Assembly (NCBI GenBank): GCA_024998565.1 | Contig: JACOEM010000006.1 | Span: 1 to 64,000, forward strand | Reading direction: 5' to 3' | Source of the DNA: Nitrospira sp. | GTDB lineage: Bacteria; Nitrospirota; Nitrospiria; Nitrospirales; Nitrospiraceae | DNA length: 64,000 nucleotides | Shown here: positions 1-64,000 of the stretch, piece after piece | How the letters are laid out: every line of letters starts with the position of its first letter | How positions within the stretch are numbered: the first letter of the stretch is position 1 | Translations under genes and position numbers: made by a program | The notes under the pieces: model-generated | The model's input: the letters and a program-made list of their open reading frames with translations, nothing else | Database searches by the model: none | Told to the model about the DNA's origin: nothing

Positions 1-51
1 GTGGCCCTCAGCTCCGGAGGCTGATGCTCTATCCAGCTGAGCTACAGGCGC
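1..51 (-). tRNA. tRNA-Arg(CCG), 3' part cut off by the window edge
   Basis: Read on the minus strand from position 51, the sequence begins with the acceptor strand GCGCCTG, then TA, a D-stem GCTC...GAGC and an anticodon stem TCAGC/GCTGA around the loop CTCCGGA, so the anticodon is CCG (Arg). The variable loop, T-arm and 3' acceptor strand lie beyond the left edge. Confidence 0.93.
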
Positions 52-98
52 TCCCGTCGATCAGATCCGACACATTAGCATAGCGTTTCTGTTGCTGT

Positions 99-728
99 CT
101 AGGGAGTTGGATCACCATTTGGCACGAATCCATAGGGCAGGAGGATTTCGTCGTCGCCTGAAGATTGAGGGCGGCGCAGGATGGACAAAGAGAGTGCCTC
201 GTGTTCAGCCAGGCGGTCGGCGTCGCGTCGAAGGGTGGCTGAGAGCCGGACAATGGGCACGGCGGTTTGGACGGCACAAGCACCATGGACTATCCCGTCC
301 GATTCGCCGGGAATGCCCATCGTGCGGCATGTGATGGGTCTGTGGGAGTAGATACTGCAAGTTCCGTCGGCCTCCAGGGCGGGGCAGGGAAGGTGGGCGA
401 ATCGTTCGGCCATCTCATCGACGGTGTCATCTGCCCACTCGTCAAGGCTCGGTGTCGATTTCAACCTTGGGTAGGCCGTTTCCATAGCGGTGATCTGGGT
501 TCTGGCCCGCGTGACGATGGCATGCGCGAGAGCGGGCGGTAATTCATCAATGCCCCGTTGTATTTCGAGGGCGTCGAGGCGTGTAATTGGAAAGATGCCG
601 GTACAGCATTCGCAGCAGCCGCGCCCGCAGGGGATCTGCCCCAGGAGTGAGGCTCGTGCGCGCTGGAACCAGTCTTCGGCTTGCTGGAAGAGGGGTAAGG
701 GGTGAGGGGAGGACGCCGTGGTCCCCAT
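99..728 (-). CDS. YkgJ-family cysteine-cluster protein
   Basis: A 209-residue protein whose N-terminal half carries the cluster CGRGCCECC (residues 34-42). Near residues 110-140 come further cysteines in CPALEADGTC and HRPITCRTMG. This is the usual layout of the YkgJ (zinc- or iron-chelating) family, in which these Cys are thought to bind metal. The biochemical role of the family is not settled. There is no signal peptide, so it is probably cytoplasmic. The start ATG at 728 follows a GAGGAA-like ribosome site and lies 5 bases after the stop of the upstream minus-strand gene, so the two are probably co-transcribed. Confidence 0.75.
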   Translation of the reverse strand: MGTTASSPHPLPLFQQAEDWFQRARASLLGQIPCGRGCCECCTGIFPITRLDALEIQRGIDELPPALAHAIVTRARTQITAMETAYPRLKSTPSLDEWADDTVDEMAERFAHLPCPALEADGTCSIYSHRPITCRTMGIPGESDGIVHGACAVQTAVPIVRLSATLRRDADRLAEHEALSLSILRRPQSSGDDEILLPYGFVPNGDPTP

Positions 729-733
729 GGTGC

Positions 734-1291
734 CTATTCCTCGGGAAGAGAGAGATCCACGATGAGTTCTCCTTTGGGGGAGAAGAATCCTTGCTGATCG
801 ATCTGCACGATGCCGTTACAGTGTTCCTGGAAAAATTCCAGAATCCATCCGTTGAAATCATAGCCCTCGTCGGTGACGTCGGCTTCGACCATGCGCGTCG
901 TGAGGATGAATCGCGCGCGGGTGACGTGTTCTTGGGCCAGACTGGCCTCGAGGCTGTCGTGTGAGGAGAGATGCTCCAGAAATTGTTTCTGTTCCTGTTC
1001 GAACAAATCCTGATAGCTGCCCCGGTCGCGCACGCAAAACACGTGAATCGGCTTACGCTCGCGCGCATAACCCAAAACGACCTGCACCCATGCCCACTCG
1101 TCCAGCATGGCATCGCTCATGTCGGGGGGGAGGATGGGAAGTTGTCCACGCGACTTGAGGAATTCCATCAACAGGCGAAGCGGTGGAGCATTGTCATTTT
1201 TGCAGAAGACTCGTGAGTAAATGACCGCTTCGGTTGCGGCGCCCTCGGCCGGTTGAGCGTTAGAGGGAAGAATGGGAAGTTCTTTAGCCAT
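734..1291 (-). CDS. Hypothetical protein, 185 aa, unrecognised
   Basis: I do not recognise this soluble protein. It is acidic, has no transmembrane segment or signal peptide, and shows mixed helix and strand. Aromatic-rich stretches stand out, such as DEWAWVQVVLGYARERKP and GYDFNGWILEFFQEH. The start at 1291 (MAKELP) is chosen over an upstream ATG at 1321 because GAGGCG lies at a normal distance before it. It is the first gene of a probable two-gene unit with the YkgJ-like gene and diverges from the HU gene across a 296-base gap. Confidence 0.6.
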   Translation of the reverse strand: MAKELPILPSNAQPAEGAATEAVIYSRVFCKNDNAPPLRLLMEFLKSRGQLPILPPDMSDAMLDEWAWVQVVLGYARERKPIHVFCVRDRGSYQDLFEQEQKQFLEHLSSHDSLEASLAQEHVTRARFILTTRMVEADVTDEGYDFNGWILEFFQEHCNGIVQIDQQGFFSPKGELIVDLSLPEE

Positions 1292-1427
1292 GGCGACGCC
1301 TCGTGATCCTGAGTGATGCAATAGACAGCAACCTGCCTTCGTACTGTACTCTGTGGCTCACGCGGCGCGCAAGAGCATCGAGCAGGCTGGTCGCCTCTCT
1401 GGATGCGCGTGCTCCGCTTTGCGGCTC

Positions 1428-1456
1428 TTGACAGCCCCCATGGCTTTGGATACACT
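1428..1456 (+). promoter_or_regulatory. Candidate sigma-70 promoter for the HU gene
   Basis: TTGACA (1428-1433), a 17-base spacer and TACACT (1451-1456) form a near-consensus sigma-70 promoter in the gap upstream of the HU gene. Transcription would start near 1463 and leave a 5' leader of about 125 bases. The minus-strand hypothetical gene diverges from the same gap. Confidence 0.6.
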
Positions 1457-1587
1457 CTCGCCCTGTTTTCGGACTGATTCTGCAGGACACTCGCAGATTT
1501 CCGGCTCCACCTCTGTACGTACGAGTTTATAGATCGCAGACCGCACAAGTCAGTTCACTTTCATTCGTTGTTCAAAGGGAGGAACGC

Positions 1588-1875
1588 ATGGCCAAGTCGA
1601 TGACGAAATCGCAGATTGCTGACCATCTTGCCGGAAAGGCGGGGATTACCAAGAAGACGGCTGTCCAGTTCCTGGACGATTTTGCCGCTCTCGCCTATCG
1701 TGAAGCGAAGAATGCCTTCGTAGTACCGGGAATCGGAAAGTTGGTGCTGGCCAATCGGAAGGCCCGCATGGGTCGGAACCCGCAAACGGGTGAGCCGATC
1801 AAGATTCCGGCCAAGCGAGTGGTGAAGTTCCGAGTCGCGAAGATGGCCAAAGATTCGATCCTCGGAAAGAAGTAG
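1588..1875 (+). CDS. HU-family DNA-binding protein
   Basis: A 95-residue histone-like protein of normal HU length. HU dimers bend and compact DNA in the nucleoid. The alpha-helical N-terminus (MTKSQIADHLAGKAGITKKT) is followed by the conserved arm motif RNPQTGEPI at residues 63-71, whose proline intercalates into the minor groove, and a basic tail. The start has a strong AAGGGAGGAA ribosome site. A clear intrinsic terminator follows 26 bases after the stop, so the gene is monocistronic. HU versus IHF subunit cannot be decided with certainty, but a single copy with this arm fits HU. Confidence 0.93.
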   Translation: MAKSMTKSQIADHLAGKAGITKKTAVQFLDDFAALAYREAKNAFVVPGIGKLVLANRKARMGRNPQTGEPIKIPAKRVVKFRVAKMAKDSILGKK

Positions 1876-1900
1876 TCAGCCTCGTTCCTCTATTAGACTG

Positions 1901-1945
1901 AAGGGCCGGTGCTCCGTCATTGAGAGCACCGGCCTTTGTGTTTTT
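1901..1945 (+). terminator. Intrinsic terminator after the HU gene
   Basis: A perfect 11-bp stem GGCCGGTGCTC / GAGCACCGGCC (1904-1914 with 1924-1934) encloses a 9-base loop and is followed by TTTGTGTTTTT. A few A-T/G-T pairs extend the stem. It terminates rightward transcription from the HU gene. Confidence 0.88.
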
Positions 1946-1990
1946 GCAGCGGCCATAGGTAGCGGCGTGCCAGTGAGCACGTGGCAGATG

Positions 1991-2263
1991 CTAAAAAGAC
2001 GGGGCGAGTCCGCTTCCACCTGCGCCGTCATGTCCCACGAAGCGCACCGCATCGCCATCTTGCACCAGAGAATCTTCGCTGGCGATGCGTTTGTTGATAG
2101 TGACCAGGACTTTTTTCTCCCGCAACAGCTGAAGCATGTGACGAAGCCCGCGTCCCTGCCGCTGAATAACCTGCCGAACTGTCACAGGGGTGGGGAGCTC
2201 ACATGCGAGGTCTCGCTCTCCATCCGTGGTTTGAAGTTGCCCCATCAGCGTAATCGTAATCAT
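1991..2263 (-). CDS. MoaD/ThiS-like (beta-grasp) small protein with extended C-terminus
   Basis: A 90-residue protein opening with MITITLMGQLQ and ending with DGDAVRFVGHDGAGGSGLAPSF. The DGDxVxFVG segment before a glycine pair is typical of MoaD/ThiS sulfur carriers, which are activated at a C-terminal Gly-Gly. Here the GG is followed by seven more residues (SGLAPSF). The protein would therefore need trimming to act as a sulfur carrier, or it has another role. The start at 2263 is preferred over 2329 because GGGAGG stands 11 bases upstream. No molybdopterin or thiamine genes are adjacent. It diverges from the next gene across about 100 bases. Confidence 0.6.
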   Translation of the reverse strand: MITITLMGQLQTTDGERDLACELPTPVTVRQVIQRQGRGLRHMLQLLREKKVLVTINKRIASEDSLVQDGDAVRFVGHDGAGGSGLAPSF

Positions 2264-2367
2264 GCGACCTGTGTCCTCCCAGTCGATCTGCCGAAGTGTT
2301 TCGTTGTGCCGTGCCGCCGAGCGGCCCAAATTGACTCCCCCAGTCGGCTGCGACTAATATTATCACC

Positions 2368-2769
2368 ATGCAATCCCTGAATATCCAGCGACCAGGAATG
2401 CCGGACCTCCAGTTTGCTTTGGTGGTGTCGGCCTTGTGCACGTCCGGTCTTAAAACTCTGAACGTCCCGGAGGAACTTCGGCGCAGAGTGTTCGACGCTT
2501 GTTGGGCGCTCGTCAGCACCGATCCCCCACCGACCAACCCTCGGGAGCGTGTGCTAGACTTGCGATTCGGCACGGAGCTTACGCTGGATGCCATTGTGGC
2601 CACCATTCGTCAGCTCTTCGCAGAAGCGGGGATTTCCACGCTGACCTGGGATCACGCTCCCAGCGATCCAACCCGGCCGAGTAGTCCTGCTGCAGAGCCG
2701 TTGATTGATCGATTGCAGAAGCTCTATCCCGATCCGCCTCCGACTGCTGATCCCTCAGACCGAAACTAG
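2368..2769 (+). CDS. Hypothetical protein, 133 aa
   Basis: Not recognised. The first 90 residues look globular and helical, with no membrane segment or signal peptide. The C-terminus is low in structure and rich in Pro, Ser and Asp (PDPPPTADPSDRN). One Cys pair (ALCTSG and DACWAL) is present but no metal motif. It sits alone between the divergent MoaD-like gene and rfbC. The ribosome site is weak, so the exact start is uncertain. Confidence 0.5.
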   Translation: MQSLNIQRPGMPDLQFALVVSALCTSGLKTLNVPEELRRRVFDACWALVSTDPPPTNPRERVLDLRFGTELTLDAIVATIRQLFAEAGISTLTWDHAPSDPTRPSSPAAEPLIDRLQKLYPDPPPTADPSDRN

Positions 2770-2900
2770 CTACCCTTCTCGGTTCTTTATTGGCTTCGTT
2801 CATTCAACATCAGGTTGGAGAGGTGGAGGGCCCGCTTTCCGCCTGAGAGCGAACGAGGTATGATGCCATCCGTTTTCTCCAATGCGATTCAGGAGGTGTC

Positions 2901-3458
2901 ATGCAGATTACGCCCACGTCACTCAAGGGCCTCTTTCAGATCGAGCCTGATGTGTTCGGCGATGCCCGGGGGAAATTCGTCGAGATCTTTCGCGAATCAC
3001 GCTACGCCGCGGCCGGAATCGACAAACCGTTTGTGCAGGACAACTTTTCCTGGTCCGTTCGTGGCACGTTGCGTGGGCTCCACTATCAGCTATCTCGGCC
3101 GCAAGGGAAATTGGTCACGGTCGTCAAGGGAACGGTTTACGATGTGGCGGTCGATATTCGGCAGGGGTCGCCGACCTTCGGGCAGTGGTATGGAGTCGAG
3201 CTGTCCGATAGCAATATGCGGCAGTTGTATATTCCTCCCGGTTTTGCCCATGGCTTTTGTGTGCTCAGCGAGGACGCAGGGTTTCTGTATAAGTGTACGG
3301 ATGTCTATTCGCCGCCGGATGAACGGGGCATCCTATGGAATGATCCGGCTCTCGCCATTGCCTGGCCTGTAAAGACCCCGCTGCTGTCAGTGAAGGATCA
3401 CGCGTATAAGTGTCTGGCCGACATGATGACGGAATTGCCTCGTTATGAAAGCCGTTAG
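2901..3458 (+). CDS. rfbC: dTDP-4-dehydrorhamnose 3,5-epimerase
   Basis: A 185-residue RmlC-family cupin of standard length. It epimerises C3 and C5 of dTDP-4-keto-6-deoxyglucose in dTDP-rhamnose synthesis for surface polysaccharides. The motif RGLHYQ (residues 58-63) carries the catalytic His, and PPGFAHGF and FLYKCTDVYSPPDERG match the conserved core, including the active-site Tyr region. A GGAGG ribosome site precedes the ATG. The other rml genes (rfbA, B, D) are not in the window, so the gene is a stray member of the pathway. Confidence 0.92.
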   Translation: MQITPTSLKGLFQIEPDVFGDARGKFVEIFRESRYAAAGIDKPFVQDNFSWSVRGTLRGLHYQLSRPQGKLVTVVKGTVYDVAVDIRQGSPTFGQWYGVELSDSNMRQLYIPPGFAHGFCVLSEDAGFLYKCTDVYSPPDERGILWNDPALAIAWPVKTPLLSVKDHAYKCLADMMTELPRYESR

Positions 3459-3628
3459 CCCTCGACCCTTCTATTGGCCGGTTCGGAAGCCTCACACTCT
3501 TTCCATCAGGCAAGCCTTCGGCAACGCGTTGTTTGAGGCTGCCCCTGTCCCTCGTCTAGCTTGTCGTCCGTCATGATGCGCTCTGGCATTTAGCGGCCTT
3601 CCTTCCGCTCACTGAGGCCGATCCAGTC

Positions 3629-3658
3629 TTGCTGTACGATGGGCCTGCATGCTATGTA
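3629..3658 (+). promoter_or_regulatory. Candidate promoter for the PerR-like/rubrerythrin cluster
   Basis: TTGCTG (3629-3634), an 18-base spacer and TATGTA (3653-3658) could form a sigma-70 promoter. Transcription would begin near 3665. This would put the ATG at 3649 outside the transcript and supports the regulator start at 3688. No clear Fur/PerR box was seen by eye. Confidence 0.35.
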
Positions 3659-3687
3659 GGAATCATTCCTGTCTAGTGAGCGATATC

Positions 3688-4140
3688 ATGAAGCTGGATC
3701 CACAGGAGATTGAGGCGCGGTTTCGTCGGCACGCAGTGCGTGTGACTCGCCAGCGGGCGGCCATCTATGCGGCATTGGCGGAAACTACCAGCCATCCCAC
3801 TGCCGAGGACCTCTACCGGACGGTGAGGTGTCAGCATCCGATGATGTCACGCAATACGGTGTATTACACGCTGGGGGTGTTGCGCCAAGCCGGTTTGGTG
3901 CAGGAAGTAAACGTCGGTCATGAGGTGGCACGGTTCGACGGGAATGTGACGGTGCATCATCATCTGGTCTGTCTGGCATGCGGCAGGATTGTGGATGTGA
4001 TGGACGATGGGTTGAACCAGCTGGCCATTCCGAGTCGGCAGGCCAGGGGATTTCATGTGCTCGGGCATCGAGTGGAGTTTCACGGATATTGTGCGGACTG
4101 TCAGCAGGCAGGTCCTGGCGCGATGGGGCGCCGCGGGTAG
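3688..4140 (+). CDS. Fur-family transcriptional regulator, PerR-like
   Basis: A 150-residue winged-helix repressor. Residues 13-75 hold the DNA-binding domain (RVTRQRAAIYAAL, HPTAEDLY, SRNTVYYTL). Structural zinc is expected at C95xxC98 and C135xxC138. The regulatory site segment FDGNVTVHHH has Asp where PerR-type sensors use it, so peroxide sensing by iron-catalysed His oxidation is plausible; this is inferred from the family. The gene lies 36 bases before rubrerythrin, so it probably controls the peroxide-defence cluster and itself. GTG 3676 or ATG 3649 are alternative starts. Confidence 0.85.
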   Translation: MKLDPQEIEARFRRHAVRVTRQRAAIYAALAETTSHPTAEDLYRTVRCQHPMMSRNTVYYTLGVLRQAGLVQEVNVGHEVARFDGNVTVHHHLVCLACGRIVDVMDDGLNQLAIPSRQARGFHVLGHRVEFHGYCADCQQAGPGAMGRRG

Positions 4141-4176
4141 GAGTAAGGAGTCGCCACTTTACCGAAGGAGGAGAGT

Positions 4177-4605
4177 ATGGGAAACAGTTTGAAGGGTACG
4201 AAGAGTCACGAGAATCTCAAGCACGCGTTTGCCGGGGAATCACAAGCCAACCGGCGTTATCTCTATTTCGCGCGCCGTGCCGACATTGAAGGCTATCCCG
4301 ATGTGGGCGGGCTGTTCCGGGATACGTCCGAAGCGGAAACCGGCCATGCGTTCGGTCATCTGGATTTTCTGAAAGAAGTGGGCGATCCCGCCACGGGTGT
4401 GCCGATCGGGAACACCGAAGCTAACCTGAAGTCCGCGATTGAGGGGGAAACCTACGAATACACGCAGATGTATCCGGGTATGGCCAAGACCGCACGCGAT
4501 GAAGGCTTCTCTGAATTGGCGGAGTGGTTCGAGACCCTGGCCAAAGCGGAGCGGTCCCATGCCAATCGGTTTACCAAAGGCCTGGATAGCTTGAAGCAAG
4601 GCTAA
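4177..4605 (+). CDS. Rubrerythrin (diiron domain only)
   Basis: A 142-residue ferritin-like four-helix protein. The diiron ligands are visible as E21 ([10 protein letters not shown]), E54xxH57 (EAETGHAF), a Glu in GETYEY and ExxH in AKAERSHA. Rubrerythrins reduce hydrogen peroxide to water in the cytoplasm. The C-terminal rubredoxin domain of classical members is absent, so electrons must come from another partner, possibly the Fe-S protein encoded next. The ribosome site GGAGGAGAG is strong. It is the second gene of the regulator/rubrerythrin/Fe-S/DUF3501 cluster. Confidence 0.92.
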
Positions 4606-4635
4606 GACCTGTTCGACGTCGGTCGTTGAATATCG

Positions 4636-4676
4636 GCGATCAGCGAGGGAGCGAGGTGATCTCCTCCGCTGATCGC
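4636..4676. other. Stem-loop between rubrerythrin and the Fe-S gene
   Basis: A perfect 10-bp inverted repeat GCGATCAGCG (4636-4645) / CGCTGATCGC (4667-4676), extended inward by an imperfect AGGGAG/CTCCTC, closes a short loop. There is no U-tract after it. It may act as a processing or mRNA-stability element that sets different levels of rubrerythrin and the downstream genes, or be a weak terminator. Confidence 0.6.
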
Positions 4677-4714
4677 TGGTTGCTGATGACTGCCTGCATG
4701 ATGGCACCGCGCCT

Positions 4715-6001
4715 ATGAACCAATTCAACCTCATCAATCCGATCGATCCCAAGGACCTGGAAAAGGAAACCCTGCGGATCTACGATGTGTGCGACGGCTG
4801 CCGCCGGTGTTTCAATCTCTGCCCCTCATTCAATACGTTGCTGGATCGAATCGATGAGTACGAGAGCGATGTGGCGAAATTTACCGCGACGGACCATCAT
4901 CGCGTCGTCGACGAATGTTATTACTGCAAGCTCTGCTTCAACCATTGTCCGTACACGCCGCCCCATCAATATGGCATCGACTTTCCGCTCTTAATGGCGG
5001 TCTGGAAGAAGCGGCTGGCGACGGAACGCGGCACCCGATGGCGGGATTGGCTATTAACGCGGACCGATCTGCTGGGGCGAGTGAACAGCGCCTTTGCGCC
5101 GCTGGTCAACTGGGGGCTGGGGCAGAGGTGGCTACGAGGTATTCTGCAGACGGTGCTGGGTGTTCACCGTGACAGGCAGGTGTTGCACTATCAGCGTGAA
5201 ACATTTGTGCGCTGGTGGGCTCGTCGATCTACAAGCCGCAAGGTAAGCAGCGGAAAGAAAGCGGCATTGTTTGCCGGTTGCTTGGTCAATTACCAGGCCA
5301 CCGATGTGGGCAAAGCGACGGTGCAGGTGCTCGAAAAAAATGGGGTCGAAGTGGCACTGCCGGACCAGTCCTGTTGCGGAATGCCGTCATTCGATATTGG
5401 CGATACGGTGGCAATGGCGGCAGCGGCCGGGCGTACGATCGCCTCGCTGAAATCATGGGTGGATCAGGGCTATGATGTCGTCATTCCCACCCCCAGTTGC
5501 AGTCTCATGGTAAAGCGGGAGTATCTCAGTTTGGTGGCCGGAGACGATGCGAAACGGGTGGCCGAGCATACGTACGACATCAGTGAGTACCTGATGAAGA
5601 TAAAGCGTGAGGGCGGCTTGGCTATGGATTTCACACAGAAGCCTGGCCGTGTGGCCTACCAGGTGCCCTGTCATCTTCGGGATCAAAATATCGGTTTCAA
5701 ATCGAAGGAACTCATGGAATGCGCCGGGGCGAAGGTCGAGGTCATAGAGAAATGCTCCGGGCACGACGGTTCCTGGTCGGCCAAGGTCGAATTTTTCCCC
5801 CTCTCCATGAAGATCGCGCAAAAAGCCGTGCGTGTGGTCGAGCAGGCGCCGGCCGATGTGGTGGCGTCCGACTGTCCATTGGCAGGGCTTCAGCTTGATC
5901 AGGCCGGGGCCGGAGCCCACGCAGGAGGGAAATCCTCGCAGCATCCCATCCAGATTGTGCGCGACGCCTATGGATTGCCCAGGGACCCGCGTGCCTCCTG
6001 A
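4715..6001 (+). CDS. Iron-sulfur protein with two 4Fe-4S motifs and CCG domains (GlpC/HdrD-like)
   Basis: A 428-residue protein with N-terminal clusters C26xxC29xxC32xxxC36P and C68xxC71xxC74xxxC78P, followed by two cysteine-rich CCG domains. The first reads GCLVNYQATDVGKA...SCCGMP. The second reads PCHLRDQNIG with a degenerate KCSGHDGSW in place of the canonical CCG. This architecture is shared by GlpC and heterodisulfide-reductase subunit D, which pass electrons between Fe-S clusters and a redox partner. No membrane segment is seen. The position between rubrerythrin and DUF3501 suggests that it feeds electrons to peroxide reduction. That is inference from gene order. Confidence 0.85.
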   Translation: MNQFNLINPIDPKDLEKETLRIYDVCDGCRRCFNLCPSFNTLLDRIDEYESDVAKFTATDHHRVVDECYYCKLCFNHCPYTPPHQYGIDFPLLMAVWKKRLATERGTRWRDWLLTRTDLLGRVNSAFAPLVNWGLGQRWLRGILQTVLGVHRDRQVLHYQRETFVRWWARRSTSRKVSSGKKAALFAGCLVNYQATDVGKATVQVLEKNGVEVALPDQSCCGMPSFDIGDTVAMAAAAGRTIASLKSWVDQGYDVVIPTPSCSLMVKREYLSLVAGDDAKRVAEHTYDISEYLMKIKREGGLAMDFTQKPGRVAYQVPCHLRDQNIGFKSKELMECAGAKVEVIEKCSGHDGSWSAKVEFFPLSMKIAQKAVRVVEQAPADVVASDCPLAGLQLDQAGAGAHAGGKSSQHPIQIVRDAYGLPRDPRAS

Positions 6002-6053
6002 GGGTTGGCCTCCTGCTCGCGGCAGGAGATGTCTTCTCACCCCGGACTAGATT

Positions 6054-6644
6054 ATGGAAGCACTCACACAGCAGGACCTGATTCCTCACGATGAGTATGA
6101 GCGGCAGCGCGAAACGTATCGTCAGGCCATCATCGAGCTCAAACGGCGTCGGCGGATCGGTCTTGGCGAGAAGATCACGCTGGTCTTCGAGAATCGGGAA
6201 ACTCTGCGTTTCCAGATCCAGGAAATGATTCGCGTCGAGCGGATCTTCGACCCGCAAAAGGTCCAGGAAGAACTGGATGTGTATAATGCGCTTCTCCCGG
6301 CCACGGGTGAATTGAGTGCGACCCTCCTGATCGAACTCACGGATCCCGACACAATGAAGCAGTGGCTCGATTTGTTTATGGGCCTGGATCGAGGCCAGAA
6401 GGTCGGTCTCCGGGCCGGGGGGGACGTGGTCTATGGCGAATTCGAGGGCGGCCATAGCCATGACACGAAGATCAGCGCGGTTCATTTCGTCCGCTTTCGT
6501 CCGACCCCTGCGATGGTAACGGCCATCGGTAATCAGGCTGCGCGGGTGGCGCTGACAGTTCGTCATGCCGGGTATGAGGCCGAAGCCGAGGTGCCATGGG
6601 TGATGCGACAGGAATGGCTTGAGGATTTGAGCATGGTCGGGTAA
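6054..6644 (+). CDS. DUF3501 family protein
   Basis: A 196-residue soluble protein with the conserved opening LIPHDEYERQRETYRQAIIELKRRRR and the C-terminal FRPTPAMVTAI...VRHAGYEAEAEVP that I recognise from the DUF3501 family. The function is unknown. The family is regularly found beside rubrerythrin and GlpC/HdrD-like Fe-S proteins, as here, so a part in the same oxidative-stress pathway is likely. A small hairpin (CTCCTGC/GCAGGAG, 6010-6028) lies in the 52-base gap before it. It appears to be the last gene of the cluster. Confidence 0.82.
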   Translation: MEALTQQDLIPHDEYERQRETYRQAIIELKRRRRIGLGEKITLVFENRETLRFQIQEMIRVERIFDPQKVQEELDVYNALLPATGELSATLLIELTDPDTMKQWLDLFMGLDRGQKVGLRAGGDVVYGEFEGGHSHDTKISAVHFVRFRPTPAMVTAIGNQAARVALTVRHAGYEAEAEVPWVMRQEWLEDLSMVG

Positions 6645-6717
6645 TGTTCATGGATGTGTGCGCGATGCGCACCCACAATAATCGTGACTGAACGCTGTCA
6701 AACGAGAATCGGTTCCT

Positions 6718-7470
6718 ATGGCCTCAGTTCTCCTCAACAAACGCATTGAGTTCTGCGCGTCCCACCGGTACCACAAGCCGGAGTGGGATGCTGCGAAGAA
6801 CCGCGCCACGTTCGGCGCCTGTAATAACGATCCCGGGCATGGCCATAACTACATGCTGGAAGTGACGGTGGCGGGAGAGGTCGATCAGCGGACCGGCATG
6901 GTCGTGAACCTCTTTGATTTGAAACGCGTGTTGTTGCAAGTGTTGGAGGAGTTCGATCACAAGCACCTCAATCTCGACCTGCCCTATTTTGAGCGCCAAA
7001 TTCCAACCTCCGAAAACGTCGCGCGTGTCCTGTGGGACAAGCTTCAAGCGCAGCCGGATATCGGTACCCTCCAACGGCTGTCGTTGTACGAGGATGAAGA
7101 TCTCTGTGCCGACCTCACGGCAGAGGCCGGGCTGGAGGTGGCCTCGGTGACGAGGAGGTATTCGTTTACCGCCGTGCATGACGGCCATCGTGGACATACC
7201 TGGGATCTGTTCGTGTCGGTGCATGGACCGATCGATCGTGAGACCGGCATGGTTACGGATATTGTTGCGTTGGATCACTTGCTGAAAGAACGCGTACTGG
7301 TCCCGTTCGACGGGCGGGATCTGCGCATGGTGTTGGCGACGCCCTCAGTCACTGGCGAATATCTGGCCAAGGCGGTGTGGGATCGTATCGTTTCGGCCAT
7401 TCCAGCTGGAACGCTTCAACTCGTCAAGCTCGTCCAAACTCGCGATCTCTTCTACGAATACGCCGGCTGA
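6718..7470 (+). CDS. Tandem 6-pyruvoyl-tetrahydropterin synthase / QueD-like protein
   Basis: A 250-residue protein made of two PTPS/QueD domains. Domain 1 (about 1-130) has the zinc-binding pattern: His in CASHRYH and HGHNY, then the EFDHKHLN segment and a TSENVARVLW active-site region, so it could be active. Domain 2 (about 140-250) keeps the fold (YSFTAVHDGHRGHTWDLFV, PFDGRDLRMVLATPSVTGEYLAKAVW) but lacks the clean DHxxLN and the TxE motif. It is probably a structural or regulatory partner. The substrate may be a pterin or the queuosine precursor. No other pterin gene adjoins it. Confidence 0.82.
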   Translation: MASVLLNKRIEFCASHRYHKPEWDAAKNRATFGACNNDPGHGHNYMLEVTVAGEVDQRTGMVVNLFDLKRVLLQVLEEFDHKHLNLDLPYFERQIPTSENVARVLWDKLQAQPDIGTLQRLSLYEDEDLCADLTAEAGLEVASVTRRYSFTAVHDGHRGHTWDLFVSVHGPIDRETGMVTDIVALDHLLKERVLVPFDGRDLRMVLATPSVTGEYLAKAVWDRIVSAIPAGTLQLVKLVQTRDLFYEYAG

Positions 7471-7742
7471 TTCATTCGTCTTCTCTCGACTCCCCGCAAC
7501 GTGGCTGAGCGTTGTGCCTGCAAGGGCCAACCAGCCGAGGCACGACAGAAGCTGCACAAAATTCCTCCGTTCGGCAGTTCTTGCCGGGTGGTCTGCGTCG
7601 AGTGCTCCTCGCATTCGCACATTCACTAGGTTTCAAGCCGTTCTTCATCCCGGTATCTGTGGCCCGAAATTTGTATATAAAGTTGTATCTATGGATGGGT
7701 GCTGGGTCGTTCTGCTCGGGTCGATCGGGAGGTACTGACGTT

Positions 7743-8987
7743 ATGATGTCCATCTGGGAATTCTTCGGCCAAGACGTGGCGCTCTTCGGTCAACTCCACA
7801 GTCCCATGCTGAGTTGGCTCGGCTCGGTCGGATTGGTCGCGCTGTTTCTGTGGCATGCGGGTCGGCTGACGGCGGCCATCTCCAGCGTGCAGGGGTGCTA
7901 CACCCGCGTATGGCCGACCTTGACGAGTCTTACTGCCGGCCGCAAGAGTCTGCAATCAGAGTGGCTGACGGTCCCCAGCTTGAACGATGGGAAGAAACCG
8001 GCTAATCGGTCCGGCAGCCAATCGGAGCGGGTCGATTTGGATGATCTTCACACGCTCGACAAGGCCATGCGCCGGGAGCCTCGCCTTGAACAGGCCTGGC
8101 TGCATTTTCGCAAGACCTTTATTGTGGAGCGTACGGCTTGGTTCATCGAGCCGAAAGTGTTTGCGACCCGCACGGCGGCGGAATTTTTCCCTCGTGATCT
8201 GTTGAGTAACCGATTGAATCTCGCTTTTTACCATCAGTTTCCGTCGCTGATTACAGGAGGGGGACTGCTGCTCACGTTTCTTGCGATTCTCATCGGCTTA
8301 AGCAAGCTTCATGCGGATGGATCGCATATCGTGGGTATTCAAGGGCTGATCAACGGATTGGCCGGGAAATTTTTGACGTCGATTGTCGGATTGCTCTGCG
8401 CCAACCTCTTTGTGCTGCTGGAGAAGTCTGCCTTGCATCGGTTGGGCACCACTCAGCAGCAGTTTGTTGCCATGGTCGATGAACTGTTCCCGCGCAGAAC
8501 CATGGAGCAGATGTTGGAGAACTTCACCCCCGGGGCGGGGGCATCACACACGCCCGCCGCAGTGGGTGCGGTGCCCGTTGATCTTGGCGATCGCCTCGTG
8601 GGGACTCTCAGTGATCGCTTGAGTCCCACCGTGACGGCGCTGAGGGAGGCCGTGGAGGTGTTGAGCAGGCGGGAAACGGGTGGACGGTTCGCTGCACCGG
8701 ATCGTTTGGCGGAGGAGTTATCGCGGGTGATACAGCAGACGATGGCGGCTCCGATTCAGGAATTGAACCAGGCCATTCACACGCTTGCCCGCTCGGTCGA
8801 GGAACTCAAGCGCGACCCCAAAATGGAGCCAGAAGCGGAACCGAGCGAGAGTGAGTTTGAATCGACGTTCTTTGAGGACACGCTGCCGTCAGAATTGGCA
8901 GAGAAGCCCAGCCCTGATGACAGCATGAGCGGGTTGCGGTGGTTTGCGAATTGGCGTCAGGGCGCCTCAATGAAGGGAGCGGCCTGA
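7743..8987 (+). CDS. ZorA-like MotA/ExbB-family motor protein
   Basis: A 414-residue inner-membrane protein. TM1 is near residues 20-42, a cytoplasmic segment follows, then TM2/TM3 in FPSLITGGGLLLTFLAILIGL and GKFLTSIVGLLCANLFVLLE. A long Pro/Glu-rich, partly coiled-coil tail follows them. This plan, especially LTG-G-LLTF and FLTSIVGL, resembles ZorA, the proton-driven stator of Zorya defence, more than flagellar MotA. The start at 7743 follows GGGAGG; longer versions lack support. It is one base from the zorB-like gene. No ZorC, ZorD or ZorE gene is nearby, so an anti-phage role is unproven; ExbB/TolQ-like work is the alternative. Confidence 0.7.
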   Translation: MMSIWEFFGQDVALFGQLHSPMLSWLGSVGLVALFLWHAGRLTAAISSVQGCYTRVWPTLTSLTAGRKSLQSEWLTVPSLNDGKKPANRSGSQSERVDLDDLHTLDKAMRREPRLEQAWLHFRKTFIVERTAWFIEPKVFATRTAAEFFPRDLLSNRLNLAFYHQFPSLITGGGLLLTFLAILIGLSKLHADGSHIVGIQGLINGLAGKFLTSIVGLLCANLFVLLEKSALHRLGTTQQQFVAMVDELFPRRTMEQMLENFTPGAGASHTPAAVGAVPVDLGDRLVGTLSDRLSPTVTALREAVEVLSRRETGGRFAAPDRLAEELSRVIQQTMAAPIQELNQAIHTLARSVEELKRDPKMEPEAEPSESEFESTFFEDTLPSELAEKPSPDDSMSGLRWFANWRQGASMKGAA

Positions 8988-8988
8988 T

Positions 8989-9741
8989 ATGCGCACCAAC
9001 TCCTCGCCGGATTCGCAGGAACAGTCTTCGACCCTCACCATCGGCATCACGGATTTGATGACGTCACTCGCCGTCATTTTTATCCTCCTGTTCAGCGCCT
9101 ATGTCACCAAAATCTCCGAAACGGAATCACAGGCAAAGATGCCGGTCCCCACTTCGGCGCCGGAGCGGAAGGCGGCCCGGGCGACGACGGATGATATCAA
9201 GGGGCTGCTGCGCGACCATTTCCAACGCTTCGACCTTTCCTTGGATGCCGATCCCAGTGACCCTAATGTGGTGCGGATCGTCGTGCCGGAAGCGTTGTTA
9301 AACTTTGAGTTCGGCAAGGGCGCACTCTCGTCGGCGGCGGACCGATTCCTTGCGGATGCGATGCCGACCTATGCGACGTTGCTCTGCGGTGCTATGCGGG
9401 ATCAAATCGATTCGCTGGTGATTGAAGGGCATACCGATGATCGCGGTACGGACATCTACAACCTGAAGTTGAGCCAGGAGCGTTCGTTGAATGTGATGGT
9501 GAAAGGGCTGGAGGTCATCCGGGACTCGGCGCCCTGGGCCTATCGCTGCTTCCACGAAAAGACGTCTGCCAGTGGGCGAGGTCGGCAAGATCTCGTCATG
9601 GATGAGTCGCGTGGCCTTGATCGAGATAAGAGCCGGCGGGTGGTATTTAAAATCCGTCTACGGCCCACGGCTCAGCAGAGTGAGATGAAACAAGCCTTGC
9701 GGACGATTGAAGAGCCGAACTTCAGCTCCCGCCTGTTCTAA
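8989..9741 (+). CDS. ZorB-like MotB/OmpA-family protein
   Basis: A 250-residue stator partner. The single TM helix (about residues 20-40, GITDLMTSLAVIFILLFSAY) contains D22, the expected proton-carrying aspartate. The periplasmic part is an OmpA-like peptidoglycan-binding domain, shown by VIEGHTDDRGTDIYNLKLSQERS and later DKSRRVVFKI. Together with the preceding ZorA-like protein it should form an ion-driven membrane motor anchored to the cell wall. The stop overlaps by four bases the stop of the convergent minus-strand gene. Confidence 0.75.
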   Translation: MRTNSSPDSQEQSSTLTIGITDLMTSLAVIFILLFSAYVTKISETESQAKMPVPTSAPERKAARATTDDIKGLLRDHFQRFDLSLDADPSDPNVVRIVVPEALLNFEFGKGALSSAADRFLADAMPTYATLLCGAMRDQIDSLVIEGHTDDRGTDIYNLKLSQERSLNVMVKGLEVIRDSAPWAYRCFHEKTSASGRGRQDLVMDESRGLDRDKSRRVVFKIRLRPTAQQSEMKQALRTIEEPNFSSRLF

Positions 9742-10610
9742 CGCCGTTCCGAGGACGGCCCGTCCTGCGCGCAACGAAATCCGACATCATTCCGTCGCGC
9801 ATCTGGCGCATATCCGGCGCGATTTGACGACCTGATGGCCTTGGAATCGTTGTTCCAGGCGCCTCCGCGCAATGCCCGAAGTGGCCCCGTGGAAGGTCCT
9901 TTCGGATTGTCTCGTGCGCTGAATTGGTAGTAGGTCGGATCATACCAGTCGGCGACCCATTCCCAGAGATTCCCCGCCAGGTCATACACCCCCTCCGGGG
10001 TTTTGCCCAGTTCGAACCGTCCAACATTGCTCAGGCTGTCGTATCCTCGCCATCTGGTCTCACCTGCATTCGCATGTCCTTTGGTCGGGTGCGTACTTCC
10101 CCATGGGTAGATCCGTCCCTCTGTGCCGCGAGCTGCGATCTCCCACTCCGCCTCTGTCGGCAATCGTTTCCCCGCCCATCGGCAATAGTCACGCGCATCG
10201 TACCAATTGACGCCGACCACAGGCCTCTTGTCGTGAGCGCCGGCGGCCGCCTCATTCCACTTGAACGGTGCGTCCGGTCTCTGGGAGGCCAGGAACTCGG
10301 CATAATGAGAGACGGTGGTTTCGTACACATCAAGATAAAAGGTGTTGACCGAAACGCGATGGACCGGCTGTTCGTCCTCCTGACCGCGGTCGCTGCCCAT
10401 GGCAAATTCCCCGGCAGGGACGAGCGCCATTGGCGCACCACGTGGCGTGCCGGTGAACTTGGCGCGAAGTTCGACGGAGGCGGGGTTTGAAGGGTTGCCT
10501 ACGATTGAATGTGACGGGTGTGGCGAGATGTCCTTCGCTTCAGCAGCCCCTGCGAATGGGAGACAAGAAAGTAGCGCGATGGCACAGGTGAACGGTACGA
10601 ATGGTCGCAT
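9738..10610 (-). CDS. SUMF1/FGE-like family protein, secreted
   Basis: A 290-residue protein with an N-terminal signal peptide (MRPFVPFTCAIALLSCLPFAGAAEA) and one FGE-sulfatase domain: FAMGSDRGQEDEQPVHRV, RLPTEAEWEIAARG, YPWG, DLAGNLWEWVADW and RGGAWNND...NDVGFRCA. In true formylglycine-generating enzymes a Cys pair in the RSSNR region makes the active site. Here those positions are Ser, so oxidase activity is doubtful. Many homologues act as binding or chaperone-like modules in the periplasm. The start at 10610 is chosen to give a normal signal peptide. No sulfatase is nearby. Confidence 0.8.
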   Translation of the reverse strand: MRPFVPFTCAIALLSCLPFAGAAEAKDISPHPSHSIVGNPSNPASVELRAKFTGTPRGAPMALVPAGEFAMGSDRGQEDEQPVHRVSVNTFYLDVYETTVSHYAEFLASQRPDAPFKWNEAAAGAHDKRPVVGVNWYDARDYCRWAGKRLPTEAEWEIAARGTEGRIYPWGSTHPTKGHANAGETRWRGYDSLSNVGRFELGKTPEGVYDLAGNLWEWVADWYDPTYYQFSARDNPKGPSTGPLRALRGGAWNNDSKAIRSSNRAGYAPDARRNDVGFRCAQDGPSSERR

Positions 10611-10784
10611 TGTTCCGTGGATGATCGATCGCGAGACGGTCGGTAGTTCTGGTCTCACCCCGACATTGTATCCCGTTCGTGCGAAAAAGTGTGAGGGAGT
10701 ACTGTGTCGGGAGGGCCCTTAGCGACGGATAAATTGTCGCAGGGCTTCAGTGGATGCGGTGAGGGCTATCGGAGATGGCGGCTG

Positions 10785-11117
10785 TTACTTCAGTAGATGG
10801 TCGGAGATTAATGCCGCCAGCTCGGCCGGTTCGACCACCCCTTCACGAGTCAGCAGCAGTTTGCCCCCTGCGAAGAAGTGTGTGGTGGGGTAGGTCTCAA
10901 ACGTATGCGCTTTCTTGATCTCGCGGCATCGGCCCGGCACGTGCATCTTGGCCTTGCCGATCTTGATCGTGGGGAACTTTGCAGCGGTTTCTTCCAGGAT
11001 GGGATCGTATTGCTTGCACGGTTCGCAGGTCGCCAAGCCGTAGGCGACCACCGCACCTGCACTCTCGGTGAATTCTTTGTAATTCTCGTCTCGGACGTCC
11101 TGAACTGTGCCGGTCAT
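10785..11117 (-). CDS. Thioredoxin-fold protein with CEPC active site
   Basis: A 110-residue thioredoxin of normal length. The redox motif CEPC (ATCEPCKQYDP, residues about 31-34) replaces the usual CGPC, and the cis-Pro lies in ETYPTTHFF. An additional Cys sits in GRCREIKKA, where thioredoxins usually have the DENP strand. It has no signal peptide and is cytoplasmic. It lies 77 bases downstream of a peroxiredoxin gene on the same strand, so it probably reduces that peroxiredoxin. Confidence 0.85.
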   Translation of the reverse strand: MTGTVQDVRDENYKEFTESAGAVVAYGLATCEPCKQYDPILEETAAKFPTIKIGKAKMHVPGRCREIKKAHTFETYPTTHFFAGGKLLLTREGVVEPAELAALISDHLLK

Positions 11118-11194
11118 GGTCTCTCCTCAACTACGAGGGATGACCGAGGGGCGGGCGTCATGGTGACCCCTCCCCCCTCGGTCCCTCGTGGCGC

Positions 11195-11665
11195 TTAGCT
11201 CAGCTTTGCGAGGGCGGCGAGAATGTCCTTATCTTCACGCGCGACCTTGATTTCCTGAACTTTTACGTAGGCGACCTTGCCGTTCTTGTCGACGATGACC
11301 GTTGCGCGCTTCCCGCAATTCAGCGGCTCAAAATACAGTCCGTACTTCTTGACGACTTCGCGATTGAAGTCGGAGAGGAGGCGGTGCTTGAGGTCCAGCG
11401 AATCCGCCCAGGCTTTGTGGGAGAAGAAGCTGTCGCAGCTGATGCCGAACAGTTCGGCGTGGGCGCTCTGGAACTTCGGGAAGTCATCGGTCAGGCACTT
11501 GTTCTCGCCCTGACAGACCGGGCTCCAGTCGAGCGGGTAGAACGCGAGGACGACATTGCTCTTCCCTCTGAAATCGCTCAACTTCACGTCCTTCTGGTCC
11601 TGATCTTTTAATGTAAAATCCGGCGCGGTATCGCCGACCTTAATTTCTGCAGCCACATCACTCAT
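11195..11665 (-). CDS. Peroxiredoxin (AhpC/TSA family)
   Basis: A 156-residue cytoplasmic peroxiredoxin that reduces peroxides by its peroxidatic Cys. The motif [13 protein letters not shown] carries that Cys at about position 51, and KCLTDDF places a second Cys five residues later. The [20 protein letters not shown]-terminal part is typical of AhpE/BCP-like members. A ribosome site GGAGGA precedes the ATG. Transcription continues towards the thioredoxin gene. Confidence 0.9.
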
Positions 11666-11826
11666 TGAGAATCCTCCTAGGTTAGACCCACAGCACTACG
11701 CAAAACTCTTTCGTGGTACCACGCCTGGAAAAACCTTGTCAACGGGGCCAGAAGGCCTAGGGGAGAGTAGGGGGAGTCACAATGAATTGATTTTGCGAGA
11801 TTTTGCGGACTTTTTAATTCGGCGAA

Positions 11827-12582
11827 TCAGAGGATGTCGGTGGTGATTTGTCGGAATGCCATCATGCGACCAGTCGGCGCTGCGGTGCGATGTTTGATGA
11901 ATCGAATGGTGTGGGCGACGGCCGGAAGGTCCAACGAGCTTCCGACTTTTTGATTCTGTCCGGACCGTAAGACTCTGTCGGCCGCGGACTTCAGGATGGC
12001 GATGGTCTCGGCGTCCGGAAGGCCTCGGGGCTGAATCACTTCCAGTTCGTCCATGCCGAACTTGTTCAATCCCAATGTATGGAACCAGTCGGATGATTCA
12101 TCGGTACTCTCGCTCTGTTGGACGGTGACATGGTCGCGGGGTACAAAGACATTCAACGGTCGATCATTCCAATCCGACGGATTCAGGTACTCGTGGCATA
12201 GAACATCGAACGCTGTCCCCTGGGTGAGCAGTGTCAGGCCGCGGGCGAGGCGGGCAGCGACGAGCACCGTATCTGCAATGGTACTTGGGGCGGCGGCGGC
12301 TGGTGAGACGGCTCCGAGTTGCCGGTGGTCCCAGGATAAGACGGGCTGCCACTGTGCGGCCTCGGATGGGGGAATGCTGGTCAGGAGGTGCGCCTGCCAT
12401 GGACCGTGGTTGGCAGTCACGCGGCCTCCTGCGTCATGCTCGAGGCAGATCAGCGGCCCCCCGTACTGGAGGTCATACCAGATTTTCAGTTCGTCGAGAG
12501 ACGGCGGCGCCCCGCGATAGCCGACCAGGTAGAGTGGAGGCTTCGCGGGCGCAGGCTTCGAGGCTTTTTTCCGAATCTTCAT
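11827..12582 (-). CDS. Hypothetical protein, 251 aa
   Basis: Not recognised. The N-terminus is lysine-rich (MKIRKKASKPAPAKPP) and the rest looks globular with no membrane segment. DELKIWYDLQYGGPLICLEHD and HGPWQAHLLT are prominent. An unusual feature is a basic, disordered-looking start in an otherwise acidic protein. It lies 36 bases after the typA stop on the same strand, so it is probably read from typA transcripts. Confidence 0.55.
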   Translation of the reverse strand: MKIRKKASKPAPAKPPLYLVGYRGAPPSLDELKIWYDLQYGGPLICLEHDAGGRVTANHGPWQAHLLTSIPPSEAAQWQPVLSWDHRQLGAVSPAAAAPSTIADTVLVAARLARGLTLLTQGTAFDVLCHEYLNPSDWNDRPLNVFVPRDHVTVQQSESTDESSDWFHTLGLNKFGMDELEVIQPRGLPDAETIAILKSAADRVLRSGQNQKVGSSLDLPAVAHTIRFIKHRTAAPTGRMMAFRQITTDIL

Positions 12583-12618
12583 GCCGGCCGCTCAGCAAGG
12601 CGCTGGGCGCCTGCCGAG

Positions 12619-14502
12619 TTATTTGGAGCTTTTCTTCGCTTTGCGGCGGTCGTCCGGATTCAGCAGCCGCTTGCGGAGGCGGAGATATTTCGGCGTCACT
12701 TCGACTAACTCATCCTGACCGATGTATTCCATCGCGAATTCCAATGACATTTCACGCGGTGGGGTGAGTACCAAGGCCTCGTCCGTACCGGCTGCACGCA
12801 TGTTGCTCAGTTGTTTCTGCTTGCACACGTTTACGTCCAGGTCTTCGTCTCGGCTGTTCTGGCCGACGACCATGCCCTGGTAGACTTCGACCGTAGCGCC
12901 GATAAACAACTCGCCGCGTTCTTGAGTCATGAAGAGCGCATAGGCCGTGCTGGTTCCGGCTTCGAAGGCCACCAGCGACCCATGAGGTGCGACGAGAAGC
13001 GCCTTTTCATCCGCCGGGGCATATCCGGAGAATACATGGTGCAGAATGATGGTGCCGCGGGTCTTTGCCAGCAGGATGTTCTTCAGGCCGATAATGCCGC
13101 GCGTCGGGATGTGATACTCAATGTGCATTTCGCTGGCGGTGCCTTCGGAATGCACGAGCTTCATGTGGCGGAGTTCGCCGCGTCGTTTGCCGATTTCTTC
13201 AATCACCGGCCCCTGATATTCGGAAGGAACCTGAATGGTCAGCTCTTCAAAGGGTTCCGTGACCGTATCACCTTCTCGGTGCAGGATGACCTCTGGCTGA
13301 GAGATCTGCAGCTCATACCCTTCACGACGCATCTGTTCGATCAGCACGCCGAGATGGAGTTCGCCGCGACCGGCGACGAGGAATCGGTCGGCGCTGTCGG
13401 TTTCCTGCACGCGCAGGGAGACGTTGGTTTCCAGCTCCTTGAACAACCGTTCACGCAGGTGGCGCGAGGTCAGGTATTTCCCGTCACGACCGGCGAATGG
13501 ACTGTTGTTCACCGAAAACGTCATCTGCACGGTCGGTTCGTCGATCGTCACGCGCGGGAGCGCGACCGGATTGGTCGGATCGGCAATCGTGTCACCGATG
13601 TTCACTTCTTCCAGGCCGGAGAGGGCGACAATTTCGCCCGCTTCAGCCGTTTCGACATCGGTGCGCTCAAGGCCTGAAAATACCGCAAGGTCGGAGATCT
13701 TGCCCGGGACCTGGCCGCCGTCCTTGGTCAGAGTGACCACGTTTTGGCGGCGGGCGATGGAGCCGGATTGAATTTTTCCGATGCCCATTTTCCCTTTATA
13801 GGAATCCTGGGCGAGGGCCAGCACGAGGAGCTGGAACGGGGCATCCGCGTTGATGGCCGGTGCCGGAATCTTGTCGAGAATTGTCTCCAGGAGCGGAGAG
13901 ATTTCCGTCCCTGGCTGTTTCAGGTCGAGGGTCGCGACCCCCTTGATGGCAGAGGTGTAGACGATAGGAAAGTCCAGCTGTTCGTCGGTGGCTCCGAGAT
14001 GCACGAAGAGATCGAAGGTGCGATTGACGACATCGTCGATGACGGCATCGGGGCGATCGATCTTGTTGATGACGACGATGGCTTTATGTCCGAGGGCCAA
14101 CGCTTTGCGCAAGACGAACGTGGTCTGCGGCATGGGGCCTTCTTTGGCATCGACGAGGATCAGTACGCCATCCACCATGCGGAGCGTCCGCTCCACTTCG
14201 CCCCCGAAGTCCGCGTGGCCCGGCGTGTCGACGATGTTAATCTTCACACCTTTATAGGTCACGCTGGCGTTCTTGGCTCGGATCGTGATCCCGCGCTCGC
14301 GTTCCTGATCCATTGAGTCCATGATGCGCTCACCCATGTCATCGATTTTGCGATGCACGTGGGTCTGGCGCAGCACGGCGTCGACGAGAGTCGTTTTCCC
14401 GTGGTCGACGTGCGCGATGATGGCAATGTTGCGGATGTCGGTCCGACGACCTTGCGGCGCGTGCAGACCCGATGTGGTGGATGAGGGCGCTGAGCTGTTC
14501 AT
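12619..14502 (-). CDS. typA: Ribosome-associated GTPase TypA/BipA
   Basis: A 627-residue translational GTPase of standard BipA length. The G-domain motifs [30 protein letters not shown] and SAIKG are followed by EF-G-like domains and the BipA-specific C-terminal domain ([24 protein letters not shown]). BipA binds the 70S ribosome and helps 50S assembly, particularly at low temperature. ATG 14502 follows GGAG with short spacing; a TTG nine bases upstream is the alternative. A terminator-like hairpin lies in its leader and may be regulatory. Confidence 0.94.
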
Positions 14503-14526
14503 AATCTCCAATGCCGTGAAAGTGCC

Positions 14527-14556
14527 AAAAAAAAGACGCCTTCCTATGAAGGCGTC
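14527..14556 (-). terminator. Terminator-like hairpin in the typA leader
   Basis: On the minus strand an 8-bp stem GACGCCTT / AAGGCGTC with a 6-base loop is followed directly by eight U residues. It lies 25 bases upstream of the typA start codon, with no minus-strand gene before it. It therefore looks like an attenuator or 5'-UTR element rather than a terminator of a preceding gene. Confidence 0.7.
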
Positions 14557-14567
14557 TAAGCCTATGG

Positions 14568-14597
14568 ACTATACCCGATTCAAATGTCTTCCCGCAA
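14568..14597 (-). promoter_or_regulatory. Candidate promoter for typA
   Basis: On the minus strand TTGCGG (14592-14597), an 18-base spacer and TATAGT (14568-14573) could form a promoter. Its transcript would start near 14561, only a few bases before the U8 hairpin. The gap is shared with the divergent penicillin-binding protein gene. Confidence 0.4.
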
Positions 14598-14726
14598 GCT
14601 GATTGTCGAATGTTCAGCGGAAACTTCTTGGGACGATGATTCGAACCTTGCTTGAGTTTGTCGGGTGTGCATTGTATGGTGGAGTTGTCGCGGGTTGACC
14701 CCTTCTCCTCGCAACCATCCAACTTC

Positions 14727-17120
14727 ATGTCCGAACTCGATCACTTACTCGATAAGCCGGAGAAGCCTCGCCGTCGCTGGCGATGGTGGAAGATTGCCGT
14801 CATCGGCCTGCTGTTGGCCATTGTGCTCGGTGGCAGCGGGGCGGCCGGCATTCTCTGGTATTTCTCTCAAGACCTGCCCTCGCTGGATCCCTTGCAGAAC
14901 TATCAGCCGAGTCTGGTGACGCGCGTCTACTCCGACGACCGGCAAGTGATCGGCCAGTTTTTCATCGAGCGACGGTTCCTCAAGCCCATTCAGGAGATGC
15001 CCAAGAGTCTGACTCAAGCCGTCATCGCGACTGAAGATACGAGATTTTTTGAGCACCCGGGCCTAGACATCGTCGGCATTCTGCGGGCGGCCTGGACCAA
15101 TATTCGCCACGGCGGCCGGAAAGTCGAAGGCGCCAGCACCATCACTCAGCAGCTGGCTCGTTCCTTGTTTCTTTCGGCAGAACGGACGTTCGATCGAAAA
15201 GTTCGTGAACTCATCCTGGCCTACAAGATGGAGTTGGTGCTGACGAAGGAACAGATTCTGGAGATGTATTTGAACCAGATCTATTTCGGCCAGGGCGCCT
15301 ACGGCGTGGCGGCGGCCAGTCAGACCTATTTCGGGAAAGAACTGTCAAAGCTCACGCTGGCTGAATCGGCGTTTCTCGCCGGCCTTCCCAAATCCCCCAG
15401 CCACTATTCGCCTTTCAAGGCCTATGACCGGGCCAAGAAGCGGCAGGAGCATGTGTTGAGCCGGATGGCCGAGGCGGGCTTCATCAGTGTTGCCGATCGC
15501 GAACAAGCCGTAGCCGAAAAGCTGAACTTCCGCCGTCCTGGCAGCGAACATCTCGGCCCCTATTTCGTGGAGTATATCCGGCAATTGTTGGTGGCTAAGT
15601 TCGGTGAAGCGATGGTGTACAAGGGCGGACTGGAAGTGTTCACCACGCTGAATGCCGACATGCAGAAAGCGGCTGAAACGGCTGTGTTCAACGGACTCCG
15701 CGAGGTCGATAAGCGCCAGGGCTGGCGTGGCCCGCTCCGTACCGTCGATCTGGCGACCCTGGAGGTGCCGGCACCCGATCCCTCGGTGAAGCTTGCAGAG
15801 GGGGATATGATGGAAGGGGTGGTGACGAAGATCGCCAAGGACCACGTACTGGTCCAAATCGGCGGGACCACCGGTCGGCTGGCCTTCGACGACATGGCCT
15901 GGGCAACCAAGTATCTCAAAGGCAAGGATCCCACGAAGGATGCCGTTCCGGTCAAGAATATCAAGCAGCTGCTGGCGCTGGGTGATGTGATTGAGGTCGG
16001 GGTGAAGAAGCTTGAGAAGGAGATTGTGCATCTGCGCTTGGAGCAGACCCCGCTGGTTGAAGGCGCTCTGGTTGCGATCGATCCCAAAACGGGCGCCATC
16101 CGCGCGATGGTCGGCGGGTATGATTTTGCGCGCAGTGAATACAATCGTGCGGTGCTCGCGCGCCGTCAGCCCGGGTCCTCGTTCAAGCCGATCATCTATG
16201 CCACGGCGATGAACCAAGGTATGAGTCCGGCTACGGTAGTGCTCGATGCCCCGGTGGTGTACGAACAGGAGGAAGAAGACAAAACCTGGAAGCCTGAAAA
16301 CTACGGCAAGCGGTTCCACGGCATTGTGAGTTTGCGGGAGGCGCTGATTCATTCTCACAATCTCGCCACCGTGCGGCTCCTGGATAAAGTAGGCATTCGG
16401 AACGTGATCGATTTCTCGCGGACGGTCGGTATTGTGAGTCCGCTGGCCGCCGATCTTTCGCTGGCGTTGGGTTCGTCCGGCGTGGGGTTAACGGAGTTAG
16501 TGTCAGTGTACGGTGTGTTTGCCAATCAGGGCATGCGGGTGGAGCCTTATGCAGTGGCAAGCGTGCAGGACAGTGGCGGTCGCACGTTGGATCAGGCGGC
16601 CATTCAGCCGCGTCAGGTGGTGTCCCGCGAAACAGCATACCTCATTACGAATATGATGGAAGATGTCATTCAACGCGGAACAGGCATGGCGGCCAAGGCT
16701 GTCATTGACCGGCCGGTGGCGGGGAAAACCGGGACGACCAATGACTTCACCGATGCTTGGTTCATCGGTTCGACGCCCAATCTCGCGACCGGGGCTTGGG
16801 TGGGCTTCGATGATCGGCGTCCCTTGGGTGAAACCGAATCCGGGGCGCATGCGGCCTTGCCGATTTGGATCGCGTTCATGAAAGATGCGCTCAAGCAACT
16901 GCCGGTTGTGCCGTTTGAAATTCCCGACGGGGTGATGTTCGTGAAGGTGGATCCCACGACGGCGCTCCTCACTGATCAGGACGAGCAGCATGGCACCGTG
17001 GAACTCTTTACGAAAGGCACTGAGCCAACCAAGAGTGCGGGATCCAAGATCGATCCCACCGAGTTCTATAAGCTGGACCAGCTGCAGGACAGTGCCCCAC
17101 CGGCTCCTGTCGAGCCGTAG
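14727..17120 (+). CDS. Penicillin-binding protein 1A (bifunctional transglycosylase/transpeptidase)
   Basis: A 797-residue class A PBP that polymerises and cross-links peptidoglycan. A basic cytoplasmic head (KPEKPRRRWRWW) precedes one TM helix (about residues 22-45). The GT51 domain has the catalytic Glu in ATEDTRFFEHPG, then EGASTITQQLARSLFL and an inserted OB-like segment. The transpeptidase domain carries the SxxK Ser (RQPGSSFKPIIYA), SHN and KTGTTNDFTDAW. The start is set at MSELDH; the ribosome site is weak and an ATG at 14676 is possible. The gene diverges from typA. Confidence 0.92.
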   Translation: MSELDHLLDKPEKPRRRWRWWKIAVIGLLLAIVLGGSGAAGILWYFSQDLPSLDPLQNYQPSLVTRVYSDDRQVIGQFFIERRFLKPIQEMPKSLTQAVIATEDTRFFEHPGLDIVGILRAAWTNIRHGGRKVEGASTITQQLARSLFLSAERTFDRKVRELILAYKMELVLTKEQILEMYLNQIYFGQGAYGVAAASQTYFGKELSKLTLAESAFLAGLPKSPSHYSPFKAYDRAKKRQEHVLSRMAEAGFISVADREQAVAEKLNFRRPGSEHLGPYFVEYIRQLLVAKFGEAMVYKGGLEVFTTLNADMQKAAETAVFNGLREVDKRQGWRGPLRTVDLATLEVPAPDPSVKLAEGDMMEGVVTKIAKDHVLVQIGGTTGRLAFDDMAWATKYLKGKDPTKDAVPVKNIKQLLALGDVIEVGVKKLEKEIVHLRLEQTPLVEGALVAIDPKTGAIRAMVGGYDFARSEYNRAVLARRQPGSSFKPIIYATAMNQGMSPATVVLDAPVVYEQEEEDKTWKPENYGKRFHGIVSLREALIHSHNLATVRLLDKVGIRNVIDFSRTVGIVSPLAADLSLALGSSGVGLTELVSVYGVFANQGMRVEPYAVASVQDSGGRTLDQAAIQPRQVVSRETAYLITNMMEDVIQRGTGMAAKAVIDRPVAGKTGTTNDFTDAWFIGSTPNLATGAWVGFDDRRPLGETESGAHAALPIWIAFMKDALKQLPVVPFEIPDGVMFVKVDPTTALLTDQDEQHGTVELFTKGTEPTKSAGSKIDPTEFYKLDQLQDSAPPAPVEP

Positions 17121-17254
17121 CCCGACGCCGACCAGGTTTCCCACCTAAATTTTCTCCGCCCATCCGGGCACAGCACCACACTACGATGGTCATGACGCCG
17201 GCGCCGGCCTGGCTGTGAGATGTGTTGTGTGGTGAAGGACGTTCGGCTGGCCGA

Positions 17255-17467
17255 TCAGGATTGGGAGTCCTGATATTCTTCGTGCCAGGCCATTTGAATG
17301 GATTCAAGGGTTTTTTCGTTCGACTTCTTCGGGTCGTCCTTGAATTCGGGGAGGGCGACGATCCACGCATGCATGTCGGTGAAGCGGACGGTGAGGGGAT
17401 CGGTGGTCGGGCGGGCCTCCACCAAACGGATGGCGAGTTCTTCAGTGTCACTCCACTTCAAATCCAT
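17255..17467 (-). CDS. iscX: Fe-S assembly protein IscX
   Basis: A 70-residue acidic protein with the IscX signature: LKWSDTEELAIRLVEA, TVRFTDMHAWIVAL and SNEKTLESIQMAW. IscX binds IscS and ferrous iron and tunes the rate of cluster assembly. It starts 15 bases after the hscA stop and is the last gene of the isc operon, as in Escherichia coli. No strong terminator was seen in the gap to the convergent PBP gene. Confidence 0.92.
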   Translation of the reverse strand: MDLKWSDTEELAIRLVEARPTTDPLTVRFTDMHAWIVALPEFKDDPKKSNEKTLESIQMAWHEEYQDSQS

Positions 17468-17482
17468 TGCAGCTCCTCGAGT

Positions 17483-19309
<1,827 letters not shown>

Positions 19310-19314
19310 AATTC

Positions 19315-20031
19315 TTAGGCGATCGTTGCGACAAGATCGTTGACGATGTTCTTGACGTAGGTACGGTTGGACAGGATGTCCCGCATCTCCTTTAGAATGC
19401 GGCCACGCTCGGCTCGTGCTTGTTCGGTGGCCTCGCCGCGATCCTGCAGCGCATCCCACCGGCTGAACAGCTGCAGCAGCTGGGCTTCCATATCCCGTTG
19501 CCGTTGCTCAAGTGTGGCGCGATCAGCGTGGAGTTTCGTGCGGAGGGTGGACGCACTTTCGGAGGCGCGATCACTGGCGCGGAACTCATCGAGCGTGTCC
19601 TGCAACTCGAGAATCTCTTCAAACAGATCGGCCGGCGGTGTCGTCCGGATATCTTTCACCGAACCGGCTTCGAGGTCCAATAGGTATTCAGCTCGCTGAA
19701 TCGGGTCTCGCAAGGTGCGATACGCGGTGTTCAGCATGGCCGAGTTGCCGAGGCTGATGGTCTGTTCCTCATCGCTTTTGTTCTGATAGAAGTCAGGATG
19801 GAACGCGCGGCTTAACTCGTAGAACTTGGTTTCCAGTGTCTGTGGATCGAGGGTGAGGCGTCGGGGCAGCCCGAAGCAGGTGAAATAGTCCAGGTCTTTC
19901 GAGACCGGTTGGACTTTCACGCAACGGTCGCAAAAATATTCCCCGGCCATTTCGGACTGGCAATGCCAGCACATGCTGCGAGCCATCTGCAGCTCGCGTC
20001 GATCATCGGTGTTATGAATATGTCCGCTCAT
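19315..20031 (-). CDS. hscB: J-domain co-chaperone HscB with N-terminal tetracysteine domain
   Basis: A 238-residue protein. The N-terminus has a CWHC...CDRC zinc-finger-like motif (residues about 21-38). The J-domain has HPD in AFHPDFYQNKSDEEQ, and the C-terminal three-helix domain binds IscU. The tetracysteine extension is known from human HSC20 and some bacteria but is absent in the E. coli type, so this is a eukaryote-like HscB. It brings IscU to HscA. The start at 20031 lies 14 bases after iscA. Confidence 0.9.
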   Translation of the reverse strand: MSGHIHNTDDRRELQMARSMCWHCQSEMAGEYFCDRCVKVQPVSKDLDYFTCFGLPRRLTLDPQTLETKFYELSRAFHPDFYQNKSDEEQTISLGNSAMLNTAYRTLRDPIQRAEYLLDLEAGSVKDIRTTPPADLFEEILELQDTLDEFRASDRASESASTLRTKLHADRATLEQRQRDMEAQLLQLFSRWDALQDRGEATEQARAERGRILKEMRDILSNRTYVKNIVNDLVATIA

Positions 20032-20045
20032 GGGCTGTCGCTCGC

Positions 20046-20405
20046 TCAGGCCGAAAAGGATTCCCCGCAGCCGCACGTCTTGTTGGCGTTGGGGTTCACG
20101 AATTTGAAGTTTCCGCCCATCAGGTCCTTCTGAAAATCAAGCTGGGTGCCCTGCAGGTAGATGGCGCTCTTGGCATCCACAATGACCTTGACGCCGTCGA
20201 ATTCGTACACTTGATCGTACTGGCCGATCTTTTCGTCGAAATTGATGGTGTAGCTCAGGCCGGAGCAACCGCCTCCCTTGACGCCCAGGCGGAGGCCGCC
20301 TTCTTCGATGCCTTGGACATTGATGAGGCGCTTCACTTCCTTGAGTGCGGCATCGCTCAGAGTAATGACCGGGGCTTGAGCATCGGCATTCGTGGTGACG
20401 TCCAT
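20046..20405 (-). CDS. iscA: A-type Fe-S carrier IscA
   Basis: A 119-residue A-type carrier. The three conserved cysteines are visible: one in GGGCSGLSYTI and two in the C-terminal KTCGCGESF. It accepts clusters from IscU or delivers iron and clusters to client apo-proteins. The region DLMGGNFKFVNPNA is characteristic. The gene sits 20 bases after iscU in the operon. SufA/ErpA-type naming is possible, but the context argues for IscA. Confidence 0.93.
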   Translation of the reverse strand: MDVTTNADAQAPVITLSDAALKEVKRLINVQGIEEGGLRLGVKGGGCSGLSYTINFDEKIGQYDQVYEFDGVKVIVDAKSAIYLQGTQLDFQKDLMGGNFKFVNPNANKTCGCGESFSA

Positions 20406-20425
20406 AGTGCGCTCCTTCCTGTCGG

Positions 20426-20809
20426 TTACTTCGAGTCGGCTTTCTTTTGGTAATCGGCGAGGGCTGCTTTGATGGCATCTTCAGCCAGCACGGAACAGTG
20501 AATCTTGACGGGGGGCAGATTCAACTCCTGCACGATATCGGTGTTCTTGATCTTGCCGGCTTCCTCCACCGTTTTGCCCTTGAGCCACTCAGTGGCCAGG
20601 CTGGAACTGGCGATGGCGGAGCCGCAACCGAAGGTCTTGAACTTGGCGTCCACGATCGTGTCGTTTTCAACTTTGATCTGGAGTTTCATGACATCGCCGC
20701 ATTCCGGTGCCCCAACGATGCCGGTACCGACCCCGTCTTCTTCTTTCTTGAAACTGCCCATGTTACGGGGGTTGTTGAAGTGATCGACGACTTTTTCGCT
20801 ATAGGCCAT
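20426..20809 (-). CDS. iscU: Fe-S cluster scaffold IscU
   Basis: A 127-residue scaffold. Cluster ligands are present as GAPECGD, TFGCGSAIASSS and KIHCSVLAE, along with the HscA-recognition motif LPPVK. IscU receives sulfur from IscS and hands over the cluster with HscA/HscB. A strong GGAGGA ribosome site precedes the ATG. It lies 47 bases after iscS. Confidence 0.96.
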   Translation of the reverse strand: MAYSEKVVDHFNNPRNMGSFKKEEDGVGTGIVGAPECGDVMKLQIKVENDTIVDAKFKTFGCGSAIASSSLATEWLKGKTVEEAGKIKNTDIVQELNLPPVKIHCSVLAEDAIKAALADYQKKADSK

Positions 20810-20856
20810 GGTGTCCTCCGAAATTTATCGCTTACAAACGTACGTAATGATTCAGG

Positions 20857-22074
20857 TTAATGGGCTGCCCATTGCACGGACTTCAGATCGATACCTTCTT
20901 TGGCCATTTCATACAATGGCGACATTTCCCGCAGCTTGGTCACGGTCTCGATAATTCTCTTTCCAGCGTAGTCAACTTCTTCATCGAGCGTGAAGCGTCC
21001 CAGGCCGAATCGAATGGAGGAGTGCGCGAGTTCTGCTCCCACCCCTAAGGCACGTAACACATACGAGGGCTCCAGGGTCGCCGATGTGCAGGCTGAACCG
21101 GAAGACAGGGCGATTTCTTTGCAGCCCATCAGTAGCGATTCGCCTTCGACGTAGGCAAACGAGATATTGAGATTGTGAGGGAGACGTTCTGTCGGGTGGC
21201 CGTTCAAATACACGTCTTCCAGCGCCTTGGTGATGGTGGCATGCAGCCGGTCCCGCATGACGGAGAGTCGTGCGGCATCAGCGGCCATTTCCTGCTCGCA
21301 CAATTCACAGGCTTTTCCGAAGCCTACAATCAACGGCACAGGCAGGGTGCCGGAACGCATGCCGCGCTCATGTCCGCCTCCATCCATTTGAGCCGCAATG
21401 CGGACCCGGGGATTCTTTTTTCTGACGTACAAGGCGCCGACGCCCTTGGGGCCATAGATTTTGTGCGCGCTGAACGACATCAGGTCGATTCCCATGTCCT
21501 GGACATCGATCGGGACTTTACCGACGCCTTGAGTCGCGTCGCAATGAAACAGAATGCCCTTTTCCTTCGCGATCTTCCCGATTGCTTTGACCGGGTTGAT
21601 GGTGCCGATTTCGTTATTGGCGAACATGACGGAGATCAAGATGGTCTTGTCGGTGATGGCGTTCCGCACGTCTTCCGGATTCACCATGCCGAACTTATCG
21701 ACCGGCAGATAGGTGACCTTGACCCCGCGTTTGGCTTCAAGGGTTTTGGCCGTGTCCAACACCGCGCGATGTTCGGTGGACGACGTAATAATGTGGTCGC
21801 CCTTTTCGTGATACATCTCGACGACGCCTTTGAGCGCGAGATTGTTCGATTCGGTGGCGCCGCTGGTGAAGACAATTTCCTTGGCATCCGCATGGATGAG
21901 CTTGGCGATCTGTTTTCGCGCGGCTTCGACACCCTCTTCGGCATCCCATCCGAAGGCGTGGTTGCGACTGGCGGCGTTCCCGAATTTTTCCGTAAAATAG
22001 GGCAGCATCGATTCCAGCACCCGTGGATCCATCGGGGTGGTCGAATGGTTATCCAGGTAGATCGGGAACTTCAT
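20857..22074 (-). CDS. iscS: Cysteine desulfurase IscS
   Basis: A 405-residue PLP-dependent enzyme that moves sulfur from cysteine to an active-site Cys and on to IscU, tRNA-thiolation and cofactor pathways. The PLP Lys lies in [17 protein letters not shown], and the mobile loop Cys in [14 protein letters not shown]. The opening [16 protein letters not shown] is typical. Its ATG overlaps the iscR stop by four bases, so the two are translationally coupled. Confidence 0.96.
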
Positions 22075-22550
22075 CGCTCGACTCCTTGTTGTTCCGTCGC
22101 GACGGATTGAATGGTGATGAGTGGGGTGCCCCCCATCATATCTTGCAAGGTCATATTGTTGAGAAGCTGATAAATACTGCTCTGGATTTTCAGCAACGGG
22201 GTCCGAATGTTACAGTGCTCGCGCTGCATGCAGGCATCGCCGTCTTTTTCGTGTGAACAGTCCATGATGCCGAGTGGACCTTCCAGGCTTTCGAGTACGT
22301 GGGCAATCGTGATCTCACGCGGATTCTTGCCGAGCAGATAGCCGCCCTTGGGGCCGTTATGACTCTCAATAATTCCGCTCTTGGAGAGGGTTTGGAGAAC
22401 TTTGGCAAGTAATTCGACCGGAATGTGATATTCCTCGGCGATTTCCTTTGTGTTTACTACCCGAGCTTGGGCGACATCGCCGTATTGGTTGGAGGCGATG
22501 TGCTGGAGTGCCATCAACCCGTAGTCAGCTTTTTTCGATAATTTCAGCAT
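22071..22550 (-). CDS. iscR: Rrf2-family regulator IscR
   Basis: A 159-residue winged-helix regulator. The Rrf2 DNA-binding part reads [13 protein letters not shown]...[29 protein letters not shown]. Three Cys likely to bind a 2Fe-2S cluster lie in [17 protein letters not shown] (spacing C-x8-C-x5-C). By analogy with E. coli, holo-IscR represses the isc operon. It is the first gene, preceded by a palindrome around its probable -10 region, which suggests autoregulation. Confidence 0.92.
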
Positions 22551-22573
22551 GGGCCTATTGCCGATCCTTCAAG

Positions 22574-22596
22574 TCGGAGACTATAATGATCTCCGA
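22574..22596 (-). promoter_or_regulatory. Palindrome at the isc promoter, candidate IscR operator
   Basis: TCGGAGA (22574-22580) and TCTCCGA (22590-22596) form a perfect 7-bp inverted repeat with a 9-base AT-rich spacer. On the minus strand the spacer reads TCATTATAG, containing a -10-like TATAGT with the next base. It sits about 24 bases before the iscR start. It does not match the E. coli type-1 IscR site, so a lineage-specific site is inferred. Confidence 0.5.
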
Positions 22597-22755
22597 TCAA
22601 ATAAGTCGTACAAAAAGTATCATGTGGTCTTCGGGCCTGTCAAGCGAGCAGAGGGGCGTAGAAGTAAGAATGTCGGTCCTTGGAGGCTTGGGGCGGGTGA
22701 TACAGGCGCCGCACGATACATTGCACCACATGCATGACAAAAGGGGCTAAGCAAC

Positions 22756-23172
22756 ATGGGTGGGACAAATCCCTACATTGAAAAGGCAGATGTAGAGCTG
22801 CCGCAAAAATCTTATACCGTGACCTTCATTTTCCCCGACAAGACGGAAAAGAAGGTTGAGGTACAACCGGACAAGATTCCCTACGGTCCAACGGGCTTGC
22901 CGGGAAGCATTCTCGACATTGCGATGGGCAATGGGATCGACCTGGAGCATGTGTGCGGCGGCGTCTGCGCCTGCTCCACCTGCCATGTCATGGTGAAAAA
23001 AGGCCTGGAGACGTGTAACGAGGGGACGGATGACGAGTTCGACCAGTTAGACGAAGCGCCCGTCACGACGTTGCATTCTCGACTCGGTTGCCAATGTGTG
23101 CCGAATGGAACGGTGGAAGTCGTGGTAGAGATCCCTGCCATCAACAAGAATCTGGCGAAAGAGGGGCACTGA
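22756..23172 (+). CDS. fdx: 2Fe-2S ferredoxin, isc type
   Basis: A 138-residue ferredoxin, somewhat longer than E. coli Fdx (111) owing to an N-terminal extension MGGTNPYIEKADVELPQ. Cluster ligands are in CGGVCACSTC (C-x4-C-x1-C-x2-C) and the distal GCQC of SRLGCQCVP. Isc-type ferredoxin supplies electrons for Fe-S assembly on IscU. It diverges from iscR across the shared control region, unlike the usual place inside the operon. It converges on a ferredoxin-reductase-like gene. Confidence 0.88.
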   Translation: MGGTNPYIEKADVELPQKSYTVTFIFPDKTEKKVEVQPDKIPYGPTGLPGSILDIAMGNGIDLEHVCGGVCACSTCHVMVKKGLETCNEGTDDEFDQLDEAPVTTLHSRLGCQCVPNGTVEVVVEIPAINKNLAKEGH

Positions 23173-23208
23173 CGGCAAGAACGGAGTACAGGCCCTGTAA
23201 CGCTCGTA

Positions 23209-23907
23209 TCAGTCGTACGTTTCCAGCTTCACTTCCCGCCGATCGAACCCCAGTTCCATCAGAAGCGCCCGTAACGGGCGTGCAAATGCCTTGACCCCGG
23301 CAATCATGGGGGTCACCTGCCGACCGTTTCCCGCGATTTGTTTGATCGCATCCACAGTCTCGCTAGGGCTCTCGGGGGCATCGCTGACAAACGGGAGATA
23401 CCGGAAATTGGATTGGTTTGCCGCCAGGGCCATGAACTCCTCATGATAGAGCTGTTCGGCAGGGGTGGGCGCCTGGGCGATCAGCGTGCTCGAAGGGAGC
23501 GACCCCTGGCCAGCCAGTGAGCGGAGCATACAGCGCAGTGGGACAAGCCCTGAGTAGCGTCCGATCAACAGCAAGTGCTGAGGTGCCGAGTCGGGCAGCA
23601 CAAAGTGGCCATAAGGGCCTGACAGGGGAATGCGATCACCCGGCTTGAGTGACGAGAGATAGCCGGATCCTTTCCCGCCCGGGACATGGTCAAAGACCAG
23701 CGTGAGGTGGCCGGCGGTCGACGGCGGTTCCGCCAAAGAGTAGGCACGATTCAACGGCGGATGGTCTCCCACGGGCAATTGAAGCGAGATCCACTGTCCG
23801 GGCTTGAAGGAAAGCGGGTGCTCGATCGGGCGAAGCACGAGTTCCGTCGTGTGCGGAGTCAGGGTTGTGAGCGAGACGATTTCGGCAATCTGAGTCGGTT
23901 CGGCCAT
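23209..23907 (-). CDS. Ferredoxin-NAD(P) reductase-like flavoprotein
   Basis: A 232-residue protein of the FNR superfamily. The FAD-binding beta-barrel has RAYSLAEPP (FAD motif RxYS) and a phosphate loop GKGSGYLSSLKPGD. The nucleotide-binding half keeps LLLIGRYSGLVPLRCML. The usual GTGIAP and the C-terminal CGPPxM are replaced (GRYSGLVP, IAGVKAF), so NAD(P)H binding may be altered. It converges on fdx. A role as electron donor to the isc ferredoxin is an inference from position. Confidence 0.72.
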   Translation of the reverse strand: MAEPTQIAEIVSLTTLTPHTTELVLRPIEHPLSFKPGQWISLQLPVGDHPPLNRAYSLAEPPSTAGHLTLVFDHVPGGKGSGYLSSLKPGDRIPLSGPYGHFVLPDSAPQHLLLIGRYSGLVPLRCMLRSLAGQGSLPSSTLIAQAPTPAEQLYHEEFMALAANQSNFRYLPFVSDAPESPSETVDAIKQIAGNGRQVTPMIAGVKAFARPLRALLMELGFDRREVKLETYD

Positions 23908-24024
23908 GGTCTGTTCTTAACAAAAACGGATTCAGAATGGAACAGGCCAGTTCTGTACATCATTCCAATGCCATGTTATAGATAGCCCCCCGTTTATTAT
24001 TTCCACACGAACTACGGTGATGCG

Positions 24025-25440
24025 ATGAGTCAGGTCAGGGTTCGATTTGCGCCCAGTCCGACAGGTTTTCTGCATATCGGCGGGGTACGGACGGCCTTGT
24101 TCAACTGGCTGTTTGCGCGGCAGCAGAACGGGGTCTTTGTCCTTCGCATTGAAGACACCGATCAGAGTCGTTCCACCGATGACTCCATTCAAGCCATTTT
24201 GGACGGGATGCGCTGGGTCAAACTGGATTGGGACGAAGGGCCCTTTCGGCAGACCGAGCGAATGGATCTCTATCGTGAACACGCAATGCGATTGTTCGAG
24301 CAAGGCCATGCCTATTGGTGTGTCTGCACGCCTGAAGAGCTGGAGGCGCGTCGAAATGAGGCCGAAACCAAAGGCGGATCGCCCAAGTATGACGGCCGAT
24401 GCCGAAACCTCGGCCTGACCAAACCGACCGGGGAAGCGGCGCTCCGCTTTAGGGCTCCGCAGGACGGGCAGACGATTGTCGATGATTTGATCAAGGGCCG
24501 TGTGGTGTTCGACAACCAGATTCTGGATGATGTCATCATTCTCAGATCCAATGGGTATCCTACCTATAATTTTTCCGTGGTCGTGGACGATGCCTTGATG
24601 GGGATTACCCATGTGGTGCGGGGCGATGACCATCTCACGAATACGCCGCGCCAGATTCCGATTTTTCAGGCGCTGGGATTTCCTCTGCCGCGCTTCGGGC
24701 ATCTCCCGATGATTCTTGGTCCGGATAAGGCCCGGTTGTCGAAACGGCACGGCGCCACCTCGATCATGGCCTACAAGGACATGGGGTATCTGCCCGACGC
24801 GATGGTCAATTACCTGGTTCGCTTGGGCTGGTCGCATGGCGATCAGGAACTGTTCTCGCGTGCAGAACTGATCGAGAAGTTCTCTTGGAAGAATGTGCAG
24901 ACCTCGGCGGCTGTGTTTAATCCGGACAAGTTGCTGTGGCTCAATGCCGAATACCTCAAGACCAGCCCTCCGGCTGAGATCGCTCAGGCGCTCGTGCCGC
25001 TCCTTGAGCAGGCCGGTCTCAAGGAAGAGGTTCATGCCGTGTCGACCGAATGGCTCGCGCAGCTGGTCGTCTTGGTGAAGGAACGAACGAAAACACTGGT
25101 TGAGATGGTCCATTGGGTGACGCCCTACTTCGGTCAGGCGGTGGTGTTCGACGAAGAGGCGGCCAAGAAATTCCTCACGGCCACTCAAGCTCCGGTGTTA
25201 GCTAAACTGCTGAGCCGATTCGAATCCTTTCCCACATTTTCCAAGCAGGAGTGGGAAGAGTCATTTAAGCAACTGGTCGAGGAAGAGGGGATGAAAATGG
25301 GGCAACTGGCCCAGCCGGTTCGGGTGGCCTTGACGGGACGGACGGCGAGCCCCGGTCTGTTCGAGGTGATGGACGTGCTCGGCCGAGACCGCACCTTGTT
25401 TCGACTCCGCCAGGGGATCGAGCGGGCCTCTAGATCCTGA
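24025..25440 (+). CDS. gltX: Glutamyl-tRNA synthetase
   Basis: A 471-residue class I aminoacyl-tRNA synthetase that charges tRNA-Glu. The HIGH-type motif is APSPTGFLHIGGVRTALFNW, and the KMSKS-type motif is ARLSKRHGATS. The middle ELEARRNEAETKG region and GDDHLTNTPRQI are typical. Length is normal. A GlnRS is encoded later in the window, so this enzyme is probably discriminating and charges only tRNA-Glu. tRNA-Gln follows 70 bases downstream. Confidence 0.95.
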   Translation: MSQVRVRFAPSPTGFLHIGGVRTALFNWLFARQQNGVFVLRIEDTDQSRSTDDSIQAILDGMRWVKLDWDEGPFRQTERMDLYREHAMRLFEQGHAYWCVCTPEELEARRNEAETKGGSPKYDGRCRNLGLTKPTGEAALRFRAPQDGQTIVDDLIKGRVVFDNQILDDVIILRSNGYPTYNFSVVVDDALMGITHVVRGDDHLTNTPRQIPIFQALGFPLPRFGHLPMILGPDKARLSKRHGATSIMAYKDMGYLPDAMVNYLVRLGWSHGDQELFSRAELIEKFSWKNVQTSAAVFNPDKLLWLNAEYLKTSPPAEIAQALVPLLEQAGLKEEVHAVSTEWLAQLVVLVKERTKTLVEMVHWVTPYFGQAVVFDEEAAKKFLTATQAPVLAKLLSRFESFPTFSKQEWEESFKQLVEEEGMKMGQLAQPVRVALTGRTASPGLFEVMDVLGRDRTLFRLRQGIERASRS

Positions 25441-25510
25441 GAATCGGCCGGTCAAGAATCAGCGTCGATCTTGACGCAGTAGAGAAGCTTATATTACTGT
25501 GTGGACCGGT

Positions 25511-25584
25511 TGGGGGATCGTCTAGCGGTAGGACGCCAGCCTTTGGAGCTGGCTACCTAGGTTCGATTCCTAGTCCCCCAGCCA
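25511..25584 (+). tRNA. tRNA-Gln(TTG)
   Basis: The acceptor stem TGGGGGA pairs with TCCCCCA, followed by discriminator G and an encoded CCA. The anticodon stem CCAGC/GCTGG holds the loop CTTTGGA, so the anticodon is TTG. The T-arm reads CTAGGTTCGATTCCTAG. Its 3' half is the attachment site of the integrated element that follows. Confidence 0.95.
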
Positions 25585-25588
25585 ATTT
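25541..25588 (+). repeat. attL: 48-bp direct repeat, tRNA side
   Basis: The 48 bases from CTTTGGAGCTGG to CCAGCCAATTT recur without mismatch at 34214-34261. The repeat starts in the anticodon loop of tRNA-Gln and runs four bases past the CCA. This is the standard crossover for tyrosine integrases that use tRNA genes, and insertion restores an intact tRNA. Confidence 0.92.
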
Positions 25589-26753
25589 ATCCCTCCACAA
25601 TTTCAGTAACTTGCGAGCCTTCCAGGTCCCGATTCGATTTGTGAGCCGTGGGCCTGGTCACGGTTTTGGTCACGGTTCGAGTTAGACTCCCCCGGTTTAC
25701 TGCCTCTTGCAGGTGACCAGGAGATAAATGGGAATATCGGAGCGTCGTCTGAATATCCCTGTGTCCAAGGATCTCTTTGACCGAGACTAAATCGACCCCG
25801 GCCATAACCCGACGACTGGCTGCAGTGTGCCTCAACGTGTGCCAACAAACCCCCTGTATGCCGACTTTTTGCAAATAGGGCGAATAGAAGTGGTTCACGA
25901 AGCTTTGGGGGTTCCAGGATTGTAGCGGAAACTTGGGGCTAGGGAAGACCCAGGGAGACCGTACGAATGAATCCAGAGACCGCAGGATATCCTTTGCGCC
26001 CTCGCTGAGAGGCACATGACGGGTTTTCCCACCTTTGGGCAGGGGAATGGTGGCTACACCTGCTTCCAGGTCGATCTGATCCCACCTCAGTTGAAACTGT
26101 TCCTCCCGTCTCATGCCGGTTTCAATAGCAAACGCCACCAGCTTCCAGGCGGCGGGAGGCATGATCTGCTCCAGTTGAATCAATTCCTCATCACTGAGAA
26201 ACCGGGTGCGCCGGACTTCCGGCAAGAATTTTACAGACGACACCGGATTGCGGGTCAGTTTGCCATCTTTAACAGCCAGCATCAGGACATGACGGAGGAA
26301 CGTGAAATGCCGGTTGATGGTCGCGTCACTCCACTGGCGTTCCGGCGCGGAATCCTTTGGCGCATTCGTAAGACGTGGTCGTAGCCTTGTCCTCATCTTT
26401 GCTTGGACGCGCCGCAAGTCCTCTGTCGAGATTTCGGTAATCAAACGCTTTCCTAAGAGGAGCGACCAGCGGCGACCGTAACGCCGCTCATTTTCAATGC
26501 CTCGATTCGTAGACCCCTCCAGGCAGCGGTTCACCCACGCTCGTAAGGTAATGTCCTTTCCTGAAGAAAATTTCTCCGGAAAATATTTGCCCTCTCGAAT
26601 ATCTGCCTTCAGCCGTCCATACAAGGCTTTGGCCTGGGATTTCGTATCACAGCGATGCCAGTGCTCCCGTCCGTTGGCATACAAACGCACCCACCACCCG
26701 TCGCGGCCTTTCCGCTGGGTGATGCCTCTATCCTTGCCTTCTTTTCTTGCCAC
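25587..26753 (-). CDS. int: Tyrosine-type site-specific integrase
   Basis: A 388-residue phage-type integrase: an N-terminal arm-binding domain (ITQRKGRDGWWVRLYANGREHWHR), an SAM-like core-binding domain, and the catalytic domain. Catalytic residues are the Arg of AIETGMRREEQFQL, HTLRHTAASRRV (H-x-x-R), the GHRDIQTTLRYSH region (H) and its Tyr. The GTG at 26753 is chosen because AAGGAG lies just upstream and the longer frame would overlap the previous gene deeply. The stop lies 3 bases from tRNA-Gln, and the gene overlaps the preceding gene by 26 bases. The Thr/Lys/Val-rich tail (TRTVTKTVTRP) is encoded by the repeats described separately. Confidence 0.92.
   Translation of the reverse strand: MARKEGKDRGITQRKGRDGWWVRLYANGREHWHRCDTKSQAKALYGRLKADIREGKYFPEKFSSGKDITLRAWVNRCLEGSTNRGIENERRYGRRWSLLLGKRLITEISTEDLRRVQAKMRTRLRPRLTNAPKDSAPERQWSDATINRHFTFLRHVLMLAVKDGKLTRNPVSSVKFLPEVRRTRFLSDEELIQLEQIMPPAAWKLVAFAIETGMRREEQFQLRWDQIDLEAGVATIPLPKGGKTRHVPLSEGAKDILRSLDSFVRSPWVFPSPKFPLQSWNPQSFVNHFYSPYLQKVGIQGVCWHTLRHTAASRRVMAGVDLVSVKEILGHRDIQTTLRYSHLSPGHLQEAVNRGSLTRTVTKTVTRPTAHKSNRDLEGSQVTEIVEG
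25656..25679 (+). repeat. Terminal iterons, left copy
   Basis: Two tandem units of GGTCACGGTTTT/GGTCACGGTTCG lie 68 bases inside the left boundary, within the 3' end of int. A 24-base copy with one mismatch occurs in the same orientation near the right boundary. They may be arm-type integrase or excisionase sites. Confidence 0.6.
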
Positions 26754-27393
26754 GGTGGCTCTCCTTTCGTTGGTCTGCTTTGTGATGTTCTCGCCATTTG
26801 CGTGTCGCGACTCGCGTCTGGCAACGAGGGCCACAGTAGATTTGATCGACACGAATGGCGAGGTAAATCCGTTGGCACTCTGGGCAACGGCGAATGCGCC
26901 CGGAATAGTCGACCAATAAATGAGCGAACCGATATTCAAATTCCTTCACTTTTCGCTTTGTGGCCACAAACACACTGCCTTTGCGTTCGTCGTCGACTGG
27001 CAAGGTCACAATGATCGTGAATTGCGGGAACGTAAAGGCGGCGACGGCGGTTTCCCATAGCTTTTCCAGGCTTCCCAGGACCATCGCCTGGATCTCTTTG
27101 GCCTCTCCACGACTGGGAAGGGTGCCACGAAAACCTTCTCCTGGAATCGATCGAACGCTCCAGCCAGCCTCTGTGGCGATTTCCGCCCCCCGGCGATTGG
27201 CCACGTCATCGACAAAGCTGGCGATCTCGAACGCTAAAACCATCCATTCACTGGCCGTGAGCGTGTCCAGGTCCGTCTGAATAAACTTCAGGAGCCATCC
27301 CACCTCGCCGTCTGCCGTGGTGAGAATCCTCTCTCTCGCCTTCTTCATCTCTCCGTGAAACTGCTCGTAGAGTCCGACTCGATCAACCGGCAT
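26728..27393 (-). CDS. Putative zinc-finger protein of the island (CGNR-like motif)
   Basis: A 221-residue protein. The first 150 residues are mixed and unrecognised. The C-terminal 55 residues hold a finger CPECQRIYLAIRVDQIYCGP followed by RCQTR and a very basic tail (HRGKKRRQG). The pattern Cx2C...Cx3C with downstream Arg resembles the CGNR finger, which binds nucleic acid. The start at 27393 (MPVDRVG) has AGGAG before it. It overlaps int by 26 bases, so the two are co-expressed. A regulator of the integrase or of element replication is possible. Confidence 0.6.
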   Translation of the reverse strand: MPVDRVGLYEQFHGEMKKARERILTTADGEVGWLLKFIQTDLDTLTASEWMVLAFEIASFVDDVANRRGAEIATEAGWSVRSIPGEGFRGTLPSRGEAKEIQAMVLGSLEKLWETAVAAFTFPQFTIIVTLPVDDERKGSVFVATKRKVKEFEYRFAHLLVDYSGRIRRCPECQRIYLAIRVDQIYCGPRCQTRVATRKWREHHKADQRKESHRGKKRRQG

Positions 27394-27534
27394 AGGGCAC
27401 TCCTTCTCCTGAGGAGTGGATGAGAATCTCACTCCATCCTAGTACAGACAAAAAAAGTTAAGACCGGCGGCAGCGCGGACGTGAAATTGCTTGAAGAGTG
27501 TACCTCGGTAGTGGTAATGCGTGTCAATATAGGA

Positions 27535-27558
27535 TATGCCTTAACTATATGAGGCATA
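27535..27558 (+). promoter_or_regulatory. Inverted repeat before the excisionase-like gene
   Basis: TATGCCT (27535-27541) and AGGCATA (27552-27558) with a 10-base spacer lie 36 bases upstream of the excisionase-like start and just before an AT-rich TATAAATAAT. This is a likely operator or Xis-binding site in the divergent control region of the element. Confidence 0.5.
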
Positions 27559-27593
27559 ACCACATGTATAAATAATTACCAGGGAGGTGCCAG

Positions 27594-27800
27594 ATGGTCA
27601 GTACAAAATTGATCACCATTCGAGAAGCGGCGGAACGCTTAGGACTCAAAGAAAGCACGATCAGGAAATACATCCTGAAACGGCAGATTGCCTATGTGAA
27701 GCCGTCGGTGCGTGCCGTGCGGATTCCCATTGAGGAACTGGAGCGGATTCTGTCTGCGGGTCTGAGGCCGGTGATTCCTCAGGTGGAAGGTGCCCGATGA
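27594..27800 (+). CDS. Excisionase-family (MerR/AlpA-like) helix-turn-helix protein
   Basis: A 68-residue DNA-binding protein. LITIREAAERLGLKESTIRKYILKRQIAYVK is the winged helix-turn-helix of excisionase-family proteins, and VRIPIEELERIL is the usual C-terminal part. Such proteins direct excision or control element genes. The ribosome site AGGGAGGTG is strong. It overlaps the next gene by four bases. Confidence 0.85.
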   Translation: MVSTKLITIREAAERLGLKESTIRKYILKRQIAYVKPSVRAVRIPIEELERILSAGLRPVIPQVEGAR

Positions 27801-28510
27801 GCCGCTGGAAGGAGTTTCGGCGGGAGCCCGTCGCCGGGGAATGGACCAGAAAGCAAAAACGGGGCTATCACCGGGTGCGGTCGCTCCTCTGGTTCTGGGA
27901 GTGCCATCAGTTCCAAGTCCTCTGGGTCACCCTCTCCACGGCAGAAGGCGGGGATGCGGAGAAGCTGACCTACCATCACAAACAACTCCGCCAGCGGATT
28001 GAACGCCAGCTGGGGTTTGAGGGGTTGGAGTACTACCAGGTCAGGACGGAGGAAGGGCATGGCGTGCTTCATATCTTTTGGGCCTGGCGGGTGCCGGACG
28101 GAGAACGCGCGCGCCGCTTCTGGATCTCTCAGGAATGGCTCTCGGCCCAATGGGAGGGCCTCCACGGGGCTCCGGTGGTCTGGATCAAGGCGTATCAGCC
28201 TAGCCATCGATCCCGGAACCGGCTCAGTCGGTATGTCATCAGCCAGTACGTCCAGGATCAATGTGGCTACGTGAACATGTGTTGGTCCTGGAAACGGTCT
28301 CTTGGCTTTCCCATCAGTCGGCTCTGGGAAGAAATGCGGCACCAATGGTCGACCAGGAATGCCTATCGGCGGATCAGAGGCGAGATCGAAATCCCGAGGA
28401 TCGTGTTCATCAAGACCTGGGAGGATCTGCTTTCGGGGCATCCCATCTGGTTCTGCGACACCATTTTGCAACTCGTCCTGGGGAAGGGACTCGTATGGAG
28501 GCCGCTATGA
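27797..28510 (+). CDS. Possible replication-initiation (HUH-like) protein of the island
   Basis: A 237-residue protein rich in Trp and aromatic residues. GLEYYQVRTEEGHGVLHIFW resembles motif 2 of rolling-circle Rep proteins, though the second His of HxH is Phe. RYVISQYVQ resembles the catalytic YxxxY/YxxKY motif 3, and CWSWKRSLGFPISRLW recalls the basic-aromatic segment that often follows. I assign this only tentatively. The start overlaps the excisionase-like stop by four bases, and the stop overlaps the next start, so three genes form one unit. Confidence 0.4.
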   Translation: MSRWKEFRREPVAGEWTRKQKRGYHRVRSLLWFWECHQFQVLWVTLSTAEGGDAEKLTYHHKQLRQRIERQLGFEGLEYYQVRTEEGHGVLHIFWAWRVPDGERARRFWISQEWLSAQWEGLHGAPVVWIKAYQPSHRSRNRLSRYVISQYVQDQCGYVNMCWSWKRSLGFPISRLWEEMRHQWSTRNAYRRIRGEIEIPRIVFIKTWEDLLSGHPIWFCDTILQLVLGKGLVWRPL

Positions 28511-28755
28511 AGGCCCCCCACACCTGCGTCGTGAAGATCCAAAGCCCCTTGGGCCTTACCTGTTGCGGACAGCCCGCCACCCTCTATGATCGCGCCAGAA
28601 AGGATTGGATCTGTACGGCACATCATCAAGAGCGATTGTACGAGTTTTGCCAATCTGAGCGTGCTTGGGCGCGAGTGCAAATGCGGGCTCATATTTCTAG
28701 GCTTCCCTGTGAGGTCTGGCTTTGTGCGTCGTGCGCGGGCGTAAAGGAACGGTAG
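28507..28755 (+). CDS. Small cysteine/histidine-rich protein of the island
   Basis: An 82-residue protein with TCCGQPATLYD, WICTAHHQERLYEFC and WLCASCAGVKER. Several Cys and His could bind zinc. Not recognised as a family. The start ATG at 28507 overlaps the preceding stop (ATGA) and has GGAGG five bases upstream. It follows the Rep-like gene, so a nucleic-acid-related role is possible. Confidence 0.6.
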   Translation: MKAPHTCVVKIQSPLGLTCCGQPATLYDRARKDWICTAHHQERLYEFCQSERAWARVQMRAHISRLPCEVWLCASCAGVKER

Positions 28756-29242
28756 ATTCTGAAGTCACTCCAACCTATTGTGATCAATCTCACCCTGTCA
28801 CCCGTCCATTATCTCAACGGGTGAGAGGGGAAATGGATGGCCTCATCTAGTGAAGATGGCGGCGATGCGTCAGCTTGGCCGTCCATCTCACCTGTCGCGG
28901 TGTAAGAAACAAGGAAGAATGGCAAGCATGAGGGGGAGAAGTAATGCGGAACATGTACCCCCACGAGACCGCCCGGCCGTTCCGGACCAACCGGACCGGA
29001 CGGCCGGGGGGATCGGGGGCGCAGCCCCCGCTTCACTTGATCTATATGGTCAAAATAGGACGATGCCTCGCTTCACCCTTTGTGCCCGATCACTTCGCCC
29101 GTGAGGGATGATTTGAACTCAATAAATCGCCTGTTATTTAAGCCTGTGGAATGTTCCCGCGCGAAAGCTTCGAAATTAGAGCTTATTGGCCCGCTTTCCA
29201 TGGAGATTCTTTTTCCCGCCTATGCAAAAAGCGTTTTCTCAG

Positions 29243-29261
29243 TGTCCAGTATTGCTGGACA
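29243..29261. promoter_or_regulatory. Palindromic operator copy 1
   Basis: TGTCCAGTATTGCTGGACA is a 19-base palindrome with one mismatched pair. A perfect copy lies 178 bases to the right. The binding protein is unknown. Confidence 0.6.
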
Positions 29262-29420
29262 TATAGGTTATACATCACTCCCACTCATCTCCTCGCGAGT
29301 TTGTCTGCCAAACTGGTCTCATCAAGTTGAGGAGAAGATTGCCAGTCGTGGTGCATATACAAGTTCGTTCAATTAATGGAGTTCGACTATGGTATTTACA
29401 CATTTAATGCAGTGTTGAGA

Positions 29421-29439
29421 TGTCCAGTATTACTGGACA
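29421..29439. promoter_or_regulatory. Palindromic operator copy 2
   Basis: TGTCCAGTATTACTGGACA is a perfect palindrome (9-bp arms around one base) about 105 bases before the SGNH gene. Two such sites at a distance suggest cooperative repressor binding or looping. Confidence 0.65.
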
Positions 29440-29544
29440 CTAATGCTGTTTAGGTGCTAAATGTGAGGCGCATGCATCCTCTTCACCAGTACGATTGATT
29501 CCTCGCCGTTTCAGTAAAAGAACAGAAAGAACTCCTGTAGCGCC

Positions 29545-30846
29545 ATGCAAAATGATAAATCCCATCGGGTCGTAATTGCTCTCACACTCACGGTGTTCGT
29601 CCTTGGCTGTGGAATGTTCCTCGTGTCAGGTGTCACGAATATTCACCATCTACTCGACAATACGATCGCAGCCTATCTGGTGGTATGGGCACTGTATGGA
29701 ATGTTCTCTGGTGTGTCGCCGTCGGAGGTGGGAACACGGTTTCTGCTCACAACGAGCGCCCTGGTGATCTCTTGGGTGCTGGCCGAAGGAGCTGTCCTAG
29801 TTGGAGTGGTCGACTATCGTTCGGCCCTCGGGGGTTATGAGCAGGACAATCCTTTGAGTATAGCCGGGAGGCAGTTTGACAAAGAGCTTCTGTGGCGGCA
29901 CGATCCCTTTTATCACTATGAAGCGGCTTATCAAGGAAACATAGGACAAGCCATCTGCATTCCGCCGGATCCTGCACGAATCATCGATGTCAGCTATGAC
30001 AAAAATGGATTTCGCAACAGCCACGAGATCCGTGAGGCTGATCTCGTGGTCATTGGGGATTCGTATATCGAAGGATATCTCACGTCGGAGGCGAACCTGC
30101 TCACATCAATTCTCGCTGACCTGCAAGGCAACCCGGTTGCCAATCTTGGCCATGCAGGTTATGGCCCTCAGCAGGAACTGGCAGTCTTGAAACGGTTCGG
30201 ATTACCGCTCAAACCAAAGACCATTATCTGGGCCTTCTTCGAAGGCAATGATTTTATCGACATGGAAGGATATGACAACCGCGCTCTTTTTAATGGTAAT
30301 GCATTCTGGCAGGATTTCTGGTTTCGGTCATTGACGAGAAATGTGACCGCACTCCTGTTTCGCCCGGCGCACACCTGCGTGCCAGATGACCCGATCAAAG
30401 AATTCCGTGCCGAATTTACTGATGCACATAACAATACGCACACTGTGTTCTTTGCACCAACTGAATTGGAAATACCATCAGCTAAAACTATTCACAAAGC
30501 CGCCGTCCCCATCGCAGAGGCCGCAAAATTGTGTCGCGAGCATAATATCCGGTTCATCGTCGCATTCATTCCGGAAAAATATCGGGTCTATCGTGACCTC
30601 CGGAATGTGTCGTTGTCGACGGATGCGGTGCGTCAATGGCACGTTAGCGATGTACCAGACCAACTAAAGCAAATTTTAGTACAGTTAGAGCCGAGCATTG
30701 AATACGTCGATTTGACCCCCGCGCTGCAGGCGGCCTCAGAAAAAGGCATTGCGACTTATATGGCCGATGATACGCACTGGACTGACGAGGGGAATCGGGT
30801 GGCAGCGGAGGCTATTGATCGTTCCATGCGTGTCACAATGAATTAA
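29545..30846 (+). CDS. Membrane-anchored SGNH-family hydrolase (AlgX-like)
   Basis: A 433-residue protein with about three hydrophobic N-terminal segments (residues 8-32, 37-55, 65-88) and an SGNH domain outside. Catalytic blocks: GDSYIEGYL (Ser), Gly in NLGHAGYGPQQEL, Asn in FFEGNDF, and D-x-x-H in DDTHWTDEGN near the C-terminus. The family includes O-acetyl transferases or esterases of polysaccharides such as AlgX. The substrate is unknown. Codon use is more AT-rich than that of the core genes. The ribosome site is weak, so the start is not certain. Confidence 0.75.
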   Translation: MQNDKSHRVVIALTLTVFVLGCGMFLVSGVTNIHHLLDNTIAAYLVVWALYGMFSGVSPSEVGTRFLLTTSALVISWVLAEGAVLVGVVDYRSALGGYEQDNPLSIAGRQFDKELLWRHDPFYHYEAAYQGNIGQAICIPPDPARIIDVSYDKNGFRNSHEIREADLVVIGDSYIEGYLTSEANLLTSILADLQGNPVANLGHAGYGPQQELAVLKRFGLPLKPKTIIWAFFEGNDFIDMEGYDNRALFNGNAFWQDFWFRSLTRNVTALLFRPAHTCVPDDPIKEFRAEFTDAHNNTHTVFFAPTELEIPSAKTIHKAAVPIAEAAKLCREHNIRFIVAFIPEKYRVYRDLRNVSLSTDAVRQWHVSDVPDQLKQILVQLEPSIEYVDLTPALQAASEKGIATYMADDTHWTDEGNRVAAEAIDRSMRVTMN

Positions 30847-31019
30847 GGCCTACCATTGGAATTACGAACTGAAGCGTCCGACTTAGACACAGCCGGGTGA
30901 GCGGTCTCGCTCCTTCACAAATCAGTAGGTTAACCGTGCTTGCGAACATATTACCCGCCTTGGCACAATGCTTAACATGCCCGCTAGACGAATTCGTTGT
31001 CATTAAGTGATCCCCCAGA

Positions 31020-31841
31020 GTGCCCTTTCAAATTGCCAGTAATGATGAACCGGTAAGGCCTCAGATGCTGCCCGCAATTGCAGGGGGAGCAGTTATTGGC
31101 ATATTGGGTGGCCTGATCGGATTGGGTGGCGCTGAATTCAGATTGCCGTTTCTGATCAGCTATTTCCGCTTTGCGCCATTAGAGTCTGTCATTCTGAACA
31201 AGGCAATCAGTCTGGTAGTTGTTGCGTCAGCGTTCTTGTTCCGAGGCTGGATCATTCCGTTCGGATCGATTGCGGACGCCTGGCCTATCATCACAAACCT
31301 TTTAGCTGGCAGTCTCGTGGGTGCCTGGGTTGGAGCAGGCGTCGCGACTCGCCTCGATTCCACAACTCTTCGCCGCGTGATTGCTGTTATGCTGGTTGGA
31401 ATCGCCTGTGTCCTCCTATTCGCTCATTCCCCCTCGCTATCTGTCGTTTCAACACCAATTGGGGTGGCGCAAGCCATCGCGGGTGTATTCCTCGGCTTTC
31501 TCATCGGAATCGTGGCATCAATTCTGGGTGTTGCAGGCGGTGAATTGCTCATTCCTACGCTTGTCCTACTGTTTGATGTGGACATCAGGTTAGCGGGCAG
31601 TCTGTCACTAGCCGTCAGTTTGCCGACCATGTTGACCGGGCTCACTCGCTATAGTCGCTCTCAGAGTTTTCTTGTTATTGGCAAGAATCGCGAATTTGTA
31701 TTCGCAATGGTCGTGGGTTCCCTTACCGGCACCTTCATTGGAGCAAACCTGTTGGGGATTGTTCCCCAATCAGTTTTACTACCGGCCCTTGCTGCGATTC
31801 TCGTCATTTCCGCAATAAAAACGTGGGGGCATTCGAAATAG
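31020..31841 (+). CDS. TSUP-family (TauE/SafE) transporter
   Basis: A 273-residue inner-membrane protein with eight or so hydrophobic helices. GIAGGAVIGILGGLIGLGGAEFRLP-type and ASILGVAGGELLIP repeats mark the TauE/SafE fold, each with its G-x-x-G-x-GGG-like motif. Members export or import sulfite, sulfonates or other organic anions. The frame opens with GTG 31020 without a good ribosome site; ATG 31065 (MLPAIAGG) would give a more compact protein. The island context suggests anion tolerance, as inference. Confidence 0.8.
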   Translation: MPFQIASNDEPVRPQMLPAIAGGAVIGILGGLIGLGGAEFRLPFLISYFRFAPLESVILNKAISLVVVASAFLFRGWIIPFGSIADAWPIITNLLAGSLVGAWVGAGVATRLDSTTLRRVIAVMLVGIACVLLFAHSPSLSVVSTPIGVAQAIAGVFLGFLIGIVASILGVAGGELLIPTLVLLFDVDIRLAGSLSLAVSLPTMLTGLTRYSRSQSFLVIGKNREFVFAMVVGSLTGTFIGANLLGIVPQSVLLPALAAILVISAIKTWGHSK

Positions 31842-31907
31842 AAGCGCGCCTATGATTCAGCGATGTACGGTGTATTCTTCACGGTTCGCTTTGTGTAAGG
31901 AGACGAG

Positions 31908-32234
31908 ATGCGTTTAGTTGATTCCATTGTCCTGTTCCTCGTCGCAGGATTGTTTGAAATTGGAGGCGGCTATTTAGTCTGGCAATGGTGGCGCGGGGGC
32001 AGTCACTGGAGTCTCGGGCTGATCGGTGCCTTGGTATTGATCCTCTATGGGGTTGTGCCCACGTATCAAGCCGCACACTTTGGCCGCGTCTATGCAGCGT
32101 ATGGAGGTTGGTTTATTGTGTTATCCATCCTCTGGGGCTGGGCCGTCGATCATACAACTCCTGACTCCTACGATGTGGTGGGTGCCGCATTTTGTTTGCT
32201 AGGTGTTGCGATCATGATGTATGCGCCACGATGA
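31908..32234 (+). CDS. YnfA-family small membrane protein
   Basis: A 108-residue protein with four hydrophobic helices. It matches the YnfA/UPF0060 family: AGLFEIGGGYLVWQWWR, GLIGALVLILYGVVPTYQ, FGRVYAAYGGWFIVLSILWGW. The family belongs to the small multidrug-resistance-like superfamily; transport of cationic compounds has been suggested. The ribosome site AAGGAGACGAG is strong. It lies between the TSUP gene and the riboswitch. Confidence 0.88.
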   Translation: MRLVDSIVLFLVAGLFEIGGGYLVWQWWRGGSHWSLGLIGALVLILYGVVPTYQAAHFGRVYAAYGGWFIVLSILWGWAVDHTTPDSYDVVGAAFCLLGVAIMMYAPR

Positions 32235-32493
32235 TTTAAGGTCTAGCATTGCCATTGCGTTTCAAGGCGAATTGAAGCGTGCGAGTGGAAAAAGGTCCGT
32301 GGAGTGAATATTTCGGGAGATGGTGCTCATAGCAGGCCCCGGGAATTGTCTTGCTCATTGCTGATCTCTTATGGGACTGAAGATCCCCATTGATGTTAGG
32401 AACTGCGCACGTGGGCATTGGGTTGTTGTAGACAAAGATATGTGTAGATAGTTGGAGTCTGTTCTTTTTCGCGTTGGTTCGGTACACTTAAAA

Positions 32494-32572
32494 CGGTTGG
32501 GGATGGAGTCCCCCATCAACCGCCTTTGCGAAGGCTGATGACTCCTAGGCTACCGTCCGGTAGCTGCGGAGT
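32494..32572 (+). promoter_or_regulatory. Fluoride (crcB-type) riboswitch
   Basis: The aptamer (32494-32550) has GGTTGGGGATGGAGT, a CCCCC that closes P2, CATCAACCG, a P3 hairpin GCCTT-TGCG-AAGGC and CTGATGACTCCTAG. These are the conserved crcB-motif blocks, and GGAGT (32505-32509) with ACTCC (32541-32545) gives the pseudoknot. Downstream GGCTACC-GTCC-GGTAGC and a second GGAGT (32568-32572) could pair with the same ACTCC, giving an exclusive alternative fold. It precedes a cation/proton antiporter gene, a known class of fluoride-riboswitch target. Confidence 0.88.
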
Positions 32573-32643
32573 TATCATCGGGCTGTGACAGGCGCTCACC
32601 AGCGTCTTTTCGTCCAGCCATTGAGTTGATGGAGGATTTTCCC

Positions 32644-33849
32644 ATGGAAGAGATCTTCACCGTTGCCTTCCTGTGGCTCGCCCTCGCCGTTTTCTCGACA
32701 CTCATCGCCTACCACCTCCGGGTATCTGTCGCGCTAATCGAAATTTGTGTGGGTGTCGGCGTTGCTGCCGCCTTCAGCGCATTCGAACTTCAAGACATCC
32801 TCCTGCCGAATGCTGATTGGGTCCGATTCTTGGCCTCTTTTGGGGCGGTCGTGCTGACGTTTCTCGCGGGTGCGGAGCTCGACCCGCTGGCTCTTCGGTC
32901 AAAACTGACTGAAGTCAGTGTAGTGGGAATGGTAGGTTTTGCTGCGCCGTTCCTCGGCTGTGCAGCGGTGGCCTATTATGTGCTGGGGTGGGATGCCCAA
33001 GCGAGCTGGCTCTGCGGCGTCGCCCTCTCCACCACGTCCATGGCTGTCGTGTATGCAGTCATGCTGGAGACGGGATTCAATAACACTGAGTACGGCAAAG
33101 GGATTCTCGGGGCCTGTTTCATCAACGATCTGGGAACAGTGATTGTCCTTGGGCTCATCTTCTCTCCCTTCACGTATAAATCGATGGTCTTTATTTTCGT
33201 CAGTGCCCTCGCCCTGGCGGCATTGCCGACGGCCACCGCTTGGCTCACGCGCCATTTGGCCTTTCGAACGGCTGCCATTCGGACGAAATGGGTGATGCTG
33301 GTCCTTCTTGGACTCGGTTCGCTGGCCTTATGGTCTGGCAGCGAAGCGGTGCTTCCCGCGTATATCGCGGGCATGGTCTTGGCTGGAAGCGCCGCAAAGG
33401 ATACGCACTGGATTCGCCGGATGCGTACGCTGACGGTTGGATTTTTGACCCCTTTCTATTTCATTCGTGCCGGCACGCTTGTCTCCTTGCCGGCATTAGT
33501 GTCTGCTCCACTCGTATTCCTTGCGTTGCTGGCAGGGAAGGTCGTTTCCAAAATCTTTGGGCTCTATCCAATTATCGGTGTGTTTAGAGATGATCGAAAC
33601 GAGCGATGGTATTACACCCTGATGATGTCCACAGGGCTGACCTTCGGCACGATTTCATCGCTTTATGGGCTCGCCCATGGCATTGTTACGCAGGAGCAGT
33701 ATTCGTTTCTGGTCGCGGCCATCATTGCCAGTGCCGTGGTTCCCACGCTGATCGCAAGTCGGATGTTTGTTCCGCTGCATCTCTTGCCACGTGATGAGAA
33801 ACAAGGGAAAGCCCCGAAGCAGATCAATGGATTGAGCGACGAGGGATAG
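32644..33849 (+). CDS. CPA-type cation/proton antiporter (fluoride-riboswitch controlled)
   Basis: A 401-residue membrane protein with about 11-12 helices of the Na+/H+ exchanger (CPA2-like) fold. The unwound-helix motif is ILGACFINDLGTVIVLG, whose Asp (ND) is the likely ion site. Other conserved parts are LLTFLAGAELDP-like VVLTFLAGAELD and TPFYFIRAGTLVSL. The start at 32644 has GGAGG eight bases upstream. A fluoride riboswitch in the 5' leader points to a role in fluoride or acid stress, perhaps by adjusting pH or expelling the ion. Members of this family are known under such switches. It is the last cargo gene. Confidence 0.85.
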   Translation: MEEIFTVAFLWLALAVFSTLIAYHLRVSVALIEICVGVGVAAAFSAFELQDILLPNADWVRFLASFGAVVLTFLAGAELDPLALRSKLTEVSVVGMVGFAAPFLGCAAVAYYVLGWDAQASWLCGVALSTTSMAVVYAVMLETGFNNTEYGKGILGACFINDLGTVIVLGLIFSPFTYKSMVFIFVSALALAALPTATAWLTRHLAFRTAAIRTKWVMLVLLGLGSLALWSGSEAVLPAYIAGMVLAGSAAKDTHWIRRMRTLTVGFLTPFYFIRAGTLVSLPALVSAPLVFLALLAGKVVSKIFGLYPIIGVFRDDRNERWYYTLMMSTGLTFGTISSLYGLAHGIVTQEQYSFLVAAIIASAVVPTLIASRMFVPLHLLPRDEKQGKAPKQINGLSDEG

Positions 33850-34213
33850 CTGAACCTGTTCCACTCCATTGACGACTGGCCTCGTTGCGACCTCTTCGCG
33901 GCAATTGATGATGCCACTCTACAATGTGTGAGCCAGTAACTAGCGTTAGGACGGCAAGGATAACGCAAGGTCGAACGTCCGACCGGATACGGTCCGTAGA
34001 GCTATATCGTTTCGACCCGGAAGTTGTCATGCATTTTGAAAGAAATTTGGTCCCGGTTTTGGTCACGGTTCGGTCCCGGTTTTGGCCCCGATTGCAGGTA
34101 TGCTTCCATCGCCACTGATCCTCATTGGATGACGCGAAAGCCATTGTTCTCTAAAGAGAAAATATCCATCCGTCCATCCTGATCGCTGTCAGTCTCTAGG
34201 GCGCTTTTTGCGA
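33850..34213. other. Right-end non-coding stretch of the island
   Basis: No convincing gene. The stretch holds the right iterons (34049-34091) and no clear terminator for the antiporter. A minus-strand frame across the iterons encodes TVTKTGTK, reminiscent of the integrase tail. Confidence 0.5.
34049..34091 (+). repeat. Terminal iterons, right copy
   Basis: About four units of 11-12 bases with the core GGTCCCGG/GGTCACGG plus TTTT or TTC. The first 24 bases match the left-end block with one difference. They lie 122 bases inside the right boundary and in the same orientation as the left copies. Confidence 0.6.
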
Positions 34214-34261
34214 CTTTGGAGCTGGCTACCTAGGTTCGATTCCTAGTCCCCCAGCCAATTT
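34214..34261 (+). repeat. attR: 48-bp direct repeat, far side
   Basis: An exact copy of 25541-25588, holding the 3' half of tRNA-Gln from the anticodon loop through CCA. It lacks the 5' half and is not a functional tRNA. It marks the right end of the island. Confidence 0.92.
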
Positions 34262-34349
34262 TCCTGCTCAGACGATCCTCTGAGAACCTACGCATTCACG
34301 TCGAGATGTGAGGCTGTCAGCGCCTAACGCTGTATGGGCGGTCGGTCGC

Positions 34350-36194
34350 TCACGAACTCTGCACGGTCTGCGCACGTTTTTCATCCAGTTCGGCCCAGCG
34401 GGCATAGAGCCGTTCCACCTCAGCTTGGGCTGCCACCAATGCCTGGCTTCGTGCCTGGAGCGCTGCGGCATTCGACACTACGGCCGGGTCCTGTATCGCG
34501 GCTTGGCAGGCTGTGACCTCTTCTTCGGCTTTGAGGATGCTCTCTTCGATCGTGCCCCATTCCTTCTGTTCGCGATAACTCATCTTTTTGGGTTTGCGAG
34601 CGGGAGTTGCCGAGGCGTTCTCATCCTGGACGGCAGCACGCCCGTCACTCTTCGGCTCCGGGGCGGATCCACCGGCCCGCTCCTGCGCACTTTCCCACTG
34701 GGCATAGTCGGCAAACCAGTCCACGCCGCCTTTCCCATCCAACGCCAGCAGGATGGTCGAAACGCGATCCAGCAACCACCGATCATGGGTCACCAGCACG
34801 AGCGCACCGGGGAATTCCAGCAGGCTGTCCTCCAGCACTTCGAGGGTTGGAATATCCAGGTCGTTGGTCGGCTCATCGAGAATGAGCAGGTCTGCGGGTT
34901 GCAGCATGAGTCGGGCGATGAGGAGCCGTGCCTGTTCACCACCGGAGAGCTTTGACACGGGGAGATCCAGCTGTTCGGGACGGAAGAGAAAGCGTTTCGC
35001 CCACGAGGCCAGGTGAATCGAACGATCCTGGTAGACGACGGCATCGCCCGACGGGGCCAGTGCGCGTCGCAAGCTCGTGGATTGATCCAGGGACTCTCGA
35101 TGTTGCTCAAATGAGACGATGCGCAGCGCGTCGGCTCGCGTGATGGTGCCGGAATCCGGCTCCAGCGTCCCGGCTAGTAACCGCAGCAGGGTGGATTTAC
35201 CGCTGCCGTTCGGACCAAGGAGTCCAAGCCGTTGGCCGGGTCCGAGGAGCAGGTCGAGATTGGTGACGACGGGCGTCCCGTTGAAGCTTTTGCTGACCTG
35301 CTCCGCGACCACGAGTTGTTTGGATTTTCGGCCCGAGGCGGAAAAGTCGATGCCGATGGTCGACTGCGCCGAGCGGGATTCGGCCTGGTTCAATTCGTCG
35401 ATGAGCTTGCCCGCTGATTGGATCCGGCCCTTGGCTTTGGTCGTGCGGGCCTTGGGGCCGCGGCGCAACCATTCCACTTCACGGCGGACGCGATTGGCTA
35501 ACGAGGCCTGGTAGTCGGCTTGCGCTTGAAGGGCGGCATCGCGCTGTTCGAGGAAGTCGCTATAGCAGCCGCGGGCTTCAAACCGGCCTTCGGGGTAACA
35601 ACGGTTGAGTTCTACCATGCGAGAGGTCACCGATTCGAGGAACCGGCGATCGTGGCTGATCACAAGAAAGGCTTTGGCGCGATTCTTCAGCAGGTGCTCC
35701 AGCCAGATAATGCCTTCCAGGTCCAAATGGTTCGTTGGCTCGTCCATGAGCAGGACATCCGGCTCGAGCAGCAAGGCCTGGGTGATCGCCAATCGCTTAC
35801 GCCAGCCTCCGGAGAGTGTGGAAACGGCCTGTTCCGGGTCGGGAAAGGTTCCGATGCTGAGAGCCCTGGCGATCCGGCCACCCTGCTCGTGAGGATCAAG
35901 GCCGTCTTCCGTCAACGTGTCTTGCAGCACCTGTTCAATGTTGTGATGCGGGGGAAACAGGGGTTCTTGCGGAACATAGCCGACACGTGTATGCCGCCGC
36001 AGGGTGCGCGTGCCTTCATCCGGGGATTCGAGTCCCACGAGGATCTTGAGCAAGGTCGATTTGCCGGACCCGTTGGGACCGATCAATCCCACATGATCGC
36101 CGTCGGAGAGGGCCAGGGAGAGATCTGTAAACAGGGCTCTGACCCCATAGCTTTTGCTGATCGATTCGCAACTCAACAGAATGTTCGGGGCCAT
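34350..36194 (-). CDS. ABC-F ATPase, Uup-like
   Basis: A 614-residue soluble protein with two ABC ATPase domains. Walker A motifs are GLIGPNGSGKSTLLKIL and GLLGPNGSGKSTLLRLL. Signatures are TLSGGWRKRLA and KLSGGEQARLL, and Walker B motifs LLMDEPTNHLD and LILDEPTNDLD. A linker of Uup type follows the first domain, and the C-terminus is a coiled coil preceded by KPKKMSYREQKEW. ABC-F proteins act on the ribosome or in DNA-repair-linked processes; the C-terminal domain argues for Uup. No transmembrane domain is present, so it is not a transporter. Confidence 0.9.
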   Translation of the reverse strand: MAPNILLSCESISKSYGVRALFTDLSLALSDGDHVGLIGPNGSGKSTLLKILVGLESPDEGTRTLRRHTRVGYVPQEPLFPPHHNIEQVLQDTLTEDGLDPHEQGGRIARALSIGTFPDPEQAVSTLSGGWRKRLAITQALLLEPDVLLMDEPTNHLDLEGIIWLEHLLKNRAKAFLVISHDRRFLESVTSRMVELNRCYPEGRFEARGCYSDFLEQRDAALQAQADYQASLANRVRREVEWLRRGPKARTTKAKGRIQSAGKLIDELNQAESRSAQSTIGIDFSASGRKSKQLVVAEQVSKSFNGTPVVTNLDLLLGPGQRLGLLGPNGSGKSTLLRLLAGTLEPDSGTITRADALRIVSFEQHRESLDQSTSLRRALAPSGDAVVYQDRSIHLASWAKRFLFRPEQLDLPVSKLSGGEQARLLIARLMLQPADLLILDEPTNDLDIPTLEVLEDSLLEFPGALVLVTHDRWLLDRVSTILLALDGKGGVDWFADYAQWESAQERAGGSAPEPKSDGRAAVQDENASATPARKPKKMSYREQKEWGTIEESILKAEEEVTACQAAIQDPAVVSNAAALQARSQALVAAQAEVERLYARWAELDEKRAQTVQSS

Positions 36195-36337
36195 ACCCTG
36201 GGTACCTCTTTTGTCACGTTGAAAGCATGCAGTATACGGTGTGGCGGGGGCTCGGGGCTAGCGGCGCGGAACGGAGGAGGCTACCGTGCCGCTGCAATGG
36301 AACGATACGCGTGTCTTGGGGGAAGGGAAGGTGAGGC

Positions 36338-36673
36338 TCAGTGGGCGGTCCGTGCGCGTCCGGTGTGTAGACGGTGCTGGAAGCAGGTCGGGCAGAGGTG
36401 ATAGCCGCCCTGGGTGGATGTGTGAAATGACTCCATCCTGGCGGTTCCGCAATCAAAGCAGCGCACCCCGCTCACCAGAGACCGCGGCAGGACGGGCGTG
36501 GGATCAATGCGCTGCAGTTGGGCGTGCAGTCGACGTGTGGAGTGATAGATGTTTCGGAGGAGGGGTTGGGCTTCGGTTGCCGCACCGGGGATCGCCGCTT
36601 CGAGCAGGGAGAGGCGTTCGCGAAACGAGTCCGGTTCTTCGAGAGTCTCTTCACTGCAAGGTCCTGTCACCAT
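36338..36673 (-). CDS. Small zinc-ribbon-like protein, 111 aa
   Basis: A helical N-terminal region (FRERLSLLEAAIPGAATEAQ) is followed by a two-knuckle motif, CFDCGTARMES and CPTCFQHRL. Four Cys in CxxC pairs should bind one zinc. The function is unknown. The start at 36673 has AAAGGAG eight bases before it. It is downstream of glnS on the same strand with about 150 bases between. Confidence 0.65.
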   Translation of the reverse strand: MVTGPCSEETLEEPDSFRERLSLLEAAIPGAATEAQPLLRNIYHSTRRLHAQLQRIDPTPVLPRSLVSGVRCFDCGTARMESFHTSTQGGYHLCPTCFQHRLHTGRARTAH

Positions 36674-36824
36674 CGTTGAGGCTCCTTTGTTGTGGAGTGA
36701 TTCTCGATCATGCGAGTGGCGATTCTCGTTCATCGACATGACACGGTTCAAGGGTGCCGAAGGCTGGAGTCCCCGTACTTTGTGTGGGACGGTGAAATGG
36801 GAGGATGAACGGTGCCGGTCCCGT

Positions 36825-38528
36825 TCAGCGCGGGGTCTGAGCTTTCTCGATCTTGGCCCAGGTGTCTTTGAGTGTGACGGTCCGATTGAACACCAGCTTG
36901 TCGGGTGACGAATCGGGGTCGGCACAGAAGTATCCCACACGCTCGAATTGTACTCTCGTGCCGGGGGCGATCGAGGCCAGGCTGGGCTCTACCTTGCAAG
37001 TCGGCAGTCGTTCCAGCGAATGAGGATTCAGGTGCTGGGTCCAGTCCTGATCGGCGGGAATTTTCCCCGGGTCCGTGAGCATGAGGCTCTCGTAGAGCCG
37101 GACTTCCGCATCGACGGCGTGTGAGGCTGATACCCAATGGATCGTGGCCTTCACCTTCCGTTGCGCCTGCGCGCCGCCGCTCTTGGTTTCAGGGTCATAG
37201 GTGCAGCGCAGCTCCGTAACCTCGCCCGTGGTCGGATCCTTCACCACCCCGACACAGGTGATGATGTAGGCATACCGCAGGCGCACCTCGCGCCCCGGGG
37301 AAAGGCGAAAGAACTGCTTCGGCGGATCTTCTCGGAAATCTTCCTGGTCGATATAGAGGGTGCGTGAGAAGGGCACCTGACGTGTCCCGGCTGAAGGGTC
37401 TTCCGGGTTGTTGACGGCTTCGAGTTGCTCGACCTGTCCCTCCGGGTAATTCTCGATGACCAGGCGCAGGGGGCGAAGCACCGCCATCACGCGGGGCGCG
37501 CGTTTGTTCAGGTCTTCCCGGACGAAGTGTTCAAGGAGCTGCATCTCGACCACGGCATCCCGTTTCGCGACACCGATGGCGTCGCAAAAGGCGCGCAATG
37601 CCTCGGGGGTGAACCCGCGGCGGCGGAGGCCTTTCAGTGTGGGGAGACGAGGATCGTCCCAACCGTTCACCAGTTTGCGTTCCACCAGATCGAGCAATTT
37701 TCGTTTGCTCATGACGGTGAAGGTGACGTTGAGCCGGGCGAACTCGATCTGCTGCGGCCGCTGTGTAGTGCCGCAGTGTTCGACCACCCAGTCATACAGC
37801 GGCCGGTGGTCTTCAAATTCCAGCGTGCAGATCGAATGGGTGATGCCTTCCATCGCGTCGGAGAGGGGGTGCGCAAAGTCGTAGGCCGGATAGATACACC
37901 AGGCTGTGCCGGTGCGGTAATGGGCCACGTGTCTGATTCGGTAGAGCACGGGATCGCGGAGATTGATGTTCGGCGAAGCCATGTCGATCTTCGCCCGCAG
38001 CACGTGGGTCCCGTCGGGAAATTCGCCGGCACGCATCCGCCGAAACAGATCCAGGTTTTCTTCGATGCTCCGGGTGCGGAATGGACTGGCTTGTCCCGGC
38101 TCGGTCAGGGTTCCGCGGTATTTGCGCATGTCGTCGGCCGTGAGGCTGTCGACGTATGCGAGACCTTTCTGAATCAGGCCCACGGCGTAATCGTAGAGAC
38201 GTTCAAAGTAATCGGACGCGAAGAACATCTTGTCCTGCCAGTCGAAACCGAGCCAGCGGACATCGTCTTGAATGGCCTGCACGTATTCAGGGTCTTCCGT
38301 GGTTGGGTTGGTATCGTCCATGCGGAGATGGCACATGCCGCCTGGATTTTCCTTGGCGATGCCGAAGTTGAGGCAAATCGACTTGGCATGGCCGATATGG
38401 AGATACCCGTTCGGCTCCGGCGGAAAGCGGGTAACGACCCGGCCGGCATGCTTTCCGGCGGCACGGTCGGCCGCGACAATCTCGCGGATGAAGTCTGAGC
38501 GTGTCGGTGGTTCTGGCGTGGTGGACAT
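36825..38528 (-). CDS. glnS: Glutaminyl-tRNA synthetase
   Basis: A 567-residue class I synthetase that charges tRNA-Gln directly. HIGH motif: [26 protein letters not shown]-type motif: [11 protein letters not shown]. The catalytic core ([16 protein letters not shown]) is followed by the two anticodon-binding beta-barrels ([15 protein letters not shown]). The start at 38528 (MSTTPEPP) is chosen from homologous beginnings. With this enzyme the organism need not use the GatCAB amidation route for Gln. Confidence 0.95.
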
Positions 38529-38726
38529 AATCGTTGCGAGTCCGTCGAGTTGCAGGTGATGAAACGCGCATGGTTCTATCACAGAACGGCGGGTGGGAGA
38601 AGAGGGCCCGGCATACCCGGGTCGCAGCGAGTCGATTTTCCCTGGATCGATCGGAAGGACTATTTTAGAATCAGGCTGCTGCGGAAGGCGGATGTCTGAC
38701 GGGCGCCCAGTAACGGAGAAGAAGAA

Positions 38727-39884
38727 ATGATGAATGGTCGATGGAGCGCATGCAGACTGGTGGTGCTGCTCGGCATCCTCTGGGCGGGCGGCAGTCAGGC
38801 GGGGGAGCCGGACTCACTTGCGCTGTGCCAGGCCCAGCCGTTCGACGCCAAGATGCAGTGTTATCAGCGGCACTTGGAAGCCGTGCTTCAGGCAGAGGGG
38901 ACGGAGGCAACGCTGACCCTGTTGGAGCAGATCACCGTCCGGGATCCTGAGGCGTTGCGGGAAGCTCATCCGCTCGTTCATTACGTCGGCCAGCGTTCGT
39001 TTGCGCGCTATGGAACCGCACCTTTGGCGCTCTCCCATTGTCGGGACGTGTTTTGGTCTGGCTGCTACCACGGGGTCTTGCAGGCCTTCCTCAGCAGCCT
39101 TGAGACCGTCGAGCCACAGCATATTCTGCCCCTGTGTCCGATCAGCGAGACGGTCTCCGCCTATTCGTTTCAGCGGTATAACTGTCTCCATGGGTTGGGC
39201 CATGGCCTGACCATTCAATTTCGCTACGACCTACTCAAGAGCCTGGCCTTTTGTGATGCGTTGCCGGGCAGTTGGGATCGGGAGTCCTGCTATGGCGGCG
39301 TCTTCATGGAAAACATCGTCACGTTCCAGCAGGCACAACGGGCGCAGCCGGCGCAATCGGGCAGCGAACATCATCACCATGAGGCGACGAGCTTCCTCAA
39401 TCCTCAAGACCTCCTCTATCCCTGCTCCGTCTTGAATGAGAAATATCTGCGAGCCTGTTATCTGATGCAGACCTCCGCCGTGCTGACCTTCCTGAATTAT
39501 GATTTTGCCCAGGCCTTCACGCAGTGCGCTAGAGTGGAGGGAGAGCATCAGACTACCTGTTACCGCAGTTTGGGCCGTGACATCAGCGGCTACACGTTGC
39601 GTGATGCGGTGCGGGTCAACGAATTGTGCCGGCTGGGGCAGGCCGACCAGATTCGGCAATGTTTCATCGGTGCCGTGAAAGACTTCATTCTCACCGACGC
39701 CAATCCGGACCCGGGGCTCGCGCTCTGCCGAAGCCTCGACGGGCCGTTCAAAAGAGACTGTTATGCCACCGTGGGTGAAATGGTGATTCCTCTCTTCGAC
39801 GACAAGGAGAAGCGGGCGCAAGCCTGCCGCAAAGGCGAAGACGAGTATGTTGATGCCTGCCTTGCAGTCGCCACGGCCTTTTAG
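38727..39884 (+). CDS. Secreted protein of nine Cys-pair repeats
   Basis: A 385-residue protein with a signal peptide (about 1-25, ending GGSQAG). Nine units of about 35-45 residues each contain a Cys pair, with the second Cys followed by Tyr, Phe or Leu. Six of them have exactly ten residues between the Cys (for example [39 protein letters not shown]); three vary (7, 11, 15). Each looks like an alpha-helical hairpin stapled by a disulfide. His-rich HGLGHG and SEHHHHEA could bind metal. I know no name for the family. Confidence 0.7.
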
Positions 39885-40120
39885 CGAGGGCCTTTCGGAA
39901 CTCCCGGCCCAGTCACGCCGCTCGGATCCTGCCCCTGATCAGCCTCGTATCTTGTAAAGCACGAACCACATCTCGGTAGTGACAAGAGCGTCTGGCTCAC
40001 GGCGTATCGCTGGTAGCCACGTACCCCCACTCTCCATTTCAGACGATAGGCTCTTTTCTTCGACGAGATAGGAACGACGCTTCACGGTCGCCGAGGGATT
40101 CGCGGGGAATCCGTTCGAGG

Positions 40121-40534
40121 TCAGGCGCCAGGCGGTGCCGGGACCTGGATCACATGAAAATCCTTTTGCGCGATCATACGGCCGTTCATGCGGAGACGAA
40201 ATTCATAACGACCGGGCGCGGGGAAGAGGAGGGCGGGGATGTTGATACCGAAGTCGGAAATCTGCAAGCGATCTCCAATGACGATGTCGGGGAGCGATGC
40301 GCGGCAGACCAACTGGTCTGTATTGACGAACATCAGATCGATTTCGACGCGATAGGTGCCTTCGGCGTCGGTCATGCAGAAGTACAGGCCGAGCTGATGG
40401 TGCTGAAACGGGAACGTCACCGACTGAAGGTGGGTGAATAGGCCGATCAGAGATTTTTTCTTGGTCAGGCTATCTTCGATGACGCAGTCGCAGACGAGGA
40501 ACGCCTGCACGCTGGGCGGCGAGACGTCAGTCAT
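40121..40534 (-). CDS. DUF6941-like protein
   Basis: A 137-residue protein with strands such as FLVCDCVIEDSLTKKKSLIGLF, GRYEFRLRMNGRMIAQKDFHV. I recognise this as the beta-sandwich type named DUF6941 in several lineages; the identification is from memory of the pattern and is moderate. The role is unknown. It begins a minus-strand group with two further genes of unknown function upstream. Confidence 0.5.
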   Translation of the reverse strand: MTDVSPPSVQAFLVCDCVIEDSLTKKKSLIGLFTHLQSVTFPFQHHQLGLYFCMTDAEGTYRVEIDLMFVNTDQLVCRASLPDIVIGDRLQISDFGINIPALLFPAPGRYEFRLRMNGRMIAQKDFHVIQVPAPPGA

Positions 40535-40549
40535 GCGATCCGGCCATTG

Positions 40550-41074
40550 TCAGCCGAGCACCGCGGTGCCGCCGCGGGCCTCGAAGACATCCCCGAACAG
40601 CGTATGGGTGGAGCCGATGCGACAGAAGTGCGACGTGATTTCGATGAGCTGGCCGCGGTGCGAATAGAATTTCCCGGTCGCCACGTGGATTTTTTCACCG
40701 GGTGCGACAGCGGCTTCCAGGACCGTTTCGCCGGTTTCCTGGTCCGTGACTTTGAGCCATGGCAGATTGGGAAAGAGGGTCGGCGGGGACTCGCTGGTGT
40801 TGAGTGAAAATCGATTGCCGTCGTTGAACGCCCAGCGATTGCGACGCAGATGGGCCACATGATTGCCGCTGCCGTCATAGAGGTCGATGGTCAGCAGGAT
40901 GCGCTCCTGATCCGGCGCAAGCTCCAGCACGAGCTGTTCTTTGCCCTGAACCCGGATGACTCCGTTGGTGTTCCGGAAGATGTTGGAGCCGAGCCGGATT
41001 TCCAGGCTGTGCTTGTGCCGATCCGATTCGGCTTCATGGGAAGCGTGGGCTGGGTCAGGTTTGCGTAGTTCCAT
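40550..41074 (-). CDS. Hypothetical protein, 174 aa
   Basis: Not recognised. It looks beta-rich: SLEIRLGSNIFRNTNGVIRVQGKEQLVLEL, ILLTIDLYDGSGNHVAHLRRNRWAFN and GEKIHVATGKFYS. No signal peptide or membrane segment. The start at 41074 (MELRKPD) removes an unlikely Arg/Ser-rich extension. It ends 15 bases before the DUF6941-like start and is likely co-transcribed with it. Confidence 0.55.
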   Translation of the reverse strand: MELRKPDPAHASHEAESDRHKHSLEIRLGSNIFRNTNGVIRVQGKEQLVLELAPDQERILLTIDLYDGSGNHVAHLRRNRWAFNDGNRFSLNTSESPPTLFPNLPWLKVTDQETGETVLEAAVAPGEKIHVATGKFYSHRGQLIEITSHFCRIGSTHTLFGDVFEARGGTAVLG

Positions 41075-41198
41075 GCGTAGAGATCTAGGGCGACCCGATG
41101 ACCTGTTGAGCGACGCACTCGACCATACGTTCTTGCCTGAGCAAGTCGGGAGCAAGGTAGGCCCTTGGCGGGGCGCTGTCAAGTCCGTTCTGGTCGGG

Positions 41199-41633
41199 CT
41201 AGGGAGAGGCGGGGCCTTCGCGCTCGTCGGAATCGGTGGCGGTTACACAGACGGTGACTTCCTGTTCCGATTGGTCACGCAGCGGAATCATGACGACTTG
41301 AGACACAGCCGCTCCGCCGGTCTTTCCAGACGCAGGGACGACCTTGCCGATGACCGGGCCATCCCCGGCGTTATAGTAAATGGTGGTATAGGCAAGGTTG
41401 GTCAAGGGTTTGCCGTCGGTGCCGGTCGTGGGTTCGGTGTAGGCGACCGTGACGGTCGAATGTGGCGGCTTCACGCGGACCTTGGTGGTGGCTCCGCATT
41501 TGGTCCAGGCGCTTGAATAAGGAGGCGCGATGGTTCCTTCCAGAAAACTCGCCCCGCAGCCGGCTAGTGAGAGAAAGGCCGGAAACAGACCCGCGATCAA
41601 AACCGTTCGGAGCCGAGTGGAGCGTAGAACCAT
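41199..41633 (-). CDS. Small lipoprotein with fibronectin-III-like repeat
   Basis: A 144-residue protein with a lipoprotein signal peptide: hydrophobic VLIAGLFPAFLSLAGC, with the lipidated Cys at about residue 26. The mature part reads like a fibronectin type III domain (TVAYTEPTTGTDGKPLTNLAYTTIYYNAG...VTVCVTATDSDEREG). It is probably attached to the outer membrane or displayed in the periplasm. The function is unknown. Confidence 0.7.
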   Translation of the reverse strand: MVLRSTRLRTVLIAGLFPAFLSLAGCGASFLEGTIAPPYSSAWTKCGATTKVRVKPPHSTVTVAYTEPTTGTDGKPLTNLAYTTIYYNAGDGPVIGKVVPASGKTGGAAVSQVVMIPLRDQSEQEVTVCVTATDSDEREGPASP

Positions 41634-41804
41634 ATTCCTACTTTAGGCCAATTCAATAGGCTCCGCAAGCAGTAGGAGCTCATTCCGAGTGAGCATCTGC
41701 GATCATCGGTCATCAGGTGGCTTCTCATTGACTTGCTGTTTGAAAAGCCAAAACCCGCTATGGTACAGTCCTGCTCTTTCAGTCGCCTCGCAGATTGCCT
41801 CTCT

Positions 41805-41882
41805 GGTCCCATCGTCTAGCTTGGCCTAGGACGGAGCCCTCTCAAGGCTCAGACACGGGTTCAAATCCCGTTGGGACCACCA
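41805..41882 (+). tRNA. tRNA-Glu(CTC)
   Basis: Acceptor GGTCCCA/TGGGACC with discriminator A and encoded CCA. The anticodon stem GAGCC/GGCTC holds the loop CTCTCAA, so the anticodon is CTC. The T-arm is ACGGGTTCAAATCCCGT. The gene is followed by a non-core patch of DNA. Confidence 0.93.
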
Positions 41883-42385
41883 ACCTTTCTCCCTGATCTT
41901 CTGCAGCGTTCGCGACTTTGCTGAGTTCCGGCCTGGCGAGGGCTGACCCCTCATAGGACAATTCATAGGACATGACTCGGATTTCGCCTAGAAGAGTTGT
42001 CAGGACTACACGGGGAGTTCTGTTCCTGATTGCTTTGTTGGCATGATGTCTCATGCTCACAGACTGCTCGCTCATGCTTCGTAGTGGCAACCTTTGCCAT
42101 TGCGACGGCAGACGTGATTCCAGGCTATGAGCTTTTCAATTGGGGCTTTTCAGAGATTGAAAGCGTATTCCCAGTGGATTGGCCCTCTTCTGCTACCAGT
42201 CAGCCCTTTCTTGTATTATCCACAAGACTTTGAGCGCAACATACTCTACGATTTCCACCCTGCTATACTCGGAGGGACGGCGGTCAGCAATCTCCAAGGT
42301 GTCACTTGTGCTCCAACAGTTTAATAGGGCCTTGGAGCGAGAGTTTCTCGGGGAGTCGAGCCATGCTATGGGGTGAGTTGTTGCT
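41883..42385. other. Gene-free stretch after tRNA-Glu
   Basis: About 500 bases, more AT-rich than the core. A short tandem duplication CATAGGACA occurs twice near 41953-41973. No frame gives a credible protein. It may be a relic of an old insertion at tRNA-Glu. No second copy of the tRNA 3' end was found by eye. Confidence 0.4.
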
Positions 42386-42694
42386 ATGGCAACGCTGGAT
42401 CGCCATCGGAGAGCCGCATACTTACTAATGCTGCTTTTGTCTATTACGTTGTCGACAGCTGTAGCACTAACTCTATCTGGGTTTGCTTTCGTAAATGGTG
42501 GTATTCCATCCGTTTATAAAATCTGGACAGAAAGGCCACAGGTAAATGAAGGCTATCCCCTTCCAGCCCTGGCGCTTGGTATCCCGATTGGGATAGTCAG
42601 TGGCTACCATTTATGGGCTTGGCTCATCAAAAGATTTAACGTGCTGACAGACGATGAGTTTGCCAAATATAAGGATTCGAAAAAAATAGGCTGA
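42386..42694 (+). CDS. Small predicted membrane protein, 102 aa
   Basis: Two hydrophobic helices (about residues 11-36, AAYLLMLLLSITLSTAVALTL; and 61-82, ALALGIPIGIVSGYHLWAW) and a charged C-terminus (DDEFAKYKDSKKIG). Not recognised. The gene is AT-richer than neighbours and stands in the accessory patch after tRNA-Glu. No good ribosome site is visible, so reality as a gene is uncertain. Confidence 0.45.
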   Translation: MATLDRHRRAAYLLMLLLSITLSTAVALTLSGFAFVNGGIPSVYKIWTERPQVNEGYPLPALALGIPIGIVSGYHLWAWLIKRFNVLTDDEFAKYKDSKKIG

Positions 42695-43037
42695 TTTTTC
42701 GCGAAGTCTGCCGCCTGGTTCTTGACGGCAGAGTGTGTATCCTCAGTCACTCTTGATCCGGACGATTCAACCCTGCCCGAACTGAGTGCCTTTCTCTGAT
42801 CTAAACGATTTTAATGTCGGTTCACATTTCTCTGGCTCAGTCGGTGTCAGTTCGTTCCTGAATAGTCTGAAATGCTTGCTTCCGATCACATCCTGCTGGG
42901 ACAACGTCCCGATCGATTGCGCTTGTGCTAGTTCTCTCGTCTGCTGAGCCGTATGGAGCCGCGAATACGTCAATGCCCGCCCAGGCTGGGTGATGACGTA
43001 CGTCGCGTCCTGCTGGTTGAGCGCGGGCATCGATCGA
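42695..43037. other. Gene-free stretch
   Basis: About 340 bases between the small membrane protein and the broken PIN gene. I see no gene, repeat or clear terminator. Confidence 0.4.
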
Positions 43038-43422
43038 TCACCGGTGCGTAAGTAGACGGGCAAACTCGGCGGCTGAAATGACCGGCACGCCGCTGTAGTG
43101 TGAGGCTTCGAAATCCTTATCCCCGGTGACGAAATATTCAGGCGGAGGTGTGGTCGCCATGAGATCGAGGAATGGTCGATTATGCGCATCACGCAGGGGG
43201 GTGTTGGTGGGATGGGGATCGACGAACTGAACTTCGGCTTGGACGGGATAAACGCTCGCTGGATTTTGGTGCGCCGCAGGACGGCTTCCAGTTCCGCAAA
43301 GGTATCGGGGCTCATGTGGGGATGAGGCGGCGCTGTAAGACGGCCTGGATGATCCGTGCAGGAGGCCCTGTGGCGGACAACAGGCCGCACACGAATATAT
43401 TGGTATCAAGAACGACGCGCAC
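43038..43422 (-). pseudogene. Frameshifted PIN-domain toxin
   Basis: From the GTG at 43422 the protein begins VRVVLDTNIFVCGLLSATG, the standard PIN start with the first catalytic Asp. It ends at a TGA after RRLIPT. The continuation MSPDTFAELEAVLRRTKIQR lies in another frame and VYPVQAEVQFVDPHPTNTPLRD...YFVTGDKDFEASHY (second acidic cluster) in a third. Two single-base deletions restore one reading frame. The gene would have been a VapC-like RNase paired with the antitoxin upstream, whose stop it overlaps by 17 bases. Sequencing error is the alternative to decay. Confidence 0.75.
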
Positions 43423-43660
43423 GCGCGCGCCGAACCGCTGCAACCTCAGCGGCAATCTGTTCGGGGGTGACGCCCAGTTCGCGGGTGACGCGGCGTAACT
43501 TGCTGACCATACGGGCCAGCTTCTTACGACTTGCCGCTCTGGCCGGCGATTCCAGGATCAGGACCTGGGAGTCGCGATGTGCCACGACAGCTTTTCCCCA
43601 CCCCTTTATCCAGGAGGAGGGAATCACCACGCCTTCTTTGGTGTACGTTACGGCTTTCAT
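43406..43660 (-). CDS. Antitoxin of the PIN-toxin pair
   Basis: An 84-residue protein, opening MKAVTYTKEGVVIPSSWIKGWGKAVVAH, an AbrB/SpoVT-like or related DNA-binding beta-hairpin. The helical C-terminal region (VTRELGVTPEQIAAEVAAVRRARARR) is likely the toxin-binding arm. The position just before the PIN gene and the overlapping stop support a toxin-antitoxin origin. It stays intact while the toxin is broken. A longer in-frame extension upstream lacks a ribosome site. Confidence 0.65.
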   Translation of the reverse strand: MKAVTYTKEGVVIPSSWIKGWGKAVVAHRDSQVLILESPARAASRKKLARMVSKLRRVTRELGVTPEQIAAEVAAVRRARARRS

Positions 43661-44018
43661 CGGTAGTCCATTCCTAATACCCACACGAAGCATAGCATGG
43701 TGCTGCAGCTTATTCGTCAATAGTCGGGGATCTTTCGAGCCGTTCGACCGTTGTACGTCGCCGCCTATTCGGACAGCTTGATTGCGACCGTCCCCTGCCG
43801 GACCACTTCCTTTCAACCTCACCCGCTGGATACCTCCACTCCTTTCGTCCGAGGCCATGGAATGTGGGTGTAGCGACGAGTGAGGAGCCTGCTGAAAATA
43901 GCTGCTTCGATTGACTGTGAAAAAATCACGGCTAAGGTAAGGATGGCCGCGCAGAGATGTCGGCACGAAGTTACCTTGCAGGCGTGCGCGGTGATGCGTG
44001 ACACAGAAAGGAGATGGC
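43661..44018. other. Gene-free stretch before the DUF3015 gene
   Basis: About 360 bases. It must carry the promoters of the divergent antitoxin and DUF3015 genes. A TTGACT at about 43911 could be a -35 box, but I see no well-spaced -10. Confidence 0.35.
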
Positions 44019-44531
44019 ATGAGCAAAGGATTGTTAATGGTGTTGGCAGGGCTGTTGATGGCGGGGCAAGTCAGCGTGGCCCACGCTGTCAATCCGGACA
44101 ACGGCCCCGGATGCGGATTGGGTAAATTGGCCTGGGCGGATTACAAAACGCCGAAAAACATTGCCCCTCAAGTCATGATGGCCACCACCAACGGCACGTT
44201 CGGCAGCCAAACGTTCGGCATCAGTTTCGGTACGTCCGGCTGCACCAACGACGGCAAGGTCATGGCTGGCCAGCAGACGAACGTGTTCGTTGCCAGCACC
44301 TTTGACACGTTGTCTGAAGATATGGCGAGGGGCGGCGGGGAGCATCTCGCGGCCTTGGCAACGTTAATGGGCGTTCCGGTCGAGCAGCAGCCGGCCTTTT
44401 TTGCCATGACGCAGCAACAGTATCAGATGCTGGTTCAAGCCGGTGAAACGTCTTCCGTGGCAGTGGTCAAAGCGCTTCAGGATGCCGTGAGCGGCCACTC
44501 GATGGTCGCCCAGATTTCCGATCGACCTTGA
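44019..44531 (+). CDS. DUF3015-family secreted protein
   Basis: A 170-residue protein with a signal peptide (MSKGLLMVLAGLLMAGQVSVAHA). The mature part, NPDNGPGCGLGKLAWADY...TTNGTFGSQTFGISFGTSGC, with paired Cys and C-terminal helices matches DUF3015. The function of the family is unknown; it is periplasmic. The start at 44019 has AAAGGAG upstream. A large hairpin follows the gene. Confidence 0.85.
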   Translation: MSKGLLMVLAGLLMAGQVSVAHAVNPDNGPGCGLGKLAWADYKTPKNIAPQVMMATTNGTFGSQTFGISFGTSGCTNDGKVMAGQQTNVFVASTFDTLSEDMARGGGEHLAALATLMGVPVEQQPAFFAMTQQQYQMLVQAGETSSVAVVKALQDAVSGHSMVAQISDRP

Positions 44532-44568
44532 TCGCCTGCTGTGTTCCCCTGATCTTCCCCTGTCTCTG

Positions 44569-44631
44569 CGGGGAGTGTGATCGCCATGGCGGGTCTGGCC
44601 TGTTCCGTCAGATCCGCCATGGCGCTCCCCG
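44569..44631. other. Large stem-loop after the DUF3015 gene
   Basis: CGGGGAG and CGCCATGGCGGGTCTG on the left pair with CAGATCCGCCATGGCGCTCCCCG on the right, with one mismatch and a 6-base bulge. Stem about 22 bp, loop 11 bases. No U-tract follows. It could serve as a rho-independent-like barrier, an RNA-processing site, or an intergenic repeat. Confidence 0.65.
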
Positions 44632-44770
44632 TCACCTCGTCGGATCGGCTGTCTTACTCGCCCGCTCCCTGCCCCTGTTCCTGGCCATTGTGTCCCGGAA
44701 TGGTTCTCCCATGTCTCCCCGTGGAGTCGGCTTGAAGCCTCCAGCCTGAGGGGAGGATAATGAACGTCCT

Positions 44771-45940
44771 GTGACGACACAGCCCTCCCACAGATTGTTG
44801 CTGTTTGCGATTGTTGTCCTTGGCCTCGGCCTGTACACCCTCGATTTGTATCTCCCGCTGGGAATCGGCAATGGAGTGCTCTATGGAGGACTCGTAGTGC
44901 TGTCCTTAGCGCTTCCGGATCGCACAACCCCGATTCTTGTCGCCAGTACCTGCTCGGTGCTGGCTCTGTCGGATGTGTTTTTAGGCGTCACCTTTCCCAA
45001 CGTGCCGCTCTGGATGGGACTGAGCAATCGCATGTTCAGTCTGACGGCGATCTGGTTTCCGGTGATCTACGCGTTCCAACGCCGGAAAATTGAGGAAGCA
45101 CTGCGCAGTGCCCATAGCGAACTGGAACTGCGTGTGGGCGAACGGACGCGTGAGCTGGCATTGGTCAACCAGGCGCTCGTTGAAGAGATCGGCGAACGCA
45201 TGGAGACGGAGCGGTCCCTGCGGGAAAGCGAGTCCTCTCTGAAAGTGAGTCAGGAGGAGTTGCAGCATAGTCGAGAGGAGCTCCGGGCGCTGGCCGGCCA
45301 ATTGTTGACGGCCCAAGAAGGAGAGCGCCGCCGTATCGCGCGGGATTTACATGATGATGTCAACCAGCGACTGGCCATGTTGGCCATGGACCTTCGGCGG
45401 ATTGAGAAAGGGGAAGTGGGTGATCTGGCCGCGATTGAGGGGCTGGTACGATCGATTACCCGTCGCCTGACCACGGTCTCGGATGATGTTCGCCAGATGG
45501 CCTACCGGTTCCATCCATCCATTCTTGATGACTTGGGACTTGTGAAAGCCGTTCGTCGGCTGGTGGATGATTTTTCCGCAACGACCAAGATTGAAGCGGT
45601 GTATGTGCATCACGATGCCGTGAGTCCGGTGCCGACCGAACTGGCGACCTGCGTGTACCGGATTGCGCAAGAGAGCTTGAATAACGTCGCCCGTCATGCG
45701 CAGGCCACGGAAGTGGAAGTCGAATTGATTTGTGACGACGAGGTCATTACTCTTTCGGTCCGAGACAACGGCGTGGGGTTCGATTCGCAACAGGCGTCAC
45801 AGGGCCTGGGACGCCTGGGATTGTTAAGCATGAAAGAGCGAGTGCGGTTGGTGCGAGGCACCTTGACCGTGTCGACGGAGCCCGGCCGCGGCACGCATCT
45901 TGAGGTCTGTGTTCCGCTTCCAGGTGGTGCTTATGTCTAA
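44771..45940 (+). CDS. NarX-type sensor histidine kinase
   Basis: A 389-residue kinase. Four hydrophobic helices occupy about residues 8-110, followed by a coiled coil (RTRELALVNQALVEEIGER). The HisKA_3 dimerisation domain has the phospho-His in RRRIARDLHDDVNQRLAML, and the HATPase domain has NNVARHAQA and DNGVGFD. With little periplasmic sequence it probably senses the membrane or an internal signal. The start is GTG 44771, overlapping a four-codon frame (ATG at 44760). It overlaps the response-regulator gene by eight bases. Confidence 0.88.
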   Translation: MTTQPSHRLLLFAIVVLGLGLYTLDLYLPLGIGNGVLYGGLVVLSLALPDRTTPILVASTCSVLALSDVFLGVTFPNVPLWMGLSNRMFSLTAIWFPVIYAFQRRKIEEALRSAHSELELRVGERTRELALVNQALVEEIGERMETERSLRESESSLKVSQEELQHSREELRALAGQLLTAQEGERRRIARDLHDDVNQRLAMLAMDLRRIEKGEVGDLAAIEGLVRSITRRLTTVSDDVRQMAYRFHPSILDDLGLVKAVRRLVDDFSATTKIEAVYVHHDAVSPVPTELATCVYRIAQESLNNVARHAQATEVEVELICDDEVITLSVRDNGVGFDSQQASQGLGRLGLLSMKERVRLVRGTLTVSTEPGRGTHLEVCVPLPGGAYV

Positions 45941-46577
45941 AGCGCGTGTGCTCTTGGCCGACGATCATTCCCTGGTGCTGGAAGGGTTTCGCCGCATTCT
46001 CGACGACCAATGTGAGTTAGTGGGGATGGTGGGGGATGGCCGCGCCCTGCTGGAAGCGGTGGATCGAGTCCATCCCGACATTGTCATACTTGACGTGTCG
46101 ATGCCGCTGCTGAATGGCATCGATGCCGCTACACAACTCAAGAAGACTCACCCCTCGATCAAAGTTATTTTTGTCACGATGCATGCTGATGCCGACTATG
46201 TCCGATCGGCCTTCGAGGCCGGCGCCTCGGGCTATGTGCTGAAGCGATCGGCGGTCGATGAATTAGAACAGGCGATACGGGCGGTGTGGGCCGGGCACAC
46301 CTACATCACGCCCTTGATCGCCAAAGATCTGCTGGATGTCTTGCTCACGTTGGGAGCGGGACAGGCCCAGCAGAGAAAGACACTCACCTTTCGCCAGCGT
46401 GAAGTATTGCAATTGCTGGCTGAGGGCCGAACGGCCAAAGACATCGCCCTCCGGCTCAAGATTTCCACACGAACCGTCGAGTTTCATAAAGCCCAGCTCA
46501 TGGAACAACTGAATCTTCATACGACGGCCGAATTGATTAAGTATGCGTTAACACACGGATTCATTGCCTCTTCCTAG
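45933..46577 (+). CDS. NarL/LuxR-type response regulator
   Basis: A 214-residue regulator. Receiver domain: acidic DD at residues about 10-11, phospho-Asp in DIVILDVSMPLLNG, conserved Thr and Lys in VTMHADADYV and YVLKRSA. C-terminal LuxR-type helix-turn-helix: LTFRQREVLQLLAEGRTAKDIALRLKISTRTVEFHK. It pairs with the kinase that it overlaps. Targets cannot be deduced. Confidence 0.92.
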   Translation: MSKARVLLADDHSLVLEGFRRILDDQCELVGMVGDGRALLEAVDRVHPDIVILDVSMPLLNGIDAATQLKKTHPSIKVIFVTMHADADYVRSAFEAGASGYVLKRSAVDELEQAIRAVWAGHTYITPLIAKDLLDVLLTLGAGQAQQRKTLTFRQREVLQLLAEGRTAKDIALRLKISTRTVEFHKAQLMEQLNLHTTAELIKYALTHGFIASS

Positions 46578-46762
46578 CTCCCGAGACACCTGTCCAGGGC
46601 CCTTCGCGGCCTGTACCTTTTTCAAACCCTCGTAATCTTCTGTCCAAAACTATCGGGCTTTACGAGTTCCCCGTCCCGGCGGGGTGCACTACAAAGAACC
46701 CTTGGGTTTCCAACGCCTTCGCACAAGGTGACCGGTATGCCCGACTCACAGGGAACGTGGCC

Positions 46763-46993
46763 ATGAGCCGGAGTGATTGTCTGATCGCCATGTTCGGTCG
46801 CCCCGTGTGGTTGCGTTGCAAGCTCTGTCAACGGGTGAATCCTGTCACGGAGGAAGACCCTACCCGAGCTCGCTGGCTGGAGGAGGGGGCCGCGATGGAA
46901 CAGCACCGCGTCAGTCCTGCGGATCTGTGGTGGTTCCAGACAGTCTGTGAATGCTGCCAGCGCGCACAGAAGGAGTTGAATTCTGTTCGATAG
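46763..46993 (+). CDS. Small protein with two CxxC pairs, 76 aa
   Basis: A small, probably zinc-binding protein: WLRCKLCQRVNPVT and VCECCQRAQKEL. Not recognised further. The start at 46763 has GGGA eight bases upstream. It is about 185 bases after the response regulator. Confidence 0.55.
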   Translation: MSRSDCLIAMFGRPVWLRCKLCQRVNPVTEEDPTRARWLEEGAAMEQHRVSPADLWWFQTVCECCQRAQKELNSVR

Positions 46994-47084
46994 TCATCTA
47001 GCCGATATTCCGATAGAGCGTAGTGGGGTTGACTGTGCCGTCGCACGACGATCCCAGCGTGCAACTCGGCAATTTCGTGGCAGT

Positions 47085-48227
47085 GTGACCGGTATGGTCG
47101 CCACTCTGCCTGGGGCAGAGCTCCGTTCGTTTATCGACGAGATGATGGCGGCGGTTGCGGCTTTCCCCCAGGCAACCGACCTTTGGGAGGGGATCCGTGC
47201 CGACTGTGAGCGAGAATGTTCAGCGATTCCTCTTGGAAAGGGGACCCTGGCGCAGGCTATTGAATGGGAAATCCTCAAGCTCCAAAGTCGCCTCGCCGCT
47301 GCCATGCCACGCCCCGACGCGCCTCCCCTCTTTCGCAACCGGCATGTGCACGTCGGCATGCTCATCCGGCTCTGGCGATCTCTGGCACGGGAAACAGAGG
47401 AATGGCTGGCTGCGCAGGGGTATGAGACCTTGCTCGACGTCGGGCCGTGGGGAGGATTCAATTTTGTGCTCGAGCCGGATGGGTATACGCGTATGCCCTT
47501 CGCCCGGCTGACGCTGGCCGTGGGCGGGCTTTCCGTCACCCCGCTTCATGAACAAGGCGGGCCACTGTTTGAGTATCTGTTGCCGCGCTATCGGGCCGAA
47601 TTATTGACGGCAGGGATGGTGTTTCCCGACGTGTGGACGTATCAGTTTCCCAAGCGAGATGCGACTGGCCGATTGCTGGAAATCTCCGGTACGCATTACC
47701 TGCCGGACCATAGCTACGATCGCCGGACCTTCATCAAGGTGCGGGCGTCACGGGCGTGCGAGACAGTAGAGGAAATCGCCTTGCAGGATTTTCTGATTCT
47801 CCTCGAACGTCTGCAGTTCACCAGCGATTGGGTCGTGTATCGCGAGCAGACCAAAGATGTGGATGCCCGCTTCGATCTTCAGGACTTTATTTCACTGAAT
47901 CACATGGTCGAAGGGATTTATCAGCGCTCTGCGGCTGAAGACCGGCTGCTCCATGAGATCAAAGATGCGTTCCGTGGCGCCATTCGCACACCGCAGGTGG
48001 TGCACCACTATCTGGGCCACGTGAGCAGATTGCGCTGGGTGGAGAATCTTTATTGGGCGCTGGCTGAGGCGGCGCTCGGCGTCAAACGCTACCAGCGGAT
48101 GGTGTCGTTCGATCGCGAGGTCTGTCCCCGGATTCCTCCCCGGCTCCTGATTCCTGTTCGCCGCCACCTAGAGGCCTACCACGGGCGACTCAACCCTTTC
48201 GGTCAGACTTCTGGGTTGCCCTGCTGA
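47085..48227 (+). CDS. Hypothetical protein, 380 aa
   Basis: Not recognised. A soluble, mixed alpha/beta protein with no signal peptide. Notable parts: PLFRNRHVHVGMLIRLWRSLARETEEWLAA, FNFVLEPDGYTRMPFARL and QFPKRDATGRLLEISGTHYLPDHSYDRR. The start is GTG 47085 or ATG 47094. It ends directly at the stop of the convergent methyltransferase gene with no space between. Confidence 0.6.
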   Translation: MTGMVATLPGAELRSFIDEMMAAVAAFPQATDLWEGIRADCERECSAIPLGKGTLAQAIEWEILKLQSRLAAAMPRPDAPPLFRNRHVHVGMLIRLWRSLARETEEWLAAQGYETLLDVGPWGGFNFVLEPDGYTRMPFARLTLAVGGLSVTPLHEQGGPLFEYLLPRYRAELLTAGMVFPDVWTYQFPKRDATGRLLEISGTHYLPDHSYDRRTFIKVRASRACETVEEIALQDFLILLERLQFTSDWVVYREQTKDVDARFDLQDFISLNHMVEGIYQRSAAEDRLLHEIKDAFRGAIRTPQVVHHYLGHVSRLRWVENLYWALAEAALGVKRYQRMVSFDREVCPRIPPRLLIPVRRHLEAYHGRLNPFGQTSGLPC

Positions 48228-49199
48228 TTACCGCTTCACGGCTTCCAGCGTCCCGATCGTACCGGTAACCCTGTGTCGACGACAGCGGTAGAATCCGGCG
48301 GTTGCCAACCATCCCTCGGCCTCTTTCCAGGCATAGCAGTGTCCCGTGTCGGTGAAGGCGTACATCAGAAGCGAAAAGATGGCGGCTTCGGCGGGACGGA
48401 TTCCGGCGGGGTTGAGAAAGTACTCCACGATAAATAGTTTTCCACCCGGCCGTAGCGATTGATATATCCGGCGAAGCAACCGGCGGTTTTCCTTCTCGCT
48501 AAAATCGTGCAGCACGTTGGACAGCAGGGCGACATCGAAACCGGTTGCCAGCGGCAGCGTGAAGAGATTTCCTGTCTGGACTTTGACCCGATCCGTCAAC
48601 CCTTGTTGCCGGATCAACCGTCTGGCGACCGCCACCGACTGATCGATGACCAGTCCCTGCAAGGTCGGGTAGTGCCGGGCCAGCGCGATGGCATAAGAGC
48701 CTGCCCCACCCCCGAGATCGAGAAATCGTGCGGCATTTCGTGGGAGCCGAAACGAAGCGATTGTGGGGGGAGCCAAGACATGGCTGCGTTCCTGCATCGC
48801 GAGCGCGAATCGCCGTCGGAATTCGGCGGTCTTCGTGACCGTCGCCCATCCGGGGCGGCCTCGGCGAATTGCCCGCGCCATGCCTGTCCAGTCGGACCAA
48901 TGGTGGTTGAGGAGCCACAGGAGGTTGGTGATCGCCAGCGGGCTGCGATTATCGAGAAACTTAAGGGCCAATGGGGTGTTCCAGTATCGGCCCGCTTGCT
49001 GGCGAAGCAGCCCGAGTCCCGCCAGGGCCTGCAGTAACAACCTCATGCCTTCTTGAGTGGTTCTGCACGACCTGGCGAGGGTGTCGCCTCGACGTCCGCC
49101 GCTTCCGATCGCGGTAAACACACCAAGTTCGTTCGCGATGAGGAGTACTTTAGAGTCGGCGTATCCGTTTGCCAGACCCATGAGCTGCTCGTAGGTCAC
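48228..49199 (-). CDS. SAM-dependent O-methyltransferase
   Basis: A 323-residue enzyme of the class-I O-methyltransferase family 2 (acetylserotonin-type). An N-terminal winged-helix dimerisation domain (ANELGVFTAI...MRLLLQALAGLGLL) precedes the Rossmann domain with SAM motif FLDLGGGAGSYAIALA, acidic VIDQS and SNVLHDFSEKENRRLLRRI. The catalytic His and substrate cannot be assigned. The start is GTG 49199 after AGGAGGA, which rejects a longer frame. Confidence 0.82.
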   Translation of the reverse strand: MTYEQLMGLANGYADSKVLLIANELGVFTAIGSGGRRGDTLARSCRTTQEGMRLLLQALAGLGLLRQQAGRYWNTPLALKFLDNRSPLAITNLLWLLNHHWSDWTGMARAIRRGRPGWATVTKTAEFRRRFALAMQERSHVLAPPTIASFRLPRNAARFLDLGGGAGSYAIALARHYPTLQGLVIDQSVAVARRLIRQQGLTDRVKVQTGNLFTLPLATGFDVALLSNVLHDFSEKENRRLLRRIYQSLRPGGKLFIVEYFLNPAGIRPAEAAIFSLLMYAFTDTGHCYAWKEAEGWLATAGFYRCRRHRVTGTIGTLEAVKR

Positions 49200-49397
49200 A
49201 GATCCTCCTGCTGAACGGCGGCGGCAGACAAGGCCGCTCGCACCCTGTGCGCCACGCCCTTCGCGAGCCTCGCGGTCACTTCCCGCTACAGACTCGAGGC
49301 AACACGTGCCCATTGTAGCTATTCTTCTTGGAAGAGGCATTCCGAATCCTCGAGAACGATCTTTCTTCCCCGCCGCCGGTTCTGGTAGAAGTCTGAC

Positions 49398-50150
49398 ATG
49401 GTCAATGTGATTGGGCTGGGCGCGATCGCCGGTCTCATTCCGGTCTATCTCGGCATCCTTGCGGCCCTGTTTTTGGGCAAGGTCTTGCCGCGGACTTGGG
49501 AGGGCGGGCTGATCGGCGTGGCGAACGGTGTCTTGGTGTACCTCTTTTTCGATCTCATGCACGAGGCGACCGAGCAGACCGGCGCACGTGATGTGGTGTC
49601 GTGGGCGGTGTTTCTCGGGAGTCTGGGGGTGAGTTTCGTCGGATTGGTGGCGTTGGAATCGAGCCAGGTCTTCGGCGGGCGCTCAGGAAATCGCATGCTG
49701 TCTCTGCCCTACATGATTGCGGTGGGGATGGGCTTACATAATCTCGGCGAGGGGCTGGCCATCGGCGCCAGCTACGCCAGCGGTGAATATACGCTGAGCG
49801 CGTTATTGGTGGCGGGTTTCGGTCTGCACAACGGCACCGAGGGTTTCGGTATCGTGGGCGCGGCCGGCAAAACGCCGATGTCCTGGCGCGATGTCTTCTT
49901 GTTGGGGTTGATCGCCGGGCTCCCGACCTGTGTCGGGACATTTCTCAGCGGGCAAGGGGTATCTTCCTATTTCTCCATCTGTTTTTACGCGCTGGCAGCC
50001 GGTTCGTTGCTGTATGTGGTGCTCTCGCTGACGGTCATGTCCTATACGGCGACGCGCCGGGTGCAGGTTGCAGCGGGCATTTTTGCAGGTATCAGTCTCA
50101 TGTATGTCACGGCGATGGTGTTAGCATTGGTCAGCGGCGTTCGCAGCTGA
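49398..50150 (+). CDS. ZIP-family metal transporter
   Basis: A 250-residue inner-membrane protein with about eight helices. The metal-binding helix motifs HNLGEGLAIGASYASGEYT and HNGTEGFGIVGAA are clear, and DLMHEATEQTG is another ligand-bearing stretch. ZIP proteins move zinc, iron or other divalent cations into the cytoplasm. Gene order gives no clue to the metal. It is followed by the polyamine genes on the same strand. Confidence 0.88.
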   Translation: MVNVIGLGAIAGLIPVYLGILAALFLGKVLPRTWEGGLIGVANGVLVYLFFDLMHEATEQTGARDVVSWAVFLGSLGVSFVGLVALESSQVFGGRSGNRMLSLPYMIAVGMGLHNLGEGLAIGASYASGEYTLSALLVAGFGLHNGTEGFGIVGAAGKTPMSWRDVFLLGLIAGLPTCVGTFLSGQGVSSYFSICFYALAAGSLLYVVLSLTVMSYTATRRVQVAAGIFAGISLMYVTAMVLALVSGVRS

Positions 50151-50360
50151 CGGCCTGCGCCATCCACAACGTCTTTTCCCTCCCGTTTTATTCGCGCAGC
50201 CCCAGCGTAATGTTCGTGTTGTTCACGGTGCACCTCCGCGGTCAGACAGCGGGGCAACCGCGGACGCTCCGCCGGTGCTTCAATTGACCCCGCGACGCTC
50301 GGTTGTGTATAAAATGACCTGCTCGATCGGAAGACTGATTTTTTTCGGGAGGCTCTCATC

Positions 50361-51464
50361 ATGGCGGGACGGGAATTTCACGACGGTGCCACCGATGGCT
50401 TGGAGGCGCTCGAGCCTCTCGACCCCGAGAAGATCCATTCTTTTTCGGAACTGCTGGAGGCGATGCGGAAGACGGCCTTCGGTGGCCGGCGTCTGGGCGA
50501 AGCATACGAAACACTCGCCGCAATGATCGAGGATGCCGATTGTAAGGTGGTGTTGACGCTTTCAGGCGCCATGACCATTGCGAAGATGGGCAAGATCATC
50601 AGCACCATGATCGACCGCGGCATGGTGGATGCCGTGGTCTCGACCGGCGCGCTCGTTGCACATGGCCTGAGCGAATCGGTGGGCAAGCTTCACTACCGGC
50701 ACGACGCGTCTCACAGCGACGAGGAGTTATTCCAGAAGGGATACAACCGCGTCTATGATACCCTCGAAATGGAGTCGAACCTCAATTACGTCGAGCATGT
50801 CGTTTCATTGACCCTGAAACGTATCAACACCGAACAACCCCTCTCGTCACACCTCCTCACCCGGGAACTCGGCAAGACGCTGGCCGAAGAATTTGAGGGC
50901 CCTGGCATCCTCAAGAGTGCCTATTTGAAAAATGTGCCGGTCTATATTCCTGCCTTTACCGATTCAGAAATGGGGCTGGATGTCGGTACCTGGGCGATGG
51001 GCAAGCGGATGGATCAGGCTCGCAGCCAAGTGAAGGACGGTGGAGACACGGCGGTCTTGCGCGCGCTGCACCAGACCTGTCCGGACTTCAACCCCTACCT
51101 CGATCTCAATCATTACGCGGAGGAAGTCCTGGGGTCGAAGCGCCTCGGCATTTTCACCATAGGCGGCGGGGTGCCGCGCAATTGGGCGCAACAGGTGGCG
51201 CCGTATATCGAGATCAGCAACACTCGTTTGGGACTCAACGTGCAACCGCCACGCTTTCATTATGGTGTGAGAATCTGTCCCGAGCCGGATTATTGGGGTG
51301 GCTTGAGCGGGTGCACCTATCAAGAAGGCATCTCCTGGGGCAAGTTCGTGCCGCCGGCTGAAGGGGGACGTTTCGCCGAAGTGCTCAGCGATGCCACCGT
51401 GGTCTGGCCGCTGCTCATGGTCGGGCTACTGGAGCGAATCCGCGCCAAGAGTGTCACGGCATGA
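50361..51464 (+). CDS. Deoxyhypusine synthase-like protein (probable homospermidine synthase)
   Basis: A 367-residue NAD-dependent enzyme of the DHS family. The reactive-Lys motif is GGLSGCTYQEGISWGKFV, corresponding to the enzyme-imine Lys of DHS. NAD-site glycine parts are LTLSGAMTIAKMG and VSTGALVAHGL. Bacteria lack eIF5A, so the likely product is homospermidine or another polyamine made from putrescine or spermidine. Arginine decarboxylase and agmatinase genes that produce putrescine lie 2.6 kb downstream on the same strand. The next gene overlaps by four bases. Confidence 0.85.
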   Translation: MAGREFHDGATDGLEALEPLDPEKIHSFSELLEAMRKTAFGGRRLGEAYETLAAMIEDADCKVVLTLSGAMTIAKMGKIISTMIDRGMVDAVVSTGALVAHGLSESVGKLHYRHDASHSDEELFQKGYNRVYDTLEMESNLNYVEHVVSLTLKRINTEQPLSSHLLTRELGKTLAEEFEGPGILKSAYLKNVPVYIPAFTDSEMGLDVGTWAMGKRMDQARSQVKDGGDTAVLRALHQTCPDFNPYLDLNHYAEEVLGSKRLGIFTIGGGVPRNWAQQVAPYIEISNTRLGLNVQPPRFHYGVRICPEPDYWGGLSGCTYQEGISWGKFVPPAEGGRFAEVLSDATVVWPLLMVGLLERIRAKSVTA

Positions 51465-52114
51465 CCCCCGTGACGGCGTGGCTTCTTCGGGTCGGGGCGT
51501 CGTGTTTCCTGTTCTTGCTTGTCGCGGGAGCGGCTCTGGCTGCGAGTTCGCCGGCGATCGATCATCGTATGCGGGGCAAGGCGGATGCGCCGGTGACGCT
51601 GATCGAGTATTCGGACTTTACCTGCGGGTACTGCCTCAAGTTTTTCAAAGAAACCTGGCCCAAGATTCAGGCTCGGTATGTCGACACGGGCAAGGTGCGG
51701 TTTCTCTATAAAGATTATCCCCGCGCCGATCAGGGGCCAGGGGTCACCGCTGCGCTCGCCGCTCGTTGTGCCGGCGATCAGGGAACCTATTGGCCGATGC
51801 ATGACCGATTGTTTGCGGCAGACGGGCGGTTGGATGTGGACAGTTATTCCCAACATGCCAAGGCGATCGGACTCGACCAATCGCAATTCCGGCAATGTTT
51901 GCGTGATGCTCCGCATATGCAGGCGATCTTTCACGACCGGGATGAAGCGAATTCCTGGGGATTTCACGGCACGCCCGGTTTCGTTCTGATGCGCACGGCC
52001 CAGCAGCCGACGACCAAGAATCCGGCTATTGCGATTCCCGGCGCGTTTCCTTTTGAAGCCTTCGAGGAAGAAATTGAGAAGCTGCTCGCGCCGGCGGGAG
52101 CGAAACAGAAATAA
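51461..52114 (+). CDS. DsbA-like thiol-disulfide oxidoreductase
   Basis: A 217-residue protein with a signal peptide or anchor (about 7-27, VGASCFLFLLVAGAALAA). Thioredoxin-fold active site CGYC in YSDFTCGYCLKFF, and the cis-Pro in GFHGTPGFVL. It is exported to the periplasm, where it could oxidise or isomerise disulfides. Resembles the DsbA/BdbD type with an inserted helical domain. ATGA overlap with the DHS-like gene implies translational coupling. Confidence 0.85.
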   Translation: MTPVTAWLLRVGASCFLFLLVAGAALAASSPAIDHRMRGKADAPVTLIEYSDFTCGYCLKFFKETWPKIQARYVDTGKVRFLYKDYPRADQGPGVTAALAARCAGDQGTYWPMHDRLFAADGRLDVDSYSQHAKAIGLDQSQFRQCLRDAPHMQAIFHDRDEANSWGFHGTPGFVLMRTAQQPTTKNPAIAIPGAFPFEAFEEEIEKLLAPAGAKQK

Positions 52115-52186
52115 CGGTTCTCATGCGGAAGAAAGCCAGGACTGTGACGAGACTCATCGTTTAGCCAGGAAAGAGGAAACTGCACT

Positions 52187-52465
52187 ATGGCGTCGAAACA
52201 AGCCTTTTGGTCTGTGCCTGCAAAGGATGGAGAGCCCGATTTATGGGTGTGCATGTCCTGTTTGAGCGAGGCGTTTTGTCGGAAGGTGCCCATGCCGGCC
52301 TGTCCGACATGCCACGGCGTGTCGACCTATGAAGCCTTTACCTTGGCGGCGGTTCAGGATTGGGGAACCGAGGAATTAATCGCCAAGGCGGTGGCGGCTC
52401 AGCGTGATGCGGCGGCGATCAGCGCTGCAGCCCCCGCGACACCACCACTGGAATCCGTGCAGTAG
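52187..52465 (+). CDS. Small zinc-ribbon-like protein, 92 aa
   Basis: WVCMSCLSEAFCRKVPMPACPTCHG contains two CxxC pairs, probably a zinc ribbon. The C-terminus is Ala/Pro-rich and flexible. It follows the DsbA-like gene by 72 bases. No known family. Confidence 0.6.
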   Translation: MASKQAFWSVPAKDGEPDLWVCMSCLSEAFCRKVPMPACPTCHGVSTYEAFTLAAVQDWGTEELIAKAVAAQRDAAAISAAAPATPPLESVQ

Positions 52466-52493
52466 CGATTCTCCCTCTCCTGGAGTAAGTCCG

Positions 52494-53924
52494 TTGGAAG
52501 ATGGACGTCCATTTCTGATCGGCGGTCGGTGGTCTCACACCGCCACGACTGCTCCGGTACACAATCCCTACACAGGCGAGACGATCGCTCATGTCTGCCA
52601 GGCCGGCCCCGCCGAAGCGGAGGCGGCAATGCAGTCGTCCGTCGAGGGCGCGGCAGCGATGCGCCGGTTGTCCGGCTATGCGCGCTCGACTCTGCTTCAG
52701 AAGGCCGCTCAGGCCCTCCAATCCAAGCAGGAAGCGTTTGCACGCACCATGATGGCTGAGGCCGGCAAGCCCCTGACCGATGCGCGTCGCGAGGTCGGCC
52801 GTGCCATTCAGACGTTCTCGATTGCTGGGGAAGAAGCCAAGCGCATCGGGGGTGAAGTGGTTCCGCTCGATTGGTCTCCCGGGATGGAGTCGTATTGGGG
52901 GGTGACGCGGCGATTTCCCATCGGGCCGATCCTTGGAATTACCCCGTTCAACTTCCCGCTGAATCTCGTCGTCCATAAGGTCGCTCCGGCCTTGGCGGCG
53001 GGTAACTCGATTCTCATCAAACCGGCTCCGCAGACACCTCTGACATCGCTCCTCCTGGCGGAGCTGCTTCTCGAAGCGGGCGTTCCACCGGGGGGGCTCA
53101 ATGTGTTGCCCTGCGATAACCGGGTGGCGGAGCAACTGGTCGTTGATTCCCGGTTCAAGTTGCTGAGCTTTACCGGTAGCGCGCCGGTAGGCTGGATGTT
53201 GAAAGCCAAGTGCGGCAAGAAAAAGGTGGTGCTCGAATTAGGCGGGAATGCCGCCGTGATCGTCGAGCCGGACGCCGATCTGGATTACGTGGCGCAGCGT
53301 TGCGTGACCGGGGGATTCAGCTACGCGGGGCAGACCTGCATTTCGGTCCAACGGATCTTTGTGCACGAGTCGGTTGCCGCAGCGTTTACCGAAAATCTTG
53401 TGGCTCGTGTGGAGCGGTTGGAAAGCGGAGATCCCGGCGATGAACGCACGGTCGTCGGCCCGCTCATCGATGCGGGGGCTGCACAGCGCATCGAAGGCTG
53501 GATCGGGGACGCCGTGGCCCAAGGTGCCAGGGTGTTGGCGGGCGGAACGCGGGTGGGGTCGGTCGTTCGGCCGACGGTCTTATCCCAGGTGACTCCCGGC
53601 ATGAAGGTGTCCTGCCAGGAAGTGTTCGGTCCGTTGGTGACGATTACACCCTATCGGGAGTTTGATGACGTCTTGAAGGCCGTCAATGAGTCGGACTACG
53701 GCTTGCAGGCGGGCCTGTTCACCAGCAGCATCGGGCGAATTTTCCAAGCATTTGAGCAGCTGGAGGTCGGCGCCGTCCTGGCGAACGAAATTCCGACGTT
53801 CCGCGCGGACCATATGCCCTATGGCGGGGTGAAAGACTCCGGCATCGGACGTGAAGGGCTCCGGTATGCGATCGAAGACATGACCGAGCCCAAGTTGCTG
53901 GTCATGAATCTCCGCAGACCCTGA
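52494..53924 (+). CDS. Aldehyde dehydrogenase
   Basis: A 476-residue NAD(P)-dependent enzyme. Catalytic Cys in GGFSYAGQTCISVQR, Glu in VLELGGNAAVIV, and the cofactor motif FTGSAPVGWML; ITPFNFPLNLVVHK is conserved. The start TTG 52494 is chosen because GGAG lies upstream and longer frames run into the previous gene. Amid polyamine genes, an aminoaldehyde substrate is plausible but unproven; a lactaldehyde- or glyceraldehyde-phosphate-type enzyme is the alternative. Confidence 0.85.
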   Translation: MEDGRPFLIGGRWSHTATTAPVHNPYTGETIAHVCQAGPAEAEAAMQSSVEGAAAMRRLSGYARSTLLQKAAQALQSKQEAFARTMMAEAGKPLTDARREVGRAIQTFSIAGEEAKRIGGEVVPLDWSPGMESYWGVTRRFPIGPILGITPFNFPLNLVVHKVAPALAAGNSILIKPAPQTPLTSLLLAELLLEAGVPPGGLNVLPCDNRVAEQLVVDSRFKLLSFTGSAPVGWMLKAKCGKKKVVLELGGNAAVIVEPDADLDYVAQRCVTGGFSYAGQTCISVQRIFVHESVAAAFTENLVARVERLESGDPGDERTVVGPLIDAGAAQRIEGWIGDAVAQGARVLAGGTRVGSVVRPTVLSQVTPGMKVSCQEVFGPLVTITPYREFDDVLKAVNESDYGLQAGLFTSSIGRIFQAFEQLEVGAVLANEIPTFRADHMPYGGVKDSGIGREGLRYAIEDMTEPKLLVMNLRRP

Positions 53925-54097
53925 AAGGCCTGGGCCGAGGCAAAAAAACCCCGCCGCCGTATTGCGGATGCCCCACAAACTTGATACAACTTTCGCGCGT
54001 GTCGCCGCATGATCAATTGCGTGGCACAAGGCCTGTGACAATTCTTCGAACACTCAGGGTGGAGTGATTTCGACGAGGGATGAAGAGGGAGACCTAC

Positions 54098-54673
54098 ATG
54101 GTACCAACACACATGTTTTTGACGAGGGGCGTCGGGGTGCACAAGGAAAAGCTGGCTGCGTTCGAGCAGGCCTTGCGTAGCGCCGGCGTGGCCTATTGCA
54201 ACCTCGTCAGTGTCTCTTCGATTCTTCCTCCCAATTGTAAAATCCTCCCACGCAAGCGCGGCGAGAAATTGTTGAATCCCGGCGAAATCACGTTTTGCGT
54301 CATGGCCAGATCGGAGACCAACGAGCGCAACCGGCTGATTTCCGCATCGATCGGTTTGGCGATTCCGACGGATCGCGATACCTATGGCTATCTTTCCGAG
54401 CACCATGCGTACGGTGAAACGGACGAAGAGTCCGGTGAATACACGGAGGACCTGGCGGCACAGATGCTCGCGACCACGCAGGGCATCGAGTTCGATCCCG
54501 ATGTTGCCTGGAAAGAGCGTGAGCAGGTCTTCAAGATGGGCGGTAAAATCGTGCGGACCTTGAATATCACGCAATCGGCGGTCGGTCGTCCGAACCGGTG
54601 GACGTGCGTCATCGCCTTGGCGGTGTTTATCCCAACGGAAAACATCCCCAAGAGTCTTCGGAACAAGGCCTAG
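54098..54673 (+). CDS. Pyruvoyl-dependent arginine decarboxylase
   Basis: A 191-residue pro-enzyme. Self-cleavage makes the pyruvoyl group from the Ser of [11 protein letters not shown] (equivalent to the VSSI motif in archaeal and bacterial homologues). It turns arginine into agmatine in the cytoplasm. GAGGGAGA before ATG 54098 supports this start. The agmatinase begins 12 bases downstream, so the two steps to putrescine are encoded together. Confidence 0.88.
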
Positions 54674-54684
54674 CGGCGGGCGGC

Positions 54685-55617
54685 ATGGCGCTCCCGTCCG
54701 GATGGCTTGGGCTAGCCGACAACTTTTTGGGGATCGACGAGCCCTGGTGTCATCCCGATCAGGCCGGCGTCTACGTACTCCCGGCTCCCTACGAACATAC
54801 CTCCAGTTATATCCTCGGGTCCGATCGAGGCCCCTCTGCGATCATCGAAGCTTCTCAGCAGGTCGAGTTATACGATGAGACGCTCCGCTACGAGCCCTAC
54901 CGTGAATGGGGCGGTGTGGCGACCGCAACTACATTGGATCTCAATGGGCGGGTCGATGGCCCGGCCGTCCAGGCTATTCAGGATTTTGTGCAGCCGCACG
55001 TAGGCCGCGGGAAGTTTCTGGTGACCCTGACCGGTGAACATACCGGCGCCTTAGGGGCGATTCGGGCGCATGCCCGCAATTATCCGGGGATGTGCGTGGT
55101 GCAGATCGACGCCCATGGCGATCTCCGCCAGGCCTATCAGGACAATCCCTACAGTCATGCGAGTGTGATGGCCCGCGTGGTGCAAGATGGTTTGCCCTTG
55201 GTGCAAGTCGGTGTTCGCTCGATCAGTCCGGAAGAAATCGATCTCATTCAGAAGACCCCACAGATCCATACCTTTTTTGCCGCTTCGATTCTGGATCCGT
55301 CCGGGCCTTATGAGGGGCGGGCTGCTCGCTGGATTCCAGAGGTTCTGGCTTCCTGCACCGGGCCGGTCTATCTCACCTTCGATTGCGACGGACTCGATGC
55401 GTCGATTGTGCCGGCATTGGGTACGCCGGAGCCTGGCGGGTTGGGCTGGTACGATACCCTCGCGCTGGTGACCGCGCTGGCAAACGGTCCCGGCATCGTC
55501 GGCATGGACATCAGCGAGATCGCGCCCATCGAAGGGTTTGTCGCGCCCCAGTTCAGCATCGCCCGTTTGATCTATCGAATGCTGGGACGGATTCGTGCCG
55601 GCCGCCGCGTGCATTGA
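54685..55617 (+). CDS. Agmatinase
   Basis: A 310-residue ureohydrolase that converts agmatine to putrescine and urea. Manganese ligands: GEHTGAL (His), QIDAHGDLR (Asp/His/Asp) and TFDCDGLDASIVPALG (Asp/Asp). The metal-binding pattern deviates slightly from GGDHS (GEHTG). The frame extends upstream, but the start at 54685 avoids overlap with the decarboxylase. No strong ribosome site; translational coupling is likely. Confidence 0.9.
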   Translation: MALPSGWLGLADNFLGIDEPWCHPDQAGVYVLPAPYEHTSSYILGSDRGPSAIIEASQQVELYDETLRYEPYREWGGVATATTLDLNGRVDGPAVQAIQDFVQPHVGRGKFLVTLTGEHTGALGAIRAHARNYPGMCVVQIDAHGDLRQAYQDNPYSHASVMARVVQDGLPLVQVGVRSISPEEIDLIQKTPQIHTFFAASILDPSGPYEGRAARWIPEVLASCTGPVYLTFDCDGLDASIVPALGTPEPGGLGWYDTLALVTALANGPGIVGMDISEIAPIEGFVAPQFSIARLIYRMLGRIRAGRRVH

Positions 55618-55808
55618 CTCCCACATTGTGAACCGTCGCTCGTGACGCGTCTTTCGTTGGAGAGCGGAAGGTATCGCTTGCGAGAAAAGGTCCGGGCACG
55701 GAGGAATCCCTGTCTGTGTGTTCGGGGCGAGGCTTTTGTTCCTGCGCTCGTGGCGAGATACGATGGACCCTTCACGAAGAACGGCTGACGCGACTTCATT
55801 TCCCTGCC

Positions 55809-56519
55809 ATGCGCATCAATAAATTCTTTACCGAGCAGGGGCTGTGTTCGCGGCGGGAGGCCGATCGCCTCATTGCCGAAGGGCGGGTGACCATCAACGG
55901 CCGGGTGGCCAAGCTCGGCGACCAGGTCTCGCCACAGGATGCGGTTGCGCGCGACGGCGTTGTGCTGCAGCGCGGGAATCGTGCGGTGTATCTCAAGTAT
56001 CACAAACCCGTCGGAGTGACGACGACCACGGAACCGCATGTCCGCCGGAACATCATCGCCGAAATCGGCCATGCGGCCAGAATTTTCCCTATCGGACGGC
56101 TCGACAAAGATTCCTCCGGCCTCATTCTGCTCACGAATGACGGCGATATCGTCAACGAGATCCTGCGGGTCGAGCATGGGCATGAGCGGGAATATCGCGT
56201 GGAAGTGGAACGGGAGTTCGACGAGACGTTTCTTTCTCGGATGGCCCAGGGGGTGACCATTCTGGGAGTACGCACCAGGCCTTGCACGGTGGCGCGGCTC
56301 GGCCCCCGTCGCTTCCGCATCATCCTGACGGAAGGGCGCAATCGGCAGATCCGGCGCATGTGTCAGGCGCTCGGCTATCGCGTCGTGTCATTGCATCGCG
56401 TGCGGATCATGCACATCACCATCGAGGGTTTGCATGCCGGGCAATGGATGGATTTGACTCACGATGAGCGTAGCCGACTTTTTCGGGCTCTCGGCCGGCC
56501 GGATGCTGCGTCGATGTAA
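55809..56519 (+). CDS. 23S rRNA pseudouridine synthase RluF-like
   Basis: A 236-residue enzyme: N-terminal S4 RNA-binding domain (RINKFFTEQGLCSRREADRLIAEGRVTINGR) and an RsuA/RluB-type catalytic domain. The catalytic Asp lies in IGRLDKDSSGLILLTNDGDIVN. GRNRQIRRMCQALGYRV is the other conserved block. GRLDKDS-GLI-LTNDGDIVN favours RluF (U2604 in E. coli numbering) over RluB or RsuA. ATG 55809 is used. Confidence 0.87.
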   Translation: MRINKFFTEQGLCSRREADRLIAEGRVTINGRVAKLGDQVSPQDAVARDGVVLQRGNRAVYLKYHKPVGVTTTTEPHVRRNIIAEIGHAARIFPIGRLDKDSSGLILLTNDGDIVNEILRVEHGHEREYRVEVEREFDETFLSRMAQGVTILGVRTRPCTVARLGPRRFRIILTEGRNRQIRRMCQALGYRVVSLHRVRIMHITIEGLHAGQWMDLTHDERSRLFRALGRPDAASM

Positions 56520-56562
56520 GCAGGAATGGGGGCGCCGGGTTGGACCTAACGAGTACGAGGGG

Positions 56563-57327
56563 TTATCCCTCGCTCGGCAGGCTCCGTGGTGAGCCCGGAT
56601 GGGGCGTTTCTTCAGGTCGTGAGGAGGGCAGTTCCTGTACACGCACCGGACGGGTGAGAAACAGGTTCAACAGCGCGATGAAAAAACTCCCGCCTACGAT
56701 CCAGTAACTGGTCTTCACGATCGTTTTGGTTCCTTCTTCCCGCATGTCCTTGGCGACCTCTGCCACCGTCTCCAGCAGGCGGTCCAGCGCGAGACTCACC
56801 TGCATGACTTTCGGCCCTCCATTGTCGGCAGCATGAATTTCGGCTTTGCGACGCAGTTCCGCTGCTTCAGCTGCGGAGCCGGCCCTCCATTCCTGGGCCA
56901 GCAAATCAATGGTCTTGCTGGCGACATGGAAGTACTGATCAAGGCTTTCGCGAACCGCTTGAATGTCTTTCTCCTCGCTCCGTCCGCTCCGTGACACACG
57001 CAGACCGGCTGCGGCGTATCGATCCACGGCATGTTGAATGCGTGCGCGTTGCGTCGGCAACGATTCGGTAATTCGTTCGAAGGTGGTCTGGTTCTCGGCC
57101 TCCAACGACCGGATGATCGTATTTCGATAGCGAATGACGTCCGCTGAAATATGGGCGAGGTCCGCCGCACCCAGGGTGTACTCGGTGTACATGATGCGCA
57201 GATCCTGATCGATACGGCTGAGCGCCTGCCCGCTGACCCATCCCAACCCCGCGATCAGAAGACTGATGATGAGTTGGTTCGTAGTGGGAAAGGATAATTT
57301 CAGACGTGATGCCAATGACACAAGCAT
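56563..57327 (-). CDS. Four-helix-bundle sensor-like membrane protein
   Basis: A 254-residue protein with two TM helices (about residues 18-38 and 205-228) around a periplasmic, helical, Tar-like four-helix-bundle (4HB_MCP) domain. The cytoplasmic tail is short, Pro/Ser-rich, and has no HAMP or signalling domain. It therefore looks like a chemoreceptor sensor that lost its output part. The start is ATG 57327 or GTG 57321 (AAAGGA upstream). It is the last gene of the minus-strand envelope cluster. Confidence 0.65.
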   Translation of the reverse strand: MLVSLASRLKLSFPTTNQLIISLLIAGLGWVSGQALSRIDQDLRIMYTEYTLGAADLAHISADVIRYRNTIIRSLEAENQTTFERITESLPTQRARIQHAVDRYAAAGLRVSRSGRSEEKDIQAVRESLDQYFHVASKTIDLLAQEWRAGSAAEAAELRRKAEIHAADNGGPKVMQVSLALDRLLETVAEVAKDMREEGTKTIVKTSYWIVGGSFFIALLNLFLTRPVRVQELPSSRPEETPHPGSPRSLPSEG

Positions 57328-57421
57328 TCCTTTCGTCAGGCTGCAGGCCACAACTCGCGCTCAGTCTAGCAGATCGTTCGCGAAGAAAGAAATCGAGCCT
57401 GTTTTGATGCAGAACCGGCCG

Positions 57422-59098
57422 TTAGTCCAGCACGACCCGTCGTTCGACCAGCTGACTGACCTCCGGATCGTTGGAGACGAACACCACCGACCAGGGTTCT
57501 TCCTTCGAACAGAGTCGGCGCAGCAGGGTGAGTCGCAGCGCCGGCTCGATGTTGTGGAGGCTGCCGTTGAAGATCAGCAGTTCCGGCCGGGTAACGATCA
57601 TTCTGGCCAGGAGCACGCGGAGCACCTGGCTTCGAGTCAGGTTGGCGCCGTTACCATGCACCAGAGTTTCCAGCCCCTGTGGCATGGCGTCGATTTCCTC
57701 TTCAAGTTCCACAAACCGGAGCGCCCAGCTCAAATCTTCAAACTGAATCGAAGGGCGCTGCAGAGTGATATTTTCCTCCAGGGATCCGTCGAACAGGGTG
57801 GGATGGGAGTCCAGCATCAACCCTCGGCAGTGGTTGACGTAATTCAGCGACACATCGCGCAGGTCAATATCGTTGTAGCGGATCACCCCGGCGGTCGGAT
57901 GGTACAGTCCGGCTAACACCAGCGCGAGCGAGGTTTTGCTTCTGCTGGTTCCGGAGAGGACGCTGATTTTTTCTCCCGGCATGACTTCCAGGTTGAATCG
58001 TTCGAAGAGCAGCGGTCCGTCCGGCGCGGCGAAGGACACGTCTTTGCATGTCAGGCGCACCCCCTGCAGCGAGGGATCGGGGAGCCAGGCGGCCACGGGG
58101 CCGGAGACATCCTCCTTCGGCATGTCAAACAGCGTGGAAAGCTCATGGAGTGAGGTGGCGACATAGATGGCGGCATACATGCGCCGGGCGACGGTATCGA
58201 GATTGAGCAGCAGGGTGCCGACGATCACCTCCGCCGCGACGAACTGTCCGAGGGTGATGTCGCCGACCGACAGCAACCAGCCGCCGAGGCCGATCATGCC
58301 GCTATGCGCCACGGCCTGAAACACGACCGTACTTTTATATTGCCCGCCGCTCAGAATATCGGAACGCGTCTTCCGCGCCATCACATAGGCCTTGACCAGC
58401 GCATCGGTTTTCTTGAGGAGCAACGGCAGGCTGTCCGTGGACTTGAAATGGAGCCGGTTGATGCCGATGTCCTGGAGCCAGTGAAAGGTCTGGTAGTGCA
58501 GCCGGGACACCCGTTGCGTGATGCGGAGCCCGCCTCGACCGAAAAACGTCAGCAGAAAGGCAAACCCTGTGATCAGGAGGGTGTTATATCCCAGGAAGTA
58601 GGGATGGTACATGATCAGGATCGCCATGCCGATGGTGCCCGACACCGACACATTGATCACATCGACCAGCATGGCGACCAGGGCCCGGGGCAACAGTTCC
58701 GCCTCGATAAACGTGTTGGTATGTTGAGGAAGAAAGACATTCTCGCGAAAGCGGGGCAGGGCTTCGGTAAAGGCGACGGCGAGCCTCGTATAGAGGCGCT
58801 GCACCAGGATTTCCACCGCCCGCGCTTGCAGGACCCGGAATGCGCCCATTGCGAGCAGCGCACCGAACATCGTGGCCACCAGCGTCACGATCATGATCGG
58901 TTGGATGGCGAACGCGAAGGTATTGACCAGTTCCTGGACCGTAAGCGGGACGATCAATGCAAACAGACCGATCACGACCGCATAGGACACGATGATGGTG
59001 AGGATGCGGCGCTCGAGCCCGATCAGAAGATTCAGGCGGGCAAGGATGGTCCAGGCGGAGGGCGTCGAAATGGGCGTTTCAGTAGCGGTGTCGTTCAC
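57422..59098 (-). CDS. ABC-exporter-like protein 1, degenerate ATPase
   Basis: A 558-residue protein: an N-terminal ABC membrane domain with six predicted helices (residues about 30-310) and a C-terminal ABC-type domain (about 340-558). Walker A is SGTSRSKT instead of GxxGxGK[ST]; the Q-loop is LMLDSHPTLF; the signature is LTRSQ in place of LSGGQ; Walker B ends FNGS instead of DEA; the H-loop is SNDP. Only the Lys-Thr of Walker A remains. ATP hydrolysis is unlikely. It ends at RRVVLD, without the usual C-terminal extension. The start is GTG 59098. It resembles its neighbour ABC2 closely. Confidence 0.8.
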   Translation of the reverse strand: MNDTATETPISTPSAWTILARLNLLIGLERRILTIIVSYAVVIGLFALIVPLTVQELVNTFAFAIQPIMIVTLVATMFGALLAMGAFRVLQARAVEILVQRLYTRLAVAFTEALPRFRENVFLPQHTNTFIEAELLPRALVAMLVDVINVSVSGTIGMAILIMYHPYFLGYNTLLITGFAFLLTFFGRGGLRITQRVSRLHYQTFHWLQDIGINRLHFKSTDSLPLLLKKTDALVKAYVMARKTRSDILSGGQYKSTVVFQAVAHSGMIGLGGWLLSVGDITLGQFVAAEVIVGTLLLNLDTVARRMYAAIYVATSLHELSTLFDMPKEDVSGPVAAWLPDPSLQGVRLTCKDVSFAAPDGPLLFERFNLEVMPGEKISVLSGTSRSKTSLALVLAGLYHPTAGVIRYNDIDLRDVSLNYVNHCRGLMLDSHPTLFDGSLEENITLQRPSIQFEDLSWALRFVELEEEIDAMPQGLETLVHGNGANLTRSQVLRVLLARMIVTRPELLIFNGSLHNIEPALRLTLLRRLCSKEEPWSVVFVSNDPEVSQLVERRVVLD

Positions 59099-59238
59099 AC
59101 AAGCGCTCGTATCGGTCGGCTGTGGGCCGCAGTGTGGGCGATTGCCTGATGTCTGTCAAGTTGAGCAGGTCCGGCTATGCGGAGCGCAGGGACATGAAGC
59201 GGGCGGGAACAGACACGTAGAATCGATGCGTCGTCCGG

Positions 59239-60906
59239 CTAGTTCAGCATGATTCGGCGGTCGACATGCGGGGTCAGGTTGGGATCGTTCGAGACGAAAA
59301 TGACCGACCACGGCTCTTCCTTGCTGCAGAGGCGCCGGAGAATCGTTTCGCGCATCGCGGGATGCATGTTGTGGAGGATCCCCTCGAAAATGAGCAGTTG
59401 CGGCCGACCCAGGATCGCCCGGGCGACCAGGATGCGCACGATGTGCGTCGGCGCGAAAATTTTTCCGGCAGCCCGGACGTGGGTCTTAAGGCCGTGCGGC
59501 AGAGCGTCGACTTCCTCTTCCAGCTCGGTAAAGCGTAAGGCCCATCGCACATCACTGTAAGGGATATACTCCCGACCGAGTACGATGTTCTCCTCGAGCG
59601 TGCCTTCGAACAACGACAACTGCGAATCCAGGATGAATCCTCTGAACCGGTTGACGGAGTCCAGGTTGAGGTGCCGGAGGTCGACGCCGTTATAGCGGAT
59701 CACACCGGAGGTGGGTGATTCCAGGCCGCCCAGTACCCGGGCCAGCGCAGTCTTGGCCATGGTGCTGTCCGCATAAATGCCGATCTTTTCGCCGGGCGTC
59801 ACTTCCAGGTTGAAGCGCTCGAAGACGGCCGGGCCGCCGGCAGGGGCAAACGTCAGATCTTTGCAGGTGACGCGAATGCCGTGCACGGTCGGGTCCGGGA
59901 GCGGGATGGAGAGGGTTGCCGTATCCTGGTCTTTCGGAAGGGAGAATAAGAAGCTCAGCTCCGTCAATGCCGTCAGGAAGTAATAGATATGCCCCATCCG
60001 TTTCACGACCCCGTCGAAGCTCGACAGGATGCCGCTGACGACGACTTCGGCGGCGACAAATTGTCCGAGCGTCAATTGCCCGATGCCCAGGAGCCAGCCG
60101 GCCGTCGCAATGAGACCGCTATGCGCAATGGCCTGCCATCCCAGTGAGCCCAGATACTGCCGGATCAAAATTCCGAATCTGGTTCGGCGGATGCCGACGT
60201 AGGTATCCAGGAGCTGGTCCGTCTTTTTGACCAGCAGGGCCTGGCTGTCGGTCGACTTGAAATGGAGCAGGTTGTAGGCAATTTCCTGAAACCAGTGCAG
60301 GGTGTCGTACTTGGCATGAGAGAGGTTCATGTCGGCCTTGAGGCCGCCATGGCTCATGAGGAAAAAGACCACGTTGAATCCGACCAGCAGGATCGCGTTA
60401 TACAGCAGGAAATACGGGTGATAAAACACCAGGATGGTCATGCCGACCGCGCCGCCGACGATGACGTTGATCAGATCCACCAGCAGGACCGACACCGCCC
60501 GTTGCATGAGAATGGTTTCGACGAAGAAATTTGCAAAGCGCGGTTTGAAGCCCTGGTAGCGCAGGTGCGGGAGTTGTTGAGCCATGGCAATGGCGACCCG
60601 GGCGAAAATGCGACGCTCCAACACTTCGACCGCGTAATACTGCAGGGCCCGGAAGGCGCCGACAAATAACAGGGCGGCCACCATGACGGCGGCCAGGGTG
60701 ACGATGGTAATGGGTTGAAGCGCGAATGCGAAGGTATTGACGAGTTCCTGAACCGTGAGAGGCACGATCAGGGAGAAGAGCCCGATGGCGATCGAATAGG
60801 AAACGATGAGTCCGAGGACGCGCCGTTCCAGGCGGAAGAGGAGGCCGAGATGGCCGATGACGGCCTGGAACAGATTGCTCTGATTATCGGAATGGTCCTG
60901 GGCCAT
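59239..60906 (-). CDS. ABC-exporter-like protein 2, degenerate ATPase
   Basis: A 555-residue paralogue of ABC1 with the same six-helix membrane domain and a decayed ABC domain. Walker A is ADSTMAKT, the Q-loop LDSQLSLF, the signature FAPTH, Walker B FEGI, and the H-loop SNDP. It therefore shares the loss of catalytic sites, with different replacements, and the same Lys-Thr. LCSKEEPWSV is identical in the two. A heterodimer is plausible. ATG 60906 follows GGAG. It sits between TolC and ABC1 genes. Confidence 0.8.
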   Translation of the reverse strand: MAQDHSDNQSNLFQAVIGHLGLLFRLERRVLGLIVSYSIAIGLFSLIVPLTVQELVNTFAFALQPITIVTLAAVMVAALLFVGAFRALQYYAVEVLERRIFARVAIAMAQQLPHLRYQGFKPRFANFFVETILMQRAVSVLLVDLINVIVGGAVGMTILVFYHPYFLLYNAILLVGFNVVFFLMSHGGLKADMNLSHAKYDTLHWFQEIAYNLLHFKSTDSQALLVKKTDQLLDTYVGIRRTRFGILIRQYLGSLGWQAIAHSGLIATAGWLLGIGQLTLGQFVAAEVVVSGILSSFDGVVKRMGHIYYFLTALTELSFLFSLPKDQDTATLSIPLPDPTVHGIRVTCKDLTFAPAGGPAVFERFNLEVTPGEKIGIYADSTMAKTALARVLGGLESPTSGVIRYNGVDLRHLNLDSVNRFRGFILDSQLSLFEGTLEENIVLGREYIPYSDVRWALRFTELEEEVDALPHGLKTHVRAAGKIFAPTHIVRILVARAILGRPQLLIFEGILHNMHPAMRETILRRLCSKEEPWSVIFVSNDPNLTPHVDRRIMLN

Positions 60907-61040
60907 CGTGTTACTCCAGCAAAACCTGACCGGGCCCCTTGCCGTGTCTCTTCGCGAGCAGTCTGAAGCCGTGGAGGTGACACGCCTGTGCCGGACCGCC
61001 TCGTCGGCTAAAACGTATCAGAGCAGCCCGCAAAATACCA

Positions 61041-62528
61041 CTATTTGGAGAAGCTCGCCCCGACGCGGTAGTTCACCGGCGTCGCGGATGGCTGACTCCG
61101 GGCCCAGGTGCCGGTCGCCCATTGATACAGGGCCAGCGCCTTCTGATAGTCTGCCTTCGCTCGCACCAGCTGCATTTCCGAATCGACGGAATTTCGTTCG
61201 CGCAGGTTCACAAACAGAACGCTGGTGGCGCCCAAACTGAAACGGAACCGCTCGCCCTCCTCCAGGGTCTTGGCCATGCGGAGCGATTCGGCTGCGGCGG
61301 TCACCCGCTCCTTCGCGCGTTCGATGGCCGAGAGGGCATTGTCCACGTCCACGACCACTTGCTGTTCCCGGTATTTCTGCACCATCACCAGGCGATCGGC
61401 CTGTGCTTGCGCTTCCATCACTTCACCGCGGCTTCTCCGTTGCAGGATCGGCATGCGCAGTTCCACGCCAAACCGGTAGCCGAGGCCGAGGACAAATTTT
61501 TCCGGAGCCCGTGCCGGCGCCGCTTCGAGATCGAGACTGGGCAGCAGGTTGTTTTTGGCCAATTCCAGATCGATGTTGTTGACCTTGGCTTCGATATCGA
61601 CCTCGCGAATTTCCGGCCGGTCGGTTTTGGCCTGGAGCTTGTCGGCTCGCACGATTTCAGGCGTCGGCACGGCGGTCGGCGGCGGGAAATCCGGTGCGCG
61701 CTCGAGTTGTGGTGCGGTCGGGGTCTGGTTTTCCCAGAGGAACATCGACATCTTATATTGTTCCTGCTCTACGGCTCGTTGTGCGCCGATGGCGATCTCG
61801 CGCCGGCGCTGGACTTCCTGCCCTGCTTCAACGACGTCGAGCGGGGCGACGGCGCCGGCTTTGGCTCTGCCTTCGACCTGCCGCAGCCGTTCTTCCGCAA
61901 CTCCCAGGGCCCGGCGCTGCACGTCCACGTACTTGGCCGCAGAGACCCAATCCCAGAACTGGGTGGCGGCTGCCAGGAACAGGTCCTGCCTGGTTTGGGA
62001 GATTTTGACATCGGCGCGTGGATCGGCCAACTCCGATCGCTGGAGTTCGGCATTCTCCGGGTTGACCATGAGTCCTTTGAGGAGAGGCAGAAAGCCACCG
62101 AGAATGACCTGTTGGCCGTTGCCGAAACCGAGGTCCGGGATCTTGGCGTCGCCAATGGACTGCCGAACGCCCGCGCTGCCACGGAATCCCCAAGGCGTGC
62201 GCGCTTCGACCAGCGTATCGTTGAAGCCGACGCTTTGCGTTTTGGTGGTTCCTTTGTCGATAAATCGTTCGATTTCCGTATCGTTCACGAGGACGGGCTC
62301 GAAAGCGCCCAGGGCTTTGAGCATTTTCCCGCGCGCCGAAGTTTTTTCGGTGCCGGCTCCCTTCAGCAGGGGATGGGACCGATCGATCCAGGCGTGGACT
62401 TCGTTCAATGAGAGCGGAATGGGCGGGAGCGTGCGTGGTTTCGCCGTCTCGTCCGCCGACAGACCGGTGTCAGGCAGCGAGCAGAGTCCACAGGCGGCGA
62501 GGGCAAGTACCCAGGCATGGATCTTCAT
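61041..62528 (-). CDS. TolC-family outer-membrane channel protein
   Basis: A 495-residue protein with a signal peptide (MKIHAWVLALAACGLCSLPDTGLSA). Long helical segments alternate in the OEP/TolC pattern (FLAAATQFWDWVSAAKYVDVQRRALGVAEERL; QADRLVMVQKYREQQVVVDVDNALSAIERAKERV). TolC trimers span the outer membrane and periplasm. The start at 62528 follows AAAGGAG. It lies between the HlyD-type gene and ABC2 and is probably in the same transcript. Confidence 0.87.
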   Translation of the reverse strand: MKIHAWVLALAACGLCSLPDTGLSADETAKPRTLPPIPLSLNEVHAWIDRSHPLLKGAGTEKTSARGKMLKALGAFEPVLVNDTEIERFIDKGTTKTQSVGFNDTLVEARTPWGFRGSAGVRQSIGDAKIPDLGFGNGQQVILGGFLPLLKGLMVNPENAELQRSELADPRADVKISQTRQDLFLAAATQFWDWVSAAKYVDVQRRALGVAEERLRQVEGRAKAGAVAPLDVVEAGQEVQRRREIAIGAQRAVEQEQYKMSMFLWENQTPTAPQLERAPDFPPPTAVPTPEIVRADKLQAKTDRPEIREVDIEAKVNNIDLELAKNNLLPSLDLEAAPARAPEKFVLGLGYRFGVELRMPILQRRSRGEVMEAQAQADRLVMVQKYREQQVVVDVDNALSAIERAKERVTAAAESLRMAKTLEEGERFRFSLGATSVLFVNLRERNSVDSEMQLVRAKADYQKALALYQWATGTWARSQPSATPVNYRVGASFSK

Positions 62529-62617
62529 GAAACGCACTCCTTTCTGAGTATAAACAAGAGAGAACAAGGTCGAAGGAAATGAGCGCTTCGGACCGGCGGC
62601 CGGTCGGAAGGGGCCTG

Positions 62618-63982
62618 TTACTTGGCCCCGCGACCGGCTTTCGGCAAGAGCGTATCGATCAAGCTCGGGGGCCGTTCCTGGTAGTCGGGCGGAAACAGAT
62701 TGAAGCGGCGCCACAGCTCGTACCAGAGCGGGACACGATTGAGAATGACCCACCCCATGGCTTTGGTGCCCTGGCGGACATGTTCTTGCGGAGGCCAGGG
62801 ACGTTCCTCCAGGTCGGGGACGACCCAGAAGCGGAAGTTGCCTTTTCCGTCGTCCACCTGGTCGATGACTTTGATGACGCCGTTGTAGGTACCGGCCATC
62901 AGTTCCGGCCACGCCGGCAACGGGATGGCGGGAATACCGTAGAAGAGAATCTTGACCTTCCGGCCGACATTCAGCAAGGGCGCGTCGATACCGTCGGCGA
63001 CCATTTCGATGGCCTTGTCCGTGCTGCTCGGTGAAATTCTGACGAGTTTGTCCCCGGGACGCACGGTTTCGCCCGCGCCGGCCTGCGCCATTTTCACCAC
63101 GGTGCCGTCGATGGGAGAAAGAATGCGGCCGGCCACGCGCCGCTGGTTCGCGTTGGAGAGGCGTAACGAGACGTCCGCGACTTGATCGGCGGCTCGCGCC
63201 GCTTCTCCGATCGACGCATCGCGGGCCGCTTCAGCGTCGAGGAGACGTTGGAGCACTTCCGCGCTTATTTGTTCGCGTCCGAAACTTAAGGCTTTCATAC
63301 TCTGTTCGGCCGCACTCAAATTGGCCTGTGCGCCTTGCAGGTCGGCCTTACTGGCCAGGGCAGATTGAATAGTGAGTTCCAGTTCGCGTTGGGAGACCAG
63401 GCCTTGTTGCGCCAATTGCTGGTGCCGTTCGACGTTGAGCTCGGCAGTGGCGACGGCAATCTTGGAGGCTTCGATTTTCTGCCTTGCTTCGCGCACCTTG
63501 CTTTCCGCCTCGAGGACGCGGGCACCTGCCGAAGGGACGGCCGCCTTCACGAGGTTTTGCATTTCTTTGATCCGCTTATCGAGTTGATCGGCTCGGCTCA
63601 ACGCCGCCTTCCGGGTGTCCTCCAAGGCTTTCTTGCGTTGTTCAAGGAGGCTCAAGAGATCCGGGGCCATGAAGTTCGGATCGTAGTCATCGAGTTCGAG
63701 AATCACATCGCCGGTCTTGACTCGTACACCTTCGAAGACGTGCCATTTTCTGATGCGGCCGGTGATCTGGGCTTCGACGTCCTGCGGCCGTTCGAACGGT
63801 GTGTAGGCCGACAGTTGTCCGGTCACGGTGATGGTTTGTGTCCAGGGTACGAATGCGACGATGAGGATGAAGAAGCCGACCAAGAGAATGGCCAGCCGGG
63901 AGGAGAAGCGAAGCCGCTCGGGAATCTGGACCGCCTCCCACGACTGGAGCTGGGTCGATGTCGCAAGATCATCGACCGCCAT
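62618..63982 (-). CDS. HlyD-family membrane fusion protein
   Basis: A 454-residue adaptor. One TM helix (about 28-48), a barrel-sandwich hybrid (VEAQITGRIRKWHVFEGVRVKTGDVILELDD), a long coiled coil (about 110-270) and the matching second half of the hybrid (GRILSPIDGTVVKMAQAGAGETVRPGDKL). HlyD proteins connect an inner-membrane ABC subunit to TolC. The reading frame stays open to the right edge (positions 63983-64000), so the true start may lie outside the window and the CDS may be truncated. It is the first visible gene of the cluster. Confidence 0.85.
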   Translation of the reverse strand: MAVDDLATSTQLQSWEAVQIPERLRFSSRLAILLVGFFILIVAFVPWTQTITVTGQLSAYTPFERPQDVEAQITGRIRKWHVFEGVRVKTGDVILELDDYDPNFMAPDLLSLLEQRKKALEDTRKAALSRADQLDKRIKEMQNLVKAAVPSAGARVLEAESKVREARQKIEASKIAVATAELNVERHQQLAQQGLVSQRELELTIQSALASKADLQGAQANLSAAEQSMKALSFGREQISAEVLQRLLDAEAARDASIGEAARAADQVADVSLRLSNANQRRVAGRILSPIDGTVVKMAQAGAGETVRPGDKLVRISPSSTDKAIEMVADGIDAPLLNVGRKVKILFYGIPAIPLPAWPELMAGTYNGVIKVIDQVDDGKGNFRFWVVPDLEERPWPPQEHVRQGTKAMGWVILNRVPLWYELWRRFNLFPPDYQERPPSLIDTLLPKAGRGAK

Positions 63983-64000
63983 TTCATCCAGGCCGGTGCG

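Follow-up and report, generated by a model that had tools for sequence, protein, structure and literature searches.

What does the motor of a defence system do where the rest of the system is missing? The cited Zorya literature gives ZorA and ZorB the part of sensor-motor in a defence system. A 64,000-nucleotide stretch of Nitrospira DNA (the window) encodes such a pair, and no effector gene adjoins it. Here, a stand-alone, peptidoglycan-anchored ion motor derived from ZorAB, probably with an envelope function, is the most likely reading, held with moderate confidence. The name nZorAB denotes this stand-alone two-gene ZorAB-derived module of Nitrospira and related Nitrospirales. Its features, and the gene that follows it, are these:

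7743..8987, plus strand: nZorA, a ZorA-family motor subunit of 414 aa (open reading frame with ATG start; profile and fold matches)
8274..8276, plus strand: nZorA T178, ion-path polar residue; invariant, aligned with a transmembrane Thr of E. coli ZorA (8qyd)
8379..8381, plus strand: nZorA S213, ion-path polar residue; invariant, aligned with a transmembrane Ser of E. coli ZorA (8qyd)
8529..8984, plus strand: short tail of nZorA, aa 263-414; helices at 282-313 and 319-357 (both of low confidence), with an acidic linker and a conserved C-terminus
8989..9741, plus strand: nZorB, a ZorB-family subunit of 250 aa; a single transmembrane helix plus, in the periplasm, an OmpA-like peptidoglycan-binding domain
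9052..9054, plus strand: nZorB D22, ion-carrying aspartate of the transmembrane helix; invariant, aligned with the transmembrane aspartate of E. coli ZorB
9268..9660, plus strand: peptidoglycan-binding domain of nZorB; H148, T149, D150, L159, R165, R216 and R217 invariant, and the fold matches
9738-10658, minus strand: secreted protein of the SUMF1/FGE fold (Pfam, 9e-57)

Both genes are present at 7743-9741, where the original prediction had placed a ZorA/ZorB-like motor pair, and the profile search that it proposed identifies them as such. nZorA matches the PADLOC ZorA profiles (4e-21) and the NCBIfam ZorA models (8e-15, under the curated cut-offs of those models); nZorB matches PADLOC ZorB (2e-41) and Pfam OmpA (4e-7). 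Sequence profiles from 18 (ZorA) and 14 (ZorB) relatives were run against all solved structures. The top matches were ZorA chains for the first (8qyy, 8qyk, 8qyd, 8vvn, and 8vvi) and ZorB chains for the second (8vvi, 8qyd, and 8vvn). AlphaFold models reached a mean pLDDT of 66 for ZorA, a modest confidence, and 73 for ZorB. Fold searches with these models returned only ZorA chains at E < 1e-3 for nZorA, and ZorB chains at ranks 1, 2, 4, 5, and 6 for nZorB (8vvi, 8vvn, 8qyd). Profile, fold, and tree agree in placing the pair within the ZorA/ZorB family rather than with MotAB, TolQR, or ExbBD.

The two genes are separated by one base, forming a tight operon. An alternative zorA start, an in-frame TTG at 7512, would lengthen the open reading frame; the start is taken at 7743 because conservation begins with the MMS encoded there. 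The gap to the upstream PTPS gene is about 270 bases. That gene, QueD-like and on the plus strand at 6718-7470, has twice the usual length, and its single protein product matches PTPS twice.

Three transmembrane helices are predicted for nZorA, at about aa 22-45, 163-190, and 211-235. A β element in the cytoplasmic domain of ZorA is a Zorya feature (PMC12505986), and two short predicted strands in nZorA (aa 126-129 and 138-141; model pLDDT 66) are a candidate for it. D22 of nZorB lies in a DLM motif present in all 26 nZorB sequences and in the Zorya references. The MotB-like protein does carry the aspartate-bearing transmembrane helix and the peptidoglycan-binding domain first ascribed to it. 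By motif position, its invariant set corresponds to the ZorB I residues needed for wall binding and defence (PMC11890865). From the retained ion-path and wall-binding residues, motor and wall-binding activity is predicted for nZorAB.

The long tail first attributed to the MotA-like protein depends on the comparison: it exceeds that of MotA or ExbB but falls short of that of a type I ZorA. With comparable starts, nZorA measures about 400-441 aa, type I ZorA 607-773 aa, and type II ZorA 363-550 aa; one shorter nZorA, of 316 aa, lies near a contig end. The C-terminus, GLRWFANWRQGxSMKG, is conserved within the genus.

The effector genes are missing from the neighbourhood, as was originally claimed. 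A Pfam EH_Signature search for ZorC in the genus was silent, as were its controls, and a ZorC protein search with a positive control was used instead. It found homologues in only 4 of 295 genomes of the phylum, none of them in the window's genus. Across 18 genomes, near-full-model ZorD matches occurred only in G277 and G262, those in the others covering the helicase part; no ZorE homologue was found in the 18, although the positive controls (W01, W02) matched. ZorC and ZorD are absent from the compared nZorAB neighbourhoods. Complete type I ZorABCD systems were seen in two Nitrospirota genomes (L091 and L092), one of them from the window's family.

The pair is present in all 29 Nitrospira genomes, at 74-95% identity (one copy is cut by a contig end), and in every match in the genus the reading frames are intact, with no internal stops. 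At the loci compared within the genus, synteny is fixed as far as contigs reach: homologues of Fur, rubrerythrin, PTPS, Trx, Prx, TypA, PBP1A, and HscA. Profile sampling covered the Nitrospirota, and an all-species scan was made with close-relative patterns. The ZorA profile matches 69 of the 295 phylum genomes; subtracting the complete ZorABCD systems of G277 and G262 leaves 67 with nZorAB. By group within this sample, the pair is found in 16/16 genomes of the window's genus, 37/40 of genus g6, and 8/10 of g21. Because some genomes of the family lack it, the pair is not essential across the family. No genome in the sample has two ZorA matches; thus nZorAB and such a type I system were not seen together.

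Other genera hold the bare pair elsewhere: at a proS-gspE locus; next to an rsmA homologue; upstream of homologues of sucCD; and at other sites. The proS-gspE-PilZ-DEAD slot is filled in L082 and L057, and also in L089, where the DEAD gene is not nearby; in L124-L126, L129, and L130 the slot is empty and its neighbours are still there. The unit that is moved or lost is the bare pair. The scan of relatives for a conserved third gene found none that travels with it: the pair alone is common to all nZorAB loci, with genes called by a longest-ORF heuristic that may miss small ones. This supports one option of the original prediction, the solitary motor, as does the presence of the pair throughout the genus.

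Individual neighbours were considered as partners. A PilZ gene lies beside the pair in several relatives; it was rejected because the proS-gspE locus retains it even in genomes where that locus lacks the pair. In several relatives the PTPS-zorA interval holds an oppositely oriented gene for a small transmembrane coiled-coil protein, and in several a CBS-domain gene (L036:8843-9803, and the same region in L039, L040, L043, L044, L045, and L049). As partners encoded upstream of zorA, both fail: they occur in part of the genus only and are absent from the window. A link to nitrite oxidation, sought through a type II DMSO reductase model, was uninformative because related genomes without the pair match the model as well.

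Mobile elements gave little. Phage records yielded no convincing homologue, with one weak partial match, and viral contigs none by two patterns; plasmid homologues are distant only, at ~26% identity. A Prevotella plasmid (L099:1444-8383) carries a ZorAB-like pair near FtsK-like genes, with no recognised Zorya effector annotated, and a Burkholderia multivorans replicon (L102:3683-5690) carries genes for a 435-aa ZorA-like and a 230-aa ZorB-like protein.

Where did the pair come from? A tree of the ZorA core plus ZorB (39 taxa, rooted on a Burkholderia pair, and built without a confirmed type III reference) places the 26 nZorAB pairs in one clade (UFBoot 95). This clade is sister to the ZorABCD systems L091 and L092 (joint clade, 95), with Nostoc type I outside (100), so that nZorAB is nested within type I Zorya. 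The simpler reading of this position is a type I ancestor whose descendants lost ZorC and ZorD, and from it we infer the direction of change: loss of both genes and shortening of the tail. In the same tree, genus g6 is split into two groups at different loci; across genera, inheritance is thus not strictly vertical.

The pair is under purifying selection. By a simple Nei-Gojobori estimate from five close genomes, dN/dS is 0.149 for ZorA and 0.158 for ZorB, against 0.000-0.243 for neighbouring genes; the TypA and Prx neighbours, at 0.004-0.012, lie below the pair. Within ZorA, values rise from the core (0.09) through the tail (0.20) to the C-terminus (0.30), the tail changing faster.

Core inheritance, the lack of an adjacent effector, and the retained motor and wall residues together make a stand-alone envelope motor the most likely role. 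That the motor keeps its place among housekeeping genes, with none of the genes for attack on phage DNA, suggests that it is retained for a job of its own. This leads to a working model of nZorAB as a Zorya-derived ion motor that now belongs to the core genome in Nitrospira and in related Nitrospirales. Five ZorA subunits would surround two ZorB subunits in the inner membrane, a presumed 5:2 arrangement, and the OmpA-like domains of ZorB would bind peptidoglycan. Ions passing ZorB D22 and the ring of ZorA T178 and S213 would turn the ZorA pentamer, with its short cytoplasmic tail, against a ZorB that is tethered to the wall. The probable output is an envelope or cell-wall function, or a wall-state signal passed through the tail; phage defence by a nuclease is less likely. 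It is quite possible, if a little short of probable, that a Zorya motor was domesticated and now serves as a stand-alone housekeeping machine, inherited for the most part vertically.

Might nZorAB nevertheless be a defence module that works without ZorC, ZorD, or ZorE? ZorAB would then sense phage damage to the wall and either depolarise the membrane itself or activate an unlinked, unrecognised effector. Several observations are in keeping with this proposal: the motor and peptidoglycan-binding residues are all kept; the nearest kin are genuine type I Zorya systems; from genus to genus, the pair occupies different loci; and the ZorA tail evolves faster than the core. However, ZorAB alone is reported not to suffice for Zorya defence (PMC8565338), and the ZorA tail, which matters for that defence (PMC11890865), is short in nZorA. 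Core inheritance in housekeeping synteny is also unlike that of defence genes, and none of the ten proteins flanking the pair matches any defence model. A defence role is unlikely, although it fares best among the alternatives to a stand-alone envelope motor.

An energiser of the TolQR, ExbBD, or MotAB kind, with only a superficial likeness to ZorAB, is highly improbable and largely refuted. Its case consists of a weak structural similarity to TolQ, the next hit in the nZorA fold search (E ~0.02), and of the OmpA-like domain of nZorB, a type common to MotB and Pal. Against these, a Pfam MotA_ExbB search with nZorA gave no match; the ZorA profile retrieved no MotA, ExbB, or TolQ chain among its solved-structure matches, and the best such matches of the two proteins by sequence are ZorA and ZorB; and the five PF01618 proteins encoded elsewhere in the same genome do not include nZorA. 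The original prediction had named two findings that would count against a Zorya-like pair. One, a better score to ExbB, TolQ, or MotA, was not obtained; the other, a steady non-defence context in relatives, was.

Still less probable is a new Zorya type with the SUMF1-like protein as its third component, as had been suggested. Its gene adjoins zorB throughout the window's genus, but the two are convergent, overlapping tail to tail by 4 bases (9738-9741), and in other genera it does not lie beside the pair. Furthermore, the RGGAW...FRC region of the protein is without the catalytic Cys pair of formylglycine-generating enzymes, and so it is probably no working enzyme of that kind. Least probable of all is decay from a former Zorya system, the orphan remnant of the original prediction: failure to find ZorC, ZorE, or a full-length ZorD and the short tail would fit decay, but presence in 29/29 genomes, intact frames, and purifying selection refute it.

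A stand-alone envelope motor would have consequences beyond this locus. If the reading is true, nZorAB adds another physiological class to the peptidoglycan-anchored ion motors, next to Mot, Tol, Exb, Agl, and Gld. In a lineage whose core genome keeps the motor alone, and whose sister group has complete systems, ZorAB action without effectors can be tested directly, and the lineage offers a test case for the domestication of defence parts into cell physiology. ZorAB profile matches without an effector should not be counted as Zorya defence. No published account of such a pair is apparent in the accessible part of the literature that names both Zorya and Nitrospira.

How does nZorAB compare with known systems? 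It shares with type I Zorya the ZorA core fold and sequence, the transmembrane aspartate and OmpA-like domain of ZorB, and the tight zorA-zorB order. Type I differs in having ZorC (EH signature) and a full ZorD (SNF2/Mrr); its longer ZorA is encoded by a sporadic gene, whereas that for nZorA is a core gene of its genus. Type II (ZorA, ZorB, ZorE) has the ZorAB core as well, and some of its ZorA proteins are short (363 aa in L108), but it carries the ZorE HNH nuclease and occupies a separate part of the tree. Type III (ZorA, ZorB, ZorF, ZorG) likewise combines a ZorAB pair with neighbours other than ZorC, ZorD, or ZorE; by comparison of neighbouring genes alone, neither ZorF (DUF3348) nor ZorG (DUF2894) was seen adjacent to nZorAB. 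MotAB, TolQR, and ExbBD belong to the same superfamily and presumably share the 5:2 ion-driven mechanism, but the Pfam model of that group passes over nZorA, fold and sequence searches clearly favour ZorA, and the genome that encodes nZorAB has separate MotA, TolQ, and ExbB homologues.
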